Below, piece by piece: positions 1 to 64,000 of a stretch of DNA of 64,000 bases. Within the stretch, counting starts at the first letter, position 1. The number at the start of each line of letters is the position of its first letter. A model generated the notes under the pieces. It did not search any database. It was not told where the DNA came from and worked only from the letters and a program-made list of their open reading frames with translations. Both the position numbers and the translations under genes were made by a program. This stretch comes from Azospirillum lipoferum 4B (GTDB lineage: Bacteria > Pseudomonadota > Alphaproteobacteria > Azospirillales > Azospirillaceae), in NCBI RefSeq assembly GCF_000283655.1, contig NC_016622.1:2182501-2246500 (forward strand). Reading direction: 5' to 3'.

Positions 1-257
1 CCAACGTGATGGGCGACATCGCCAAGGGCGTGAAGGCCTTCAAGTCCGGCCTGAAGGACGAGGAGGACGAGACGCAGCCCGCTCCCGCCCAGACCGCTTC
101 CCAGGCCCCGCCCGCCGCGATCAACCCGGCGCCCGTCCAGCCTGCCGCCCAGCAGCCGGTCACGCAGGCTCCGGTGCCCCCGGCTGCTTCCCAGTCAACT
201 TCCCCGGCCGCCACCCAGCCGCACCCGGTCGATCCGGCCAAGCCGCATCAGGGCTGA
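1..257 (+). CDS. tatA: Sec-independent translocase subunit TatA, 3' part only
   Basis: The open frame enters from the left edge (first whole codon at position 3), so the N-terminal membrane helix lies outside the window. The visible start, NVMGDIAKGVKAFKSGLKD, is the end of the amphipathic helix typical of TatA. It is followed by an acidic patch and a Pro/Ala/Gln-rich tail of about 55 residues. TatA multimers form the pore of the twin-arginine export pathway in the inner membrane. TatB is the main alternative, but the short FKSGLKDEE ending fits TatA better. A Tat-type substrate is encoded later in the window (35.5 kb). Confidence 0.8.
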   Translation, partial: NVMGDIAKGVKAFKSGLKDEEDETQPAPAQTASQAPPAAINPAPVQPAAQQPVTQAPVPPAASQSTSPAATQPHPVDPAKPHQG

Positions 258-517
258 CCGGCAAACCAGGACGGCAGCCCCTTCTTTTGCATCGCCCGTC
301 CGCCGGGCGCGGCCGCTTGGCGGTTTGATGGGGCGGCAAAATACGATAAAGAGAAGGGGCTTTCCGCAGTCGGTCCGTTTTCCGCGGAGCGGCCGGCGGA
401 AGGCCCCTCCTTGTTTCCAGCCGGCCCGCCATGACGGGCAAGCGCAGGTCGACCGTGACGCTCAAGCCACCGCCCCGGCAGGCTCCCACCCTGTCGACAC
501 CGACGTTCAAGGACGAG

Positions 518-1561
518 ATGAAAGCAAACGGCAAACCTTCCGATACTCCGCCGCCGGAGAATGAGGACATCGCCAAGCTGCTTCGTGCCTTGAACGAGGA
601 TCTGCACGCGGATCAGCAGGACGAGGTCGAGGACGACGAGGAAGAGCCGGCAAGCCGTGGCCTGCCGCTGGGCAAGATCGCGCTTGCCCTGCTGGCGGCG
701 GGCGGCATCGCCGTCGGCGTCGTCTATTTCGGATCGGGCGATCCGGAGCCGGTGACGACGGCGGCCAACGGCTCCTCGCCAATGGTGCCGGCCCCGGCCA
801 TCACCCGTGCGCCCCAAAACGCGACGCCGTCCAATCCGGCGCCGTCCGGCGCAGCGACCAACGGCGCGCCGGCCGCGGCCGTCACACCGCCGGCACCGAC
901 GCCCCCCACCCAGGCGGCCCCGGCGACGCCGATGGCTCCGCCGGCCGTGTCCGCCGCACCGCCGCCGCCGGTCGCCGCCCTGCCCGCCAGCCCGCCGCCG
1001 GTGCTGAAGGTGCCGGAACCGCCGCCCGTCCCGGCCACGGCGCCCGCCGCAGCACCCAAGCCGCGCGCTTCGGTCCCGGCCGAACCCGCTCCGCCGCCGG
1101 TTGCCCAGAAGCCGGAAGCTGGGGAGCCCGCCGATACCGGCTCCCTCCAGGCGATGCTGGCCCCGCCGAAGGAGGCTGCCAAGCGTCCGCCCGCCGGCGC
1201 AGCCCCCGCCGCGACTCCGGCTGCACCGCCGGCTCCGCCGGCCACGGCATCGGCTCCCCCGTCCGCCAATGGCGAAGCGAAGCCCCCGGCCAAGGCCGCC
1301 ACGCCGCCGGCTTCCGCGCCGGCCGGGCGCTACACCGTGCAGGTCGGCACCTTCTCGGTGACGGCGAATGCCGATTCGCTGGCGCAGCGTCTGCAGGGCG
1401 GCGGCTTCCAGGCCTATACGGTGGATTGGACCGACAGCTCCAACCGGTCCTGGCGGGCGGTGCGCGTCGGCGGATTCGCCGATCAGACCGCGGCAAGGCG
1501 CGAGGCGGAACAGTTGAAAACGAAGATGGGGCTCAACCCGGTCGTGATCACCGCCCGCTGA
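518..1561 (+). CDS. SPOR-domain inner-membrane protein
   Basis: Protein of 347 residues with an acidic N-terminal cytoplasmic segment, one membrane helix (about residues 50-68, GKIALALLAAGG), and a very long Pro/Ala-rich periplasmic linker. A C-terminal SPOR domain of about 75 residues begins at GRYTVQVGTFS. SPOR domains bind denuded septal peptidoglycan, so a role at the division site or in wall turnover is likely. I chose the ATG at 518 because AAGGA lies just upstream. An in-frame ATG at 431 would add 29 Pro/Thr-rich residues but has no ribosome-binding site. Pro/Ala linkers of this kind span the periplasm in FtsN- and DedD-like proteins; no specific orthologue is claimed. Confidence 0.85.
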   Translation: MKANGKPSDTPPPENEDIAKLLRALNEDLHADQQDEVEDDEEEPASRGLPLGKIALALLAAGGIAVGVVYFGSGDPEPVTTAANGSSPMVPAPAITRAPQNATPSNPAPSGAATNGAPAAAVTPPAPTPPTQAAPATPMAPPAVSAAPPPPVAALPASPPPVLKVPEPPPVPATAPAAAPKPRASVPAEPAPPPVAQKPEAGEPADTGSLQAMLAPPKEAAKRPPAGAAPAATPAAPPAPPATASAPPSANGEAKPPAKAATPPASAPAGRYTVQVGTFSVTANADSLAQRLQGGGFQAYTVDWTDSSNRSWRAVRVGGFADQTAARREAEQLKTKMGLNPVVITAR

Positions 1562-1629
1562 TCCCCCGCCGGACCGGTGGAGGCACGGCGCCGGTCCTTT
1601 CCCTGCGACAACGTGTCATGCAAGCGATG

Positions 1630-1665
1630 GCCCGGCGGCGACATTTGGTCGCGGCCGGGCTTTTT
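1630..1665 (+). terminator. Rho-independent terminator after SPOR gene
   Basis: GCCCGGC at 1630-1636 pairs with GCCGGGC at 1654-1660, and an inner GCGAC-type stem continues the hairpin after one mismatch. A TTTTT tract follows at 1661-1665. It separates the envelope gene from the signalling block downstream. Confidence 0.85.
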
Positions 1666-1828
1666 CTTGCGCCGTTTACCCCCGTTCTTTGGTCGGGGGA
1701 GCGGGGAGTGCCGCTTGATCCCCGCTAGTCTTTGCTCGTACCATGGACATTCCAGGGCACGAATGCATTGCCCAGGCCACAAATTTGGGAAGCCGGCAGC
1801 AGACCGGCGCACCGGAGGACGCCCCGCC

Positions 1829-2227
1829 ATGAAGCCGACCATCCTGGTCGTCGACGACGAACCCAGCATCGTCCTGTCGCTCCAGGTCCTCATGCAGCGC
1901 GCCGGGTTCGACGTGCGCATCGCCCGCGACGGGGACGAGGCGCTGCGCTCGGTGGAGGACTATACCCCCGACCTGATCCTGCTCGACGCCATGATGCCCA
2001 AGCGCGACGGCTTCGACGTCTGCCAGACCCTGCGGACCAACCCGGCCTGGAAATCCCTGCCCATCATCATGCTGACGGCGCGCAGCCGCGACGTCGAACG
2101 GCAGAAGGGGCTGGCGCTGGGCGCCACCGACTACATCACCAAACCCTTCTCCACCCGCGACCTGCTGACCACCGTCCGCCGCCATCTGGGCCTGCCGGCC
2201 ACCGGCAGGGTGGAGCCGGCGCCGTGA
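1829..2227 (+). CDS. Single-domain response regulator (CheY-like receiver)
   Basis: A 132-residue stand-alone receiver domain. The acidic pair is D9/D10, the phospho-acceptor is D53 (LILLDAMMPKRDG), the conserved Thr is in MLTARS, and the Lys is in ITKPFS. There is no output domain, so it probably signals by protein-protein contact. The ATG has a strong GGAGGA site at 1814-1819. Its stop overlaps the GTG start of the kinase/exonuclease fusion (GTGA), which suggests translational coupling and a functional pairing with that protein. Confidence 0.93.
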   Translation: MKPTILVVDDEPSIVLSLQVLMQRAGFDVRIARDGDEALRSVEDYTPDLILLDAMMPKRDGFDVCQTLRTNPAWKSLPIIMLTARSRDVERQKGLALGATDYITKPFSTRDLLTTVRRHLGLPATGRVEPAP

Positions 2228-4428
2228 CAGCCCCCAAGACAGCAACCGTGACCGCCCCGACGGCCGCTTCCGCGCCGCCCCGGCGGATGGTGCCGCTGGC
2301 CTTCCGTGCCGCCGGCCTGGGTCTGGTGGGACTGTCGGTCGGGCTGGCGATGGCGGTGCGCGGGTCGGACGCGGCGGATCCGCTGCTGACCTATGCCGTG
2401 GTGATGACGGCGGCCTGCGCGGCGGCGGTTTGGGGGTTGTGGCTGGCGGTCGACCGTTACCTGTTGCGCGCCGCGGAAACGCTGGGCCGGGAGGCCGGGT
2501 TGATCGCCCACGGCAATGCGGAGGGTGCGGTCGGCGGCCGGGTGCCGCTGGCGCGCTACGGCGACCTGCAGCCGATCGCCCGCGCGGTCAACGACCTGTC
2601 GGACAAGCTGGCCCAGGTCCGCCGCGACATCGCCCGCACCGTCGCGGAGTCGACCGCCAAGGCGGAGGAGCAGAAGACCCAGCTCGCCGCCGTGCTGCGC
2701 GACCTGCATGAAGGCGTCCTGGTCTGCAACACCCGGCACCAGATCCTGCTCTACAACCAGACCGCCCTCGACATCCTGCACCTGACGGGGGAGCTGGGGC
2801 TGGGCCGCTCCATGCTGCATTTCGTGGTGGCGGAGCCGCTGACCCACACGCTGGAACGGCTGTCCTTGCGCGTGCGCGAAGGCCGGCACGTCAACCACGA
2901 GCACGGCACCACCGCACAGTTCGTCGGCGCCACCACCGACGGCCGCATCCTGCTGGAAGGCCGCATGAGCGCGATCCTGCAGGACCCGGAACCGGGATCG
3001 GACGAGCCGCCGGTCATCACCGGTTATGTGCTGACCCTGTCCGACGCCACCAGCGAGCTTGCGGCGCTGGGCCAGCGCGACGCCCTGCTGCGCGAGGCGA
3101 CGGAGGGGTTCCGCGCGCCGATCGCCAACCTGCGCGCCGCGGTGGAGACCCTGTATGACGCGCCGGACCTCGGCCCCGTCGACCGGGCGGCCTTCGAAAG
3201 CTCGATGCTGGACTCCTGCGACAGCCTGTCCCGCCGGCTGGAGCAGGTGAGTGCCGCCTACCGCAGCGTCGTCACCGGCAGCTGGCCGATGAGCGACATC
3301 CACTCCAACAACCTGATCAATCTCGTGGCCCACCGGGTCGGGACCGAATCCCCCACCACGGTCACGCTGACCGGCCTGCCGCAATGGGTGCATGGCGACA
3401 GCCACGGCCTGGTCCTGCTATTCGCCTATCTGATCGAAAAGGTGCATGGCCTGACCGGCGCCACCGCCTTCGACCTGGAAGCCGCCGGGCCGCAGGACGG
3501 CGACCGCTGGGTCTATCTGGATCTGGTGTGGGAAGGGCCGGCGGTGCCCAGCGCCACGCTGGACAGCTGGCTGGACCAGACCCTGCCGGGCGGGCTGGGG
3601 GGACTCAGCGCCGGCGACGTGCTGCAGCATCACCGCAGCACCGCCTGGAGCGAGCCGCTGCCAACCTCCGACGGGTCGGCCGGCCGGGCGCGGCTGCGCG
3701 TGCCGCTGCCGCCGGCGCAGTCGCCCCGCTCCGCCCATCCCCGGCCACGGGCCGGCGCCCGGCCGGAGTTCTTCGATTTCGGGCTGCTGCACCAGCCGCT
3801 GGCAACCAGCGAGCTTGGCCGTACGCCGCTGGACCGGCTGCATTACGTGGTGTTCGACACCGAAACCACCGGCCTGTCGCCCAGCACGGGCGACGAGATC
3901 ATCCAGATCGCCGCCGTCCGCGTCGTCGGCGGGCGCATCCTGACGGGGGAGACCTTCAACACGCTGGTCGACCCGAAGCGGCCGATCCCGCCGGAGTCGG
4001 TCCCCTTCCACGGCATCACCGACGGCATGGTGGCCGGCAAGCCGACCATCGACGCCGTGCTGCCGCAGTTCCGCGGCTTCGTCTCCGGCGCGGTGATGGT
4101 GGCGCACAATGCCGCCTTCGACCTGAAATTCCTGAAGATGAAGGAACGGGCGGCGGGGGTGGCCTTCGACTGCCCGGTGCTGGACACCATGCTGCTGTCG
4201 CGGATGCTGCTGGGCAATGACGGCGACCACACGCTGGACGGCATCGCCGAGCGGCTGGGCATCGAGGTGGTCGACCGCCACACCGCGCTGGGCGACAGCC
4301 TGGTCACCGCCGCGGTGTTCCTGCGGATGATCGAGATGCTGCGCGAACGCGACGTGCGGACGCTGGACGACGCCATCCGCGGCGCCAACATCCTGGTCGA
4401 ACTCGCCGCAAGGGAACGCGCCTTTTGA
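2224..4428 (+). CDS. Sensor-kinase-like protein fused to a DnaQ-type 3'-5' exonuclease
   Basis: A 734-residue fusion. The N-terminus has two membrane helices (about residues 19-40 and 58-78), then a HAMP-like/coiled segment and a PAS-like region (DLHEGVLVCNTRHQILLYNQ). Next comes a region shaped like a kinase core, but without a recognisable HExxxP phospho-acceptor motif or clear N/G boxes, so kinase activity is doubtful. The C-terminal 190 residues form a complete DEDDh exonuclease: D545 and E547 (FDTETTG), D633 (HNAAFD), H686 and D691 (HTALGD). Related exonucleases are encoded beside symporter-kinase systems of the CrbS type. The start is GTG at 2224, overlapping the receiver's stop; longer upstream starts would overlap that gene. 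Membrane-anchored exonuclease under sensory control is the inferred role. Confidence 0.85.
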   Translation: MTAPKTATVTAPTAASAPPRRMVPLAFRAAGLGLVGLSVGLAMAVRGSDAADPLLTYAVVMTAACAAAVWGLWLAVDRYLLRAAETLGREAGLIAHGNAEGAVGGRVPLARYGDLQPIARAVNDLSDKLAQVRRDIARTVAESTAKAEEQKTQLAAVLRDLHEGVLVCNTRHQILLYNQTALDILHLTGELGLGRSMLHFVVAEPLTHTLERLSLRVREGRHVNHEHGTTAQFVGATTDGRILLEGRMSAILQDPEPGSDEPPVITGYVLTLSDATSELAALGQRDALLREATEGFRAPIANLRAAVETLYDAPDLGPVDRAAFESSMLDSCDSLSRRLEQVSAAYRSVVTGSWPMSDIHSNNLINLVAHRVGTESPTTVTLTGLPQWVHGDSHGLVLLFAYLIEKVHGLTGATAFDLEAAGPQDGDRWVYLDLVWEGPAVPSATLDSWLDQTLPGGLGGLSAGDVLQHHRSTAWSEPLPTSDGSAGRARLRVPLPPAQSPRSAHPRPRAGARPEFFDFGLLHQPLATSELGRTPLDRLHYVVFDTETTGLSPSTGDEIIQIAAVRVVGGRILTGETFNTLVDPKRPIPPESVPFHGITDGMVAGKPTIDAVLPQFRGFVSGAVMVAHNAAFDLKFLKMKERAAGVAFDCPVLDTMLLSRMLLGNDGDHTLDGIAERLGIEVVDRHTALGDSLVTAAVFLRMIEMLRERDVRTLDDAIRGANILVELAARERAF

Positions 4429-4640
4429 GCGCGCCGGACCGCGACGAACAGCGCGCCCCCCGCCGCCGCGAGCGCATGGCCGGGCTGTTCCTGCTGGCCG
4501 CCGTGCTGTTCAGCCCGCCGCTGCTCGGCCTGTTCGGGGTGGAGGGCACGATTCTCGGGGTGCCGGCCCTCTATGCAGGGGTCTTCGGCGTGTGGGCGGC
4601 GGTGATCCTGCTGGCGGCGCTCGCCGGCCGGACCCGATAG
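4425..4640 (+). CDS. Small two-helix membrane protein, CbrX-like companion of the symporter kinase
   Basis: A 71-residue protein with a basic N-terminus (RRRERM) followed by two hydrophobic helices, AGLFLLAAVLFSPPLLGLF and VPALYAGVFGVWAAVILLAA. Small proteins of this shape are encoded directly before CbrA-like sodium:solute symporter kinases (CbrX in Pseudomonas). Here the gene sits 9 bp before such a kinase. The start used is TTG at 4425, overlapping the upstream stop; an internal ATG at 4476 is possible. It may help membrane insertion or translation of the next gene. The CbrX link rests on size, topology and position, not on an alignment. Confidence 0.65.
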   Translation: MSAPDRDEQRAPRRRERMAGLFLLAAVLFSPPLLGLFGVEGTILGVPALYAGVFGVWAAVILLAALAGRTR

Positions 4641-4649
4641 GGGGGCCGC

Positions 4650-7427
4650 ATGGAGGTCGGGCTCGATTGGGGCACGGTCCTGGTCGCGGCGCTGGCCTAC
4701 CTGTCCGCCCTGTTCGCCATCGCCCATTGGGCCGACCGGCGGGAAGCGGCGGGGCGCAGTATCATCGCCTCGCCCACCGTCTTCGCCCTGTCCTTGGCGG
4801 TCTATTGCACGACCTGGACATTCTACGGCTCGGTCGGGCGGGCGGCGACGCTGGGGATCGGCTTCCTGCCGGTCTATCTCGGCCCCACCCTGCTGATGCT
4901 GCTGGCCCCGCTGGTCCTGCGCAAGATCCTGCGCATCGCCAAGGCGCAGCGCATCACCTCCATCGCCGATTTCCTGGCCAGCCGCTATGGCCACAGCCCC
5001 CTGCTGGGCGGGCTGGTGGCGCTGACCGCCACCGTCGGCGTCACCCCTTACATCGCCCTACAGCTGAAAGCGGTCGCCGTCAGCTTCGACGCGCTGACCG
5101 GCGGCGGGCTGGAGACGGCCCCGGCCCCCATCCTCGACCAGGGATTCCTGATCGCCGCGGTGATGGCGCTGTTCGCCATCGTCTTCGGCGCCCGCCAGAT
5201 CGACGCGGCGGAGCATCACCCCGGCATGGTCGCTGCCATCGCACTCGAATCGCTGGTGAAGCTGATCGCCTTCCTGGCCGTGGGAATCTTCGTGGTCTGG
5301 GGCCTGCACGGCGGGCTGGACAGCCTGTTCACCGCTGCCGCCTCCCGCCCCGACCTCGCCCGGCTGTTCGGCGGCGACATTGCGCTGGAAGGGGCGGCAT
5401 CCGGGGTCTGGGTCACCACCACCATCCTGTCGGCGGCGGCGATGCTGTGCCTGCCGCGCCAGTTCCAGGTGATGGTCATCGAATCGGTGGACGAACGCCA
5501 GCTGGACCGCGCCGTCTGGCTGTTCCCGCTCTATCTGCTGCTGATCAACCTGTTCGTCCTGCCGGTGGCGCTGTCGGGGCTGCTGACCTTCGGCGGGCGG
5601 GTGGACCCCGACCTGTTCGTGGTCGCCCTGCCCCTGCATGGCGGGGCGGAGTGGCTGGCCCTGCTGGCCTTCCTCGGCGGATTGTCGGCCGCAGCGGGGA
5701 TGATCGTGGTGGAGACGGTGGCGCTGTCCACCATGCTGTGCAACGACCTTGTGGTGCCCATCCTGCTGCGCTTCCGGCCGGCGGCGCTGGCGCGCTCGAC
5801 CGATCCGGCGCCGCTGCTGCTGATGGTCCGGCGGGTCGCCATCGTCGCGATCCTGCTGTTCGGCTACGGCTATTACCGGCTGGCGGGATCGGCCTATGCG
5901 CTGGTGTCGATCGGGTTGATCTCCTTCGCGGCGGTGGCACAGTTCGCCCCGGCCCTGATCGGCGGGCTCTACTGGCGCGGGGCGACCCGGCGCGGCGCCA
6001 TCGCCGGGGTGGCGGCGGGCACGCTGGTCTGGGCCTACACGCTGCTGCTGCCCAGCTTCGCGCGGTCGGGCTGGCTGCCCGCCAGCTTCATCGCCGACGG
6101 GCCGTGGAGCATCGCGGCGCTGCGGCCCTATGCGCTGTTCGGGCTGGAGGGCTGGGACCCGCTGGCCCATGCCCTGTTCTGGAGCGCGCTTGCCAACATC
6201 GGCGCCTATGTCGGGCTGTCGCTGTTCGACCGTCCCGACGCGGCGGAGCGGGCGCAGGCCGCCGCCTTCGTCGATGTGTTCGAACCGACGTCCGCCGCCA
6301 GTCCGCAGACCTCGCCGGCGGACTGGCGCAGTGCCGCCAGCGTCGGCGATCTCGCCCGCGTGGTCGCCCGCTTCCTCGGACCGCAGCGCGCCGAACAGGC
6401 CTTCGCCGGTGCCGACCCGGACGAGCCGGCGGGACCGGAGCGGCTGCGGCTGGCCGAACGGCTGCTGGCCGGCGCCATCGGCGGGGCGTCGGCGCGGGTG
6501 GCGCTCGCCTCCTCCGTCTCGGCGGGGGCGGTGGAGGCGGCGGAGCTTCTGCGCATGCTGGACGAGACCAGCGACGTCATCGCCCACAGCCGCCAGCTGG
6601 AACTGAAGACGGCGGAACTGGAGCGCGCCACCGACGCACTGCGCGCCGCCAACGAAAGGCTGACCGAGCTGGACCGGCTGAAGGACGATTTCCTGTCCAC
6701 CGTGACGCATGAACTGCGCACGCCGCTGACCTCGATTCGCGCGCTGAGCGAGATCCTGCACGACGATCCGGAGCTGGAGGCGGACCAGCGGCAGGAATTC
6801 CTGGCCGTCATCATCAAGGAGAGCGAGCGGCTGACCCGCCTGATCAACCAGGTGCTCGACATGGCGAAGATCGAGGCCGGCGCGCTCGACTGGCGGATCG
6901 AGGCCATCGATCCGGCCGCCCTGCTGACCCAGGCGGTCGCGGCGACGGAGGCGCTGTTCCTGGAACGCGGCATCGCCCTGTCGGTGGATATCCCCGGCGA
7001 CCTGCCGCCGGTGCGCGGCGACGAGGACCGGGTGATCCAGGTGGTGGTGAACCTGTTGTCCAACGCCGCGAAGTTCACGCCGTCCGGCGGCCGGACCCGG
7101 CTGGAGGCCCGGCCGGAAGGGGGAATGCTGCGTGTCACAGTGACCGACAGCGGCCCGGGCGTGGCACCGAAAGACCGCAAGCTGGTGTTCGAGCGTTTCC
7201 GTCAGGCCGGCGACACGCTGATCGGCAAGCCGGCCGGCACCGGCCTGGGACTTGCCATCGCCAGCCGCATCGTCGGGCATCTCGGCGGCCGGATCGGGGT
7301 GGAGGACGCCCCCGCCGGTCTGGACGCCGATTCGGGCAAGGGGGCCGCCTTCTGGTTCACCCTTCCGCTTGCCGGGACGCCTGCCGATGCGGCCTCGGAA
7401 GCACTGCCGCGGAGTTCCGCCGACTGA
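4650..7427 (+). CDS. Sodium:solute symporter-STAC-histidine kinase (CbrA/CrbS type)
   Basis: A 925-residue hybrid. The first roughly 500 residues form a 12-13 helix SLC5/sodium:solute symporter domain. It is followed by a helical linker of STAC type (DLARVVARFLGPQRAEQAF), a coiled coil, and a complete kinase core. The H-box histidine is H687 (THELRTPLTSIRALSEIL), the N-box is VVNLLSNAAKFTP, and the G-boxes are DSGPGVAP and GTGLGLAIA. Proteins of this layout sense or transport a substrate and control carbon-source use (CbrA: amino acids; CrbS: acetate). No NtrC-type partner is adjacent. The receivers at 1829, 7676 and 11133 are the candidates. The ATG at 4650 is preceded by GGGGGCC. Confidence 0.93.
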   Translation: MEVGLDWGTVLVAALAYLSALFAIAHWADRREAAGRSIIASPTVFALSLAVYCTTWTFYGSVGRAATLGIGFLPVYLGPTLLMLLAPLVLRKILRIAKAQRITSIADFLASRYGHSPLLGGLVALTATVGVTPYIALQLKAVAVSFDALTGGGLETAPAPILDQGFLIAAVMALFAIVFGARQIDAAEHHPGMVAAIALESLVKLIAFLAVGIFVVWGLHGGLDSLFTAAASRPDLARLFGGDIALEGAASGVWVTTTILSAAAMLCLPRQFQVMVIESVDERQLDRAVWLFPLYLLLINLFVLPVALSGLLTFGGRVDPDLFVVALPLHGGAEWLALLAFLGGLSAAAGMIVVETVALSTMLCNDLVVPILLRFRPAALARSTDPAPLLLMVRRVAIVAILLFGYGYYRLAGSAYALVSIGLISFAAVAQFAPALIGGLYWRGATRRGAIAGVAAGTLVWAYTLLLPSFARSGWLPASFIADGPWSIAALRPYALFGLEGWDPLAHALFWSALANIGAYVGLSLFDRPDAAERAQAAAFVDVFEPTSAASPQTSPADWRSAASVGDLARVVARFLGPQRAEQAFAGADPDEPAGPERLRLAERLLAGAIGGASARVALASSVSAGAVEAAELLRMLDETSDVIAHSRQLELKTAELERATDALRAANERLTELDRLKDDFLSTVTHELRTPLTSIRALSEILHDDPELEADQRQEFLAVIIKESERLTRLINQVLDMAKIEAGALDWRIEAIDPAALLTQAVAATEALFLERGIALSVDIPGDLPPVRGDEDRVIQVVVNLLSNAAKFTPSGGRTRLEARPEGGMLRVTVTDSGPGVAPKDRKLVFERFRQAGDTLIGKPAGTGLGLAIASRIVGHLGGRIGVEDAPAGLDADSGKGAAFWFTLPLAGTPADAASEALPRSSAD

Positions 7428-7675
7428 TCGGCCATGGCCCGTTCACAACCGTCTGGCCGCCATGCAATCCCGTGTTATCCTGCCTGCCGACCGCGCACGA
7501 TAATCAAGTGGGGATTTCCGTCTTGCGGCCCGATCCGGATTTGCGGCCACAGTGCCATGCAACCGATGGGGCACCGTACGCCACGGTGCTTCCCGTTCGA
7601 ACGATCCGCGCTTATGGTGGGGGCCCCGGATCCGGTTGCGGCACGGGTCGGGCGGGTTGGCGGTAGGAAGGCGGG

Positions 7676-9346
7676 ATGGGAAAGATTCTGGTTGTCGACG
7701 ACGAGAGGGACGTCGAGACGCTGATCATGCAGCGTTTCCGTCGCGCCGTCCGCGCCGGTGAACTGGAGTTCCTGTTCGCCCATGACGGGCAAGAGGCGCT
7801 GGAGACCCTGCGCGCCCGGCCCGACATCGACATGGTGCTGAGCGACATCAACATGCCGGGGATGGACGGGCTGACCCTCCTCGACCATCTGCCGCAGGTG
7901 AATGCCGACATCCGCGCGGTGATGGTCTCGGCCTATGGCGACCTCGGCAACGTGCGGGCGGCGATGAACCGCGGCGCCTTCGACTTCATCATCAAGCCCA
8001 TCGATTTCAGCGACCTGGAAGCCACCATCCACAAGACGCTGGAGGCCTGCCGTGCCGTGCGGCGGCTGCGCGATGCATTGCAGGAGACGCGGACGGCCGA
8101 AGCGGCGTCGCGCGCCCAGGCCGCCCGCCTGCGCCGGGTGCTGGACGGCAGCCCCATCGGCGTGTCGATCATCACCGAAACGGGCGAGCTGCTCTACTGC
8201 AACCAGCGCTGTGCCGACCTGTTCGGCGTGCCGGCGGAGGCGATGCACCAGCGCTGCGCCCCCACCCTGTTCCGCCATGTGCGGGAAAGGCTGCCGGACC
8301 GGGCGCCCGGAGCCGTGCCAGCGTCGGACGAAATCGACTATATGCGCGAAGACGGGCGGACGGTGTGGATGGCGATGTCCGTCGACCGCACCTCTTACGA
8401 GAACCAGCCGGTCTTCATCGTCTGGCTCTACGACATCACCGAGCGCAAGGTGCAGGCGGAAGCGCTGCGCAGTGCCAAGGATTCGGCCGAAAAGGCCCTG
8501 GCCGACCTGGAGCGCATGCAATCCGACCTGATCCGGGCGGAGAAGATGGCGGTGATCGCCCAGTTGATCGCCGCGGTCGCACACGAGATCAACACCCCCG
8601 TCGGCATCGCGCTGACCGCCGCCACCCATCTGCAGACGGCGTCGGAAGCGATCATCATGACCTTCAAGGGCGGCCAGCTGCGCAAGAGCGACTTCCAGGA
8701 CTATGTCGGCACCGCCAGCGAGGTTTCCACCCTGCTGGTCGCCAACATCGAACGCGCCGCCGCCCTGATCCAGAGCCTGAAGCTGGTGACGGAGGGCAAG
8801 GCCAGCTCGCCGCGCAGCCGCGTCGGCCTGCGCGACTACCTGTCCGATATCGTGCTGGCGGTGCAGGTGCAGCCGGCCGCGGCCGGGCACCAGCTGGCTC
8901 TGGACTGCCCGGACGGGCTGGCGCTGGACACCTATCCCGGCGCGCTGACCGAGGTGCTGCTGGCCCTGCTGACCAACGCCTTCGCCCATGCGTTCGAGCA
9001 GGTGCCGGCGATCACCGCCATCGGCGCGCATGCCGGGGACGGGACGCGGGAGGATGAGGCTGCCGTCCGCCGTCCCGGCGGCAAGGTGACGGTTTCGGTG
9101 CGGATGCTGGGGGAGGACCGGGTGGAGCTGCGCGTTTCCGACAACGGCCGCGGCATCCCGGCCGATATCCGGCCGCGGCTGTTCCAGCCCTTCACCACCA
9201 CCCGCCGCGGTGCCGGCAGCATGGGGCTGGGGCTCTACGCCGTGTTCAACCTGGTTACCGGAAAGCTCGGCGGCGAGATCGACATCGACAGCGAGGTCGG
9301 CCGTGGCACCAGCGCAATCCTGCGGTTGCCGCTGGACGCCCCCTGA
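7676..9346 (+). CDS. Receiver-PAS-histidine kinase
   Basis: A 556-residue protein that begins with a receiver domain (D8/D9, phospho-acceptor D57 in [12 protein letters not shown]). It continues with a coiled linker, a PAS domain (about 155-265, ending DITERK), a dimerisation domain with H303 ([14 protein letters not shown]), and a C-terminal ATPase domain ([29 protein letters not shown]). The receiver is at the N-terminus, so it probably takes phosphate from another kinase, perhaps the symporter kinase upstream, and modulates its own kinase domain. The ATG has AGGAAG about 6 bp upstream. No membrane segment is seen, so it is cytoplasmic. Confidence 0.92.
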
Positions 9347-9411
9347 CCCGGCCCCCGATCCTGCCGAATCGGCGGCAGAAGCCCTGCAGACGACATCTTC
9401 GGGACCCCTCC

Positions 9412-11136
9412 ATGGACGACAAGACCGATCTGCTGCGATCCCTGCCCCCGCTGTCGTCCTATTCCCCGGAGGAGTCGGTGGCGCACTCGCTGGACCGGGC
9501 GCGGCTCTACCATGACCAGCTGGTCGCGGCGATGCCGGGCCTGATCGTCCATCGCGAGGGTGCGATCCTCCATTGCAGCGGCACGCTGGCCCGCCTGCTG
9601 GGCTACCAGTCGGCCGAACAGGTGATGGCCCTGCCCGACGTCATGGCGCTGGTCCCTGAAGACGCCCGTCTGGCAGAGCGCAACGCCTATGCCCGTTGCC
9701 TGCAAGAAGGCCCGACCCAACCGCTGGCCCGCCGCATCAAGCGCCACCGCGCCGACACCAGCATCCAGTGGTTCGACCAACTGCTGGAGCCGGTGGACTG
9801 GGGCGGCGCGCCCGCCGTGATGGAGATGCTGACCCAGATGCGCCCGGAGGCCGCCAACGCCGAGGTGCCGCATCAGGGACAATTGCTGCAGGCGGCCATC
9901 GACGCCATGCCCAACGGCGTGCTGATGCTGGACCGCGACCTGCGGCTGGAAGGGGCCAACAGCGAATATTTCCGGCTGTGGGACTATCCCCCCGGCATGT
10001 TCCCGCCCGGCACCCCGGTGGCCGAGACGCTCTATTACAACCACCGGCGCGGCGATTACGGCGACGTCCCCTGCGAGGAGACGGTGGCGGAGCTGTGCAC
10101 CCGCTTCCTGGTCAAGGGCGTCATCAATTCCGAACGCCAGGTTCCGACGAACGGCCGCATCCTGGACATCCGCACCGCCCCGCGCGCCGATGGCGGATAC
10201 GTCATCACCCAACACGACATCACCGACCGCAAGCGCATCGAGGATGAATTGCGGGAGGCCAAGGAGCGGGCCGAAGCGATCCTGAAGGAGCTGCGCGAGA
10301 CCCAGCAGCAGCTGATCGTGCAGGAGAAGATGGCCTCGCTCGGCCAGCTCACCGCCGGCATCGCCCACGAGCTGAAGAACCCGCTGAACTTCGTCAACAA
10401 CTTCGCCGAGCTGTCGGGAGAGTTGCTGGACGAGATGCTGGCACTGCTGGAGCCGCTGAACGACCATCTGGACGACGCGACCCGCGGCGACGTGGACGAT
10501 CTGGTCGACAGTCTGCAAAGCAACCTGCGCAAGATCGCCGACCATGGCCGGCGCGCCGACAACATCGTCAAGAGCATGCTGGCCCATTCGCGCGGCGGCG
10601 GCGGCGAATGGCAGACCACCGACCTGAACGCTCTGGTGGAAGAGGCCCTGTCCCTGTCCTATCACGCCGTGCGCGCCCAGGACCGCAACTTCAACGCCAC
10701 GCTGGAGCGTCGATTCGCGGCGGATGTCGGCGAGGTGAAGCTGGTTCCGCAGGACATGTCGCGTGTCCTGGTCAATTTGTTCACGAACAGCTTTTACGCC
10801 GTCCGCAAGCGGCAGCTGACTTGCGGCAACCCGGATTATGAACCGACGTTGAGGATAACAACCGAAGCAAGAGGAAGTGAGGTTTCCATAAGAATTCACG
10901 ACAACGGCGTCGGCATGCCACCCGCCGTGGTCGACAAGCTTTTCACGCCTTTTTTCACGACGAAACCCACCGGCGAAGGAACAGGCTTAGGTCTTTCGCT
11001 CAGCTATGACATCGTGGTACATCAACACAGGGGCCGTTTCGATGTATCCAGCATCGAAAACGAGCATGCCGAGTTTGCGATCACGCTGCCACGAATCGTG
11101 ACAGCCATGTCGTTAGGGGAGCGCCGGAAGACATGA
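9412..11136 (+). CDS. PAS-PAS histidine kinase
   Basis: A 574-residue cytoplasmic kinase with two PAS-type sensor domains (about 30-130 and 155-275, the second ending DITDRKRIE) and a short coiled coil. The H-box has H319 ([19 protein letters not shown]), and the ATPase domain carries [18 protein letters not shown] and [12 protein letters not shown]. The [13 protein letters not shown] type of H-box is common in hybrid kinases that work with single-domain receivers. Its stop overlaps the start of the receiver gene at 11133 (ATGA), so the two are very likely a cognate pair. The last 300 bp are less GC-rich than the rest. Confidence 0.92.
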
Positions 11137-11528
11137 CCCTGGGAATCCTCGTCGTCGACGACGAACCGGATATCGAGGATCTGTTCCGTCAGCGCTTTCG
11201 CGCAGAATTGCGCCGTGGAGAACTGGCCCTGCACTTCGCCTCTTCTGCAGAAGAAGCACTCCAAAGCTTGAACACCGGCCTGCAACCGGAAGCTGTTCTT
11301 GTCCTGAGCGATATCAATATGCCCGGCATGAGCGGTCTCGACTTCCTGCAGCGCCTCCGCGCGGAAGCCCCGCAGGTGCCGGTCATCATGGTCACCGCCT
11401 ATGGCGACAGCGAAAACCGCCGCCGCGCGCTGGACATCGGCGCGACCGAGCTGGTGACCAAGCCCGTCGATTTCGTCGCCTTGAAGAAGCTGGTCCAGAA
11501 CGTCATCGTCCAGAAGACGGCGGCCTGA
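11133..11528 (+). CDS. Single-domain response regulator
   Basis: A 131-residue receiver domain with D9/D10, phospho-acceptor D60 ([14 protein letters not shown]), Thr in MVTAYGD and Lys in VTKPVDF. It resembles the receiver fused to the kinase at 7676 (shared QRFR.., SDINMPGM and KP.DF), so a duplication within this cluster is likely. The start overlaps the PAS kinase stop by 4 bp. It has no output domain. This closes the signalling block; the next genes run convergently on the minus strand. Confidence 0.93.
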   Translation: MTLGILVVDDEPDIEDLFRQRFRAELRRGELALHFASSAEEALQSLNTGLQPEAVLVLSDINMPGMSGLDFLQRLRAEAPQVPVIMVTAYGDSENRRRALDIGATELVTKPVDFVALKKLVQNVIVQKTAA

Positions 11529-11581
11529 GCGCGGGCTTTCGCCGGCCCCGGGTGGGACGGGGGCGGACGCCCCCGCACCGA

Positions 11582-12739
11582 TCACCCTGCACAGACCGCC
11601 GCGATGTCGATCAATTCCGGCCGCGCGCCCGCCGAGCAGGACGGACAGTCGGGATCGACCGGAACCGCGATCTCGTTGAACTCGCCGCGCAGACCGTCAT
11701 AGAGCAGCAGGCGGCCGGCCAGAGGTTCGCCAAGGCCGAGCAGCAGCTTGATCGTCTCGGCCGCCATGATGGTGCCGATCACGCCGGGCAGCACGCCCAG
11801 CACGCCGGCCTCGGCGCAGGACGGCGCGTATTCGGCCGGCGGCGGTTCCGGGAACAGGCAGCGATAGCAGGGCCGCAGCCCCGGTGCAGCGCCGCCGAAC
11901 ACCGACACCTGCCCCTCGAAGCGGAAGATCGCGCCATAGACGTTCGGCGCGCCCAGCCGCAGGCAGGCGTCGTTGACCAGATAGCGCGTCGGCAGATTGT
12001 CGGACCCGTCGACCACGACATCGTGGCCGGCCAGCAGGTCCAGCACATTGGCCGCTTCCAGCCTCGTGTCGTGCGACACCACCTCAATGGTCGGGTTGAG
12101 GTCGAGCAGGGCGGCCCGGCCGCTTTCCACCTTGCGCTGGCCGAGTCGGCTTTCGGCATGGAGGATCTGGCGCTGCAGGTTGCTGCGCTCGACCCGGTCG
12201 TCGTCGATCAGGGTCAGGCGCCCAACGCCTGCGGCGGCGAGGTAGAGCGCGATGGGCGAGCCCAGCCCGCCGGCACCGATCAGGGCGACGCGGCTGCGCA
12301 GCAGCCTGTGCTGCCCGGCCTCCCCCACCTCCGGCATGGTAAGGTGGCGGCGGTAGCGCTCGCGCTGGGCGGCGTCGAGCTGCGGCGGCACCTCCACCGG
12401 CAGACCCGCGGCCTTCCAGGCGGAGAAGCCGCCGGCGACCGAGCGAACATCGGCATAACCAAGCCGCAGCAGATCCTCCGCCGCGAACAGCGACCGGGTG
12501 CCGCCGGCGCACAGCAGCAGCAGGGGACGCGCCGGGTCGGGCGCCTTCTCCTCGATCCGCAGTTCCAGGAAACCGCGCGGCAGACGCAGCGCCCCGGCGG
12601 GGTTGCCGGTCGCCGTCTCCTCGTCCTCGCGGACATCGACCAGCAGGGCGCCCTCCCGCTGCAGGGCGAGCGCGTCGGCGGCAGTCACTTCCGCGATGCG
12701 GGCGCGCAGGTCGGCAAGGCGCCGGTCCTTCAGGCTCAT
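11582..12739 (-). CDS. Rhodanese-E1-like adenylyltransferase (MoeB/MoeZ/ThiF family)
   Basis: A 385-residue protein with a rhodanese domain at the N-terminus (about 17-115, active Cys77 in LLLCAGGTRS). It is followed by an E1-like adenylation domain: nucleotide loop GAGGLGSP about 153-160, then DDDRVERSNLQRQ, a VVDGSDN motif, and zinc CxxC pairs CYRC and CPSC. MoeZ-type enzymes adenylate the C-terminal Gly of a ubiquitin-fold carrier and convert it to a thiocarboxylate with rhodanese-bound sulfur. Rhodanese more often lies at the C-terminus, so the domain order is reversed. The gene lies 13 bp after the carrier gene and is the last gene of the YcaO/TfuA operon, so it most likely charges that carrier. 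Confidence 0.9.
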   Translation of the reverse strand: MSLKDRRLADLRARIAEVTAADALALQREGALLVDVREDEETATGNPAGALRLPRGFLELRIEEKAPDPARPLLLLCAGGTRSLFAAEDLLRLGYADVRSVAGGFSAWKAAGLPVEVPPQLDAAQRERYRRHLTMPEVGEAGQHRLLRSRVALIGAGGLGSPIALYLAAAGVGRLTLIDDDRVERSNLQRQILHAESRLGQRKVESGRAALLDLNPTIEVVSHDTRLEAANVLDLLAGHDVVVDGSDNLPTRYLVNDACLRLGAPNVYGAIFRFEGQVSVFGGAAPGLRPCYRCLFPEPPPAEYAPSCAEAGVLGVLPGVIGTIMAAETIKLLLGLGEPLAGRLLLYDGLRGEFNEIAVPVDPDCPSCSAGARPELIDIAAVCAG

Positions 12740-12752
12740 GGCGAATCGCTCC

Positions 12753-13037
12753 TCAACCGCCGGCCAGGGCGACCATCAGGGTCAGGGTGGCGCCGGCCGG
12801 CAAGGCCGCCTCCAGCCCGCCCAGCCGCCGAACGTCATCCCGGCCGAGATAGACGTTCACGAAGCGGCGCAGTTCGCCTTCGGCGGTAAACAGCCGGTCG
12901 CGGAAGGCATCCTGCCCGGCGGTCAGCGCCGACAGCGCCTCGCGCACCGTGGCGCCCGGCACCGTCACCTGATCGCGCCCGCCGACGAAGCCGCGCAACG
13001 GGGTCGGCACGCGGATGGTCACTTCTGCGGCTATCAC
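12753..13037 (-). CDS. Ubiquitin-fold sulfur carrier (CysO/ThiS/MoaD-like)
   Basis: A 94-residue protein ending in Ala-Gly-Gly, the hallmark of sulfur carriers thiocarboxylated at the C-terminus. Segments such as VPTPLRGFVGG, RRFVNVYLGRDDVRRLGG and TLMVALAGG resemble mycobacterial CysO more than classic MoaD. CysO is charged by a MoeZ-type enzyme, and such an enzyme follows 13 bp downstream. No Mec-type peptidase or cysM is nearby, so a cysteine-biosynthesis role is not supported. The ATG overlaps the tfuA stop (ATGA), so translation is coupled to tfuA. The inferred role is sulfur donor to the YcaO/TfuA reaction. Confidence 0.88.
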   Translation of the reverse strand: MIAAEVTIRVPTPLRGFVGGRDQVTVPGATVREALSALTAGQDAFRDRLFTAEGELRRFVNVYLGRDDVRRLGGLEAALPAGATLTLMVALAGG

Positions 13038-14458
13038 GTCTGCATCTCCTCTTCCGGCACGGGCTGTTCCGGCATGGACTCCTGCGGCACCGTTTGGGCC
13101 AGCGCCGCCTCCGCCTCCACCGCCAGCTGGCGGAACAGGTCGCGCACCTGCTTGGCCCGCATCAGGTCGATGCGCAGGTCCAGCAGGTCCTTGAAGCCAT
13201 ATTCATAGGACCAGACGTCGGCCGGCGCATCAACCCGGCAGGAGGTGCTGGCGACATGCTCGGCCAGCAGTTGCTCCACCGTTTCCTTGGGCTGGCGGCT
13301 GGCGTCGCCGAAATGCAGCTCCATCACCCGGTCGACCAGCGCCGCCTCCTCGGCGGTGGACTCGTAAAGCCCGCGCAGCCGCAGCTCGTTCAGCACCGGC
13401 TTGGTCGTGCGCGCCAGGAACCGGCGCGGGATCAGCCAGAGCCGCATCGCCCGCTCGATGGCCAGCTCGGTCATCAGCTCGCTGAACTCGGCATCGGTCA
13501 GGTCGTTGCGGCGGCACCAGTCGGCCAGCGCCTCCGCCCCATTCAGGCCGCGCATGGCGCAAAAACGCTGGGTTTCCGTCCGCACCGCCGCCTCATCCAC
13601 CGTGACGCCCATGACCTCGGCGAACTGGCGGATCAGCAGGCGGCCGAGTGCGGCGTTGTTGATCTCGGCGAAGTCCGGCCGGTGTAGGGCGGCGTGCGAC
13701 GCGATTTCCGACAGCGGCACGGTGTTGCCGCCATGGCAGACGCGGCGGTCGCGCTCATACAGCACGTCGAAGTAATGGGAGGCGTTGAAGTCGAAGGGCG
13801 CCGGCCGCGGCGGCGTGATCAGGCTGGCGAGATGGCCGAGCAGCGCCTCCGCATCGCGGCGCTTCTGGTCGATCGCACCGCTGTCCAGGAAGCGCTCCAG
13901 CCGGTCCGTCTCCTCCCGGCTCAGCCCGGCTTCGGCGAGGATGCGGTCGCGGGTGCGTTCGGTGAAATACAGCGCCTTCGCGGCGGCGATCACCCGGTCG
14001 TGCAGGCTCCGGTCCACCGCACCGGCGGCCAGCGCCGCAGCCATGCTGGCGCGCAAATTCACCAGCGGCTCCGACAGCGGAAACCAGCCGTCTTCCGGCC
14101 CGGCATGGGCCAGCGCCACCTCGTCGTCACCGGTCAGCCGGCCGTCGACATAGCCGCGCGCCACCTCGCCGACCGGCACCATGCCGAAGGGATGGCATTC
14201 GGCCGCCCGCAAGGCGCCCATGCTGGACGCACCGTAGACCGCCACGCCCTTGTGCAGGGCATAGAGGATTTCCTTGTGCCAGACCGACAGCGACTGACCG
14301 AACACCCCGTCGATCAGGGCGATCACGTCCGGCCGGTGGATGGTCATGGCGCTGATGATGTCGGCCTGCGCCGCCGGCGGCAGGAAGACCGCGCCCGGCA
14401 GGATGGCGCGGGCATCCTCCACCGGCATGGTGGGCCCCAGGAACACACAGATCTTCAT
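13034..14458 (-). CDS. TfuA-like protein, partner of YcaO
   Basis: A 474-residue protein. The N-terminal about 200 residues are the TfuA core: KICVFLGPTMP, IALIDGVFGQSLSVWHKEIL, GASSMGALRAAE. TfuA proteins (named from the trifolitoxin locus) work with YcaO in peptide-backbone thioamidation, probably in sulfur delivery. The remaining about 270 residues are a helical extension, rich in Arg/Glu, not found in short archaeal TfuA; its function is unknown. I chose ATG 14458 (MKICVFLG), which overlaps the ycaO stop by 4 bp; longer frames upstream would run into ycaO. The stop overlaps the carrier-gene start. It is cytoplasmic, with no signal or membrane segment. Confidence 0.88.
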   Translation of the reverse strand: MKICVFLGPTMPVEDARAILPGAVFLPPAAQADIISAMTIHRPDVIALIDGVFGQSLSVWHKEILYALHKGVAVYGASSMGALRAAECHPFGMVPVGEVARGYVDGRLTGDDEVALAHAGPEDGWFPLSEPLVNLRASMAAALAAGAVDRSLHDRVIAAAKALYFTERTRDRILAEAGLSREETDRLERFLDSGAIDQKRRDAEALLGHLASLITPPRPAPFDFNASHYFDVLYERDRRVCHGGNTVPLSEIASHAALHRPDFAEINNAALGRLLIRQFAEVMGVTVDEAAVRTETQRFCAMRGLNGAEALADWCRRNDLTDAEFSELMTELAIERAMRLWLIPRRFLARTTKPVLNELRLRGLYESTAEEAALVDRVMELHFGDASRQPKETVEQLLAEHVASTSCRVDAPADVWSYEYGFKDLLDLRIDLMRAKQVRDLFRQLAVEAEAALAQTVPQESMPEQPVPEEEMQT

Positions 14459-15771
14459 GCGACCGATCCCATTTGCGCCTGAGATGCATGCGCCTTCAGC
14501 GCCTCCGCGAAGGCCAGCGGACGCGCACCCGGAGTGTAGAAGTCGAACTGGTAGCCTTCCAGCCCCGGCACCAGCACCCGCACCACCGGAATGCCGATTT
14601 CCGGCAGGGTCAGGTCGAAGACGAGCGCCTGCTCGATCCCGGCGCGGTGCAGCACGGTCAGCAGAATGGCGACGTCGCCTTCGAAAGTCGGCGTGGCATG
14701 GTTCCGGTGACGTCGCCCGTCGGTGTTGATCGGCGTGGCTTCCAGCGCCGCGATCTCGGCGCTGCCGTCGGCATTCTGGTTGCGGACCAGATCGCGGCGG
14801 AAGAAGTCGTCGCGCGAACCGGCGATCAGGACCAGCCGCGACTGCACCGCCTCGGTCAGGGCGCGGCACATGGCGACCGCCGGCTCCAGATGGCTGCCAT
14901 AGCCGCGGTTCATGCCGGTCTTGCGCAGCTCGCGGTCATAGACGATGGCCATATAGCTCGGCACGCCCATATCTGTTGTGACATCGAACAGCAGCGGACG
15001 GATGCCGGCCAGCTCGAAACGATGCAGCAGGTCGCGGACGGACGGCGCGTCGATGCTGGCCAGATCGACCCGCGGCGTCGGCCAGTTCAGCCGGTCGCCG
15101 GCATAGCGCCAGCAGGCGACGGAATCGCGCTCGATCACCTCATAGAGGCCGGCGGCGACCGCCTCCAGGATGTGATTGCCGCTGGCCAGCCCGTTGGTGC
15201 CCATGGCGTAGAAGCTGCGGGCGCCGGGCTTGGTCCCCGGCGGCATGCTGTGCAGCCCGACCGAGGTCCAGGGTGCCGCGACCGGACGGCCGCTCATCAA
15301 ATCCCAGCCCCAGGTCCAGATTTCCGGCCGGTCGGGACGGAAGGAACCGTGCTTGGTCCCCGGCAGGCGGTCCAGCGGAATGCGTCCGTCGGCCGGCAGG
15401 TCGTTCCACGCCGCCTCGACATGGGGCAGGCGCAGATGCTCGGCATGGTGGAATTCGATCGCTTCCATCGCGGCGGAGACGGTCGCGGCGGCGAGGCTGA
15501 AACCCTTGCCGGCGCTGCCCGACAAGGTCGGACTGTTCGGCCGGTGTCCGATGACGGTGTGGATGCCCAGGCGGTCCAGCCCGGTCACGTCGGCCAGCCG
15601 CGTGATGCCGCACCGGGCGAAATGGGGCGAGATGCGGGCCAGCGTCTCTTCCGGCGTCGCCGTGCGGTGGGTACCGAGGAAGAAGCGCTTGGCGGCGCGG
15701 TGAACGGTGTCACCCAGGCGGATGCCGGGGAACTCCGGATGGACGGTGTCGGGCGATACGCTGTCAGCCAT
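14455..15771 (-). CDS. YcaO-family peptide-modifying enzyme
   Basis: A 438-residue YcaO domain protein. The ATP/Mg-binding elements are visible: AAMEAIEFHHAE, AAGLYEVIERDSV, and ALTEAVQSRLVLIAGSRDD. YcaO enzymes phosphorylate the peptide-backbone amide oxygen. They then form azolines from Cys/Ser/Thr or, with TfuA and a sulfur source, thioamides. The C-terminus (YTPGARPLAF..) lacks the PxPxP ending common in azoline-forming members, which is consistent with a TfuA-dependent type. It overlaps tfuA by 4 bp and starts 123 bp after the repeat precursor, with a stem-loop between. No strong Shine-Dalgarno precedes the ATG. Confidence 0.92.
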   Translation of the reverse strand: MADSVSPDTVHPEFPGIRLGDTVHRAAKRFFLGTHRTATPEETLARISPHFARCGITRLADVTGLDRLGIHTVIGHRPNSPTLSGSAGKGFSLAAATVSAAMEAIEFHHAEHLRLPHVEAAWNDLPADGRIPLDRLPGTKHGSFRPDRPEIWTWGWDLMSGRPVAAPWTSVGLHSMPPGTKPGARSFYAMGTNGLASGNHILEAVAAGLYEVIERDSVACWRYAGDRLNWPTPRVDLASIDAPSVRDLLHRFELAGIRPLLFDVTTDMGVPSYMAIVYDRELRKTGMNRGYGSHLEPAVAMCRALTEAVQSRLVLIAGSRDDFFRRDLVRNQNADGSAEIAALEATPINTDGRRHRNHATPTFEGDVAILLTVLHRAGIEQALVFDLTLPEIGIPVVRVLVPGLEGYQFDFYTPGARPLAFAEALKAHASQAQMGSVA

Positions 15772-15852
15772 GGGATGGGTCAGGACTCGCGGCTCCGGCC
15801 GGTTCGGGTGGAGATGGTTCGCGGCTCCGCAGAGCGCGGGAAGCCAAGGGAC

Positions 15853-15887
15853 GGGGCCGGCCGCCTCCCACAGGAAAGGCCGGCCCC
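15853..15887 (-). promoter_or_regulatory. Intercistronic stem-loop between precursor and ycaO
   Basis: A perfect 10-bp inverted repeat: GGGGCCGGCC at 15853-15862 and its complement at 15878-15887, with a 15-nt loop. It begins 8 bp past the precursor stop codon and has no U-tract. Such hairpins often act as partial terminators or 3' mRNA stabilisers, letting a peptide gene be expressed above its modifying enzymes. That role is inferred. Confidence 0.7.
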
Positions 15888-15894
15888 GATCCTA

Positions 15895-17265
15895 TCACGC
15901 CTCGGTCGTGGGATCCTCGCTCGCCGCCGGACCCTGCGACGCGGAAGCCGACGCCCCAGGAGTGGCCGCGGCCGAGGTCGCCGAAGCCGACTGCGCCGCA
16001 GCGGAGGTGGCCGACGCCGAGGTCGCCGACGCCGACATTGCCGACGCGGAGTGAGCGGACGCCGGAGCGGCGACAGCCGAGAAGGCCGGGGCCGGAACCG
16101 CGGACGCAGACTGCGCCGCTGCCGAGAAGGCAGACGCCGGAGCGGCAACAGCCGAGAAGGCCGGAGCCGGAACCGCGGACGCAGACTGCGCCGCTGCCGA
16201 GAAGGCCGACGCCGGAGCGGCGACGGCCGAGAAAGCCGGGGCCGGAACCGCGGACGCAGACTGCGCCGCTGCCGAGAAGGCGGACGCCGGGGCGGCGACG
16301 GCCGAGAAAGCCGGAGCCGGAACCGCGGACGCAGACTGCGCCGCTGCCGAGAAGGCGGACGCCGGGGCGGCGACGGCCGAGAAGGCCGGGGCCGGAACCG
16401 CGGACGCCGACTGCGCCGCTGCCGAGAAGGCGGATGCCGGAGCGGCCACCGCGGAGAAGGCCGGAGCCGGAACCGCGGACGCAGACTGTGCCGCAGCCGA
16501 GAAGGCGGATGCCGGAGCGGCGACGGCCGAGAAGGCCGGGGCCGGAACCGCGGACGCCGACTGTGCCGCAGCCGAGAAGGCGGATGCCGGAGCGGCGACG
16601 GCCGAGAAGGCCGGGGCCGGAACCGCGGACGCCGACTGCGCCGCTGCCGAGAAGGCGGATGCCGGAGCGGCGACGGCCGAGAAGGCCGGAGCCGGAACCG
16701 CGGACGCCGACATTGCCGACGCAGAGTGAGCGGACGCCGGGGCAGCAACGGCCGAGAAGGCCACCGGGGTCGGAACCGCAGAAGCGGACTGCGCCGCCGC
16801 GGAGGTCGCGGATGCCGATTGAGCGGAGGCGGAGAAGGCGGGCGCCGGAGCAGCGGAGGCCGACTGGGCCGAGGCCGAGAAACCGGACGCCGAAGTGGCC
16901 GAAGCGGAGGTTGCGGAAGCCGACGTGGCTGAAGCTGACGTCGCGGAGGCGGAGGTCGCGGACGCCGAAGTGGCCGAAGCGGAGGTGGCGGAAGCAGACG
17001 TGGCCGAGGCCGAGGTGGCCGAGGCGGAAGCGGCCGTCGCGATCGATTCGACCGCCACGTCGCTGTCCAGGCCGGTCTCTTTGCCGGTCAAGGAGTTGAA
17101 GGCGTCGGCGGCTGCGCTGCGGACATGGTCGGGAAGGACGCCGCCGAACCCGCTCTGCGCCAGCAGGGCCTGCTTTCCCGAAATGTCGAGGGCGTTCAGC
17201 TGATTACGGAATTCGCCGTCGGTGGCGAGGCGCTTAATGAGGGCGAGTGCCTGTTCCTTGGCCAT
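15895..17265 (-). CDS. Giant repetitive RiPP-type precursor with Nif11-like leader
   Basis: 456 residues. Residues 1-60 (MAKEQALALIKRLATDGEF.., LLAQSGFGGVLPDHVRSAA) have the length and pattern of Nif11-like leader peptides. After a short acidic spacer, residues 75-435 consist of pentapeptides [S/P]-A-x-A-x: SASAT nine times (80-124), a mixed stretch, then nine 25-residue units (176-400) of SAVAA-PASAF-SAAAQ-SASAV-PAPAF type, then more SASAT/SAAAQ. The frame of five breaks once, at PTPVAF (165-170). There is no Cys, Tyr or Trp anywhere, and no K, R, D or E from 74 to 449. The tail is PGASASASQGPAASEDPTTE. AGGAGG lies 9 bp before the ATG. It is first in an operon with YcaO, TfuA and a sulfur relay, so it is most likely their substrate. 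A structural silk-like protein is the alternative. Confidence 0.85.
   Translation of the reverse strand: MAKEQALALIKRLATDGEFRNQLNALDISGKQALLAQSGFGGVLPDHVRSAAADAFNSLTGKETGLDSDVAVESIATAASASATSASATSASATSASATSASATSASATSASATSASATSASATSASGFSASAQSASAAPAPAFSASAQSASATSAAAQSASAVPTPVAFSAVAAPASAHSASAMSASAVPAPAFSAVAAPASAFSAAAQSASAVPAPAFSAVAAPASAFSAAAQSASAVPAPAFSAVAAPASAFSAAAQSASAVPAPAFSAVAAPASAFSAAAQSASAVPAPAFSAVAAPASAFSAAAQSASAVPAPAFSAVAAPASAFSAAAQSASAVPAPAFSAVAAPASAFSAAAQSASAVPAPAFSAVAAPASAFSAAAQSASAVPAPAFSAVAAPASAHSASAMSASATSASATSAAAQSASATSAAATPGASASASQGPAASEDPTTEA
16066..16740 (-). repeat. Nine tandem 75-bp coding repeats
   Basis: Nine head-to-tail units of exactly 75 bp start at 16066, 16141, 16216, 16291, 16366, 16441, 16516, 16591 and 16666. 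Read on the minus strand each encodes 25 residues. The eight units at 16066-16665 encode the identical peptide PASAF-SAAAQ-SASAV-PAPAF-SAVAA, although their DNA differs at several third positions. The ninth (16666-16740) has PASAH-SASAM-SASAV instead, and PASAH-SASAM also caps the other end of the array. Confidence 0.97.
16894..17028 (-). repeat. Nine SASAT pentapeptide (15-bp) repeats
   Basis: Nine consecutive 15-bp units on the minus strand encode SASAT. Codon use differs between units (Thr as ACT, ACC or ACG; Ser as TCG, TCC or TCA), so the DNA has diverged while the peptide has not. This is the start of the repetitive core of the precursor gene. Confidence 0.95.
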
Positions 17266-17572
17266 TTACGGGCCCCTCCTGCAATCGGTCAGCCAATAGG
17301 ATTGCTGCGAATGGAATGCAACGGCTAAACCAATAGCATAGGCAATCCGCAAAAATTCTAGTGAAAACACACAAGAATCTATGCCTGACACCGAAATTTA
17401 ACGTCCGCTTCGGGCGGAGACCGGCCGTAAGCCTACAGGATGGCGCAGAATAGGCAGGGCTGCGCCCCGATCATGGCCCGCAATCGTCATCAGGTGCGAT
17501 GCGACCGCCTGAAACGCACACATATGAAGGGGGCGGGAATGATGCGGCCGCGACTCGGGACAACAATCGCTC
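17266..17572 (-). promoter_or_regulatory. Upstream region of the precursor operon
   Basis: 307 bp without a gene, between the acetyltransferase stop and the precursor start. Positions 17280-17400 are clearly AT-richer than the surroundings, as expected of a promoter. CCAATAG occurs twice in direct orientation (17293-17299 and 17330-17336, 37 bp apart), which may mark an operator. On the minus strand TTGCAT and TATTGG with 17 bp between them are a weak -35/-10 candidate. No riboswitch is apparent. Confidence 0.4.
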
Positions 17573-18127
17573 TCAACCGGTAAGCGCCGCTTCCCGCCGC
17601 CGCGCCCGCCATTCCACGCGCGTCTGGTGCCAGACATCCGCCTCGGGCGGGTTGACCGGCTCGGGCAGCAGAGTGGTTCCGCGCACCTCAGCGCCCAGCC
17701 GGCGCGCCACCGCCTGCGAGGCCGTGTTGCGGGGATGGATGGTATGGATGACCTCGGTCCAGCCGAGATGGTCGAACACCCAGTCGATGGCCGCGACAGC
17801 GCTCTCGACCGCATAGCCGCGACCCCAGCAGTCCCGCATGATCGCCCAGCCGACCTCAGGTCCCGGCCAGCCTTCCGGCACCCAAGGGCCGACTCTGCCG
17901 ACCCAGCGGCCGGTCTCCTTCTCGATGACGGAGAACATGGCGAAGCCCTGGATCGACCAGGCGCCGGCCATCGACAGGAATCCGCGCCAGGCGACCGGAC
18001 GGGACTGCAGGCCACCGATGAACTCGGTCGCCTCCGGATCGGCCATCATCGCCGCCCAGCCATCGAAATCCTCCGCCCGCGTCGGCCGCAGGATCAGACG
18101 AGCGGTTTCCAGAATCGGTTTATCCAT
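17573..18127 (-). CDS. GNAT-family N-acetyltransferase (RimJ/RimL-like)
   Basis: A 184-residue acetyltransferase of the kind annotated Acetyltransf_3. Visible elements are LETARLILRPTRAEDFDGWA at the N-terminus, the acetyl-CoA-binding stretch WGRGYAVESAVAAIDWVFDH, and the late IHPRNTASQAVARRLGAEVRG. Substrates range from ribosomal protein N-termini to antibiotics and cannot be told from sequence. I chose ATG 18127 (MDKPILETARL), which has AAGG upstream; in-frame ATGs at 18139 and 18205 would add 4 or 26 residues. It lies upstream of the precursor operon on the same strand but 307 bp away, so co-transcription is unlikely. Confidence 0.85.
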   Translation of the reverse strand: MDKPILETARLILRPTRAEDFDGWAAMMADPEATEFIGGLQSRPVAWRGFLSMAGAWSIQGFAMFSVIEKETGRWVGRVGPWVPEGWPGPEVGWAIMRDCWGRGYAVESAVAAIDWVFDHLGWTEVIHTIHPRNTASQAVARRLGAEVRGTTLLPEPVNPPEADVWHQTRVEWRARRREAALTG

Positions 18128-18476
18128 GGAGGCCTTCATCCCGCCGACTCGACCCTCAGCAAAAAGCGCAGCCATGCCGCGAACACCCTCTCGAAAATCG
18201 CCCACAAAAAAGATATGGGCAAATCATTAACAACCTAAACATGCCGCCGATAACAAATCCGTCAACGGTTACAAGAAATATCATTCACAAGCATCAAACC
18301 TGCGTCCAGAGCGAACTGTCGGCACCACCGTTGCGCAGCGGGACCTTGACCGAACACCCTAGGCATTCTGGGCTAGGGCGACGGCGCGCATCGGTTCCCA
18401 TATGATGGTGCGAAGCCCGGTCGCTTCTTTGTGCCCGGGCGGACAAAAAGAACAGAGACAAGTACGGAGCACAACG
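18128..18476. other. Divergent intergenic region
   Basis: 349 bp without a gene, between the acetyltransferase (minus) and the secreted protein (plus). Positions 18200-18300 are AT-rich, with runs such as ATTAACAACCTAAA, and probably hold divergent promoters. I see no defined operator or RNA. Confidence 0.5.
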
Positions 18477-18926
18477 ATGTTGCGGTTTCGGATGGCCATC
18501 CTGGCCCTGGCGGTGGTGAGCGGCGCGACCCTGGCCGTCGCCGGCTTCAGCGGCGGTGCCGCGGCCCAGTCCAAGCTGGATTCCTCGGGCCAGCCCGTTT
18601 GGGACGAAAGCCACAACCAGCGCCCGACCGCGGCCAGCGACCGCGCGCTGCCGGCCGGCGTGGTCACCCTGCGCACGGCGACCTCCGCCCCCGGCCTGCT
18701 CGGCGTCTACGCCCGCAACGGCCTGCCCTTCGACATCGTGCTGACCCGTGTCGACGCCAGCCAGTGCGTCAACATCCTGCCGGAGGATTGCGGCCTGCTG
18801 GGCACCGACGTGCGCGTTGCCAGCGGTACGGAGGTTCTGGTGCGCAGTGTACGTCAGGCCGACATGACCCGCACCTATGGCGTCACCCCGGTCTACAGCT
18901 GGCGCCCGGCCGTCGCCGCGAAGTAA
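18477..18926 (+). CDS. Small secreted protein of unknown function
   Basis: A 149-residue protein with a clear signal peptide (MLRFRMAILALAVVSGATLA, cleavage probably after GAAAQ). The mature part is about 115 residues with two Cys (SQCVN and PEDCG) that could form a disulfide in the periplasm. No known domain is recognised. The ATG at 18477 has GGAG upstream; an earlier in-frame start would disrupt the signal peptide. It is followed by a strong terminator, so it is a single-gene unit. Confidence 0.8.
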   Translation: MLRFRMAILALAVVSGATLAVAGFSGGAAAQSKLDSSGQPVWDESHNQRPTAASDRALPAGVVTLRTATSAPGLLGVYARNGLPFDIVLTRVDASQCVNILPEDCGLLGTDVRVASGTEVLVRSVRQADMTRTYGVTPVYSWRPAVAAK

Positions 18927-18940
18927 GCGGCGGATCCGAC

Positions 18941-18970
18941 GGGCCGCCGTCCCTTCGGGGACGGCGGCCC
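18941..18970 (+). terminator. Hairpin with UUCG tetraloop
   Basis: A 13-bp perfect stem, GGGCCGCCGTCCC at 18941-18953 pairing with 18958-18970, closed by a TTCG tetraloop. It lies 15 bp after the secreted-protein stop and is followed by a pyrimidine stretch. Confidence 0.85.
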
Positions 18971-19043
18971 TCCCCTTCCCTATTCCCTTGACTTCCCGTC
19001 GCCCGCGGGCTGAATGCGCGCAAGAGCAGACGGGTAGCCGGCG

Positions 19044-19325
19044 ATGATATCCTTGTCCAAGATTCTCCTCCTTGCGCTGGTGATCGGCGTCGTGTGGTTC
19101 GGCTGGCGCTGGATCAACCGCGTCCAGGCCATCGGCCGCGCCCGCACCACCCCCCGCCGGCACGACGGCCGCCGCGATCCCGCCCCCGGCCCTTCGCCGC
19201 GCGACGCACGGACCTCCGCCGCCACGGAGGCTGAGGATATGGAGAAATGCCCGGAATGCGGCGCCTATGTCGCCCCACGCTCCGCCGTGTCCTGCGGCCG
19301 CCCCGCCTGCCCCTACGGCCGCTGA
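19044..19325 (+). CDS. Small membrane-anchored zinc-ribbon-like protein
   Basis: A 93-residue protein with one N-terminal membrane helix (LSKILLLALVIGVVWFGW), a basic/Pro-rich linker, and a C-terminal metal-binding motif CPECGAYV..SCGRPACPYG. The pattern C-x2-C...C-x4-C suggests a zinc ribbon facing the cytoplasm. Function is unknown. It lies before glyQ on the same strand, about 130 bp away. An upstream AGCCGGCG stretch gives a weak ribosome-binding site. Confidence 0.75.
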   Translation: MISLSKILLLALVIGVVWFGWRWINRVQAIGRARTTPRRHDGRRDPAPGPSPRDARTSAATEAEDMEKCPECGAYVAPRSAVSCGRPACPYGR

Positions 19326-19457
19326 CGGCGGCACGCGCTCTCCCCTGGTCCCCGACACGGCGCCGCCGCGGCGCGATTTGCCGCGCTGCGGCTTGATTTG
19401 ACGGTGGCGCCCGCCTATCGTGCGGCGCGTTTTCAACATTTCTATTGTGGACCGTCC

Positions 19458-20354
19458 ATGGCCTCCCAGATCGGGACTTCCGACGGCGGGAATTCCGCCG
19501 ACCGCCGCGGCCTGTCGTTCCAGGCCCTGATCCTCAAGCTCCACCAGTTCTGGTCGGAGCAGGGTTGCGTCATCCTGCAGCCCTACGACATGGAGGTCGG
19601 CGCCGGCACCTTCCACCCCGCGACCACGTTGCGCGCGCTGGGGCCCGATGCCTGGAAGGCGGCCTATGTCCAGCCGTCGCGCCGGCCGAAGGACGGCCGC
19701 TATGGCGAGAATCCGAACCGCCTGCAGCATTATTACCAGTATCAGGTCATCATGAAGCCCTCGCCGGCCAACGCGCAGGAGCTTTACCTGGACAGCCTGC
19801 GCGCCATCGGCATCGACCCGGCGCTGCACGACATCCGCTTCGTCGAGGACGACTGGGAAAGCCCGACGCTGGGCGCCTGGGGCCTGGGCTGGGAAGTGTG
19901 GTGCGACGGCATGGAAGTGACGCAGTACACCTATTTCCAGCAGGTCGGCGGCATCGAATGCGACCCCGTCGCGGTCGAGCTGACCTATGGTCTGGAACGC
20001 CTCGCCATGTATGTGCAGGGCGTGGAGAATGTCTACGACCTGGACTTCAACGGCCAGGGTGTGAAGTACGGCGACGTGTTCAAGCGCGCCGAGGTCGAAT
20101 ATTCGAAGCACAATTTCGAGTTCGCCAACACCGACATGCTGCTCCAGCATTTCAAGGACGCCGAGGCCGAGTGCCAGGCGCTGGTGGCGCAGAACCTTGC
20201 GCTGCCCGCCTATGACCAGTGCATCAAGGCGTCGCATCTGTTCAACCTGCTGGACGCCCGCGGCGTGATCAGCGTTGTCGAGCGCGCCGCCTATATCGGC
20301 CGCGTGCGCACGCTGGCCAAGGCCTGCTGCGAAGTCTGGACGGGGGCGAAGTAA
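19458..20354 (+). CDS. glyQ: Glycyl-tRNA synthetase alpha subunit
   Basis: A 298-residue alpha subunit of the bacterial alpha2beta2 glycyl-tRNA synthetase, which holds the catalytic site for Gly-AMP formation. Typical segments are [39 protein letters not shown], and [13 protein letters not shown]. The ATG at 19458 gives the expected N-terminus. glyS follows 4 bp after the stop, so the two subunits are co-translated. The matching tRNA-Gly(GCC) gene lies at 54.5 kb. Confidence 0.98.
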
Positions 20355-20358
20355 TCCA

Positions 20359-22446
20359 ATGACCGAACTCCTGATCGAATTCTTCTCCGAGGAAATCCCC
20401 GCCCGCATGCAGGCGCGGGCTTCCGACGACCTGAAGCGCCTGGTCACCGACAAGCTGGCGGCGAACGGCCTGACCTTCACGACGGCCGACGCCCATTCCA
20501 CCCCGCGCCGTCTGGCCCTGGTGGTCGACGGGCTGCCGGAGCGCACCGCCGACGTGCGCGAGGAAAAGAAGGGTCCGCGCGTCGGCTCGCCGGAGCAGGC
20601 GGTTGCCGGCTTCCTGAAGTCGGCCGGCCTCGACAGCCTCGACCAGTGCGAGCAGCGCGACACCGGCAAGGGCGTGTTCTATTTCGCGGTGACCGAGAAG
20701 AAGGGCCGCGAAACTGCCGAGGTGCTGGCGGAGATCATCCCCGCCGCCATGGCGGAACTGCCCTGGCCGAAGTCGATGCGCTGGGGCACCGGCACCGTGC
20801 GCTGGGTCCGTCCGCTGCACTCGATCATCGCCCTGTTCGGCGGGCGCGTGCTCGACGGCGGCTATGACATCGGCGGCACCCAGGGCCGCATCGCCTTCGG
20901 CAACGGCACCCGCGGCCACCGCTTCCTGGCGCCCGACGCCTTCACGGTGGAAAGCTTCGCCGACTACAAGGAGAAGCTGCGCGCCGCCAAGGTCGTGCTC
21001 GACCGCGAGGAGCGCAAGGCCAAGATCAAGGCCGATGCCGAGGCGCTGGCCGCCGCGCAGGGCCTGACCCTGTCGCCCGACGACGCGCTGCTGGAGGAGG
21101 TCGCCGGCCTCGTCGAATGGCCGGTCGTGCTGATGGGCAGCATCGACGAGAGCTTCATGGACGTGCCGTCGGAGGTTCTCATCACCTCCATGCGCACCCA
21201 CCAGAAGTATTTCGCCGTGCTGGATGCCGACGGCAAGATGGCCCCGCGCTTCATCGTCGTCGCCAACACCGAGACGCTGGACGGCGGCAAGGCCGTGGTC
21301 GCCGGCAACGAGCGCGTGCTGCGCGCCCGCCTGTCCGACGCCAAGTTCTTCTGGGACCAGGACCGCAAGACCAAGCTGGAATCCCGCGTCCCGGCGCTGG
21401 AGAAGATCACCTTCCACGCCAAGCTGGGTACGGTGGCCGAGAAGGTCACCCGCGTTCAGCTGCTGGCCGCCGAGATCGCCCGCGCCATCGGTGCCGACAG
21501 CGACGCCGCCAGCCGCGCCGCCCTGCTCTGCAAGGCCGATCTGGTGACCGAAGTGGTCGGCGAATTCCCCGAGGTCCAGGGGATCATGGGCCGCTACTAT
21601 GCCCTGGGCCAGGGCGAGAGCGCCGACGTCGCCAACGCCATCGCCGACCATTACAAGCCGCTGGGTCCGTCGGATTCCTGCCCGACCGCGCCGGTTTCGG
21701 TCGCGGTGGCGCTGGCCGACAAGATCGACACGCTGGTCGGCTTCTTCGCCATCGACGAGAAGCCGACGGGCTCGAAGGACCCCTACGCGCTGCGTCGCGC
21801 TGCGTTGGGCGTAATCCGGCTGGTGCTGGAGAACGGGCTTCGGGTGAAGCTGTCGGAGGTGTTTGCGGCTGCTCACGGCGCCTATACGGTCAGCGGATTC
21901 GCCCCGGCCGGCAGCGTCGGCGGCGACCTGATGTCCTTCTTCGCCGACCGCCTGAAGGTGGTGCTGCGCGAGCAGGGCGTCCGCCACGATCTGGTCGACG
22001 CCGTGTTCGCGCTCGGCGGCGAGGACGATCTGGTGCGGCTGCTGGCCCGCGTGAAGGCTCTGCAGGCGTTCGTCGGCTCCGATGAGGGCGCCAACTTGGC
22101 AGCGGCCTACAAGCGCGCCTCCAACATCGTCCGCATCGAGGAGAAGAAGGACGGTGCGAGCTTCGACCAGCCGGTCGATGCTGCCCGTCTGGCCCAGGAC
22201 GAGGAAAAGGCGCTGTTCGCCGCGCTGAACGAGGCCTCGGCCACCGCCAAGCCGCTGCTGGAGGCGGAGGATTTCACCGGCACCATGGCGGCGCTGGCGA
22301 AGCTGCGCGGCCCGGTCGACGCCTTCTTCGACAAGGTGACGGTGAACGCGGAGGACAAGGACCTGCGCGCCAACCGCCTGCGCCTGCTGACGCAGATCCG
22401 CACGACTCTGAACGCGGTCGCCGACTTCTCGAAGATCGAGGGCTGA
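20359..22446 (+). CDS. glyS: Glycyl-tRNA synthetase beta subunit
   Basis: A 695-residue beta subunit, involved in tRNA-Gly recognition. It opens with the canonical [18 protein letters not shown]. Further typical stretches are [36 protein letters not shown] and a C-terminal anticodon-binding region. Length matches the family. It follows glyQ by 4 bp and is followed by a strong hairpin terminator. Confidence 0.98.
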
Positions 22447-22450
22447 GTGC

Positions 22451-22476
22451 GGAGGGGGGCGTCCGCGCCCCCCTCC
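22451..22476 (+). terminator. Terminator hairpin after glyS
   Basis: A perfect 11-bp GC stem (GGAGGGGGGCG at 22451-22461, complement at 22466-22476) with a 4-nt loop, starting 4 bp after the glyS stop. There is no U-tract, so termination efficiency is uncertain. Confidence 0.7.
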
Positions 22477-22605
22477 CCGCATCCCATTCCACAAAACGCA
22501 TGCATCGCATGGCCGCTTGGACGGGTCAGCGGCCATTTCCCCTCTTCCCCGTTCCGCGTTGCCCTCCCATTTGCTAGACAGACAGGAGACCAACCGGAGA
22601 GCCTG

Positions 22606-23976
22606 ATGACCGTTTCGCCGAACGACCAGCACCGGACGGATCCGTCCGGGGTCCTGAACCTGCTGGACGACCTGATCGCCAAGGCGCGCGCCGCCGGGGC
22701 GGATGCCGCCGACGCCGTGCTGTTCGACAGCGCGTCCGTGTCCCTCGCCCAGCGGCTGGGCAAAACCGAAAAGCTGGAGCGGTCCGAATCCGGCGATCTC
22801 GGGCTTCGGGTGTTCGTCGGCAAGCGGCAGGCCATCGTCTCTTCCACCGACCGCAGCGCCAAGGCGCTGGGCGAACTGGTCGAGCGCGCCATCGCCATGG
22901 CCCGCGTCGTGCCGGAGGACGGATTTGCCGGCATCGCCGATCCCGAACAGCTGGCCCGCAGTTGGCCCGACCTCGACATCTGCGACACTGAGGAACCGTC
23001 CTCGGAAACGCTGATCGAGCGCGCCCGCATCGCCGAAGAGGCGGCGATGGCGGTCGAGGGCGTTACCAACTCCGAAGGCGCCGATGCCAGCTGGAGCCGG
23101 TCGACCATCGCGATTGCCGCGTCCAACGGCTTCGCCGGCAGCTATGGCGTGTCGCGCCAATCGCTGTCGGCCTCCGTCATCGTCGGGACCGGGACGGGGA
23201 TGGAGCGCGACTACGACTATGACAGCAAGGTCTATGGCGCCGACCTGCGCGATGCCGCCGAGATCGGCCGCGAGGCCGGCGAGCGTGCCGTCCGCCGCCT
23301 GAACCCGCGCCGCGTCAAGAGCTGCAAGGTGCCGGTGGTGTTCGACCCGCGGGTGTCGCGCGGCCTGCTCGGCCACCTGACCGGCGCCATCAGCGGCCCC
23401 AGCATCGCCCGCGGCACCAGCTTCCTGAAGGACAAGATGGGGCAGCGGATCTTCGCGCCCTCCATCACCATCGTCGACGATCCGCATGTGAAGCGCGGCC
23501 TGCGCTCCCGCCCCTTCGATGCGGAGGGCGTCGAGGTGACGCGCCGCACGCTGATCGAGGACGGCGTGCTGACCACCTGGCTGCTCGATCTGCGGTCGGC
23601 CCGGCAGCTCGGCCTGCAGACCACCGGCCACGCCGCCCGCGGCACCTCCGGCCCGCCAGGTCCGGCCCCGGCCAACGTCTATATGGCCGCCGGCAAGCGC
23701 AGCCGTGCCGACATGCTGGCGGAGATCAAGGACGGCTTCTATGTCACCGACCTGATGGGGATGGGCGTCAACGGCGTCACCGGCGATTACAGCCGCGGCG
23801 CCGGCGGTTTCTGGATCGAGAACGGCCAGCTCGCCTATCCGGTCAACGAGATCACCATCGCCGGCAACCTCAAGGACATGTTCCTGAACATGGAGGCCGC
23901 CGACGACCTGGAGCTGCGCTTCGGCATGGATGCGCCGACCGTGCGGATCGACGGCATGACCATCGCGGGCATGTAA
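22606..23976 (+). CDS. pmbA: TldE/PmbA-type metallopeptidase subunit
   Basis: A 456-residue member of the TldD/TldE (PmbA) family. Conserved stretches are SESGDLGLRVFVGKRQAIVS, the middle NSEGADASWSRS, FDPRVSRGLLGHL, and the C-terminal VTDLMGMGVNGVTGDYSRGA. TldE lacks the zinc ligands and pairs with TldD to form a heterodimeric protease; TldD is not in the window. In Escherichia coli, TldD/TldE removes the leader of the YcaO-modified microcin B17, which makes it a conceivable general leader protease for the peptide system 5 kb away. The ATG at 22606 follows a GGAGA stretch. Confidence 0.93.
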   Translation: MTVSPNDQHRTDPSGVLNLLDDLIAKARAAGADAADAVLFDSASVSLAQRLGKTEKLERSESGDLGLRVFVGKRQAIVSSTDRSAKALGELVERAIAMARVVPEDGFAGIADPEQLARSWPDLDICDTEEPSSETLIERARIAEEAAMAVEGVTNSEGADASWSRSTIAIAASNGFAGSYGVSRQSLSASVIVGTGTGMERDYDYDSKVYGADLRDAAEIGREAGERAVRRLNPRRVKSCKVPVVFDPRVSRGLLGHLTGAISGPSIARGTSFLKDKMGQRIFAPSITIVDDPHVKRGLRSRPFDAEGVEVTRRTLIEDGVLTTWLLDLRSARQLGLQTTGHAARGTSGPPGPAPANVYMAAGKRSRADMLAEIKDGFYVTDLMGMGVNGVTGDYSRGAGGFWIENGQLAYPVNEITIAGNLKDMFLNMEAADDLELRFGMDAPTVRIDGMTIAGM

Positions 23977-24038
23977 CCGGCCGGGCGGAGGGTATCTCCG
24001 CCCGCCTCTTCATCACTTGGCATCCTTCTTGCGCAGAC

Positions 24039-24072
24039 AGCGGGCAACCCTTGGCGGGTTCGCCCGCTTTTT
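24039..24072 (+). terminator. Rho-independent terminator after pmbA
   Basis: AGCGGGC plus AACCC (24039-24050) pair with GGGTT plus GCCCGCT (24056-24068), with a single bulged base, and TTTTT runs into 24072. A smaller hairpin with a 9-bp stem (23982-24004) precedes it. Confidence 0.88.
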
Positions 24073-24187
24073 GTGCTGCATTTCCGCCACTCCGCCTATC
24101 CAAACGTCAGCTACGCCCTTGCGCATATCTGCCCAATCTGATAGCAATTCGCCGCTTTTTTAGGCGCATTGCTGAAGGTTTGTGCAA

Positions 24188-25414
24188 ATGGATGCGGCAA
24201 AGACGGGTGGCGACGTTCTTTTCGTTCTGATGGGCGCGGTGATGGTGCTGGCGATGCACTGTGGCTTCGCCCTGCTGGAGGTCGGGACGGTCCGGCGCAA
24301 GAATCAGGTCAACGCGCTGGTGAAGATCCTGTCGGACTTCGCCATGTCGACCATCGCCTATTTCTTCATCGGCTACACCGTCGCCTACGGCATCGATTTC
24401 TTCACCGACGCCCAAACGCTGATCGGCAAGGGAAGCGGCGGATTCGCGGCCTACGGCTACGATCTGGTGAAGTTCTTCTTCCTGGCGACCTTCGCCGCCG
24501 CCGTGCCCGCCATCGTGTCGGGCGGCATCGCCGAGCGCGCCCGCTTCTGGCCGCAGGCGGCTGCCACCCTGGCGCTGATCGCGCTGTTCTATCCGCTGAT
24601 GGAAGGCACGGTGTGGGGAACCCGCTTCGGCCTGCAAGCCTGGATGGCGGCCAGCTTCGGCCAGCCCTTCCACGACTTCGCCGGGTCGGTGGTGGTCCAT
24701 GCCTTCGGCGGCTGGGTGGCGCTGGGTGCGGTGCTGAACCTCGGCAACCGCCGCGGCCGCTACCGCGCCAACGGGTCGCTGGTCGCCATCCCGCCGTCGA
24801 ACATCCCGTTCCTGGCGCTGGGCGCCTGGGTGCTGTGCGTGGGCTGGTTCGGCTTCAACGTGATGAGCGCGCAGGTGCTGGACGGCGTGACCGGTCTGGT
24901 CGCGCTGAATTCGCTGATGGCGATGGTCGGCGGCATCGTCACCTCGCTGGTCATCAGCCGCACCGATCCCGGATTCGTCCACAACGGCGCGCTGGCCGGT
25001 CTGGTCGCGGTCTGCGCCGGCTCCGACGTGATGCACCCGCTGGGGGCGCTGATCACCGGCGGCGTCGCGGGCCTGCTGTTCGTCTGGGCCTTCAACAAGT
25101 GCCAGATCGACTGGAAGATCGACGACGTGCTGGGCGTCTGGCCGCTGCACGGCCTGTGCGGACTGACCGGCGGCCTGCTGGCCGGTGTGTTCGGGCAGGA
25201 GGCGCTGGGCGGCCTGGGCGGGGTGTCGATCCTCAGCCAGATCGTCGGTACGCTGGGCGGCGCCGGCTTCGGATTCGCCGCCGGTCTGGCGGTCTACGGC
25301 CTGCTGCGCGTCACCGTCGGCATCCGCCTCGACCCCGAACAGGAATACAAAGGCGCCGACCTGTCGTTGCACCACATCACCGCCTACCCGGAAGAGGATG
25401 CGCCGGGTATGTAA
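24188..25414 (+). CDS. Ammonium transporter (Amt family)
   Basis: A 408-residue channel-type ammonium transporter with about 11 membrane helices and no signal peptide. Family markers are [26 protein letters not shown], the first pore His in [14 protein letters not shown] and the second in VWPLHGLCG. No glnK is adjacent, unlike the canonical glnK-amtB operon, so this is probably a second Amt paralogue. I chose ATG 24188 with GAAGG upstream; a GTG at 24182 would add two residues. No sigma-54 promoter was found in the 110 bp upstream. Confidence 0.95.
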
Positions 25415-25526
25415 TGCGCCGCACACAACTCCGCCGCCCCTTGGCCGACTCTTGCTTTGCCGGGGCGGCGGCTTTAGTGTCCGGCGCGAACTCCTCCCCC
25501 TCACGACGCCGGATTTTGACCGCCCC

Positions 25527-26212
<686 letters not shown>

Positions 26213-26216
<4 letters not shown>

Positions 26217-28438
26217 GCGCTGAAGCTACCAAGGCGCAGGAGCGTCCGGTCACCGTCGAGCTCGCCAAGGAGTTCGGCCTGTCCGCCGAGGAATACCGGA
26301 ACGCCCTGGACATCCTGGGCCGCACCCCGACCTTCACCGAGCTGGGCATCATTTCGGTCATGTGGTCGGAGCATTGCTCCTATAAGTCGTCCAAGGTCTG
26401 GCTGAAGACGCTGCCGACCACCGGCCCGCAGGTGATCTGCGGCCCCGGCGAGAATGCCGGCGTGGTCGACATCGGCGACGGCGACGCCGTCATCTTCAAG
26501 ATGGAAAGCCACAACCACCCGTCCTACATCGAGCCCTTCCAGGGCGCGGCGACGGGCGTCGGCGGCATCCTGCGCGACGTGTTCACCATGGGCGCCCGAC
26601 CCATCGCCAACATGAACGCCCTGCGCTTCGGCTCGCCCGACCATTCCAAGACCCGCCATCTGGTGTCGGGCGTGGTCGCCGGCATCGCCCATTACGGCAA
26701 CTGCGTCGGCGTGCCGACCGTGGGCGGCGAGACCAACTTCCACCCGGCCTTCAACGGCAACATCCTGGTCAATGCGATGACCGTGGGCGTGGCCAAGACC
26801 GACAAGATCTTCTATTCGGCCGCCGCCGGCATCGGCAACCCGGTCGTCTATGTCGGGTCCAAGACCGGCCGCGACGGCATCCACGGCGCCACCATGGCGT
26901 CGGCCGAGTTCACCGAGGATTCGGAGGAGAAGCGCCCGACCGTGCAGGTCGGCGATCCCTTCACCGAGAAGCTGCTGATCGAAGCCTGCCTGGAACTGAT
27001 GGAGACGGACGCCATCGTCGCCATCCAGGACATGGGTGCCGCCGGCCTGACCTCCTCCTCGGTCGAGATGGCCGGCAAGGGCGGCCTGGGCATCGAGCTG
27101 ACGCTCGACACCCTGCCGATGCGCGAACAGGCGATGACGCCCTATGAGATCATGCTCTCCGAAAGCCAGGAGCGCATGCTGATCATCCTGAAGCCCGGCC
27201 GCGAGGAGGTGGCGAAGGCCATCTTCGACAAGTGGGAGCTGGACTTCGCCGTCATCGGCCACCTGACCGACACCGGCAATCTCGTCATCAAGATGTATGG
27301 CGAGACCTGGTGCGACATGCCGATCGCCCCGGTCTCCAACGCCGCGCCGGAATACAACCGCCCGTGGGAGCCGACTCCGAAGTCTTCGGACGTCGATGAC
27401 GGCGTGCTGGCCGGCTATTCCGCCGATCTCGGCGACACCCTGACCAAGCTGTTCGGCTGCCCCGATCTGGCCTCCAAGCGCTGGATTTGGGAGCAGTATG
27501 ACAGCCTCGTCGGCGGCGACACCCGCTTCATGTCGGGTCAGGCCGACGCCGCGGTCGTCCGCGTGCCGGGCCAGACCAAGGCGGTCGCCATCACCACCGA
27601 CTGCACCCCGCGCTACTGCCTCGCCGACCCGGTCGAGGGCGGCAAGCAGGCGGTGGCCGAGGCTTGGCGCAACCTGTCGGCGGTGGGCGCCCTGCCGCTC
27701 GCCATCACCGACAACATGAACTTCGGCAACCCCGAGAAGCCGCGGATCATGGGCCAGTTCGTCGGTGCCGTTCAGGGCATCGGCGAGGCCTGCAAGGCGC
27801 TGGACTTCCCGGTCGTGTCGGGCAACGTCTCGCTCTACAACGAGACGAATGGCGAGGCGATCCTGCCGACTCCGGCCATCGGCGGCGTCGGCATCATGCC
27901 GGACGCGATGATCGCGGTCGGCATCGCCTTCAAAAATGAGGGCGACGTGATCCTCGCCGTGGGTGAGACGAAAGGCCACATCGGCCAGTCGATCTTCCTG
28001 CGCGAGATCCTCGGCCGTGAGGAGGGAGCTCCCCCGCCGGTCGATCTGGCGGTGGAGCGCCGCAACGGCGACTTCGTCCGCGGCCTGATCCGCGAGGGTC
28101 TGGTGGTGTCGAGCCATGACGTGGCCGACGGCGGCCTGATCGTCACCATCGCCGAGATGGCGCTGTCCGGCGGCGTCGGCGCCTATCTGACCGCCTTCGA
28201 CGGCGCGTCCCCGCGCGTGCTGTTCGGCGAAGACCAGGGCCGCTACGTCCTGGCCGTCCGTCCGGATGTCGCCGCGACGGTGCAGGAGAAGGCCAAGGCG
28301 GCCGGCGTTCCGGTCACCGTGCTGGGCGAGACCCGCGGTACGGCGCTGTCGGGTCGCGGCGGCGACATCGTGTCGCTGAAGCGCCTGCGCGAGGCCAACG
28401 AAAGCTGGCTGCCGGATTACATGGCCGCCGAGCTGTAA
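26213..28438 (+). CDS. purL: Phosphoribosylformylglycinamidine synthase, synthetase subunit
   Basis: A 741-residue small-type PurL, the size found with separate PurQ and PurS. Markers are [40 protein letters not shown], and [19 protein letters not shown]. It performs the ATP-dependent amidation of FGAR to FGAM. The start is GTG, overlapping the purQ stop (GTGA). A bidirectional terminator follows. Confidence 0.98.
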
Positions 28439-28446
28439 GGTAAGAA

Positions 28447-28478
28447 AAAGGGGCTGCTTCGGATGAAGCAGCCCCTTT
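28447..28478. terminator. Bidirectional terminator between purL and the DedA gene
   Basis: A 14-bp perfect stem (AAAGGGGCTGCTTC at 28447-28460, complement at 28465-28478) with a GGAT loop. It is flanked by A-rich sequence before and T-rich after, so it can end purL (plus) and the convergent DedA gene (minus). Confidence 0.9.
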
Positions 28479-28537
28479 CGATTCGTGTCACTTTATAGGA
28501 CTGGTGGACGCCCCCCAGCCTTCTCAGGTCCGGCGCC

Positions 28538-29125
28538 TCACTCCGCCGGATTGGTCGCGGCAAGCGCCCGGCGGCGGACCCAGAGGATGCTCTTGATGGC
28601 GATCCACAGGGCGCCGATGGCCAGAGCGGACAGCACCAGGATCTTCGGCCCGTCCTCGCCGATGGCGGCAGCTGCTTCGCCGAACAGGTAGCCCGCACCG
28701 GCAAAGCTCCAGGCCCAGATGCCGGCGGCGATGAAGTTCCAGAACAGGAAGCGGGACCACGGCATGCGCGAGGTGCCGATAGCGACCGACGCGATGTTCC
28801 GCACGCCATAGAGGAAGCGGAAGACCAGGATGAAGGCGACGCCGTATTTCTCAAGCCAGCGCAGCACCCGGCTGGCATGGACCTCGGCCGAGGGGAAGCG
28901 CGCGAGTGCCCTGTTGCCCCAGCGGCGCCCCAGCCAGAACCAAACCTGATCGCCCATGAAGCTGCCGATCCAGACGGTGCCAACCAACCAATATAGATTG
29001 ATGATGCCGAGCTTCGCACCCATCCCGCCGAAGATTACAAATGTTTCACCTTCAAAAAAGGCCCAGACAAAGGCCAGCGGGTAAAAGGCGTTCCCCCATT
29101 CCTGCAACCAAGTGATCCAGTCCAA
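28538..29125 (-). CDS. DedA/VTT-family membrane protein
   Basis: A 195-residue integral membrane protein of the DedA superfamily. Typical features are FFEGETFVIFGG, the motif VWFWLGRRWG, and the amphipathic stretch FRFLYGVRNIASVAIGTSRM that carries the conserved Arg. Members flip phospholipids or undecaprenyl phosphate, or are proton-coupled transporters; which applies here is unknown. It is a single gene converging with purL. Confidence 0.9.
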   Translation of the reverse strand: MDWITWLQEWGNAFYPLAFVWAFFEGETFVIFGGMGAKLGIINLYWLVGTVWIGSFMGDQVWFWLGRRWGNRALARFPSAEVHASRVLRWLEKYGVAFILVFRFLYGVRNIASVAIGTSRMPWSRFLFWNFIAAGIWAWSFAGAGYLFGEAAAAIGEDGPKILVLSALAIGALWIAIKSILWVRRRALAATNPAE

Positions 29126-29301
29126 AGCCCCCTCCGGGAGACGTCGCTTGTGGGTTCAGCGGGCCCAAAGGCGTTTGACAGCCACTATATTGTGCGATGC
29201 GGCATATAAAACGCGGGCTGGAAGGGATCATGACATAAAGACGCGACGTTTGTCTCGGAAACTTTCTTGACTAAGGAGTGGCCCCAAGGGCGCCCAGCCG
29301 G

Positions 29302-29751
29302 TCAGAAGTCGTCACCCGACAGCTCCCCCACCGCTTGCCTGGCAGCCCGCAGCAGAGCCTGGTTCGGCTCCTGCGGCATATCGCCGTCATCGCCGTCCGG
29401 ATCGCTGCGGTCGGGCGCGGCGCGACGCTTCAGTTCCCGCGCAGCTTCGATCAGCAAATGAGCCAGCCGCTGGTCGGGCAACGCCTGCACCAGCGCCCGC
29501 AGCTCCGGATTGGACAGCGCGGCCGGGTCGAACGCAGGGGGCGGAGGCGGCGGAGCAGGCGGGGCGAGGGGCAAGGTCGCGACGCCGGCCGTGAGCACTG
29601 CGGCCCTGGGCAGAGGGGCGGCCTCCCGCACCATGTCGACCGCCACCTGGGCAGCCATGGTTGCCGCAGCGCCGGCCGTCCGGCTGCGGCGCGGCTTGCG
29701 CGCCGGTTCCGTCTCCGGCAGGTCGTCGAACAGAAGCCGTTGGACGCTCAT
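29302..29751 (-). CDS. Hypothetical protein, Pro-rich centre and helical C-terminus
   Basis: A 149-residue protein not recognised. It opens MSVQRLLFDDLPETEPARKP, has a basic patch (RKPRRSR), an Ala-rich helix, a run of prolines (PPAPPPPPPAF), and a helical segment LRALVQALPDQRLAHLLIEA with an acidic end. It lies 147 bp downstream of the PIN-domain gene on the same strand. An antitoxin role cannot be excluded but is not supported by any DNA-binding fold. The ATG at 29751 fits better than a longer start at 29772. Confidence 0.55.
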   Translation of the reverse strand: MSVQRLLFDDLPETEPARKPRRSRTAGAAATMAAQVAVDMVREAAPLPRAAVLTAGVATLPLAPPAPPPPPPAFDPAALSNPELRALVQALPDQRLAHLLIEAARELKRRAAPDRSDPDGDDGDMPQEPNQALLRAARQAVGELSGDDF

Positions 29752-29897
29752 CGCTGCAGATGCTCCCTGCACTCCACCATCGGCATGGCGTCACCGTCGC
29801 CGCAGCCATTTCCGTTCACTCGCAGTTTGCGATGTGTTCTCTTTTCATTCTAGGAAGAGCATCCGGTTTGTCGAGTGGATTCTGTGGGGCTGCCCGA

Positions 29898-30386
29898 TCA
29901 GCGCGCCGTGTCCAGGGCGTCCAGGAACCGTTCCGGCCGCAGCACCCTCGTCTCCCCGGCCCGGCGCACCGACAGGAGTTGACGGTCGACGGTCACCAGC
30001 CAGGGCACCGACCCGCCAACCGCGGCGGCCAGGAACATGTCATCCTCCGGGTCGCGGCACAGGCGCCCGACCGCCGCCGGTGTCACCAGAACGGTCTCCG
30101 CCCTGATGCGGTCGAGGAAGGCGCGGCGATCCGCCGCGGAGGCGTAGCGGTCGAAGGTCGGGCGCATCAGCACCTCCTCCAGTTCCGCCAGCGTTTCGCT
30201 GCTGCCGGTCAGCCCGCCATCCTCCCGCACCCGCTCCACACAGCGGCGGATCGCGTCCTGGCGCCTGATCACGGTGTCGCCCAGCAGCGCATAGGCCACC
30301 AGGATGTTGGTGTCGAGCACGGCACGGACCGGGGCGCGGACCTGTGGGCGAACCGTCTCCGACGCTGTGTTGTCCTGTGTGAACAT
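29898..30386 (-). CDS. PIN-domain protein (putative RNase toxin)
   Basis: A 162-residue PIN domain of the family annotated as putative toxin component. Acidic metal ligands are D25 in VLDTNILV, the Glu cluster in ETLAELEEVL, the Asp residues in DPEDDMFLAAAV, and VTVDRQLL. PIN domains are Mg-dependent ribonucleases. No VapB- or RHH-like antitoxin is directly adjacent, so it may be an orphan or a housekeeping nuclease. It has a 20-residue polar N-terminal extension before the domain. Confidence 0.85.
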   Translation of the reverse strand: MFTQDNTASETVRPQVRAPVRAVLDTNILVAYALLGDTVIRRQDAIRRCVERVREDGGLTGSSETLAELEEVLMRPTFDRYASAADRRAFLDRIRAETVLVTPAAVGRLCRDPEDDMFLAAAVGGSVPWLVTVDRQLLSVRRAGETRVLRPERFLDALDTAR

Positions 30387-30514
30387 TGATATATCGGAAG
30401 GCTGTATTGGTTGAAGAACTCAGCTGCCTTGCGAGGCCCTTGTTGTGGGGCGGAACGGTTTGCGGTAAGAAGCCCGCGAGGTCTGAACGGAATCTTTAGG
30501 ACGGAAACATCGGC

Positions 30515-30874
30515 ATGACCAGCATCCTCGTCGTCGACGACAGCCGACTGGCACGCAATATGGTTTCCAGCGTCATCGCCTCGCTGCGGCCCGACTGGAC
30601 CATCGTCACGGCCGCGAGCGGCGAAGAGGCCCTGGAAATCGTCGGGGAGGTGCCGCCGGCTGCCGCCATCGTCGACTACAATATGCCGGGCATGGACGGT
30701 CTGGCGCTCGCCGAGCGGCTGAAGGAGCGTTTCACCGGCCTCACCATCGGCCTGCTGACCGCCAACGTCCAGGACGCCCTGCGGCGCAAGGCCGAGGCGC
30801 TGGGCGTCCGTTTCATCGCCAAGCCGATCACCTCCGACAAAATCCGCGACTTCCTCGCTGCGGCCGGGCAGTGA
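30515..30874 (+). CDS. CheY-like response regulator
   Basis: A 119-residue receiver with D8/D9, phospho-acceptor D54 (AIVDYNMPGMDG), LLTANVQ and Lys in IAKPITS. Its stop overlaps the GTG start of the CheC-like gene. Coupling of a CheY-like receiver to a CheC-type phosphatase implies that the latter dephosphorylates this receiver. The kinase partner is not local. Confidence 0.93.
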   Translation: MTSILVVDDSRLARNMVSSVIASLRPDWTIVTAASGEEALEIVGEVPPAAAIVDYNMPGMDGLALAERLKERFTGLTIGLLTANVQDALRRKAEALGVRFIAKPITSDKIRDFLAAAGQ

Positions 30875-31506
30875 CGCCGATGGAAGAGCCCGCATCGGGG
30901 GATTTCCTTCGCCTGGACGACGACGAGGCCGACGCCATCGCCGAGTTGTTCAACATCGGCATGGGCGAACCGGCCGCCGCCCTCAGCTCCATGCTGGGGG
31001 AGGAGGTGCTTCTGTCGGTGCCCTCCTTCGCCGTGTCGACCCACGCCCGCATCACGCGGGAGGTCGGCGGCGATCTGGCTGCCGACCGGCCGGTTTGCGC
31101 GGTCCGCGGCGCCTTCACCGGTCCCTTCACCGGGGAGGCGATGCTGATCTTCCCCGAACGCGGAACGCTGGCCCTCGTCGGCCGGCTGGTCCCCGTCGAT
31201 CCCGCCGCCGAGGCGCCGGGCGAGATGGAGCAGGACGCGCTGACCGAGATCGGCAATATCATCCTGAACGGCTGCCTCGCCAGCCTGTCGAACCTGATCG
31301 GCGGCGAATTGTCGGGGGCGGTTCCGGGTTATGGCGCCGGCGCCCCCGCGGCGGTCATCGGCTCCGCCACCGACCCCGTGCTGTTCGTGCGCATCGACAT
31401 GGCGCTGGCGGCGGGCGATGCGCACGGACATGCGCTGTTCCTGCTGGACATCGCATCGCTGGATGCCTTCCGCGAGGCGATCCGCCGGGCATTGGCAGGG
31501 CTATAG
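30871..31506 (+). CDS. CheC-like phosphatase
   Basis: A 211-residue CheC/CheX-type protein with two complete active-site motifs D-x3-E-x2-N-x22-P. The first starts DAIAELFN near the N-terminus; the second is DALTEIGN around residue 120. In both the spacing to Pro is exactly 22 residues. CheC removes phosphate from CheY-type receivers. It is coupled (GTGA) to the receiver gene. Start GTG 30871; an ATG at 30880 would trim three residues. A GC-rich hairpin follows. Confidence 0.9.
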   Translation: MTPMEEPASGDFLRLDDDEADAIAELFNIGMGEPAAALSSMLGEEVLLSVPSFAVSTHARITREVGGDLAADRPVCAVRGAFTGPFTGEAMLIFPERGTLALVGRLVPVDPAAEAPGEMEQDALTEIGNIILNGCLASLSNLIGGELSGAVPGYGAGAPAAVIGSATDPVLFVRIDMALAAGDAHGHALFLLDIASLDAFREAIRRALAGL

Positions 31507-31510
31507 CGAA

Positions 31511-31543
31511 ACGGGGGAGGCGGCAATCTGCCCCCTCCCCCGT
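31511..31543. terminator. GC-rich hairpin between convergent cheC-like and doxX genes
   Basis: ACGGGGGAGG at 31511-31520 pairs with 31534-31543, and GGCA/TGCC continue the stem inside. It sits 4 bp past the CheC-like stop, between convergent genes, so it may terminate both. Confidence 0.7.
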
Positions 31544-31578
31544 TCCGCTCATCATCGGGTGGCGTGCGCCTCGCCGGA

Positions 31579-32013
31579 TCAGGCCAGTTCGCGCCGGCCG
31601 GCGGCGGGAGTGCCCAGCGCCGGAACCTTCACTGCGAAGGCACCGTCACCCAAAAGAGACTGCACCACGAGCAGAACCGTCCAGAAGGCCGGAAACTCCC
31701 AGCCGCCACCCTGCGCGCTGAACACCCAGCCATTGCCGACATGCTGCAGCGTGGCGCCGATCATGATCGGCAGCAGGGCCAGCGCGATCCAGCGGGTATA
31801 GACACCGGCGATCAGCAGAAGCCCGCCGCCGATCTCGCCCAGGATCACGAGATAGGCGAAGACGCCGGGAAAGCCGATGCTCTCGAAATAGCCGACGGTG
31901 CCGGGGATGGTGAAGGTCATCACCTTCAGCACGAGGCCATGGGCCAGGAACAGCAGGCCAAGGCCAACGCGCAGCAGGAAGGCGGCATAGGGAGCGGTGC
32001 GAGTGTCGATCAT
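31579..32013 (-). CDS. DoxX-family membrane protein
   Basis: A 144-residue protein with four membrane helices. Typical features are LLRVGLGLLFLAHGLVLKV, the central LGEIGGGLLLIAGVYTRWIA and the hydrophobic C-terminal LLLVVQSLLGDG. DoxX proteins form membrane redox-related complexes in some bacteria; the role here is unknown. It is a single gene, minus strand. Confidence 0.85.
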   Translation of the reverse strand: MIDTRTAPYAAFLLRVGLGLLFLAHGLVLKVMTFTIPGTVGYFESIGFPGVFAYLVILGEIGGGLLLIAGVYTRWIALALLPIMIGATLQHVGNGWVFSAQGGGWEFPAFWTVLLVVQSLLGDGAFAVKVPALGTPAAGRRELA

Positions 32014-32171
32014 GGTCAGGGTCTCCTCTGTCAGGCGGTCGGTTGCGGCCGCGTTTCGTCTGCAGAGGAGATTAGGCTGGATCGATGCGCGCGATAATCC
32101 GCGGAGTCAACGAAGATTTGTTGTTGGTGGAGGGACAATTGGCCGGCGGTGCCCTCTCCCGCCTCAACTCC

Positions 32172-32429
32172 CTCTCCCCGGGGGGCTACGGGATGCATAC
32201 ATCTCGCATTTGCGAAAAGACGCGCAACTTAACATTGAGGACAGCCCCTCTCTCCTTGCGGGAGAGGGGTTGAGGTGAGGGGCGGAAACTTGATTGCCAC
32301 GGGCTTTCAGCCCGTCGCACCCCTCATCCCAACCCTTCTCCCGCAAGGGGAGAAGGGCTTTTCACCACCGGTGGTTGCCGCCATTTCGCAGAGGCGAGAT
32401 GTGTGCATCCCGTAGCCCCGGGGGGAGAG
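32172..32429. repeat. Large nested palindromic element
   Basis: This fills most of the 430-bp gene-free gap between doxX and cysS. The outer arms (32172-32217 and 32384-32429) are inverted copies matching at 41 of 46 positions, with GCTACGGGATGCA at the core. The inner arms (32244-32282 and 32320-32358) are again inverted copies, and each folds into its own hairpin around TTGCGGGAG. A small central hairpin is ACGGGC-TTTCA-GCCCGT. No transposase is present. It looks like a REP/MITE-type element or a pair of them. Confidence 0.8.
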
Positions 32430-32443
32430 GGGATCCTCCCAGC

Positions 32444-33820
32444 TCACCCCCGCTTCCAGCTGGTGCCCTGCGGGCCGTCCTCAAGAACGATGCCCTTGTC
32501 GGCCAGCTCCTTGCGGATGCGGTCGGCCTCGGCGAAGTTCTTCGCCGCGCGGGCGGCCTTGCGGTCGGCGATCAGCTGCTCGACATCGGTGTCGCTCAGC
32601 CCTTCGGCCCCGCCGGTCGGGGGCCAGCGGAACCATGCCTCCGGGTCCTGCTGCAGCAGGCCGAGCTGCCGGCCGGCCGCCAGCAGCGCGCCCTTGGCGG
32701 CGGCCTTCTCGGCATCGCTCTTCGCCTTGTTCACCGCGGTCGCCAATTCGTGCAGATGCGCGATGGCGAGCGGGCTGTTCAGATCGTCCTCCAGCGCCGC
32801 CAGCACGTCGAAGGGCAATTCGCCCGGCATCGCCGCGGGTTCGCCGCGCAGGGCCTGATACCAGCGGTCGAGGGTGCCCTTGGCCTGCCGGATGCCTTCG
32901 CGGGTGAAGTCCAGCGGCTGGCGGTAATGGGCGCTCAACAGGGTCAGGCGGATCGCCTCGCCGGGGAACTCGTCCAGCAGGTCATGCACGGTGAAGAAGT
33001 TGCCGAGGGACTTCGACATCTTCTCGCCTTCGACCGTCACGAAACCGTTGTGGACCCAGGTGCGGGCCAGCCGGTCGGTGCCGTTGGCGCAGCAGCTCTG
33101 CGCGATCTCGTTCTCATGATGCGGGAAGATCAGGTCCAGCCCGCCGCCATGGATGTCGAAGGTGGCGCCCAGATGCTCCTTCGCCATGGCGGAGCATTCG
33201 ATGTGCCAACCCGGACGGCCGCGACCCCACGGGCTGTCCCAGCCGGGCTGGTCCGGCGTGCTGGGCTTCCACAGCACGAAGTCCGAGGCATCGCGCTTGT
33301 AGGGTGCCACCTCCACCCGCGCGCCGGCGATCATGTCCTCCAGCGAGCGGCGGGACAGCTGGCCATAGCTGGGCATCGACGGCACCGAGAACAGCACATG
33401 CCCTTCCGCCGCATAGGCATTGCCGCGTTCGATCAGCGTGGCGATCAGCGCGATCATCTGGCCGATATGCTGGGTCGCCCGCGGCTCGATGGTCGGGCGG
33501 AGCGCGTTCAGCGCGTCCATATCGGCATGGAACAGGTCGGTGGTGCGCGCGGTCAGCGCGTCGATCGGCTCGCCGCTGTCGCGGGCGCGGTCGATGATCT
33601 TGTCGTCCACATCGGTGATGTTGCGGACATAGGTCACCGCCGGGTAGAGCCGCGACAGCAGCCGGAACAGCAGGTCGAACACCACCACCGGCCGGGCATT
33701 GCCGATATGGGCGGTGTCGTAGACCGTCGGACCACAGACATACATGCCGACATGGTCCGGGCGAAGCGGCTCGAAGCGCTCCTTACGGCGGGTCAGCGTG
33801 TTGTAGAGGTCCAACGGCAC
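32444..33820 (-). CDS. cysS: Cysteinyl-tRNA synthetase
   Basis: A 458-residue class I synthetase. It shows YVCGPTVYD (zinc Cys29), HIGN at 38-41, the zinc-binding WHIECSAMA and HHENEIAQS, and EKMSKSLGN near residue 266. Length is normal for the family. The start codon is GTG. It follows gltX by 27 bp on the same strand, so the two synthetases probably form an operon. Confidence 0.97.
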
Positions 33821-33847
33821 GGTCCGAACTCCTGGAGTGAGAGGGAT

Positions 33848-35191
33848 TCAGGCGGTTTCGCCGGCCAGTCGCCGGAGGCTGCGCGCCCGTCCGATCAGGG
33901 GTAGCAGGTTCTTCAATTCCGGTCCATGGTCGCGCCCGGTCAGCGCCCGGCGGAGAGGAAGGAACAGCTCCTTGCCCTTGCGCCCCGTCGCCCCCTTCAC
34001 CGCGTTGGTCCAGGCGCCCCAGGTGCCGAGGTCCCACGGCTCGTCCGGCAGCAGCGCCGCCGCCTGGGCCAGGAAGCCGGCATCCTCGACCAGCGGCGTC
34101 ACCGGCGCATGGGTCACCGCCCACCAGTCCCGCGCGTCGCTCAGCCGCGCCAGATTGGGCCGCACCGCATCCCAGAAGGCGGCATCGGCGCCGGTCAATC
34201 CCAGCGCCTCCAGCCGGGCGGCCACCGCCTCGAAGGGCGTCAGATGCAGGATGCGGGCGTTCAGCCGGCCCAGCTCCTCCGGATCGAATTTCGGCGTGCC
34301 GCGGGCGATCTTGGACAGGTCGAACTCCGCCACCAGCTCGTCCAGCGTCAGCCGCGCCTCGATGGGGTCGGAGGTGCCGAGCTTGGCCAGCAGGCTGTTG
34401 ACCGCCATCGGCTCGATGCCGTCCTCGTCGCGCAGGCTGCCGACCGACAGGCTGCCCAGCCGCTTCGACAGCCCCTGCCCGCCGGCATCGGTCAGCAGCG
34501 GCAGATGGGCGAAGATCGGCACCGTGGCGCCCATGGCCTCGAAGATCTGGATCTGCACCGCAGTGTTGGCGACATGGTCCTCGCCGCGGATGATGTGGGT
34601 GATGGCGAAATCGGCGTCGTCGACCACGCTGGTCAGGGTGTAGAGCGGCCGGCCATCCTCGCGGATCAGCACAGGGTCGCTCAGCGCCGTACCTTCGAAC
34701 CGCACCGGCCCGCGGACGAGGTCGGTCCACTCCACCGGAGTCGGGGTCAGCTTGAAGCGCCAATGGGCTTTGCGCCCCTCCCCTTCCAGCCGGGCGCGAT
34801 CCTCGTCGGTCAGGCGCAGGGCGGCACGGTCGTAGATCGGCGGGCGGCCCTGCGACACCAGACTGGCGCGCTTGAGGTTGAGCTCTTCCGGCGTCTCGTA
34901 GCAGGGATAGAGCCGGCCGGCGGCCTTCAGCGCGGCAGCGACCTCGTCATAACGCGGGTAGCGGTCGCTTTCGCGGGCGAAACGATCCCAGGTGAGACCG
35001 AGCCAGGTCAGGTCGGCGGCGATGGCGTCGGCGAATTCCTGGGTGGAGCGCTCCTCGTCGGTGTCGTCCAGACGGAACATGAAGCTGCCGCCGGTCTTGC
35101 GCGCGAACAGCCAGTTGACGAGCGCCTGGCGCACATTGCCGACATGGATGCGGCCGGTCGGGCTGGGGGCGAAACGGACGGCGGTGGACAT
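33848..35191 (-). CDS. gltX: Glutamyl-tRNA synthetase
   Basis: A 447-residue class I synthetase: [19 protein letters not shown] (HIGH variant HVGN at 16-19), [14 protein letters not shown], and the KMSKS equivalent LSKRLGSLS. Alphaproteobacteria often carry two GluRS paralogues, one charging tRNA-Glu and one tRNA-Gln for later amidation; which one this is cannot be told here. ATG 35191 (MSTAVRFAP) was chosen over longer frames because it fits the family N-terminus. Confidence 0.96.
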
Positions 35192-35229
35192 TGGCTGGAC
35201 TCGATTGCAGACGGGACAGGTCGGCAGTC

Positions 35230-35400
35230 CTAGCATGCTGCGCCGCCCGCCGGAAGCCGCACGCACTCCCGGATGCCGCCTGTGGCGCCTCCCCCGGCGC
35301 GCCGAGAGGCTGCGTCCACCGGCGCCGCCTGCTCCAGCCGCTTCTCGTCCAACGGAATGCGGAACCGAACCGGCGGCGGATTTTCGGGCGGCGCGGACAT
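35230..35400 (-). CDS. Small hypothetical protein
   Basis: A 56-residue frame beginning [19 protein letters not shown], with AGGAAGAGG about 7 bp before the ATG and an AT-rich promoter-like stretch upstream. It lies 38 bp before gltX on the same strand. No domain is recognised; the C-terminal half is Gly/Ala-rich. It could equally be leader sequence for the gltX operon. Confidence 0.4.
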
Positions 35401-35551
35401 GGGGCCTCTTCCTGTCCGATTGGGTGCGGAAGCCTTATCGCAGAAAAAGATATCGTAATAATAATTTGACTGGACAAGCCCCAGCCAGGCAGTGTAAGGA
35501 TTTGCATATCGCGATAACCAATGTCGCACAATCGATCGTCGGGAGATCGAC
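35401..35551. promoter_or_regulatory. Divergent promoter region with a TATCGCGATA palindrome
   Basis: About 150 bp separating the minus-strand gltX side from the plus-strand hydrolase. It is markedly AT-rich (35435-35475, GATATCGTAATAATAA). A perfect 10-bp palindrome TATCGCGATA lies at 35507-35516, about 35 bp before the hydrolase start, and is a plausible repressor site. Confidence 0.5.
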
Positions 35552-36529
35552 ATGACCTCGTTGAAGACCGGCGCCTCGCGGCGCGGCATGCTGACCGTCG
35601 GCCTGGGCCTGTCCGCCACCGCCGCCGCCCTGCCCTTCGTCCAGTCCGCGCAGGCCGCCCAACCGGCCACCGCGTCCGCATCGGGCGCGAAGGTAATGGG
35701 CAGCGGCACCGTCACGACCAAGGACGGCACGCAGATTTTCTTCAAGGACTGGGGCACGGGTCAGCCGATCGTCTTCCATCATGGCTGGCCGCTGTCGTCG
35801 GACGACTGGGACGCCCAGATGCTGTATTTCCTGTCGCAGGGCTTTCGGGTCATCGCCCATGACCGGCGCGGCCATGGCCGGTCGACGCAGACCGCAACCG
35901 GCAACGACATGGACACCTATGCCGACGATGTCGCGGCCCTGACCTCCCATCTCGGCCTGAAGAACGCCATCCACATCGGTCATTCCACCGGCGGCGGCGA
36001 AGTGGCCCGCTATGTCGCCCGGCATGGCGGAAACGGGCGGGTGGCGAAAGCCGTGCTGGTCGGCGCGGTGACGCCGATCATGCTGAAGACCGCCGCCAAT
36101 CCGGGCGGCCTGCCGCTGGAGGTGTTCGACGGCTTCCGCGCCGCATTGGCCGCCAACCGCGCGCAGTTCTTCCGCGACATCCCGTCCGGCCCCTTCTATG
36201 GCTTCAACCGTGACGGCGCCAAGGTTTCGCAGGGTCTGATCGACAACTGGTGGCGGCAGGGCATGATGGGCGGGGCCAAGGCCCATTACGATTGCATCAA
36301 GGCCTTCTCCGAAACCGATTTCACCGAGGATCTGAAGAAGATCGACGTGCCGGTTCTGGTGATGCACGGCGACGACGACCAGATCGTGCCGATTGCCGAT
36401 TCCGCCCTGCTGGCGGTCAAGCTGCTGCGGAAAGGGACGCTGAAGGTTTATCCGGGCCTCCCGCACGGCATGGCCTCCACCCACGCCGACATCATCAACC
36501 GGGATCTGCTGGACTTCATCAGGAGCTGA
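35552..36529 (+). CDS. Tat-exported alpha/beta hydrolase (haloperoxidase-like)
   Basis: A 325-residue protein with a twin-arginine type signal ([19 protein letters not shown], cleavage near QAAQP) followed by an alpha/beta hydrolase of the non-heme chloroperoxidase type. Visible are the oxyanion [12 protein letters not shown], the nucleophile in GHSTGGGE, the acid in [10 protein letters not shown] and the His in LPHGMAS. Such enzymes act as esterases or peracid-forming haloperoxidases. The Tat signal is unusual for this group and implies folding before export to the periplasm. The ATG has GGGAG upstream. Confidence 0.9.
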
Positions 36530-36538
36530 TGCCGTCAC

Positions 36539-36571
36539 GCGAAAGCCTCGGGCAATGTCCGGGGCTTTCGC
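36539..36571 (+). terminator. Terminator hairpin after the hydrolase
   Basis: GCGAAAGCC at 36539-36547 pairs with GGCTTTCGC at 36563-36571, starting 9 bp after the stop codon. No long U-tract follows. Confidence 0.65.
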
Positions 36572-36664
36572 CGGTTGCCTGCCCCGGTTGCCCTAATGGA
36601 GCATTAGGCGAACGGAAGACTCCTGGGGTAGCGTGGCGGCAAAGCCAACCCCCGGAGAGTTTCC

Positions 36665-37333
36665 ATGGCAGAGAAAAGCTTGCGCATCGGCGTCGTGCTG
36701 TCGGGCTGCGGCGTTTTTGACGGTGCGGAAATCCACGAGGCGGTCTGCACCCTGCTGGCCATCGCCAAGGTGGGGGCGGTCGCGGTGTGCTACGCCCCCG
36801 ACATCCCGCAGGCCCATGTCGTCAACCATCTGACCGGTGCCGAGACCGGCGAGAGCCGCAACGTGCTGGTCGAATCGGCCCGCATCGCCCGCGGCAAGAT
36901 CGCCCCGCTCAGCGAGTTCTCGGCCGGCGACGTCGATGCGCTGATCTTCCCCGGCGGTTTCGGCGCGGCCAAGAATCTCAGCGATTTCGCCTTCAAGGGG
37001 GCGGACTGCTCGGTCAACCCGCAGGTGGTGGCAGCCGTCGCCGCCATGCGCGCGGCCGGCAAGCCGATCGGCGCGCTGTGCATCGCCCCGGCCATCCTCG
37101 CCAAGATCCTGGGCCAGCAGGGGGTGGAACTGACCATCGGCAACGACCCCGGCACCGCCGCCGCGCTGGAAACCATGGGCGCCATCCACCACACCACCAG
37201 CCATGGCGAAATCGTGGTCGATCCGGGGCTGAAGATCGTCACCTCGCCCTGCTACATGCTGGATGCCGATCTGCTGCAAATCGCCGAGGGTGCAGAAAAT
37301 ACGGTCAAGGCTCTGGTCGATCTGGCGAAGTGA
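36665..37333 (+). CDS. elbB: ElbB-like glyoxalase (DJ-1/PfpI superfamily)
   Basis: A 222-residue protein with the ElbB signature MAEKSLRIGVVLSGCGVFDG and EIHEAVCTLLAI. The nucleophile elbow is PIGALCIAPAILAK, and there is the typical FPGGFGAAKNLSDFAFKG. ElbB (formerly linked to isoprenoid synthesis) has glyoxalase III activity in Escherichia coli. A good GGAGAG site precedes the ATG. It is a single gene. Confidence 0.93.
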   Translation: MAEKSLRIGVVLSGCGVFDGAEIHEAVCTLLAIAKVGAVAVCYAPDIPQAHVVNHLTGAETGESRNVLVESARIARGKIAPLSEFSAGDVDALIFPGGFGAAKNLSDFAFKGADCSVNPQVVAAVAAMRAAGKPIGALCIAPAILAKILGQQGVELTIGNDPGTAAALETMGAIHHTTSHGEIVVDPGLKIVTSPCYMLDADLLQIAEGAENTVKALVDLAK

Positions 37334-37468
37334 CCAAGAGAAAGGATGGCGAAGGGGGTAGCGATACCTCCTTTGTCACCCGTAATGTCACAAAGCCGGG
37401 CAATAATTCATTAACCGCCTTCCAACACCCTTGGCCTCGGTTTCGTATTTTTCGGGCGAGGGCTGGCG

Positions 37469-38038
37469 ATGACCTGCATTGTGGGATTGGTGGACGGCGA
37501 CCGGGTGTGGATGGGCGGCGACAGCGCCGGGGTGAACGGCCTGGACATCACGGTGCGCGCCGATACCAAGGTGTTCCGCAACGGCGATTGCCTGATCGGC
37601 TTCACCAGTTCCTTCCGCATGGGCCAACTGCTGCATTACCGGCTGGAAGTGCCGTCGCGTGACGGCGATGTCGACCTGTTCCGCTACATGGTGGTGGACT
37701 TCGTCGATGCCGTCCGCAGCTGCCTGAAGGATGGCGGATACGCCCACCGTTCCAACGATGTCGAGACCGGCGGCACCTTCATGGTGGGGTTGGAAGGCCG
37801 GCTGTTCACCGTGCAGTCCGACTATCAGGTCGGCGAGGCGGTGCGCGGTTATCACGCCATCGGCTGCGGCTCCGACTATGCGTTGGGCTCGCTTGCCTCC
37901 ACCGCCGGGCAACCGCCGGAAGAACGCGTGTTGAAGGCCCTGGAATGCGCCGAGATGTTCAACGGCGGCGTCCGCGCGCCCTTCACCATCCAGTCCAGCC
38001 TGCGCCGTCCGCAGCTGGCCCTCACCGAGGCTGCGTAG
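37469..38038 (+). CDS. Proteasome beta-like Ntn hydrolase
   Basis: A 189-residue protein that begins Met-Thr (MTCIVGLVDGDRVWMGGDSA). If Met is removed, Thr1, Asp17 (GGDSAG) and Lys33 (RADTKVF) fall exactly at the catalytic positions of proteasome beta subunits and HslV. It is neither HslV (no ATPase hslU nearby) nor clearly Anbu. Related stand-alone proteins occur in actinobacteria and phages. The likely role is a self-compartmentalising peptidase or amidase in the cytoplasm, substrate unknown. The gene is alone, with an AT-rich leader upstream (37380-37430). Confidence 0.8.
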   Translation: MTCIVGLVDGDRVWMGGDSAGVNGLDITVRADTKVFRNGDCLIGFTSSFRMGQLLHYRLEVPSRDGDVDLFRYMVVDFVDAVRSCLKDGGYAHRSNDVETGGTFMVGLEGRLFTVQSDYQVGEAVRGYHAIGCGSDYALGSLASTAGQPPEERVLKALECAEMFNGGVRAPFTIQSSLRRPQLALTEAA

Positions 38039-38165
38039 CCTTCGACCAAAGTCGAAAGCAATGGCCAAGGCTGGGCTCTGGTCATCCAAAGCATCGTGGC
38101 GTATGAACCGACGTCCTGCTGCAGTGCGGGACAGGGAATAACCACAAAAACTTTGGGTGATAGAG

Positions 38166-38390
38166 ATGACGGACCAAGCGGTTACCGCCGATGCTTACTT
38201 CGGTGAAGACGAGAACCCGGCCGGGTTGCTGACCAACTGGGGCAACTCTCCCTATCTCGTCTTCCCGGCCATGCTGCTGATTTTCATCATGCCGCTGGCG
38301 ATCGTCTTCCATCCGACCTGGATCGTGCTGCCGGCCGTGCTGTGGAGCTTCGGCATGATCGCCACGATCATCAAGCTGACCCGCGGCTGA
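38166..38390 (+). CDS. Small membrane protein of unknown function
   Basis: A 74-residue protein with an acidic N-terminus (TADAYFGEDENPAGL) and two closely spaced helices, SPYLVFPAMLLIFIMPLAIV and WIVLPAVLWSFGMIATIIKL. No domain is recognised. I use ATG 38166; a GTG at 38157 would add three residues. Orientation and composition fit a genuine gene. Confidence 0.65.
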   Translation: MTDQAVTADAYFGEDENPAGLLTNWGNSPYLVFPAMLLIFIMPLAIVFHPTWIVLPAVLWSFGMIATIIKLTRG

Positions 38391-38467
38391 CGCCCGGACC
38401 GGCAAAAGCAAAGGGCAATGGGGGACCGTTCGCTCCCCCTGCCCACCCGCATCCGCAATAATCGCAC

Positions 38468-40123
38468 TCAAGCCAGATCGACGACATCGCCGCCGACCGG
38501 AAGGCGCCGCAGCCGTGCGACGGTCCGGCGCGAAACGCGCGGTCCCGGCGGCGCCCGGCGGCGGTCCGCTTCCGCCCGAACCACCATCCGCCAAACCGCC
38601 TCCACCGTTTCGGCCCCATGTCCGCGCCCGGCGAGATCGACCGGCGAAAGCCCGCCGTCGAGCAGGCCCGCCAGCAGATCGTCCAGCACCTCCACCGGCG
38701 GCAGTCCGGCCGGCGTCGCGGCCTTCAGCCGGCGCGCCAGCACCCGTTCCGGAACCACCCGCCCGGCCGGCCCGCGCGATCCCGCCGGCTGGTTGGCGTT
38801 GCGCCAGCGCGCCAGTTCCAGCACCGCAGTCTTCGGTATGTCGGCCAGCACGGCATAACCGCAGCCCGACTCCTCCGGCACGAGGCCGAGCAGTCGGTCG
38901 GTGCGGTCGGCGGTCGACAGAAGCAGCGCTCCCATCCGCTCCGCCAATGCCGCCAGGGTCGCGGCGCGCAGGCGGGCGTGCAGCCGGTCCGCCGCCCCGG
39001 CCGAGTCGCGCCCGGCAAAGACAGGGGCCAACAGCGAGTCGGCAGCCTTCAGCACCGGGGCGAGCGCGACATTGTCCAGGCGGCACCCCAGCAACTCCAC
39101 GATCTCGGCCGCGTCGTCCAGGCTGTCCGCCAGCGCATCGACCTCGCTGCCCGGCAGCGGGGCGCGGACCGCCAGCACCCGCTCCGGCCCAAGCGCGTCG
39201 ACGGCGATGGCCGCGGTCAGCGCCGAGTCCAACCCGCCGGTCAGGCCGACGACCACGCCCGGGGCGCCGCCCTTCGCCACCGCGTCGCGCAGGCCCAGCA
39301 CCAGCGCGCTGTAAAGCGCCTCCACCCCCTCGACCGGCGCAATCATTTCGGCTTCGGAACTGTCCCAGGAATCATCGTCGCCACGCTCCCAGCGGGAGAG
39401 CAGCAGATGCTCGGCGAACAGCGGGGCTTGGGCGACCAGCCGGCCGCCGGGCGCGAGGGCGAAGCTGCCGCCGTCGAACACCCGCTCATCGTCGCCGCCG
39501 ACCGCGTTCACCGCGACCAGGGGCAGGCCGCACTCCACCACCCGCGCAACGGCGGCCTGCACCCGCTCGTCGGCACGGCCAGGGGCGAAGGGGCTGGCCA
39601 GCAGCGCGACCAGCAATTCGGCGCCGCTTTCGGCCAGCGTTTCCGCCACGTCGGCGCCCGCCAGATCGCCGCCGACCAGCAGGCCGACGCGCACACCGCG
39701 GACATTCACCGGCCCCGGCATCGGACCGGGATCGAAACGATCATCCTCGGGCGCGCCGATTTCGCCACCATCCGTTTCGGCCTGGAAACGAACTGCGGCG
39801 ATCTTGCCCGCATCCAGCAGCAGGGCCGCATAGTGCCGCTTGGCGTCATCACGCCAGGGGGCACCGACCAGCAAGGCCGGCCCTCCATCGGCGGTATCCG
39901 CCGCCAGTGCCCGGGCCATCGCCTCCACGGAGTCGAGGAAGGCGGGCTGAGCGATCAAATCCAGCAGAGGAAGGCCGGACAGCGCGCCGGCCGGACAAAC
40001 GACGAGGTCGGCGCCGCGCGCCGCGGCCTCCGCCCGGGCGGCGCGGATGAGATCGGCGTTGGCGGCGAGGCTGCCGGCGGCCGGATCGATCTGGGCGAGC
40101 GCGATGGAAAGTCGGTCGGTCAT
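38468..40123 (-). CDS. Degenerate glutamine-dependent NAD synthetase paralogue
   Basis: A 551-residue protein laid out like NadE: an N-terminal nitrilase-type glutaminase domain (about 1-270) and a C-terminal synthetase domain. The glutaminase triad is lost. The usual FPE motif reads CPAGALSG, the Lys loop reads RFQAETDGGEIG, and the ICEDLW motif reads LVGGDLAG, without Cys. In the synthetase half the P-loop survives as TGGLDSAL, but the normal GNKSE reads ADRTD and the YGD loop is altered (VPEESGCGYAVLADIPKT). It may bind nucleotide without full NAD synthesis, or be a regulatory pseudoenzyme. ATG 40123 gives the standard N-terminus (LSIALAQIDP). Confidence 0.85.
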   Translation of the reverse strand: MTDRLSIALAQIDPAAGSLAANADLIRAARAEAAARGADLVVCPAGALSGLPLLDLIAQPAFLDSVEAMARALAADTADGGPALLVGAPWRDDAKRHYAALLLDAGKIAAVRFQAETDGGEIGAPEDDRFDPGPMPGPVNVRGVRVGLLVGGDLAGADVAETLAESGAELLVALLASPFAPGRADERVQAAVARVVECGLPLVAVNAVGGDDERVFDGGSFALAPGGRLVAQAPLFAEHLLLSRWERGDDDSWDSSEAEMIAPVEGVEALYSALVLGLRDAVAKGGAPGVVVGLTGGLDSALTAAIAVDALGPERVLAVRAPLPGSEVDALADSLDDAAEIVELLGCRLDNVALAPVLKAADSLLAPVFAGRDSAGAADRLHARLRAATLAALAERMGALLLSTADRTDRLLGLVPEESGCGYAVLADIPKTAVLELARWRNANQPAGSRGPAGRVVPERVLARRLKAATPAGLPPVEVLDDLLAGLLDGGLSPVDLAGRGHGAETVEAVWRMVVRAEADRRRAPPGPRVSRRTVARLRRLPVGGDVVDLA

Positions 40124-40337
40124 GATGGCAGGTTCCCTTCCTGCGGGTCCTTTTGCCATCAGCGTAGCAGTGCGCCCGGCCGAGCGAAAGCCGCGGCTCG
40201 TCGCAGGTCGTCACGCAAACGAAACAAGTGGCCGAACAAATGGCGTAAAGCTTAGAGACAGAAGCAACAAAGTCTTCGATGCTTAGTAAGGTAAGGAAGT
40301 TATCACGATCTTTTGGAGAAATGTCCGAAATTAATAA

Positions 40338-41393
40338 ATGGTAAAGGTTGCCGGCGTCATGCTTCCACTTGCACAAAAACTACGCGATGCGGGGGCATCC
40401 ATGTATTACGCGGAGCTCAGCGGCCCGAACGGCAAACCGTCGGTGCTGTCCACGGCTGTGCAGAACGGCTCGTCAAAGACGGCCGGCACGGCGAAGGACG
40501 CGCTGGCCAAGTCGGACGCGAAATCGGTCGACGGCGACAAGGCGGAGAAGAAGAGCCAGTCGCCGGCCTACACCATCAGCCAGTCGATGGAATCGCTGCT
40601 GGACAGCATGACCGGCAAGAGCGGTGCCCAGGCGGCGGGCGGGGGTGGCGCCCTCGCGGCCGGCAACAGCAGCGTCGACCGCGCCAAGCAGGCGCAGTCG
40701 CTGATGCAGTCGGCGCTGGACCACGGCAAGGATCTGGCTGGCGCGTTCGGCAAGGGCATCGACGCGCTGAAGCAGGGGCTCGGCGACACGCTGAGCATGC
40801 TGGGCGTTCCGCAGAACCGCATCGACGACGCGGTCAGCGGCTTCGGCGACAAGCTGAAATCCAAGCTGGACGGCATGGACTTCAGCCAGATGTCGGTGGA
40901 TATGCAGGCCACCCAGTCGCAGTGGTCGATCGAATCCCACGGGATCGAACTGGAAATCCAGGACGGCGACCGCAGCGTCCGCATCTCCTTCGCCAAATCG
41001 ACTCTGGATTTCCGCCGCGACGACCAGCGGCTCCAGGCCTCCCTGGGCAAGGGCGGCGACATGGAGCTGAGCGCAATGGGCATGACCACCACGGCCACCG
41101 GCAAGTCCACCGGCATGATCGTCCGTTCCGAAGGTTTCAGCGACGACGAGATCAAGGACATCCTCGGCAAGCTGAACGACATGGCTTCCAAGGCCGGCGG
41201 CGACGGGATGAAGGGGCTGGCGGTGCTGAAGCCGACCACCTCCAAGAACGGCGTCACCCACCTGACGCTCGACCTGTCCGCCCCGGTGGACGGGCTGTCC
41301 GGCGGCAAGGACGGTGCAGCGGTGAAGGAGGCGGAGGCGGCCTCGTCGTCGGGCTCGGCCGCGAAGCCGCAGAGCGTCAACCTGACTGCCTGA
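40338..41393 (+). CDS. Hypothetical protein, low-complexity N-terminus
   Basis: A 351-residue protein not recognised. Residues 1-115 are Ser/Ala/Lys/Gly-rich and probably disordered. Then comes a helical stretch (AGAFGKGIDALKQGLGDTLS), a beta-rich middle (SHGIELEIQDGDRSVRISFA) and an Ala/Ser-rich end. There is no signal peptide or membrane helix. ATG 40338 is used; ATG 40359, 21 bp on, has AAAGG upstream and is also possible. The gene is alone with an AT-rich upstream region. Confidence 0.7.
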   Translation: MVKVAGVMLPLAQKLRDAGASMYYAELSGPNGKPSVLSTAVQNGSSKTAGTAKDALAKSDAKSVDGDKAEKKSQSPAYTISQSMESLLDSMTGKSGAQAAGGGGALAAGNSSVDRAKQAQSLMQSALDHGKDLAGAFGKGIDALKQGLGDTLSMLGVPQNRIDDAVSGFGDKLKSKLDGMDFSQMSVDMQATQSQWSIESHGIELEIQDGDRSVRISFAKSTLDFRRDDQRLQASLGKGGDMELSAMGMTTTATGKSTGMIVRSEGFSDDEIKDILGKLNDMASKAGGDGMKGLAVLKPTTSKNGVTHLTLDLSAPVDGLSGGKDGAAVKEAEAASSSGSAAKPQSVNLTA

Positions 41394-41547
41394 GGCTCCT
41401 TTCTTAACAGCCAACTTGTCACAGCGCCGGCCCGGAACCGACCGGACCGGCGCTTGCCCATGCCGGGTGGCTTCATTACAAGCGGACTGACGCCGGCCGG
41501 AGAGCCGTGCCTCACCCGTTCCCGGAACCATCGCCCGGACAGAAGCC

Positions 41548-41958
41548 ATGACCGACCGCGACACGCTGCTGGCCCTGAACCAGGCCTTCTACCGCGCCTT
41601 CACCAACCGCGATGCCGCCGCGATGGAAGCGCTGTGGGCGGAGACGCTGCCCGTGTCCTGCATACATCCCGGCTGGACCGCCCTGTTCGGCCGCGATGCC
41701 GTCTTGACCAGCTGGCGCGACGTTCTGCGCGCTCCCAGCGGCGTCACCGTCGAGGCCCGGAACGAGCGCGTCACCCTGCACGGCGACACCGCCCTGGTGG
41801 TCTGCGAGGAGATGCTGGGCGGAGCCGTTCTGGCCGCCACCAACCTGTTCGCGCGGGAAAACGGCAGCTGGCGCCTTGCCCACCATCAGGCCGGTCCGAT
41901 CGCCCACGCCCGCGCCGATGTGGAGGTCCCCGCCAAGGCACCCCGCCGCCTGCATTGA
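41548..41958 (+). CDS. SnoaL/NTF2-like protein
   Basis: A 136-residue NTF2-fold protein. It has a helical start (LLALNQAFYRAFTNRDAAAM), WAETLPVSCIHPGWTALFGR, and a strand-rich second half ending NGSWRLAHHQAGPI. Members are small binding proteins or isomerases; no substrate is deducible. It converges with the serine hydrolase gene, 12 bp apart. Confidence 0.85.
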   Translation: MTDRDTLLALNQAFYRAFTNRDAAAMEALWAETLPVSCIHPGWTALFGRDAVLTSWRDVLRAPSGVTVEARNERVTLHGDTALVVCEEMLGGAVLAATNLFARENGSWRLAHHQAGPIAHARADVEVPAKAPRRLH

Positions 41959-41970
41959 GGGCGACCCCAC

Positions 41971-43203
41971 TTACGGCAAGCTCGCCACCTCCGGCCGAGT
42001 CTCCAGGTGGCGGACGAGGTCGATCACGACCCGGTCGGCGGTGACCTGATCGGGATCGCTGTTGGTCAGCGCCACCACCCCCCAGCGATGCGCCTTGGAA
42101 AAGGCGATATAGGCGTTGAAGCCGCCGGTGGAGCCGGAATGCCAATGGATCGGCGTTCCATCCCCTGCCCAGGCGACGAACCAGCCGAGCGCCATCGCCC
42201 CTGCCCCAAGGCTTCCCGCATCGGTGAGCGTCCGGCCGTCGACCTGGACCGTCTGCGCCAGCGCCAGGGTCCCCGATGCCGCGGACGTGCAGCCTTGCCC
42301 GGCGGGCCCCGCGGCGCGGCTGGGACAGTCGCCCAGATTGGCGGACAGCCAGCGCAGCATATCGTCGGCGGAGGAATAGAGGCCGAAGGCCGGTAGCATC
42401 GCCGGCGCCTCCCAATCCGGCACGATCCGGCCGCGGGCATGGCCGGCCGCCTTGCGCGCCCGCTGCTCCGCCGTCGGCTGCAGGGTGGTGTCGCGCAGGC
42501 CGAAGCGGTCGGTCACCACCCGCTTCAGCAGGGCGTCAAAGGATTGTCCGGCCGCGGCGGACAACGCCTCGCCCAGCACCGCCATCCCGGCGTTGGAATA
42601 GCTGAAACGCACGCCCGGCGGCACCGGCGGCCGATAGCCCGACAGCCACAGCCCAAGTTCTGCGCGCGACAGCCGCTTGTAGGGGTTGCGCGGGTCTTCC
42701 AGCCGGTTCCAGGAAAAGCGCGGAGTCTCGGGCACGCTGGGCAGACCGGCGGTGTGGGTGGCAAGATCGCGCAGGCGGACGCTCAGGCCGTCATGGTCCG
42801 GCGGATGGGCGACCTGCACCGGGCCGACGCGCCGCAGATGGCGCTCCAGCGGATCGTCCGGGGACAGGCGGCCCTCCCGCACCAGTTCAGCCATGATGGT
42901 GCCGGTGAAGGGCTTGGTGAGGGAGGCGATCTGGAACAGCGTGCGCCCGTCCGCCGGACCGCCGTCCGCACGCCCGGCGTCGCCCCGCCCCACCACCAGC
43001 GACCGGCCGTCGCGGATCACGCCGACGACCAGACTGCCCGCCCCGGCCGGCGGCCGGCGCTCCTCCACCGCACGGGTCACCAGTTCGGCCAGCGGGTCGC
43101 CGGCCCGATCCTCGGACTGATCGAGACCGATGGCCCCGGTCGGGCCGAAGGGAACGCTCCACAGCAGCAGACTTAAAACGCACAGCAGCAGCCTGCGCCG
43201 CAT
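41971..43203 (-). CDS. Secreted beta-lactamase-related serine hydrolase
   Basis: A 410-residue class C beta-lactamase-like hydrolase with a signal peptide (MRRRLLLCVLSLLLWSVPFG). It has the SxxK motif SLTK (in FQIASLTKPFTG), the YxN motif YSN (in RFSYSNAGMAVLGEAL) and an HSG motif (HWHSGSTGGFN). Such proteins include AmpC and penicillin-binding esterases or peptidases; true AmpC has KTG rather than HSG, so esterase or D-peptidase activity is more likely. It acts in the periplasm. Confidence 0.9.
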   Translation of the reverse strand: MRRRLLLCVLSLLLWSVPFGPTGAIGLDQSEDRAGDPLAELVTRAVEERRPPAGAGSLVVGVIRDGRSLVVGRGDAGRADGGPADGRTLFQIASLTKPFTGTIMAELVREGRLSPDDPLERHLRRVGPVQVAHPPDHDGLSVRLRDLATHTAGLPSVPETPRFSWNRLEDPRNPYKRLSRAELGLWLSGYRPPVPPGVRFSYSNAGMAVLGEALSAAAGQSFDALLKRVVTDRFGLRDTTLQPTAEQRARKAAGHARGRIVPDWEAPAMLPAFGLYSSADDMLRWLSANLGDCPSRAAGPAGQGCTSAASGTLALAQTVQVDGRTLTDAGSLGAGAMALGWFVAWAGDGTPIHWHSGSTGGFNAYIAFSKAHRWGVVALTNSDPDQVTADRVVIDLVRHLETRPEVASLP

Positions 43204-43366
43204 CCCCGCCTCCGCCCGGCCTCAAAATCGCAGGTTCGGAGAGTGGGGAGAGCTCCGGCGGGCGGACAGAGCCGCGAAGGGCGATCCGGCTAAAGACGGC
43301 GGCGGAGCGGTCGGGGGTACTCCCCAACCACCCGCGCCGCCTCAACCGGTCACTTCAGCCGGGGGG

Positions 43367-45130
43367 TTATTCGGTAGGAACGTCGGCCTTGGGCGGACGG
43401 CGGTCCTTGACGATGGACAGCGGTACGTCGTCGGCCGCTATCTCCAGGATCGGATGGCCGTCCAGCAGCGACGGGCAGCGCTTCACCTGGGTGAAGGCCA
43501 GGAAGAAGTCGGCCTTGCGCCAGTCCGGCTCGATCCCGTTGACCAGACGCAGCCAGGGCGGCAGTTCGAACCGGACCGCCAGCGTGTTGCCGCAGACGGT
43601 CAGGGTGTACTGCCGCGGCGGCGGGCGGCCGTCATTCTCGCGCTCGACATACTCGATCAGCTCCTGCAACGCCTCGTGCAGGGAATTGCCCCAGTAATCC
43701 AGCTCGAACTTGCCATCGGCGCCCCGTACGCCGCCGACGAACTGGTTGTAGTACACGTACTGGTTCGGATGCATGGCGCCCAGCTGCCACGCGTACACCA
43801 CAGCGACCACGGTCATCGCGGCGGCGAAGCCCTGCCCCAGCGCCCGTCCGCCGCGCTGGCACAGCGTCCACAGACGGTCGGTGGCGATAGCGGCCATCAC
43901 CACGAAGGGCGGCACCAGGAACAGGAAATGGCGGATGCCGTTGTAGACCGACGGCCGCATCAGGATGAACAGCAGGATCGGCAGGAATCCCGCTAGCGCC
44001 AACGGGGTGTAGCGCACCAGCGTGAAGGCGCCGGTCCGCCGCCAGCCGCCGCGGGCCAGCCAGACCGCGGCCAGCACCACCGCCGCGGCGACGCCGATCA
44101 CCACCGCTTCCGGCAGCTTCACCGCCAGATAGACCGGCAGATACAGGGCGGGCGGGTCGTTGGAATGGACCAGTTCGCCCATGAACAGGGTCTGGATGTC
44201 GATGGGGAAATGCGAGACGACGCGCAGCGCCTCCAGCGGATTGCGCAGCGGCCTCTGCACCACCCAGGGCCAGAACACGGCCATGATCGCATAGGCGACG
44301 GGAATCGCCGGCCACAAGGACAGGAAGGCGCGGCGCGCATCGACGAGCGCCCAGCGATGCCCCTCCTGCTGCGTCACCAGCGCGAAATGCAGCGCCATGG
44401 CGACCGCCAGATAGAAACCGGCCAGCACCCCGCCGACGCGGATCGCCAGTGTCAGGCCCAGCACCAGCCCAAATTTCAGCACCGCGCTGCGGCTGGGCCG
44501 CGGCAGCTGCTTCAGGATGCGGGTGGCGAAATAGAGCGTCCACACCATGCCGGCCGCGAAGGGCACGTCCTTGGTGTTGTTGAACATGGCTCCGTAATAG
44601 ACGCCGCTCAGCGACAGCAGCGCCGCGGCGATGAAGCCGGCGCGCGGGCCGGCCAGCAGCCGGGTGTAGCGCCATGTCCCGGCAATGCCCAGCACACCGA
44701 CCAGCGCGCAGAGCAGATGCCGCGTCTCGTACTCCTCGAAGGGGGAGAACGGCACGATGACGGCGGTGACGAGGTCGAACAGTCCGCCGTAATAGGCCAG
44801 ATCCTTGAAATGGAAGGCGGACCGGTCCTGGAAGAAGCTGGTGTAATAGGACAGCAGCTTCTTGCCGTAGATGTGCTGCACCTCCTCGTCCGTGCTGATG
44901 CCGTAGCTGAGGAAGGTCAGGGCGGCGAGAATCAGCAGCCCCAGCAGCAGCGCACGCGACAGCCCGTCCCACAGCGCCGCCTCGCCGCGCGGCAGCGTAA
45001 GACCGGAGGCAGTGGCAGGCTTGCCGGTATCGGAGGATGGCGCGGCGGTTGCGGACGGGCGGCGGCGGGCGGCAGGCGCCCCGTCACCGGCGTCTTCGTC
45101 GCCGGTGCCCAGGCGGGTCTCGATGCTCAT
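43367..45130 (-). CDS. Membrane glycosyltransferase (GT39/ArnT-like)
   Basis: A 587-residue polytopic protein. A polar N-terminal 55 residues precede about 10-11 membrane helices. The first periplasmic loop has SYGISTDEEVQHIYGKKL with adjacent acidic residues, as in lipid-phosphate-sugar dependent transferases. The C-terminal about 110 residues are soluble. The start overlaps the stop of the GT2 gene by 4 bp. GT2 makes the polyprenyl-phosphate sugar and this enzyme would then transfer it outside; the acceptor is unknown. Confidence 0.85.
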   Translation of the reverse strand: MSIETRLGTGDEDAGDGAPAARRRPSATAAPSSDTGKPATASGLTLPRGEAALWDGLSRALLLGLLILAALTFLSYGISTDEEVQHIYGKKLLSYYTSFFQDRSAFHFKDLAYYGGLFDLVTAVIVPFSPFEEYETRHLLCALVGVLGIAGTWRYTRLLAGPRAGFIAAALLSLSGVYYGAMFNNTKDVPFAAGMVWTLYFATRILKQLPRPSRSAVLKFGLVLGLTLAIRVGGVLAGFYLAVAMALHFALVTQQEGHRWALVDARRAFLSLWPAIPVAYAIMAVFWPWVVQRPLRNPLEALRVVSHFPIDIQTLFMGELVHSNDPPALYLPVYLAVKLPEAVVIGVAAAVVLAAVWLARGGWRRTGAFTLVRYTPLALAGFLPILLFILMRPSVYNGIRHFLFLVPPFVVMAAIATDRLWTLCQRGGRALGQGFAAAMTVVAVVYAWQLGAMHPNQYVYYNQFVGGVRGADGKFELDYWGNSLHEALQELIEYVERENDGRPPPRQYTLTVCGNTLAVRFELPPWLRLVNGIEPDWRKADFFLAFTQVKRCPSLLDGHPILEIAADDVPLSIVKDRRPPKADVPTE

Positions 45131-46221
45131 CGCTGCGGCTCCTGCCCCGCCGGATCGCCGACCGGTTCGAACTCGCGCCCGTGCTCATCGTCCGCCGTGC
45201 CGAAGCCGTGGGCGGAGCGCACGATGAACAGCGGCCTGCCCTTCACCTCGGCGAAGACGCGGCCCAGATAATCGCCGATGATGCCCAGCGTGATCAGCTG
45301 GATGCCGCCCAGGAACAGCACCGCGACCAGCAGCGATTCGTAGCCGGGCACGTCGATGCCGTGGAAGAGCGTGCGGACCAGCCGGATCAGGATATAGACG
45401 AAGGCGACGCCCGACACGGCCACGCCCACCAGACTCCACACCCGCAAGGGGAAGGTGGAGAAGGCGGTCAGTCCGTCGAAGGACAGGCGCAGAAGCTTGA
45501 CGAAGCCCCACTTGGTGTCACCGCCGGCGCGTTCCCCCTGCTCATAGGGGATGGCGGCCTGACGGAAGCCGACCCAGGCAAAGATGCCCTTCATGAAGCG
45601 CGTGCGCTCCGGCATCCGGTTGATTACCTCGACCACGCGGCGGTCCATCAGGCGGAAATCGCCGACCTCGCGCGGCAGCTTGACCTCCGACAGATGGTCG
45701 AAGACCCAGTAGAACAGCTTGGCGAACAGCCGGTGCTTCAGGCTCTGCCCGACGCGGGCGTGCCGCACGGCGACGACCACGTCGAACCCCTCACGCCACT
45801 TGGCGATGAAGTCCGGCAGCAGTTCCGGCGGATGCTGCAGGTCGGCGTCCATCGGCACCACGGCGTCGCCCGTGGTGTGGCTGAGCCCGGCGGACAGCGC
45901 CAACTCCTTGCCGAAGTTGCGCGACAGGTCGACCACCTTCACCCGTGGGTCGCGGTCATGGACGTCCAGCAGCCGGTCGACGGTGTTGTCGCGGCTGCCG
46001 TCGTTGACGCAGACCACCTCCCAATCCATGTCCAGCCCCTCCAGCACCGGAGTGAGCCGGGCGAATAGGGCGTCGATGTTGGGACCTTCGTTATAGAAGG
46101 GGATGACGACCGACAGGCGTCCGCGCCGCGGGCGGCCTAAACGATCGGTGCCGAGCCGGCATGCGGACGTGGTGCGAGCATCCGAAGAGGCCGCGGAAAT
46201 GGGCGCGTCGGGAATGGACAT
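45127..46221 (-). CDS. Polyprenyl-phosphate glycosyltransferase (GT2, GtrB/DPM-like)
   Basis: A 364-residue family 2 transferase. It shows LSVVIPFYNEGPNIDALFAR, VCVNDGSRDNTVD, the DxD-type DADLQHPPE, and GDFRLMDRRVV. Two C-terminal membrane helices (VGVAVSGVAFVYILIRLV and LLVAVLFLGGIQLITLGIIG) follow. This matches enzymes that load a sugar on undecaprenyl or dolichyl phosphate (GtrB, ArnC). I chose ATG 46221; a longer frame to 46359 lacks family features. It is paired with the GT39-like gene. Confidence 0.92.
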   Translation of the reverse strand: MSIPDAPISAASSDARTTSACRLGTDRLGRPRRGRLSVVIPFYNEGPNIDALFARLTPVLEGLDMDWEVVCVNDGSRDNTVDRLLDVHDRDPRVKVVDLSRNFGKELALSAGLSHTTGDAVVPMDADLQHPPELLPDFIAKWREGFDVVVAVRHARVGQSLKHRLFAKLFYWVFDHLSEVKLPREVGDFRLMDRRVVEVINRMPERTRFMKGIFAWVGFRQAAIPYEQGERAGGDTKWGFVKLLRLSFDGLTAFSTFPLRVWSLVGVAVSGVAFVYILIRLVRTLFHGIDVPGYESLLVAVLFLGGIQLITLGIIGDYLGRVFAEVKGRPLFIVRSAHGFGTADDEHGREFEPVGDPAGQEPQR

Positions 46222-46643
46222 GGCCAGCCGTCGGGTCAAAGCGTCATAGACCGGGAGGATGAGGGATCGGCGACGACCCCGGACGGCCGCTGCGCCCTTT
46301 GGCATATACCACGATAGCAGTGGATGTTCAAAATGCCTCTCCTGTGACCGCCACGGCACAAAAAATGGCCTTTCCGCCCGTGATGGCGCCGACGGGACGG
46401 CAGCCCGCGGCCCCTACGCAACGGGCAAACGTGCAAGGCATGCGTTTATTCCAAGCCCGTCGTCCGTTGCGTTCCCCAGCGCCAGCCAAGCGTCACCCAG
46501 GACCTTCCAGGCCGCGATATCCGTCAACCCGGCCATACCGGGGCATGTGGCACGTTTCCTGAAACCGGTCGTGGGGGCTGACCTTTCCGGTCCCCCCTGA
46601 CCAAGCGCTGAGCAGCGACACTGTGCCGACGGAGGCCTCGACC
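46222..46643. other. Intergenic region between GT2 and chemoreceptor genes
   Basis: 422 bp between divergent genes. A TTG-initiated frame at 46299-46562 lacks a ribosome-binding site and family features, so I do not call it. GGAGG at 46631-46635 is the ribosome-binding site for the chemoreceptor. I see nothing else definite. Confidence 0.5.
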
Positions 46644-48653
46644 ATGAGCCTTTTCAATCGCTTTTCCGTGGGTTCCAAGATCACGGCGGCCAGCGCCGGC
46701 ATCCTGGTGTTCCTGGTGCTGATCGGCGGCATCGGCGTGGTCGGCCTGTCCGATGCCGGCGGCGCGGTGGAAACCTACCGGCGGCTTGGCCAGCAGACCA
46801 ACGAGGCCGGGCACATCCAGGCCCTGATGCTGGAGATGCGCCAGCAATCCACCCGATTCTTGCTGACCGGCGAGCCGGAGGTCGGCGCCAGCGTCCGCCG
46901 CCTTGCCAGCGAGGCGGCGCAGGCCATCGATAAGGCCCGCAGCCTGTTCGCCGACGCGGCCCTGCTGCAGACCGTCGACCATATGGCGCAGGAAATCGCC
47001 CAATATCAGGAGGCCTTCGCCGCAACGATGGCGTTGCAGGCGGAGCGTAGCAAGGCCATCGCCGAGTTGGACGAGATCGGACCCCGGCTGGAAAGCGCAC
47101 TGGACAAGATCATGGACAGCGCCAGTTCCGCCGGCGACACCGATGCCGCTTATCTTGCGGGCATGGCCCTGCGCCACATGCTGTCCGCCCGCATCTCGGC
47201 CACGCGCTACAACGTCGACGGCTCCCCGGCACTGGCGAGCCAGACCCGCTCGCAATTCACCGACGCCGCCAGCCGCGGCGGGGCGATGATGGCGAGGCTG
47301 ACCGACCTTGAACGGCGCAAGATGGCGATGTCCTACACCGCGATGCTGCGCGTCTACACCACCGGCTTCAATGCCGTGGTTAAGGCGACAACCGAGCGCG
47401 ACCGGCTGGTGACCGAGGTGCTGATCCCCGTCGGCGACTCCATCGCCACCGAGGCGGAGCAGCTGACCGTCTCCAGCGTCGACCATCAGAAGATTTTGGG
47501 CGAGGAAACCGGCGCCTTCATCACCAAGGCGCTCACCGTGATGATCGCCGCCTCTCTGGTCGCGGTGGTGCTGGGGCTGGCGACCGCGCTGCTGATCGGG
47601 CGTGGGCTGTCGCGCCCGGTGGTGGCGATCACCGACCGGATGACCCGGCTGGCCGGCGGCGACCGCAGCGTCGACATCCCCGGCCTGGACCGCGCCGACG
47701 AGATCGGCGGCATGGCCAAGGCCCTGCAGGTCTTCAAGGACAGCCTGATCGAGAGCGACCGGCTGGCCGAGTCCCAACGGGCCGACCATGAGGCGCGCCG
47801 GAACCGCGGCGAGCGGATCGACCGGCTGACCCAGGAGTTCGACCGGCTGGTCCTGGCGGCGCTGGGCCGGGTCTCAGCGGCGGCAACGCAGCTTCAGGCG
47901 ACCGCCCAGACCATGTCCGCCACCGCCGAGCAGACCACCCGGCAGGCCGACGCCGTCGCCAACGCCTCCCATGAAGCCACCGGCAATGTGGAGACGGTGG
48001 CCGCCGCGACCGAGGAGCTGACCGCCTCCATCGCCGAGATCGGCCGGCAGGTGGCCGAAAGCACCCGCATCGCCGGGCAGGCGGTCGCCACCGCCGAGAA
48101 GACCGACGGCACCGTCCGCGGGCTTGTCGATGCCGCCCAGCGCATCGGCGAGGTCGTGCAGCTGATCACCGACATCGCCAGCCAGACCAACCTTCTGGCG
48201 CTGAACGCCACCATCGAGGCGGCACGGGCCGGTGAAGCCGGCAAGGGCTTCGCCGTGGTGGCGTCGGAGGTCAAGAACCTCGCCAGCCAGACCGCCAAGG
48301 CGACGGAGGAGATCGGCAGCCAGATCGCCGACATCCAGGAGATCAGCCGGCAGGCCGCCGGCGCCATCGCCGAGATCGGCCGGGTGATCGCCGAGATCAA
48401 CCACATCTCCACCACCATCGCCGCCGCGGTGGAGGAGCAGGGTGCCGCCACCAAGGAGATCAGCCGCAACGTCCAGCAGGCGGCGCGCGGCACCCAGCAG
48501 GTGTCCGGCAACATCGCCGGGGTGTCGGAGGCCGCGGCATCCACCGGCGACGCCTCGCGCGAAGTGTTGACCGCCGCCGACGGGCTGAACCATGAGGCGA
48601 CCGACCTGCGCGGCTTCGTGTCGCGCTTCCTGACCGATATGCGAGCCGCGTAA
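46644..48653 (+). CDS. Methyl-accepting chemotaxis protein
   Basis: A 669-residue transducer with membrane helix 1 (about 12-36), a long helical periplasmic sensor (about 37-290, probably a helical bimodular or four-helix bundle type) and helix 2 (about 293-315). HAMP follows ([17 protein letters not shown]), then a cytoplasmic signalling hairpin whose tip [20 protein letters not shown] is near residue 519. It relays ligand binding to CheA/CheW. The ATG has GGAGG upstream. The ligand is unknown. Confidence 0.95.
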
Positions 48654-48813
48654 GAAACGGCACCGAACTTCGGCGCGGCTGTGACAGTTGTGGCGCCGGC
48701 ATGACCCGAACAGACCGGGTCTTGCCGGCGCCCATCTTCTGCCGGGCAGCCCTGCTCTTTTGCCGGGTTACATTCCCCTTGCGCCGGAACGCCCCCTTGG
48801 GCACATAGGCGCC

Positions 48814-49476
48814 ATGATCCTGACCCCCATCGCCATCGACGACATGCCGAAGGCCATCGCGGCCTTCGACGCCCATCTGGACGGCCATGCCCAAGCGCGG
48901 GCCGCCTTCCGCCGGATCGCCGCGACCTGGCCCGTGCGGCCGGAGGACGAACCCGGCGGCGGCGTCGACACGCCGGCCCATCGGGCCGAAGCGGTGCGGC
49001 TGGCCCATGCCCACGGCATCGACACGCTGGACGAGCCGCCCAGCCGCTCCTTCATGTGGGACGGCAAGGTGATCCGCACCGATGTCGAGGCGACGGTGAT
49101 CGTGCATGAGGTGGCGCACTGGCTGTGCGCAGCGCCGGAGCGGCGGACGCTGATCGATTACGGCCTCGGCCCCGGCCCGGAGACCACCGCCCGCAAAGAA
49201 GCCCGCGCCGACAAGCGCCTGTGCTTCGAGGACTGCATGCATGAGGAGCAGCAGACTTCGCTGCTGGGCGTGCTGTGGGAGGTGGAGCTGGACCAGCCGG
49301 GGATTCTGGCCTTCCTCGAACAGAACTGGATGGAGCATTGGGAGCGGCCGAGCACCGCCGCCTTCTTCATCCGCCACGCCGAGGAACTGTTCACCCGCGG
49401 CCTGATCGACGCCGACGGCCGCCCGACGACGGCGCGGGAGTGGGCGGATGCGCGCAAGGGCGTGCTGGTGGGGTGA
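48814..49476 (+). CDS. HEXXH-motif protein, similar to EF-P hydroxylase (EpmC/YfcM)
   Basis: A 220-residue soluble protein with a metal-binding-like VIVHEVAHWLCAAPERR followed by LIDYGLGP and an acidic EEQQTSLLGVLWEVE. HExxHW followed by an R-R and a DYG resembles EpmC, which hydroxylates modified lysine on elongation factor P. However, no epmA/epmB or efp is nearby and the middle differs, so it may be a separate metalloprotein. The ATG at 48814 was preferred over an upstream in-frame start. Confidence 0.6.
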   Translation: MILTPIAIDDMPKAIAAFDAHLDGHAQARAAFRRIAATWPVRPEDEPGGGVDTPAHRAEAVRLAHAHGIDTLDEPPSRSFMWDGKVIRTDVEATVIVHEVAHWLCAAPERRTLIDYGLGPGPETTARKEARADKRLCFEDCMHEEQQTSLLGVLWEVELDQPGILAFLEQNWMEHWERPSTAAFFIRHAEELFTRGLIDADGRPTTAREWADARKGVLVG

Positions 49477-49493
49477 AGCGTCGGCTTCGAATG

Positions 49494-49653
49494 CCCCCAC
49501 CTAACCTCCCCCGCTCTCAGCGGACCTACGGTCCGCCTGCCGCGTCAGCACAAAGCGTAGCTTTGTGCGAGAGCTAGGCGGGGGAGGGACTACTGTCGAA
49601 CGCCGACAAAGCTCCAATCCCTCCCCCGCCCAGCGGGGGAGGATAGGTGGGGG
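49494..49653. repeat. Multi-hairpin palindromic intergenic repeat
   Basis: The outer arms 49494-49515 and 49632-49653 are inverted copies (21 of 22 positions). Inside lie GCGGACC-TAC-GGTCCGC (49520-49536), a perfect GCACAAAGC-GTA-GCTTTGTGC (49548-49568), and a perfect 13-bp inverted pair (49577-49589 with 49618-49630). It sits between convergent genes and could end both transcripts. It is typical of mobile REP/BIME-like units. Confidence 0.8.
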
Positions 49654-49693
49654 TCTAACTCCGCAAGAACCCACCACCCTTGTCACCCCACCA

Positions 49694-51391
49694 TCACGCC
49701 GCAGTGATGCGGGCGATGAAGGCCTCGATCTCGTGGTCCAGGCGGTTGAAGCTGCGCGACAGCTCTTCCGTGGTGTTCTGGACCGAACCGGCGGAATGGC
49801 CGGTGGTCTCGGCGGCCTGCTGGACCAGACGCATTTCCTGCATCACCGCCATGGTGTCGACGGCGGCGCGCTGCGACCGGGCGCTGATGTCGCGGGTGGC
49901 GGCGTCCTGCTCCTCCACCGCGGCGGCGACGGTGCCGAGCGATTCGTCGACCTGACGGATGGTGCCGACGATGGCGCGGATGGCGCCGACTGCGGCATGG
50001 GTGGCGGCCTGGACCGCGGCGATTTCCGCGCCGATCTCCTCCGTCGCCTTGGCGGTCTGGTTGGCGAGGCTCTTCACCTCCTGCGCCACCACGGCGAAGC
50101 CCTTGCCCGCCTCGCCGGCGCGTGCCGCCTCGATGGTGGCGTTCAGAGCCAGCAGGTTGGTCTGACCGGCGATGGACTGGATCAGGCCGACGACCTCCTC
50201 GATCTTGCGGCTGGCCTCGCTCAGGCCCTGGACGATGCTGTCGGTGCGGCCGGCCTCCTCCACCGCGCCGCGGGCGAGCTGCGCCGACTGGCTGATGGAG
50301 CGGGTGATCTCGTCGATGGAAGCGCGAAGCTGCTCGGCGCCGGCCGCCACGCTCTCGACCTCGCTGGTCGCCTCCTGCACGGAATGGGCGACGCTGTCGC
50401 TGTGGTGGCTGGTCTGCTTGGCGTTGTCGAGCATCGAATTGGCTTCGTTGCGCATCGAGGTGGCCGAGCGCACCACCTCGCCCATCATCGCCTTGACCGA
50501 AGCCTCCAGGTCGTTGGCGAGCGCCGACATCGCCTGACGCCGTTCCTGGTCGTTGCGGACGCGCATCGCCTCCTGTTCGCGGGACAGTTCCTGCACCCGG
50601 ATGGCATTCTCCTTGAACACCTGGACGGTGCGGGCCATCTGGCCGATCTCGTCGCCGCGGTCCGCGGCGGGAATGTCGGCCTCCAGGTTGCCGCGGGCCA
50701 GCCGTTCCATCACGTCGGTCAGGCGCACGATGGGCCGGGCGATGTTCATGCCGATGAACAGGGCGACGCCAACCGTCACCAGCAACGCGCCCCCCGCCAC
50801 CAGCATGAAGGCCTGGGTCGTGTTGTCGACCGACGCGTTGACCTGGGTATAGGCGTCCGTCGAGACCTTGCGTTTGTAATTCAGATAGTCGCGGCTGGTG
50901 CTCTGAAGACGGGTGTAAGCCGATTGAACCTCCTGCAGGAAGTCGAGTGGATCGACACCCATCTTGAGCAGATCGAGGAAACTTCCCACCTTTGCAAGAT
51001 AGGTCGCAGCATCGCTGCCGAACCGCTCGAAATACTTCGCTTCCTCGTCGGTTTCAGCGGTAGCGCCCTTCAATGCCTCCGATTGCCCCTTCAGCTTGTC
51101 GAGCTGTGCGCTGAGGGCCTTCATCTCCTCTTCCACCGCCTTGGGCGAGGCGTTCGCGCTGTTGAGGATCACGGTCCGGTACATGCCGGCGTGGGCCACC
51201 GTCAAGGTGTCGGTCAGTCCCTGGATCTCCGCTTCCCGTGTGAAGGAGCGGTTGAACAGGGTGTCCAGCAGCGTCGACTGCTGGGTGATCGCCGACCAGC
51301 CGAGCAGCGCGATCACCAGCATGCCGATGATCGCCGTCGTCGCCGGAATGGCCATCTTGACGGGGATGTGGAAGTTGTTGAGGAGGGTCAT
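49694..51391 (-). CDS. Methyl-accepting chemotaxis protein
   Basis: A 565-residue transducer with helix 1 (about 11-32, [18 protein letters not shown]), a four-helix-bundle-like periplasmic domain, and helix 2 (about 194-216). HAMP ([19 protein letters not shown]) and a signalling domain with [20 protein letters not shown] near residue 410 follow. It is a different receptor from the one at 46.6 kb; only the cytoplasmic domains are alike. ATG 51391 was chosen because a longer frame to 51601 has no signal-anchor logic. Confidence 0.95.
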
Positions 51392-52047
51392 GGGGCACCT
51401 GCGTCGGCCGTCGGTCCATGGTGCGAACCATCCGGCATGGCATTGGGGCGGAGGAACGGGCGGCGGTCGCGCGACGCCGGCGGCACCATCGGCGCCGCCC
51501 TGCGTTCCGCAATCGCCGGACCGCTCTGCGATACGTGGTTGGAACGAGAACCCTGTCCGGGGTCGCATCCGAGGCGGCCGGCCCGCCGGCACGACCACCA
51601 CGGCGTCATCTCATCCCGAAAATCTTTTTCAATGATTAACAGCGATTCTTTTGCCAGAATCTTTGATCTGTCACAATCATTCGCCAGCTTCTCGACATAT
51701 TCGCGCATGCAAATCTCTAACATACCAACATATGCACCAAGGCATGGCGGATTTCTATTGTCCGAACCGAACCTGGCCGAACACCACCGCGCCCGCTAAA
51801 AGTTCCCCTTTTCCGTGCTGTTCTAGAACAGGAAGCAGCCATAACGCAGTATGCATGCTTCGGAATTCATACAATTAGAGGCTAACAGGATTTCACTCTC
51901 GCATCAATGGCGCGATTTCAGGTCATACTGCCGCATGCAGCGCTGAAACAGCCGCCCTTTCCCGCGGGCGCATGGTCGACCCCCGCAAGTCGGTTCTCAG
52001 TATTTTCAAATATATGACAAGTAGAGGCGTCAGCGCGGCGAGCCGCC
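51392..52047. other. AT-rich gene-free region
   Basis: 656 bp without a convincing gene. Positions 51620-51920 are much AT-richer than the window. They include a 14-bp perfect palindrome CTGTTCTAGAACAG at 51818-51831. The part nearest 51391 presumably carries the chemoreceptor promoter. Short frames here have no ribosome-binding sites and atypical codons. Confidence 0.5.
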
Positions 52048-52992
52048 TCAGCCCGCGGCCGAGACCATGAAGGCGATGGAGATCGACACCGGCGACAGCA
52101 GGGTGGAGATCAGCAGCGACATCGACACCACGTCCCGGCCGGCGTTGTATCGCTCGGCGAAGACATAGGCGTTGATGCCGATCGGCAGGGCCGCGGCGGT
52201 CACGGCCGGAGCGACCCACACCGGCGGCAGGTCGAAGACATGGGTGGCCAGCAGCCAGGTCAGCAGCGGGTGCAGCCCGGTCTTGAGCAGGGCCACGACC
52301 GTCGCGGGCAGCACAGCGCCCGAAGCCGGGCTGAGCGCCAGCGACGCGCCCAGGGTGAAGCAGGCGCAGGGAAGCACCGTCTGGGCCATCATGGTGAAGC
52401 TCTTCATCACCATGGGCGGAATCGGCAGATGGATCAGGTTGGCCGCCAGCCCGAGGATGACCGACACCACCAGCGGGCTGGTCAGCGTCGCCTTGGCCGC
52501 CCCCAGCGTCGCCTGGACAGGCCGCCCGGACCGGCCGCCGCGCGCCGACCGCTGGGTCTCCGCCAGCATGGTTGCAGAGGTGAACAGCAAGGGCGACTGG
52601 AAAACAATCAGCAGCATCACCGGCACCGCCACCGTCGGCCCATAGGCCTCCATGATGATGGGTGAGCCGAGAAGCGCGATGTTGGAAAAGGAACTGGCGA
52701 GGCCGATGGGTGCGATCTGTTCCCGCCGGCCCGCCATCCGCATCCACAGCCCGCCCACCAGGAAGACCGCCACCGCCGCGATGTAGAAGGACCCCAGCAC
52801 CGCCCATTCCAGCGGGTCGGGGATGTCCGCCCGCGCCATGTTGGAGAACAGCAGCGCCGGCAGCGCATAGATGCCGAGGAAACGGGAAAGCCCCTGGACC
52901 ATCGCATTGCTGAACCCACGGTAGCGTGCCGCCCAGTAGCCAAGGGCGATCAGGCCGAACATCGGCAGGACGATCTGGAAAATCAGCGACAT
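52048..52992 (-). CDS. AEC-family transporter
   Basis: A 314-residue auxin-efflux-carrier family protein with about 10 membrane helices. It has the N-terminal SLIFQIVLPMFGLIALGYWA, and the late motif PIGINAYVFAERYNAGRDVV with the conserved Asn. In bacteria such carriers move malate, malonate or other carboxylates. It follows the RraA-like gene by 72 bp on the same strand, hinting at a shared carboxylate substrate. ATG 52992 is used; GTG 52998 would add two residues. Confidence 0.9.
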   Translation of the reverse strand: MSLIFQIVLPMFGLIALGYWAARYRGFSNAMVQGLSRFLGIYALPALLFSNMARADIPDPLEWAVLGSFYIAAVAVFLVGGLWMRMAGRREQIAPIGLASSFSNIALLGSPIIMEAYGPTVAVPVMLLIVFQSPLLFTSATMLAETQRSARGGRSGRPVQATLGAAKATLTSPLVVSVILGLAANLIHLPIPPMVMKSFTMMAQTVLPCACFTLGASLALSPASGAVLPATVVALLKTGLHPLLTWLLATHVFDLPPVWVAPAVTAAALPIGINAYVFAERYNAGRDVVSMSLLISTLLSPVSISIAFMVSAAG

Positions 52993-53064
52993 GGACACGG
53001 CACCATGTGGGCGGGGTCGGCCGGGCGGGCCGACGATGCGGGGGCTTTCCTTACACCGATCCGC

Positions 53065-53733
53065 TCATTCGGCGGGAACGATCTCCAGCGGCGGGACGCC
53101 CAGCACATCCACCAGGGTGGCGCCGGCCTCGATCTGCTCGGTCCACTGGCGCTCGCGCTCCAGCAGGGCGAGGCTCTGGGCCAGGGCGGCATCGGCGAAG
53201 GCCAGCGGCACGACCACCACGCCGTCCTCGTCACCCAGGATCAGGTCGCCGGGATTGACCGGCACGCCGCCGATGGCCGCCGTGACGTCCATCTTGCCGC
53301 CGAAATTCTTGTGCGGGCCACGGGCGACCGCACCCTTGGCGAACACCGGCAGGCCGAGCCCGCGGATTTCGTGCAGATCGCGGACAGAGCCGTCGACCAC
53401 CAGCCCGCCCAGCGCCCGGCGCTTGCAGCAGCGCACCACCCATTCGCCGGCCAGCGCAACGTCGTCCAGGCCGCCGCCGGCCACGACGACCACGTCGCCC
53501 GGTTCGGCGAGGCTGACGGCATGGTGAACCATGCTGTTGTCGCCGGGCATGGTGACGACGGTGCGGGCCTGGCCGCAGATGCGCATGCCCGGCACCATCG
53601 GCTTGATCCGGGAATCCATGCTCTGGCAGCGGTTCAGCGCATCGGAGGCGACGCTGCTGGGCACCGACGACCATTTGGCGAGGGCGTCGGTCGACAGCCG
53701 GCGGTAGTCGACGAGATAGCGTTGCATGGCCAT
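53065..53733 (-). CDS. RraA-like / 4-hydroxy-4-methyl-2-oxoglutarate aldolase family protein
   Basis: A 222-residue RraA-family protein. It shows GQARTVVTMPGDN, VVVAGGGLDDVALAGEWV, and the metal/substrate-binding GGLVVDGSVRDLHEIRGL. Full-length metal-dependent members cleave HMG-type oxo-acids to pyruvate; shorter RraA proteins regulate RNase E. The conserved DGSVRD favours aldolase or oxaloacetate decarboxylase activity. The neighbouring AEC transporter could import or export the acid. Confidence 0.85.
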   Translation of the reverse strand: MAMQRYLVDYRRLSTDALAKWSSVPSSVASDALNRCQSMDSRIKPMVPGMRICGQARTVVTMPGDNSMVHHAVSLAEPGDVVVVAGGGLDDVALAGEWVVRCCKRRALGGLVVDGSVRDLHEIRGLGLPVFAKGAVARGPHKNFGGKMDVTAAIGGVPVNPGDLILGDEDGVVVVPLAFADAALAQSLALLERERQWTEQIEAGATLVDVLGVPPLEIVPAE

Positions 53734-54502
53734 GGCGGGGTCCTTTCTTCGGTCTGGTCTTCGTGTCTGGATCGGGTTCGGAGGGGGGCGTGGGGGCGGT
53801 GACGGTTCCCGCTTCGGTCGATCCCGTAACCGGCGGCCCCGACACGGCCGAACCGTCCGCCATGCGGCCGGGTGACCGGCAGCGGCGAACGGGTCGAGCG
53901 ATTCGGACGTCCTTATGCGGGAAGGATTCGGAACTTCAACGCGCTTTTTCGCGGATTTTCAGCGAGCGGCACAACCCCCGGAGCTTTAGACGCCATTTAT
54001 TTAGATTTTGAAGTGTACTCGCATAAGCCGTCATACGCAAGGAGGTTGACAATCTGTAAATATGTCATAGGAAATTTCGTCCCGCATTGCTGGTTATCAC
54101 CAAACAACACGCGCCTGAGACGTGAAATTACAAGACAGTCACCGGCCACGCTTTGGCGCTTCATAACTGCCGATACAGGCCACCGGCATTGAGGGGAGTT
54201 GAGAAAACGCGCCGACGTATAGGGCAGCGACCAATCCTACAATTGTATGCTGCCGACGGCTTGCCTTACTACAATCTATGGATATGCCAACTCAACCCGT
54301 GAGAGCGTGCCGCCAACGTCGGGCGCACAGCTTTGCGGAAATGGCGGAGGAACCGCGACGGCGGGCCGGGGGCCGGCAGGACCGTGAAGGCGTGGGTCGA
54401 GGGTAACAGGCCGGCAAGTGCGGGCGCGAAAATGCGAAAGGCCGGCACCCGAAGGTCCGGCCTTTTGAAATCGCATGCTCCAGCAGGAAGACTGGAGGAA
54501 AC
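53734..54502. other. Gene-free region beside tRNA-Gly, partly AT-rich
   Basis: About 770 bp without a supported gene. Positions 53930-54300 are AT-rich and codon-poor compared with the neighbours, and sit next to a tRNA gene. I found no integrase or direct repeat of the tRNA 3' end, so an inserted element is not shown. A terminator hairpin lies at the right end. Confidence 0.5.
54437..54466 (-). terminator. Terminator for tRNA-Gly
   Basis: AAAGGCCGG at 54437-54445 pairs with CCGGCCTTT at 54457-54465, loop 11 nt, with T runs on both sides. It lies about 38 bp past the tRNA 3' end in the direction of its transcription. Confidence 0.75.
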
Positions 54503-54577
54503 TGGAGCGGGCGAAGGGATTCGAACCCTCGACCCCAACCTTGGCAAGGTTGTGCTCTACCCCTGAGCTACGCCCGC
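54503..54577 (-). tRNA. tRNA-Gly (GCC anticodon)
   Basis: The minus strand folds as a full cloverleaf. The acceptor is GCGGGCG/CGCCCGC, the D-arm GCTC..GAGC, and the anticodon arm CAACC-TTGCCAA-GGTTG with anticodon GCC. The T-arm has TTCGAAT, and CCA is encoded. Length is 75 nt including CCA. GCC reads the GGC/GGT glycine codons that dominate in this GC-rich genome. Confidence 0.97.
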
Positions 54578-54737
54578 GCTCCGTACCGCTTTCGAACCAG
54601 CTTGTGGTTCAGCAGCGTGTCGCTGCCGTCCGGCGGTGTGCGGCGGACTATACTCATCGGCCGACGCATTGCAAGCGCCTTGTTTCAGTTTTTTCACCGG
54701 CTGGACGATTTTCCGCTCGCCCGGTACAAGGACTGTC

Positions 54738-55283
54738 ATGGACACCGCATCGACCCCCCTTCCGGATCAGGCGGCGCCGCTGCCGACCTCGCCGGACCAA
54801 CTGCTGGCGCGGCTCGACGCGCTGGGCATCCAGGCGACCACGCACAGCCACCCGCCGCTGCACACGGTGGAGGAGAGCAAGGCCCTGCGCGGCGCCCTGC
54901 CCGGCGGCCATTGCAAGAACCTGTTCCTGAAGGACAAGAAGGACCAGCATTGGCTGGTGGTGGCGCTGGAGGATGCCAGGGTCGACCTGAACCGGCTGGA
55001 CAAGGCGATCGGGTCGGCGCGGCTGTCCTTCGCCTCGGCAGACCGGCTGTGGCGCGTCCTCGGCATCCGGCCGGGGTCGGTCACGCCCTTCGCCCTGGTC
55101 AACGACACCGGGCACAAGGTGCGCGTCGTCCTGCAGAAGGCGATGATGGAGCATGACCTGCTGAACTATCACCCACTGCTGAACGACCGCACCACGGCGA
55201 TCCGGCGCGATGATCTGCTGCGCTTCATACGCGCCTGCGGGCACGAGCCGGCGATCGTCGAGTTCGGTCGCGCCGAGGAGTGA
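54738..55283 (+). CDS. Prolyl-tRNA editing protein (YbaK/ProX family)
   Basis: A 181-residue trans-editing deacylase. Typical elements are HSHPPLHTVEESKALRGALP, GGHCKNLFLKDKK, and VTPFALVNDTGHKVRVVLQ. ProXp-ala type enzymes hydrolyse Ala-tRNA-Pro. The ATG at 54738 has AAGGA five bases upstream. It is a single gene divergent from tRNA-Gly. Confidence 0.93.
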   Translation: MDTASTPLPDQAAPLPTSPDQLLARLDALGIQATTHSHPPLHTVEESKALRGALPGGHCKNLFLKDKKDQHWLVVALEDARVDLNRLDKAIGSARLSFASADRLWRVLGIRPGSVTPFALVNDTGHKVRVVLQKAMMEHDLLNYHPLLNDRTTAIRRDDLLRFIRACGHEPAIVEFGRAEE

Positions 55284-55449
55284 CCGGCCGAGCGGCGGTT
55301 TCCACGCAATGCTTGCTTGAGCCGCCTTGCGCGCTCACATATGTCGGCAACGACGAGGATCCGGGCACCGCAACGGCCGGATCGGCAACTCCATGGCCCA
55401 CCGGGATGTCCTAATGGGCCAGGCATCACCAACGGGACCGAAACACGCC

Positions 55450-56403
55450 ATGTTCTCCATGCCCCCCGCCAACGGGTCCAAGCCCGCCGCTCCTGCCGCC
55501 GCCGGTGCCGCTGACGTCGTCAAGGACAGCAGCGACCGCGCCTTCATGGCCGACGTGATCGAGGCCTCGCGCGACGTTCCGGTGATCGTCGATTTCTGGG
55601 CGCCGTGGTGCGGCCCCTGCAAGCAGCTGGGTCCGATCATCGAGAAGGTGGTGCGCGCCGCCAAGGGCGCGGTGCGCCTGGTGAAGATCGACACCGACGC
55701 CAACCCGATGATCGCCTCGCAGCTGCGCGTGCAGTCGATCCCGGCGGTCTACGCCTTCTTCCAGGGCCGGCCGGTCGACGGCTTCATGGGCGCCCTGCCC
55801 GAATCGCAGGTGAAGGCCTTCGTCGACAAGCTGGTGGCGCTGGCCAAGCAGGCCGGCGTCGGCGGCGGGGCCGGCGACCTGCTGGAGGAGGCCTTCGCCC
55901 AGGCCAAGGAGCTGATGGAGGGCGGCGACCTGCAGGGCGCGCTCGACCTCTACAGCCAGATCATGCAGGCCGAGCCGGAGAACGCCCAGGCCTATGCCGG
56001 GCTCATCCGCTGCCTGATCGCCGCCGGCGACCTGGAGAATGCCAAGCAGATGCTGGCCCAGGCGCCGGAAGCAATCGCCAAGGACAAGGAGCTGGTCAAT
56101 GTCCGCGCCGCGCTCGACGTGGCGGAGCAGGCCGCCAACGCCGGCCCGATCCCGGAGCTGATGGAAAAGGTCGCCCACGACCCGAATGACCATGCCTCGC
56201 GCTTCGACCTCGCCATGGCGCTGTTCGCCGCCGGCAAGCGCGAAGCGGCGGTGGACGAGCTGCTGGAGATCTTCAAGCGCGACCGGACCTGGAACGAGGA
56301 CGGCGCCCGCAAGCAGCTGGTGAAGTTCTTCGAGGCGTTCGGCCAGACCGACCCGCTGACGGTGAAGACCCGCCGGCGCCTGTCGACCATGATGTTCAGC
56401 TGA
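55450..56403 (+). CDS. Thioredoxin-TPR protein (CnoX/YbbN-like)
   Basis: A 317-residue protein with a thioredoxin domain (about 28-135) whose active site WCGPC is intact (Cys54, Cys57). A C-terminal helical TPR-like region of about 170 residues follows (AQAKELMEGGDLQGALDLYS). CnoX/YbbN holds oxidised proteins and hands them to GroEL or DnaK. The Escherichia coli protein lacks the first Cys, whereas this one could be redox-active. The Ala/Pro-rich N-terminus precedes the fold. ATG 55450 was chosen over longer frames. Confidence 0.92.
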   Translation: MFSMPPANGSKPAAPAAAGAADVVKDSSDRAFMADVIEASRDVPVIVDFWAPWCGPCKQLGPIIEKVVRAAKGAVRLVKIDTDANPMIASQLRVQSIPAVYAFFQGRPVDGFMGALPESQVKAFVDKLVALAKQAGVGGGAGDLLEEAFAQAKELMEGGDLQGALDLYSQIMQAEPENAQAYAGLIRCLIAAGDLENAKQMLAQAPEAIAKDKELVNVRAALDVAEQAANAGPIPELMEKVAHDPNDHASRFDLAMALFAAGKREAAVDELLEIFKRDRTWNEDGARKQLVKFFEAFGQTDPLTVKTRRRLSTMMFS

Positions 56404-56460
56404 CGCTTTTCAGGACACCGGACGGCTGTTCCACCGGCGAAGGGGTTCTATCTGATTGGC

Positions 56461-57141
56461 ATGACCAGGAACCCAACCAGAAACCCCTTCGACCCCGATT
56501 TCGGCCAGTTGCCGGGGATGCTGCCCATCTTCCCGCTGGCCGGCGTCCTGTTGCTGCCGCGGGCCAGGCTACCGCTGAACATCTTCGAACCGCGCTATCT
56601 CGCGATGGTCGAAGACGCTCTGGGCAGCGGCCGCATGATCGGCATGGTCCAGCCGCTCGACCCCGCGGGGCGGGAGCGCGAGCCGGCCGTCTATGACTGC
56701 GGCTGTGCCGGCCGCATCACCAGCTTCGCCGAGACCGACGACGGCCGTTTCCTCATCACCCTGACCGGCGTCGCCCGCTTCGAGATCGGGCGGGAGGTGG
56801 AGGGTGCGCGCGGCTACCGCCGGGTGGTTCCCGACTGGCGTCCCTTCCGCGCCGACCTGGAGCCAGAGGCCTGCGGCGGCATCGACCGCAACCGGCTGCT
56901 CGGCGCGCTGAAGAGCTATTTCCGCGTCCAGGGCCTGTCGGTCGACTGGAAGTCCATCGAATCGACGCTGGACGAACGGCTGGTCAACTCGCTCGCCATG
57001 ATCTGCCCCTTCACGCCCGGCGAGAAACAGGCGCTGCTGGAGGCCCCGACCCTGGCGGAGCGCGGGAAGCTCTTGATCGGGCTGGTGGAGATGGCCATTC
57101 TCGACAGCCACGACGGGGACGGCCCGCCACCCAAGCATTGA
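56461..57141 (+). CDS. Lon N-terminal-domain-like protein (LON substrate-binding family)
   Basis: A 226-residue stand-alone LON substrate-binding domain: [35 protein letters not shown], and [20 protein letters not shown]. There is no ATPase or protease part. Function is unknown, but it is commonly placed between a YbbN thioredoxin and a Trm112-like gene, exactly as here, and the spacing suggests an operon. Confidence 0.92.
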
Positions 57142-57170
57142 TCCTTACCTTGACGATTGCGAGACACGAC

Positions 57171-57401
57171 ATGGCGACGCCCGAGGACAAGAGCAGCGAA
57201 TCGAAAACCAGTGCGCGGGTCGACCCGAAGCTGCTGGAAATCCTGGTCTGTCCGCTGACCAAGGGGCCGCTGCGCTACGACGCCGAGCGCGGCGAACTGG
57301 TCAGCGAGCGCGCCGGGCTGGCCTACCCGATTCGCGACGGCATCCCGATCATGCTGATCGACGAGGCCCGCAGCCTGGACAAGGCGGGGGCGTCGCGATG
57401 A
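57171..57401 (+). CDS. Trm112-family small protein
   Basis: A 76-residue protein with [20 protein letters not shown] and [18 protein letters not shown], the Trm112/YcaR fold. In eukaryotes and archaea Trm112 activates methyltransferases; the bacterial role is unclear. This one keeps only one Cys of the usual zinc set. The stop overlaps the DUF971 start (ATGA). Confidence 0.92.
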
Positions 57402-57781
57402 GCGGCGATGACTTCGGCACGGTCCACTGGCCGACCGAGATCCGACTGAAGAAGGAGGAGAAGCGGCTGGAGGTCGATTTCGACGACGGCCGGACCTTCT
57501 CCTACCCGGCGGAGTTCCTGCGCGTCGTCAGCCCGTCCGCCGAGGTGCAGGGCCACAACCCCAGCCAGAAACAGACCGTCGCCGGCCGTCGCCATGTCGG
57601 CATCATGCGGCTGGAGCCGGTCGGCAACTATGCCATCCGCATCGTCTTCGACGACCTGCACGACAGCGGTATCTACACCTGGAAATACCTCTACGAGATC
57701 GGCACCGAACAGGAGAGCCTGTGGGCCGAATATCTGGAGGAGCTTCAGGCCAAGGGCCTGAGCCGCGACCCGCGGCGGTAG
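57398..57781 (+). CDS. DUF971 protein (gamma-butyrobetaine hydroxylase-like N domain)
   Basis: A 127-residue protein of the DUF971 family: [33 protein letters not shown], and [19 protein letters not shown]. It is related to the N-terminal domain of gamma-butyrobetaine hydroxylase. It is linked to iron-sulfur proteins in some genomes, but its function is not established. It is coupled to the Trm112-like gene. Confidence 0.92.
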
Positions 57782-57788
57782 GGCACGG

Positions 57789-57817
57789 GCTCCCTCTCCC
57801 GGGGCGGGAGAGGGAGC
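57789..57817. terminator. Hairpin between convergent DUF971 and ubiD genes
   Basis: A perfect 12-bp stem, GCTCCCTCTCCC at 57789-57800 with 57806-57817, loop GGGGC. It lies 8 bp after one stop and 6 bp before the other, so it serves both directions. Confidence 0.85.
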
Positions 57818-57822
57818 ACACC

Positions 57823-59334
57823 TCACTTCCAGATCGGTTTCCCGCTGCCCGGCAGGCCGTAGAAGTCCCATTTTCGGCTGACCTTCTCCACGACATCGTC
57901 GGTCATGTGGAGCTTCTCGCCCCATTCGCGCTTGGTCTCCGGCGGCCATTTGTTGGTGGCGTCCAGGCCGACCTTGCCGCCCAGTCCCGATTCCGGGCTG
58001 GCGAAGTCGAGATAGTCGATGGGCGTGCCCTCGATCACCGTGATGTCGCGCGCCGGGTCCATGCGGGTCGAGATCGCCCACATCACGTCCTTCCAGTTCC
58101 GCGCGTCGATGTCGTCGTCCACGACGATCACCCATTTCGTGTACATGAACTGGCGCAGGAAGGACCAGACGCCCATCATCACGCGCTTGGCGTGGCCGGG
58201 ATAAGCCTTCTTCATGCTGACCACCGCAATACGGTAGGAGCAGCCTTCCGGCGGCAGCCAGAAATCGACGATCTCCGGAAACTGCTGGACCAGCAGCGGA
58301 ATGAACACCTCGTTCAGCGCCTCGCCCAGCACCGACGGCTCGTCGGGCGGGCGGCCGGTGAAGGTGGACAGATAGATCGGCTTGCGCCGCATCGTCATGG
58401 CGGTGACGGTGAAGACCGGGAAGGGCTCGACCGAATTGTAATAGCCGGTGTGGTCGCCGTAGGGGCCCTCGTCGGCGTATTCGTCCAGGCTGACATGCCC
58501 TTCCAGCACAATCTCCGCCTGGGCCGGCACCTTCAACGGCACCGTTTTGCACTCCACCAGCTCCACCTTCTTGCCGCGCAGCAGGCCGGCGAACTGGTAT
58601 TCCGACAGGGTGTCGGGCACCGGCGTCACCGCGGCCAGGATGGTGCCGGGGTCGGCCCCCAGCACGACGGCGCAGGGCAGCGGCTCGCGCTTGCCACTGG
58701 CAGCCCAGCGGTGATGATGCTGGGCGCCGCCGCGGTGCTTCAGCCAGCGCATGATGGTCTTGTTCTTTCCCAGCACCTGCATGCGGTAGATGCCGAGATT
58801 GAAGTCGTCCTCGCGCTTCCCCGTCGGCCCCTTGGTGACCACCAGCGGCCAGGTGATCAGCGGCGCCGGCTCGCCCGGCCAGCAGCTCTGCACCGGCAGG
58901 CGGCCGAGGTCGATGTCGTCGCCGGTCAGCACCACCTCCTGGCAGGGGGCCGAGCCGACGGTCTTCGGCTTCATCGACAGCACGGTCTTGGCGAGCGGGA
59001 TCAGTTCCAGCGCCTCGCGGAAGCCGCCCGGCGGTTCCGGTTGCTTGAGGAAGGCCAGCGTCTCGCCGATGGCGCGCAGCTGGTGCGGCTCGCGGTCCAT
59101 GCCCCAGGCGACCCGCTCCACCGTGCCGAACAGGTTGACCAGCACCGGCATCTCCGAGCGCGTGCCGTCGGCCTTGACGACATTCTCGAACAGCACTGCC
59201 GGGCCGTTCTCGGCCAGCAGGCGAGTCTGGATCTCGGTCATCTCCAGCACGGTGGACACCGGCTCCTTCACCACCACCAGCCGCCCCGCCTTCTCCAGCC
59301 GGTCGATGAAGTCACGCAACGAGGTGTAGGGCAT
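57823..59334 (-). CDS. ubiD: UbiD-family decarboxylase (ubiquinone biosynthesis)
   Basis: A 503-residue prenylated-FMN-dependent decarboxylase: [37 protein letters not shown], and the Glu-rich active site [14 protein letters not shown]. Length and features match 3-octaprenyl-4-hydroxybenzoate carboxy-lyase. UbiX, which makes the cofactor, is not in the window. The pathway assignment is by family resemblance. Confidence 0.95.
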
Positions 59335-59450
59335 CGCAGGGTGTCCAGTGTGTGGGTGGTGCGTCCGAAACGGACGATAACCTTCAACTCGGCGGCCGGT
59401 CCGTCAAGTGCGGTGGGGTCAGATATGTGGAGAAAGACCGGTGTCGGCGC

Positions 59451-59633
59451 CTAGCTCGCCCAGCCATTCTTACGATGTCGGCTTTGCCTGGCGTCCAACA
59501 GTGCACTGAACTCTTCAGCATCAATGAACGGCCCGGACAATCGCTGATCAATCAGTCGCCGAAGCAGGTCGATCGTGCTTTCCGAATGCTCGTCCATGTC
59601 ATCGGTCGGGAGCTTCGATGTGTCAGCCGTCAT
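59451..59633 (-). CDS. Small hypothetical protein
   Basis: A 60-residue acidic/helical protein (MTADTSKLPTDDMDEHSES, then RRLIDQRLSGPFIDAEEFSA). The ATG at 59633 has a strong GGAGG 7 bp upstream, which decides it against the longer start at 59696. There is no recognised domain. Size and composition resemble small antitoxins, but no toxin gene is next to it. Confidence 0.55.
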   Translation of the reverse strand: MTADTSKLPTDDMDEHSESTIDLLRRLIDQRLSGPFIDAEEFSALLDARQSRHRKNGWAS

Positions 59634-59682
59634 GACCACCTCCATCTCAAACGTACAGGACGCTTCCACCCGCCCAAAACAA

Positions 59683-59739
59683 AACCCCTTCCCCACCCCA
59701 GGCGGACCAAGGGTCCGGCCGGGCGCGGGAAAGGGGCTT
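59683..59739 (-). terminator. Terminator after phaB
   Basis: On the minus strand AAGCCCCTTTCCC pairs with GGGGAAGGGGTT across a loop, and TTTTGTTTTG follows. It lies about 40 bp past the phaB stop. Confidence 0.75.
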
Positions 59740-59780
59740 CGTCACAACTCACGAACCGGGGTGCGAGACCCGGTGCGGGA

Positions 59781-60503
59781 TCAGTACATGTGCTGGCCGC
59801 CGTTGACCGACAGGGTCGAGCCGGTCATGAAGCCGTTGTCGTCGTCGACGAGGTACAGCACGGCCTTGGCGATCTCCGAGGCGCGGCCGAGGCGGCCGAC
59901 CGGGATGCGGGCAACGATCTTCTCCAGCACGTTCGGCGGCACCGCGCGCACCATGTCGGTGTCGATGTAGCCGGGGGCGATGGCGTTGACGGTGATGCCC
60001 TTGGCCGCGCTCTCCTGCGCCAGCGCCTTGGTGAAGCCGTGGATGCCGGACTTCGCCGCGGCGTAGTTGACCTGACCGTACTGGCCGGCCTGGCCGTTGA
60101 CCGAGCCGATGTTGACGATGCGGCCGAAACCGCGCTCGCGCATGCCGTCGATGACGTTGCGGCACATGTTGAAGCAGGAGGACAGGTTGGTGTGGATCAC
60201 CTTCTCCCACTGATCGTAGGTCATGCGGTGCATCACGCCGTCACGGGTGATGCCGGCGTTGTTGATGAGCACGTCGACCGGGCCCAGGTCGGCCTCGATC
60301 GCGGCGATACCCTTCTTGCAGGCGTCGAAATCCGCGACGTCGAACTTGTAGGTCGGGATACCGGTGCGGGCGGTGAACTCCTCGGCCGCCTGATCGTTGC
60401 CGGCATAGTTGGCGGCGACCTTGTAGCCGGCATTCTTCAGGGCGACGGCAACCGCCTCGCCGATGCCGCGGGTACCACCAGTGACGACTGCAACACGAGC
60501 CAT
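59781..60503 (-). CDS. phaB: Acetoacetyl-CoA reductase
   Basis: A 240-residue short-chain dehydrogenase: nucleotide loop TGGTRGIGEAVA, NNAGITRDGVMHRM, and the catalytic Ser-Tyr-Lys in NIGSVNGQAGQYGQVNYAAAK. It reduces acetoacetyl-CoA to (R)-3-hydroxybutyryl-CoA with NADPH for PHB synthesis. It lies downstream of phaA on the same strand. Confidence 0.96.
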   Translation of the reverse strand: MARVAVVTGGTRGIGEAVAVALKNAGYKVAANYAGNDQAAEEFTARTGIPTYKFDVADFDACKKGIAAIEADLGPVDVLINNAGITRDGVMHRMTYDQWEKVIHTNLSSCFNMCRNVIDGMRERGFGRIVNIGSVNGQAGQYGQVNYAAAKSGIHGFTKALAQESAAKGITVNAIAPGYIDTDMVRAVPPNVLEKIVARIPVGRLGRASEIAKAVLYLVDDDNGFMTGSTLSVNGGQHMY

Positions 60504-60612
60504 AGTTCTTCTCCCCAGATTTAGTGATGATTGGTTGGTTTCTTTGGATTTTTATTTTTGGACGCGAGACTCCGTCCGCAGGTCCGGCGGATGCCTCGTG
60601 CCTTAGGCGAAG

Positions 60613-60642
60613 CGGGCCGCTTCCCTGTTCGAAAGCGGCCCG
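60613..60642 (-). other. Intercistronic hairpin between phaA and phaB
   Basis: A 10-bp stem (CGGGCCGCTT at 60613-60622, complement at 60633-60642) with a 10-nt loop, just after the phaA stop and about 110 bp before phaB. There is no U-tract. It may tune phaB expression. Confidence 0.6.
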
Positions 60643-60650
60643 TCCGATCC

Positions 60651-61826
60651 TCAGTCGCGCTGAACGCAGAGGGCGATGCCCATGCCGCCACCGATGCAGA
60701 GAGTGGCGAGACCCTTCTTGGCGTCGCGCTTCTGCATTTCATACAGCAGCGTGGTCAGCACGCGCGCACCCGAGGCGCCGACCGGGTGGCCGAGCGCGAT
60801 GGCGCCGCCGTTGACGTTGACCTTGCTGGTGTCCCAGCCGAGATCCTTGTTGACCGACAGCGCCTGGGCGGCGAAGGCCTCGTTCGCCTCGATCAGGTCG
60901 AGGTCGTCGACGGTCCAGCCGGCCTTTTCCAGCGCCTTGCGCGAGGCCGGAATCGGGCCGGTGCCCATGATCGCCGGATCGACGCCGGCGGTCGCCCAGG
61001 AGACGATGCGGGCCAGCGGGGTGACGCCGCGCTTGGCCGCGTTCTCCGCCGTCATCAGAACCAGGGCGGCGGCGCCGTCATTGATGCCCGAGGCGTTGCC
61101 GGCGGTCACCGTGCCGTCCTTCGAGAAGGCGGGGCGCAGCTTGGCCAGCGATTCCGGCGTGGTGCCGTGCTTGGGATACTCGTCGTCCGACACGACGACG
61201 TCGCCCTTGCGGCCCTTGATGGTGACCGGGACGATCTCGTCCTTGAAGCGGCCGGCCTTCTGGGCGGCCTCGGCCTTCTGCTGGCTGGCAGCGGCGAAGG
61301 CGTCCTGCTCCTCGCGGGTCAGCTGCCACTTCTGGGCGACGTTCTCCGCGGTGGTGCCCATGTGATAGCCATGGAAGGCGTCGGTCAGGCCGTCGCGCAG
61401 CATGGTGTCGAGCAGTTCGGCGGAGCCCATCTTGGTGCCGTTGCGCAGATGCATGACGTGCGGCGCCATGCTCATGCTCTCCTGGCCGCCGACGACCAGG
61501 ACGTCGGCGTCGCCGTTCTTGATCGCCTGATAGCCGAGCGCGACGGCGCGCAGGCCGGAACCGCAGAGCTGGTTGATGCCCATGGCGGTCGCCTCCACCG
61601 GGATGCCGGCATTGACGGCGGCCTGGCGGGCCGGGTTCTGGCCCTGACCGGCGGTCAGGATCTGGCCCAGGATGACTTCGTCCACTTCCGCCGCGTCGGT
61701 CTTGGCGCGGGCCAGCGCTTCGCGGATCGCGACCTCGCCCAGAACGTGGGCGGGAACGGCGCTGAGAGCACCGTTGAAGCTGCCGATGGGCGTACGGGCG
61801 GCACCGGCGATGACAACTTCGGTCAT
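60651..61826 (-). CDS. phaA: Acetyl-CoA acetyltransferase (beta-ketothiolase)
   Basis: A 391-residue biosynthetic thiolase. The acyl-Cys is in [14 protein letters not shown], with [19 protein letters not shown] and the second Cys in [10 protein letters not shown]. It condenses two acetyl-CoA to acetoacetyl-CoA, the first step of PHB synthesis. It is preceded on the minus strand by phaC and followed by phaB. Confidence 0.97.
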
Positions 61827-61939
61827 TGAACGCTCCTCGAAATAGGACAGTTTTATTATAGCGCTGGTGGGACGCTCGGAGTGATTGTCACCTTAAGTCG
61901 GGCAATGTGACGGGTGCAAGCTGGCCGAAGGTCGCGGCG

Positions 61940-63232
61940 CTAACCTGTCGCAGCAAGCCATTCGGCCAGCGGATTCCACACGCCGGTCTCGGCGCCGGCG
62001 CTCACGACCATTCCGATATGGCCCAGCGGCGGGCGCAGAATGCGGGCGCCGGGGATCGCGGCGGGCAGCGCCAGGGCGGATGCGGGCGGCACGATGCGGT
62101 CGCGCTCCGGGATCAGGGCCAGGGTGGGCACGCGGATGGCGGCCGGATCGACCGGCAGGCCCGCGACCATCCAGGCCCCGGCCATCGTATCGTTGCGCCC
62201 GTACCAGCCCGCCAGCGAATCGCGCGCCACCGCGGCCACCAGCGGCACCCCGTCGTTCAGCCAGTCCTCCAGCGCGACGAAGGCCGCGGCGGTGCGGGAC
62301 TCCGGCGCCATGCGGGCGAAGCTGCTGAATTTCTTCAAGGCCAGCAGCGGGTCGAGCTGGGCGAACAGCGCCTGCAGCGCGTCGGTCGGCAACTCGCCCC
62401 AGCGCTCCAGCGCCGGCCCCCAGGGCTGTATGAAGGCCGCAACCCGGCGAGCGGCGGCGGCATCCTCCGCATGGAAATCCCAGGGCGTGGCCATCAGGCC
62501 GAGCCCGGCGAGCGACCGCGGCCGGCGCTGCGCCAGCCCCGCGGCCAGCAGCCCGCCCATGCAATATCCCACCACCGGCACCGGCCGCCCAACTGCCTCC
62601 ACCACCACGTCCAGCGCGCGCTCCAGCCGGCCGGCGATGTAGTCGGTCAGGGTGAAGCGGCGTTCCAGCGGCCCCGGCCGGCCCCAGTCGAGCAGAAGCG
62701 GCCGGAAGCCCCGCGCCGCCAGCCAGCGCATCAGGCTCTTGTCCCGCGACAGGTCGAGGATATAGGCGCGGTTGACCAGCGACGGCACGAACAGCACCGG
62801 CAGCCCGCTGCCCCCCGCGCCATAATCCAGCAGGCGGGATCCGCCCTCGGTCCAGACCACCGGCGGGTCGGGCAGATCGCGGACATAGGGGTGGCGGCGG
62901 TAGCGCTCGATCCCGGTCAGGACCGCGTCGATGCGGCGCCGGACCTCCCGGTCAACTTCCCGGCTCAGCCGGTCGTCGGCGCTTGGCCCCGCGCTGCCGC
63001 GCAGCCGGTCGGCCCGCGACATTTCGTCCCTCAGCGCCGCCGCCCGTTCCCTCAGTGCCGGGTTCCAGGGCAGCGAGCCGTTCCTCAAGAGCGGCAATGC
63101 GGCCGAGGAGCTGAGCAAGCTGCCCAGCGCCGCCGTCAGATGCAGGCCCAGCGGACGCGGTCCCATGCGACGGGGCGCCCCGTCCGCCCGCGTCCCCTTT
63201 TCTCCCGTCCTGTCCTGTGGGCGCTCGCTCAT
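61940..63232 (-). CDS. phaC: Poly(3-hydroxyalkanoate) synthase-like protein, short type
   Basis: A 430-residue alpha/beta-fold synthase. The lipase-box-like VGYCMGGLLAAGL carries the catalytic Cys, the Asp is in IPERDRIVPP, and the His is in LGHIGMVV. At 430 residues it is shorter than class I synthases (about 590) and nearer to PhaE-dependent ones (about 355). The start is uncertain: ATG 63232 or ATG 63166 (MGPRPLGLHLTAA). In either case the first 200 bp or more overlap the preceding PhaE-like gene in another frame. It polymerises (R)-3-hydroxyacyl-CoA into PHB granules. Confidence 0.88.
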   Translation of the reverse strand: MSERPQDRTGEKGTRADGAPRRMGPRPLGLHLTAALGSLLSSSAALPLLRNGSLPWNPALRERAAALRDEMSRADRLRGSAGPSADDRLSREVDREVRRRIDAVLTGIERYRRHPYVRDLPDPPVVWTEGGSRLLDYGAGGSGLPVLFVPSLVNRAYILDLSRDKSLMRWLAARGFRPLLLDWGRPGPLERRFTLTDYIAGRLERALDVVVEAVGRPVPVVGYCMGGLLAAGLAQRRPRSLAGLGLMATPWDFHAEDAAAARRVAAFIQPWGPALERWGELPTDALQALFAQLDPLLALKKFSSFARMAPESRTAAAFVALEDWLNDGVPLVAAVARDSLAGWYGRNDTMAGAWMVAGLPVDPAAIRVPTLALIPERDRIVPPASALALPAAIPGARILRPPLGHIGMVVSAGAETGVWNPLAEWLAATG

Positions 63233-63530
63233 CGAAAGGCCGTTCGTTTTGCGGAGAGACGTTGTGGGAGAAGGCGGCCGGACGGGGATCCCAACCGCTG
63301 CCGGGCATGCCGCCGCCACCGAATGCGAACCCGGCAGGTCCGAAGGCGAAGGGGGCCGCAGCCGCCATCCCCTGCCCCATCATCTGGAACATCCGGGCCA
63401 TCATGTCCGCCATCTCAGGATCGGTGGCGCCCGCCGTCCATTGGTCCTGCCACAGGTCCAGGTAGCGGCGCGCCAGCGATTCATAGGAAGGCGGATCGGA
63501 GGGGGGGTCTGGTTGCGACGGGTCGGCCAT
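62952..63530 (-). CDS. PhaE-like/phasin-like protein overlapping phaC
   Basis: A 192-residue protein. The N-terminus (YESLARRYLDLWQDQWTAGA) resembles PhaE, a Gly/Phe/Met-rich centre follows (AFGPAGFAFGGGGMPGSG), and a C-terminal coiled coil (LAQLLGRIAALEERLAALE) recalls PhaE. PhaE is about 350 residues, so this is a short form. It runs 280 bp into phaC in a different frame on the same strand. It is probably a synthase subunit or granule protein. ATG 63530 was chosen, since longer starts add non-family residues. Confidence 0.65.
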   Translation of the reverse strand: MADPSQPDPPSDPPSYESLARRYLDLWQDQWTAGATDPEMADMMARMFQMMGQGMAAAAPFAFGPAGFAFGGGGMPGSGWDPRPAAFSHNVSPQNERPFDERAPTGQDGRKGDAGGRGAPSHGTASAGPASDGGAGQLAQLLGRIAALEERLAALEPGTEGTGGGAEGRNVAGRPAARQRGAKRRRPAEPGS

Positions 63531-63803
63531 GGGCGGATTATAAGGGCTGCAAGGGTGGATTGACCAGCGCGGCATGGCTCCCCACCTGTCCTTCCGGGTA
63601 TCGTCGGAGGCTGTCCGGGTGCGTCTCTCCTCGCCGTCCGTGCCGCGCTTCGCACCGCAACCGCGGCGCTATGCCGCGGCGCAACGCTGGACAAATTGCT
63701 ATCCCTTCGAGTAGTCCTAAGGACGGAACAATTTCCGCCGCAATGTCCCCGTATTCTGGAACATGATGGTTCTGGAATGTGTCCCTTCTTGAAAGAGTCC
63801 GCG
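63531..63803. promoter_or_regulatory. Divergent region between the PHB synthase locus and phaR
   Basis: 273 bp between divergent genes that presumably hold both promoters, and where PhaR would be expected to bind. No specific operator was identified. The right half (63690-63780) is the AT-richer part. Confidence 0.5.
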
Positions 63804-64000
63804 ATGGCCGACAAGGAAGACCAGAAGTCCGCTCCGATCACGATCAAGAAGTACGCCAACCGGCGGCTCTACAACACCGCCACCAGCAGCTATGTCACGC
63901 TGGACCATCTCTGCCAGATGGTGAAGGACGGGCTGGACTTCGTGGTCTATGACGCCAAGACGGGGGAGGACATCACCCGCTCCGTCCTGACCCAGATCAT
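63804..64000 (+). CDS. phaR: Polyhydroxyalkanoate synthesis repressor PhaR, 5' part
   Basis: The first 65 codons of PhaR, cut by the window end. The DNA/PHA-binding motif is ITIKKYANRRLYNTATSSYV, then TLDHLCQMVKDG and FVVYDAKTGEDITRSV. PhaR represses phasin and other PHA genes until nascent polymer titrates it. It is divergent from the phaE-like/phaC genes it is expected to control. Confidence 0.96.
   Translation, partial: MADKEDQKSAPITIKKYANRRLYNTATSSYVTLDHLCQMVKDGLDFVVYDAKTGEDITRSVLTQI

Follow-up and report, generated by a model that had tools for sequence, protein, structure and literature searches.

A putative thioamide-forming operon with a repeat-rich precursor in Azospirillum lipoferum 4B

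Five genes on the minus strand of the window, the 64,000-nt stretch of Azospirillum lipoferum 4B (NC_016622.1) analysed here, encode a repeat-containing precursor, a YcaO, a TfuA, a CysO-like sulfur carrier and a rhodanese-E1 protein. On the strength of what is known of these families, the set probably constitutes a thioamidating system of the RiPP type, in which the repeats would be thioamidated through a carrier relay and short peptides would be left. This is known chemistry on an unusual substrate. In this system a complete supply line for sulfur and a thioamidating enzyme that is probably tolerant are linked to natural substrates offering many repeated sites, and the about nine unrelated repeat designs provide a ready-made test of YcaO-TfuA recognition. 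It may also open the way to peptides or polymers rich in thioamides and point to a hitherto unknown trait of Azospirillum.

Organization of the operon and its enzymes

The precursor gene (15895..17265, minus strand, 456 aa) lies 123 bp from that of the amide-activating enzyme YcaO (14455..15771, minus strand, 438 aa), which overlaps the TfuA gene (13034..14458, minus strand, 474 aa) by 4 bp. This gene overlaps in turn, also by 4 bp, that of the CysO/ThiS-like carrier (12753..13037, minus strand, 94 aa), and 13 bp separate the latter from the rhodanese-E1 gene (11582..12739, minus strand, 385 aa). A preliminary description of the locus had given this same arrangement of five same-strand genes and had stated that neither a transporter nor a leader protease is encoded; both statements hold for the five genes. 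A GC-rich RNA hairpin (15852..15888, minus strand; z -4.04) is placed directly 3' of the precursor stop codon and is seen at this place in nine of the 13 cases examined; since it carries no run of T, it was not scored as a terminator. No promoter was found (0.3 expected), terminator-like sites numbered four against 3.3 expected, and the Rfam search over positions 11000-18500 gave no match. A response regulator gene (11133..11528, plus strand) adjoins the operon and is a possible regulator. The GNAT acetyltransferase gene upstream (17573..18205, minus strand), which might provide N-acetylation, was discarded as a fixed part of the operon: among the 45 genomes of the genus sample (Azospirillum by named loci) it is present in 23, three of which have no operon, and it is absent from four of the 24 with the operon.

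YcaO matches its Pfam family with an E-value of 1.7e-75. Its best NCBIfam model is TIGR03266 (McrA thioamidation), with 205.9 bits, below the cut-off of 365, and the SagD model is also matched. In the PDB, MJ1094 is matched over residues 30-411 (1e-24), and the top match by E-value is TruD (4.1e-26, residues 182-406), which we take to be an azoline-forming enzyme. The motifs N..ASGN, E[VIL]IERD, RA[LM]TEA.Q and MEAIE, patterns of our own choice, are present in 20, 18, 19 and 16 of 20 YcaO proteins, respectively.

The Pfam match of TfuA (5.1e-41) covers residues 50-169 only, and its best NCBIfam model, NF033432, scores 193.2 bits, below the cut-off of 235.2. The first 215 residues match M. acetivorans TfuA (6xp8), in the PDB (4.5e-39) as well as by Foldseek (3.2e-10). 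Residues 209-474 (13037..13834, minus strand) form an extra C-terminal domain that is conserved and bears a weak likeness to peptide-maturation proteins, the PpiC-related model TIGR04500 matching eight of ten extensions at E ≤0.1 (best score 26.1 bits, below the cut-off of 180) and four of 14 TfuA orthologues at the same threshold. No consistent Pfam match was found for the extension. Its structural model is of low confidence (pLDDT 65.5, pTM 0.42), and an assignment of the fold through structure was abandoned, the single PDB match at E ≤0.001 being TfuA itself, through the N-terminal part. A SurA/PpiC reading of this domain, drawn from such low sequence scores, is a weak one.

The carrier exceeds the cut-off of the Pfam ThiS family (24.7 against 22.5 bits; E 3.6e-5), and in the PDB it is closest to 4n6e and 3dwg, the second of which is presumably M. 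tuberculosis CysO. The C-terminal Gly-Gly is present in 20 of 20 carriers, and the carrier gene adjoins tfuA in the window and in all 19 loci examined. The rhodanese-E1 protein, of the PRK08762-type MoeB/MoeZ and the likely charger of the carrier, matches ThiF (8.2e-78) and rhodanese (2.7e-12) in Pfam and exceeds the MoeB equivalog cut-off (584 against 449 bits), with the motifs CX4R[ST] and SCxEAGV in 18 of 18 proteins. Another E1-domain protein, distinct from it (47-55% identity) and presumably MoeB, is found in all 45 genomes.

Leader and repeat core of the precursor

The 62-aa leader (17080..17265, minus strand) shares 61-98% identity with those of 13 relatives. Described earlier as a Nif11 or Nif11-like leader, it is by its scores Nif11-like only: the likeness stands, since PF07862 and TIGR03798 each match ten of the 14 leaders compared, from the window and 13 relatives, at E ≤0.01, but the 62-aa fragment stays below the cut-offs of both models (22.4 against 23.8 bits and 18.6 against 32.3 bits, respectively). 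The whole 456-aa precursor has no family match in Pfam, nor in NCBIfam to E 10. No conserved GG cleavage motif was found at the leader end; the leader is followed by the sequence ESIAxAA in 13 of 13 precursors examined, and partial precursors carry variants of it, for example ESVAFAA. A second leader gene is present in 14 of the 24 operon genomes, and a plasmid search with the leader as query gave no match. An IniB-type N-terminal domain (NF038175) was rejected for the leader, its matches being background: five of 14 leaders match, over just 21-23 residues, and at E ≤0.1 the model matches 19 of the 45 genus genomes, none above the cut-off and many without the operon.

Behind the leader, the window precursor consists of 25-aa units with a five-residue register, rich in Ala, Ser and Pro, and ends in a short charged tail. 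Eight consecutive 25-aa repeats are identical in protein sequence, and pairwise comparison of units 3-11 of the array (36 pairs) gives a total of 257 DNA differences, of which 217 are at third codon positions; the array is therefore more than chance. The repeats bear signs of selection at the protein level, the dN/dS of the units being ≤0.27 in 11 of 13 precursors (0.55 in L032 and 0.34 in L033), with units chosen by protein similarity, a choice that lowers dN.

Complete precursors span 174-505 aa, far longer than usual RiPP precursors. Leader and enzymes are conserved, while about nine families of repeats, unrelated to one another, can be told apart. The repeats are thus rewritten from species to species with the machinery unchanged, a new observation made here by comparing sequences. 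In A. doebereinerae the repeats are of the AMPATANPA type. The common A. soli unit, AGIFAGQPA, contains no Ser, Thr or Cys, so that ring-forming YcaO chemistry could not use it; Ser/Thr are present in other A. soli core units and in the cores of other species, and Ser makes up 25% of the window core. Two charged residues were counted in the 2,812 core residues of the ten precursors examined, whereas the last 25 residues hold 3-7 charged residues in 12 of 13 precursors. Pro is followed by Ala or Ser in 306 of 321 instances (ten cores). The precursor had been considered free of Cys, which is true of the window (Cys count 0) but not general, with four Cys in L033 and six in L032. In the L034 precursor the reading frame is lost within the repeats.

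Proposed mechanism and precedents

In the proposed mechanism, the rhodanese domain would take up sulfur as a persulfide and the E1 domain would adenylate the Gly-Gly end of the carrier, leading to its thiocarboxylate. TfuA would then release the carrier sulfur to YcaO, which with ATP would activate backbone amides in the repeats and exchange O for S at numerous equivalent positions, each exchange adding 15.98 Da. Docking may be through the conserved leader, perhaps read by the extra C-terminal domain of TfuA, and the repeats would be many copies of a short core. Trimming of the chain by host peptidases to protease-resistant short thioamidated peptides, as proposed for thiovarsolins, would be the likeliest fate. 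According to the available text of Rice et al. 2026 (PMC13063428), YcaO enzymes that form thioamides tend, outside sulfide-rich habitats, to rely on TfuA and on a ThiS homologue in thiocarboxylated form. The relay itself is therefore not new, and the present gene set fits the published route from carrier thiocarboxylate through TfuA and YcaO to backbone thioamides. The families present support the earlier proposal of genes that together serve backbone thioamidation, with sulfur relayed by a carrier.

The thiovarsolin system of Streptomyces varsoviensis (PMC6511847) shares with the locus YcaO and TfuA, a tandem-repeat precursor, a cluster without a specific protease and Pro in the core (APR/GPR), its thioamide sitting between Pro and Arg. 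It differs in having up to five repeats and other tailoring enzymes, and the available text describes no Nif11-like leader, giant array or carrier/E1 pair. Thioamitides such as thiostreptamide S4 (PMC8153245) resemble the present proposal in an iterative thioamidation that requires YcaO and TfuA, but have a short core, a macrocycle and many tailoring enzymes, whereas the methanogen McrA thioglycine module (PMC5589413) combines YcaO and TfuA with neighbouring genes of sulfur metabolism, but acts on an enzyme at one site. A 2021 survey (PMC8120280) reported Nif11-like precursors beside YcaO-TfuA, and its figure legends name MoeB and ThiS for some of the clusters. Those clusters differ by a conserved GG motif and, in one case, by transporters; the words Azospirillum and repeat are absent from the main text as available. 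For Azospirillum sp. B510, of the same genus, the available text of a Nif11/NHLP paper (PMC2887384) describes a cyclodehydratase (AZL_022680) encoded on the chromosome at a distance of three ORFs from a docking protein (AZL_022710). As this spacing fits ycaO and E1 here, we infer that the two loci correspond, in which case some of these genes had probably already been recognised in 2010, as a pair of thiazole/oxazole type. That paper differs in its TOMM-type reading, and its aligned peptides are near plasmid genes.

Distribution in the genus and alternative readings

Of the 45 genus genomes, 24 encode the long TfuA, and exactly these 24 have the leader gene. The leader gene adjoins ycaO in 15 of them, and an assembly break lies near it in the other nine; absence of the precursor beside the enzymes in relatives, which the preliminary description had named as counting against it, was not seen. 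The carrier gene is present in 24 of 24 operon genomes, and the rhodanese-E1 is absent from two (G002 and G004). In these two genomes the operon is placed away from glyS, with the leader gene still present. The neighbouring PAS histidine kinase gene (9412..11136, plus strand) occurs in the same 24 of 45 genomes, and on the glyS tree (two label changes) the operon genomes form roughly one clade and one or two others. Co-occurrence is therefore weak evidence and was set aside as proof of function.

The same chemistry could also yield a product that persists as an intact long protein. It would be a low-complexity polymer bearing thioamides and almost no charge, and its role would be structural or lie in condensate formation or metal binding. 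The scarcity of charge in the core with a charged tail kept, the five genes without protease or transporter, and a core composition preserved while the sequence is replaced agree with it. However, the repeats have no family match, hypervariable cores behind a constant leader were described for released peptides (PMC2887384), and in the closest precedent for thioamides in a repeat core the chain is cut down to tripeptides (PMC6511847); this fate appears unlikely. Equally tentative is the idea of a polymer with dozens of backbone thioamides in which a leader-guided YcaO-TfuA modifies by composition, not sequence. Repeats would then be free to vary if nearly uncharged, rich in small residues, mostly Pro-containing and marked by a hydrophobic residue at regular intervals, and the outcome could be an intact material rich in thioamides or a protein that binds metal. 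It is improbable that the substrate of YcaO-TfuA is some other protein of the cell, with the product of the neighbouring repeat gene left unmodified. Large proteins are indeed among the targets of YcaO-type enzymes, as with McrA (PMC5589413) and uL16 (PMC13063428), and the gene linkage could be inheritance, given the kinase distribution and the glyS tree, but the leader gene accompanies every operon, including those away from glyS.

The MoeB-level score of the E1 would suit a carrier and E1 serving the molybdopterin, Cys or thiamin pathway, with their placement in the operon due to chance. This is very improbable with a further E1-domain protein in every genome and the carrier gene beside tfuA in each locus examined, overlapping it in the window. 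As for a YcaO that makes oxazoline rings from Ser/Thr and has the E1-like protein as its docking partner (TOMM, as in Haft et al. 2010), the Ser content of the window core and the TruD match point that way, and this reading is in print for what is probably the present locus (PMC2887384). Against it stand the TfuA and the carrier, the complete rhodanese-MoeB type enzyme and the common A. soli unit, making it extremely improbable.

A search for this neighbourhood in relatives, suggested earlier, recovered the set within the genus but no full-length long TfuA outside it in the 37 genomes of the order sample; in the class sample (385 genomes), none of the five non-genus TfuA matches (E ≤1e-60) extends beyond query positions 1-331 of 467. 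Paracoccus YcaO-TfuA loci were judged by annotation (L184 and L185; L183 carries none). The related YcaO-TfuA loci L070-L072 and L115-L119 were rejected as the same system, with no match at E ≤0.01 to leader, carrier or E1. Three of these loci hold another kind of repeat protein.

Operon genes and the C-terminal extension of TfuA

The five minus-strand genes of the operon comprise the repeat precursor (15895–17265), ycaO (14455–15771), tfuA (13034–14458), the ThiS-like carrier (12753–13037) and the rhodanese-E1 gene (11582–12739). Family scans support each enzyme, whereas the full-length precursor gave no family match; similarity to Nif11-type leaders is confined to scores under the family-model cut-offs and was obtained with the N-terminal 62 residues. 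The solved structures nearest to the carrier in the PDB search were 4n6e, a thiosugar pathway protein, and 3dwg, which is M. tuberculosis CysO. A Gly-Gly C-terminus was present in all 20 carriers, and the rhodanese loop and the E1 cysteine motif were conserved in 18 of 18 E1 proteins (window counted in both). The PDB matches of YcaO include MJ1094, which spans almost the full protein; TruD gave a marginally better E-value, but for the C-terminal half only. An 819-aa open frame on the plus strand (14473–16932), antisense to the precursor and ycaO, is probably an artefact of the repeats and the high GC content.

The solved TfuA structure matches residues 1–215 only, and the remainder is conserved across orthologues. 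This extension aligns with the long TfuA proteins (those carrying the extension) of other alphaproteobacteria at 14–24% identity. A partial match below cut-off to TIGR04500, a PpiC-related peptide-maturation family, was found in eight of ten extensions scanned (best E 4.6e-6) and, also below cut-off, in 4 of 14 TfuA orthologues (best E 0.0014), and SurA matched the extension once (E 0.0094). The extension may have a peptide-binding role.

Precursor leaders and repeat cores

The window leader shares 61–98% identity with those of 13 relatives. In all 13 precursors examined (the window and 12 relatives, L034 excluded) ESIAxAA comes after the leader. Behind it, no repeat unit is common to different species groups. 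In our own grouping the repeats fall into about nine families, three of them from partial or broken frames: SAVAAPASAFSAAAQSASAVPAPAF; AGFAAAGAPSPAASAAGT with the related AGHAAAGAPAPAFAGAGM; AMPATANPAAALPA; a 44-aa type containing SLQAHPAAVASLSSLFAVPATAQ; GTIAAGQIAG, taken from L034 with its broken frame; MFGAPAASAS with SMSMLAGTAAPAASA; GAIWSGAPAASPAA; AGIFAGQPA; and ATPATAMPAS. In the main precursor of L034 (genome G037) the GTIAAGQ-type repeats give way to an Arg-rich stretch, so the frame is probably broken by a shift, real or due to sequencing. Complete precursors measure 174–505 aa. Composition was calculated for ten of the 13 precursors, setting aside three that are closely related to that of the window: with the last 25 residues of each omitted, only 2 of 2,812 core residues are charged, and 306 of 321 prolines are followed by Ala or Ser.

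Among the repeat units of a single precursor, dN/dS ranged from 0 to 0.26 in 11 of 13 cases, with L032 (0.55) and L033 (0.34) higher, the units having been picked by protein similarity, which lowers dN. For this reason the window units were recounted by position: third codon positions hold 217 of the 257 differences in units 3–11, a share that drops to 49% when units 1–2, out of register or divergent, are included. The excess in units 3–11 shows that the window repeats are maintained at the protein level.

The window has a single leader gene, and a second one was found in 14 of the 24 operon genomes; 13 of these have both genes on one contig, with the second lying upstream, while in G066 it is on another contig. 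The second leader proteins read mostly carry repeats (for example SAPAMASAGF or SSAAAFGQPA), that of L033 does not, and some contain charges. Directly 3' of the precursor stop, a GC-rich stem-loop was scored by eye in nine of 13 loci examined, the weaker, less regular stem of L039 being left out of the count; folded alone, eight of the nine reached z ≤ −3 and one −1.7. Such a hairpin may hold enzyme expression under that of the precursor.

Distribution and inheritance of the block

Two short peptide patterns from the TfuA extension, scanned against the contigs of 84,980 species, retrieved 17 loci, all from Azospirillum, with patterns strict enough for distant kin to escape. Within an order sample of 82 genomes, a full-length long TfuA was present in 24 of the 45 Azospirillum genomes versus none of the 37 others, and the leader gene occurred in the identical 24 and in no other. 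The carrier was found in all 24, plus one weak match (G033), and the rhodanese-E1 in 22 (one truncated by a contig end) and in none of the remaining 21 genus genomes; a different E1-domain protein is present in all 45. A class sample of 385 genomes gave five non-genus matches to the long TfuA at E up to 1e-60, none full-length. Another, short TfuA match (~43–52% identity) occurs in most genus genomes and, in L020, adjoins a YcaO. The leader gene adjoins ycaO in 13 of the 19 loci retrieved first and in two added later (L073 and L074); in the remaining nine genomes the leader lies close to the end of a contig or to a stretch of N, which fits assembly breaks inside the repeats.

A histidine-kinase gene near the operon, used as a control, was present in the same 24 of 45 genus genomes. 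In a glyS tree of 46 rows, window included, 23 operon rows (the window among them) form one supported clade, with G004 at its base under weaker support and G002 elsewhere, so that operon presence or absence requires two changes. The single main clade and the kinase control therefore indicate that the block was mostly inherited as a unit, and co-occurrence alone is thus no proof that its parts cooperate. The kinase and response-regulator genes also adjoin the operon in G002 and G004, there distant from glyS, and because this adjacency is kept they may be its regulators. In the window the two-component genes flanking the operon occupy 7676–11528; in G035 the kinase is on a separate contig from the operon.

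Putative chemistry, product fate and related loci

According to Rice et al. 2026 (PMC13063428), YcaO thioamide formation outside sulfide-rich habitats tends toward a thiocarboxylated ThiS homologue, with TfuA as hydrolase, and Nayak et al. 2017 (PMC5589413) showed that McrA thioamidation requires both ycaO and tfuA. The operon holds the pieces of this ThiS homologue-TfuA-YcaO route, and its carrier could be charged by its own E1 and rhodanese. Ring formation as the YcaO chemistry appears less likely, since Ser, Thr and Cys are all missing from the unit that is common in A. soli, an absence not shared by other A. soli units. The best precedent for the fate of the product is thiovarsolin (PMC6511847): its repeat precursor has no protease gene and yields N-acetylated tripeptides after presumed host proteolysis. 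The product of the operon could conceivably stay intact instead.

Malit et al. 2021 surveyed 2,326 TfuA-type clusters, Nif11-like precursors among them, and MoeB and ThiS appear in its figure legends (PMC8120280). Haft et al. 2010 (PMC2887384) mention a cyclodehydratase on the chromosome of Azospirillum sp. B510 with a docking protein three ORFs off; this spacing fits the operon described here, and we infer that the two are the same locus. Literature searches whose coverage left out most subscription journals found no paper pairing TfuA with Azospirillum and no description of giant, almost uncharged repeat substrates for YcaO-TfuA chemistry; they did return a preprint that deals with a YcaO-TfuA cluster from Streptomyces (PMC13174530).

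Near related YcaO-TfuA genes of other alphaproteobacteria, three proteins (L119:8719–9594, L116:9380–9982 and L072:10428–10982) end in a tandem repeat of about six residues (RAVMAS, DLVGRS and RxDxQx) and are perhaps a second type of repeat-core substrate; they are accompanied by a protein with an AHExxH-like stretch. Small ORFs of 74–111 aa immediately upstream of ycaO in L070, L071 and L118 look like candidate precursors of a different family, those of L070 and L118 having an ACYLIDL-type ending in common.
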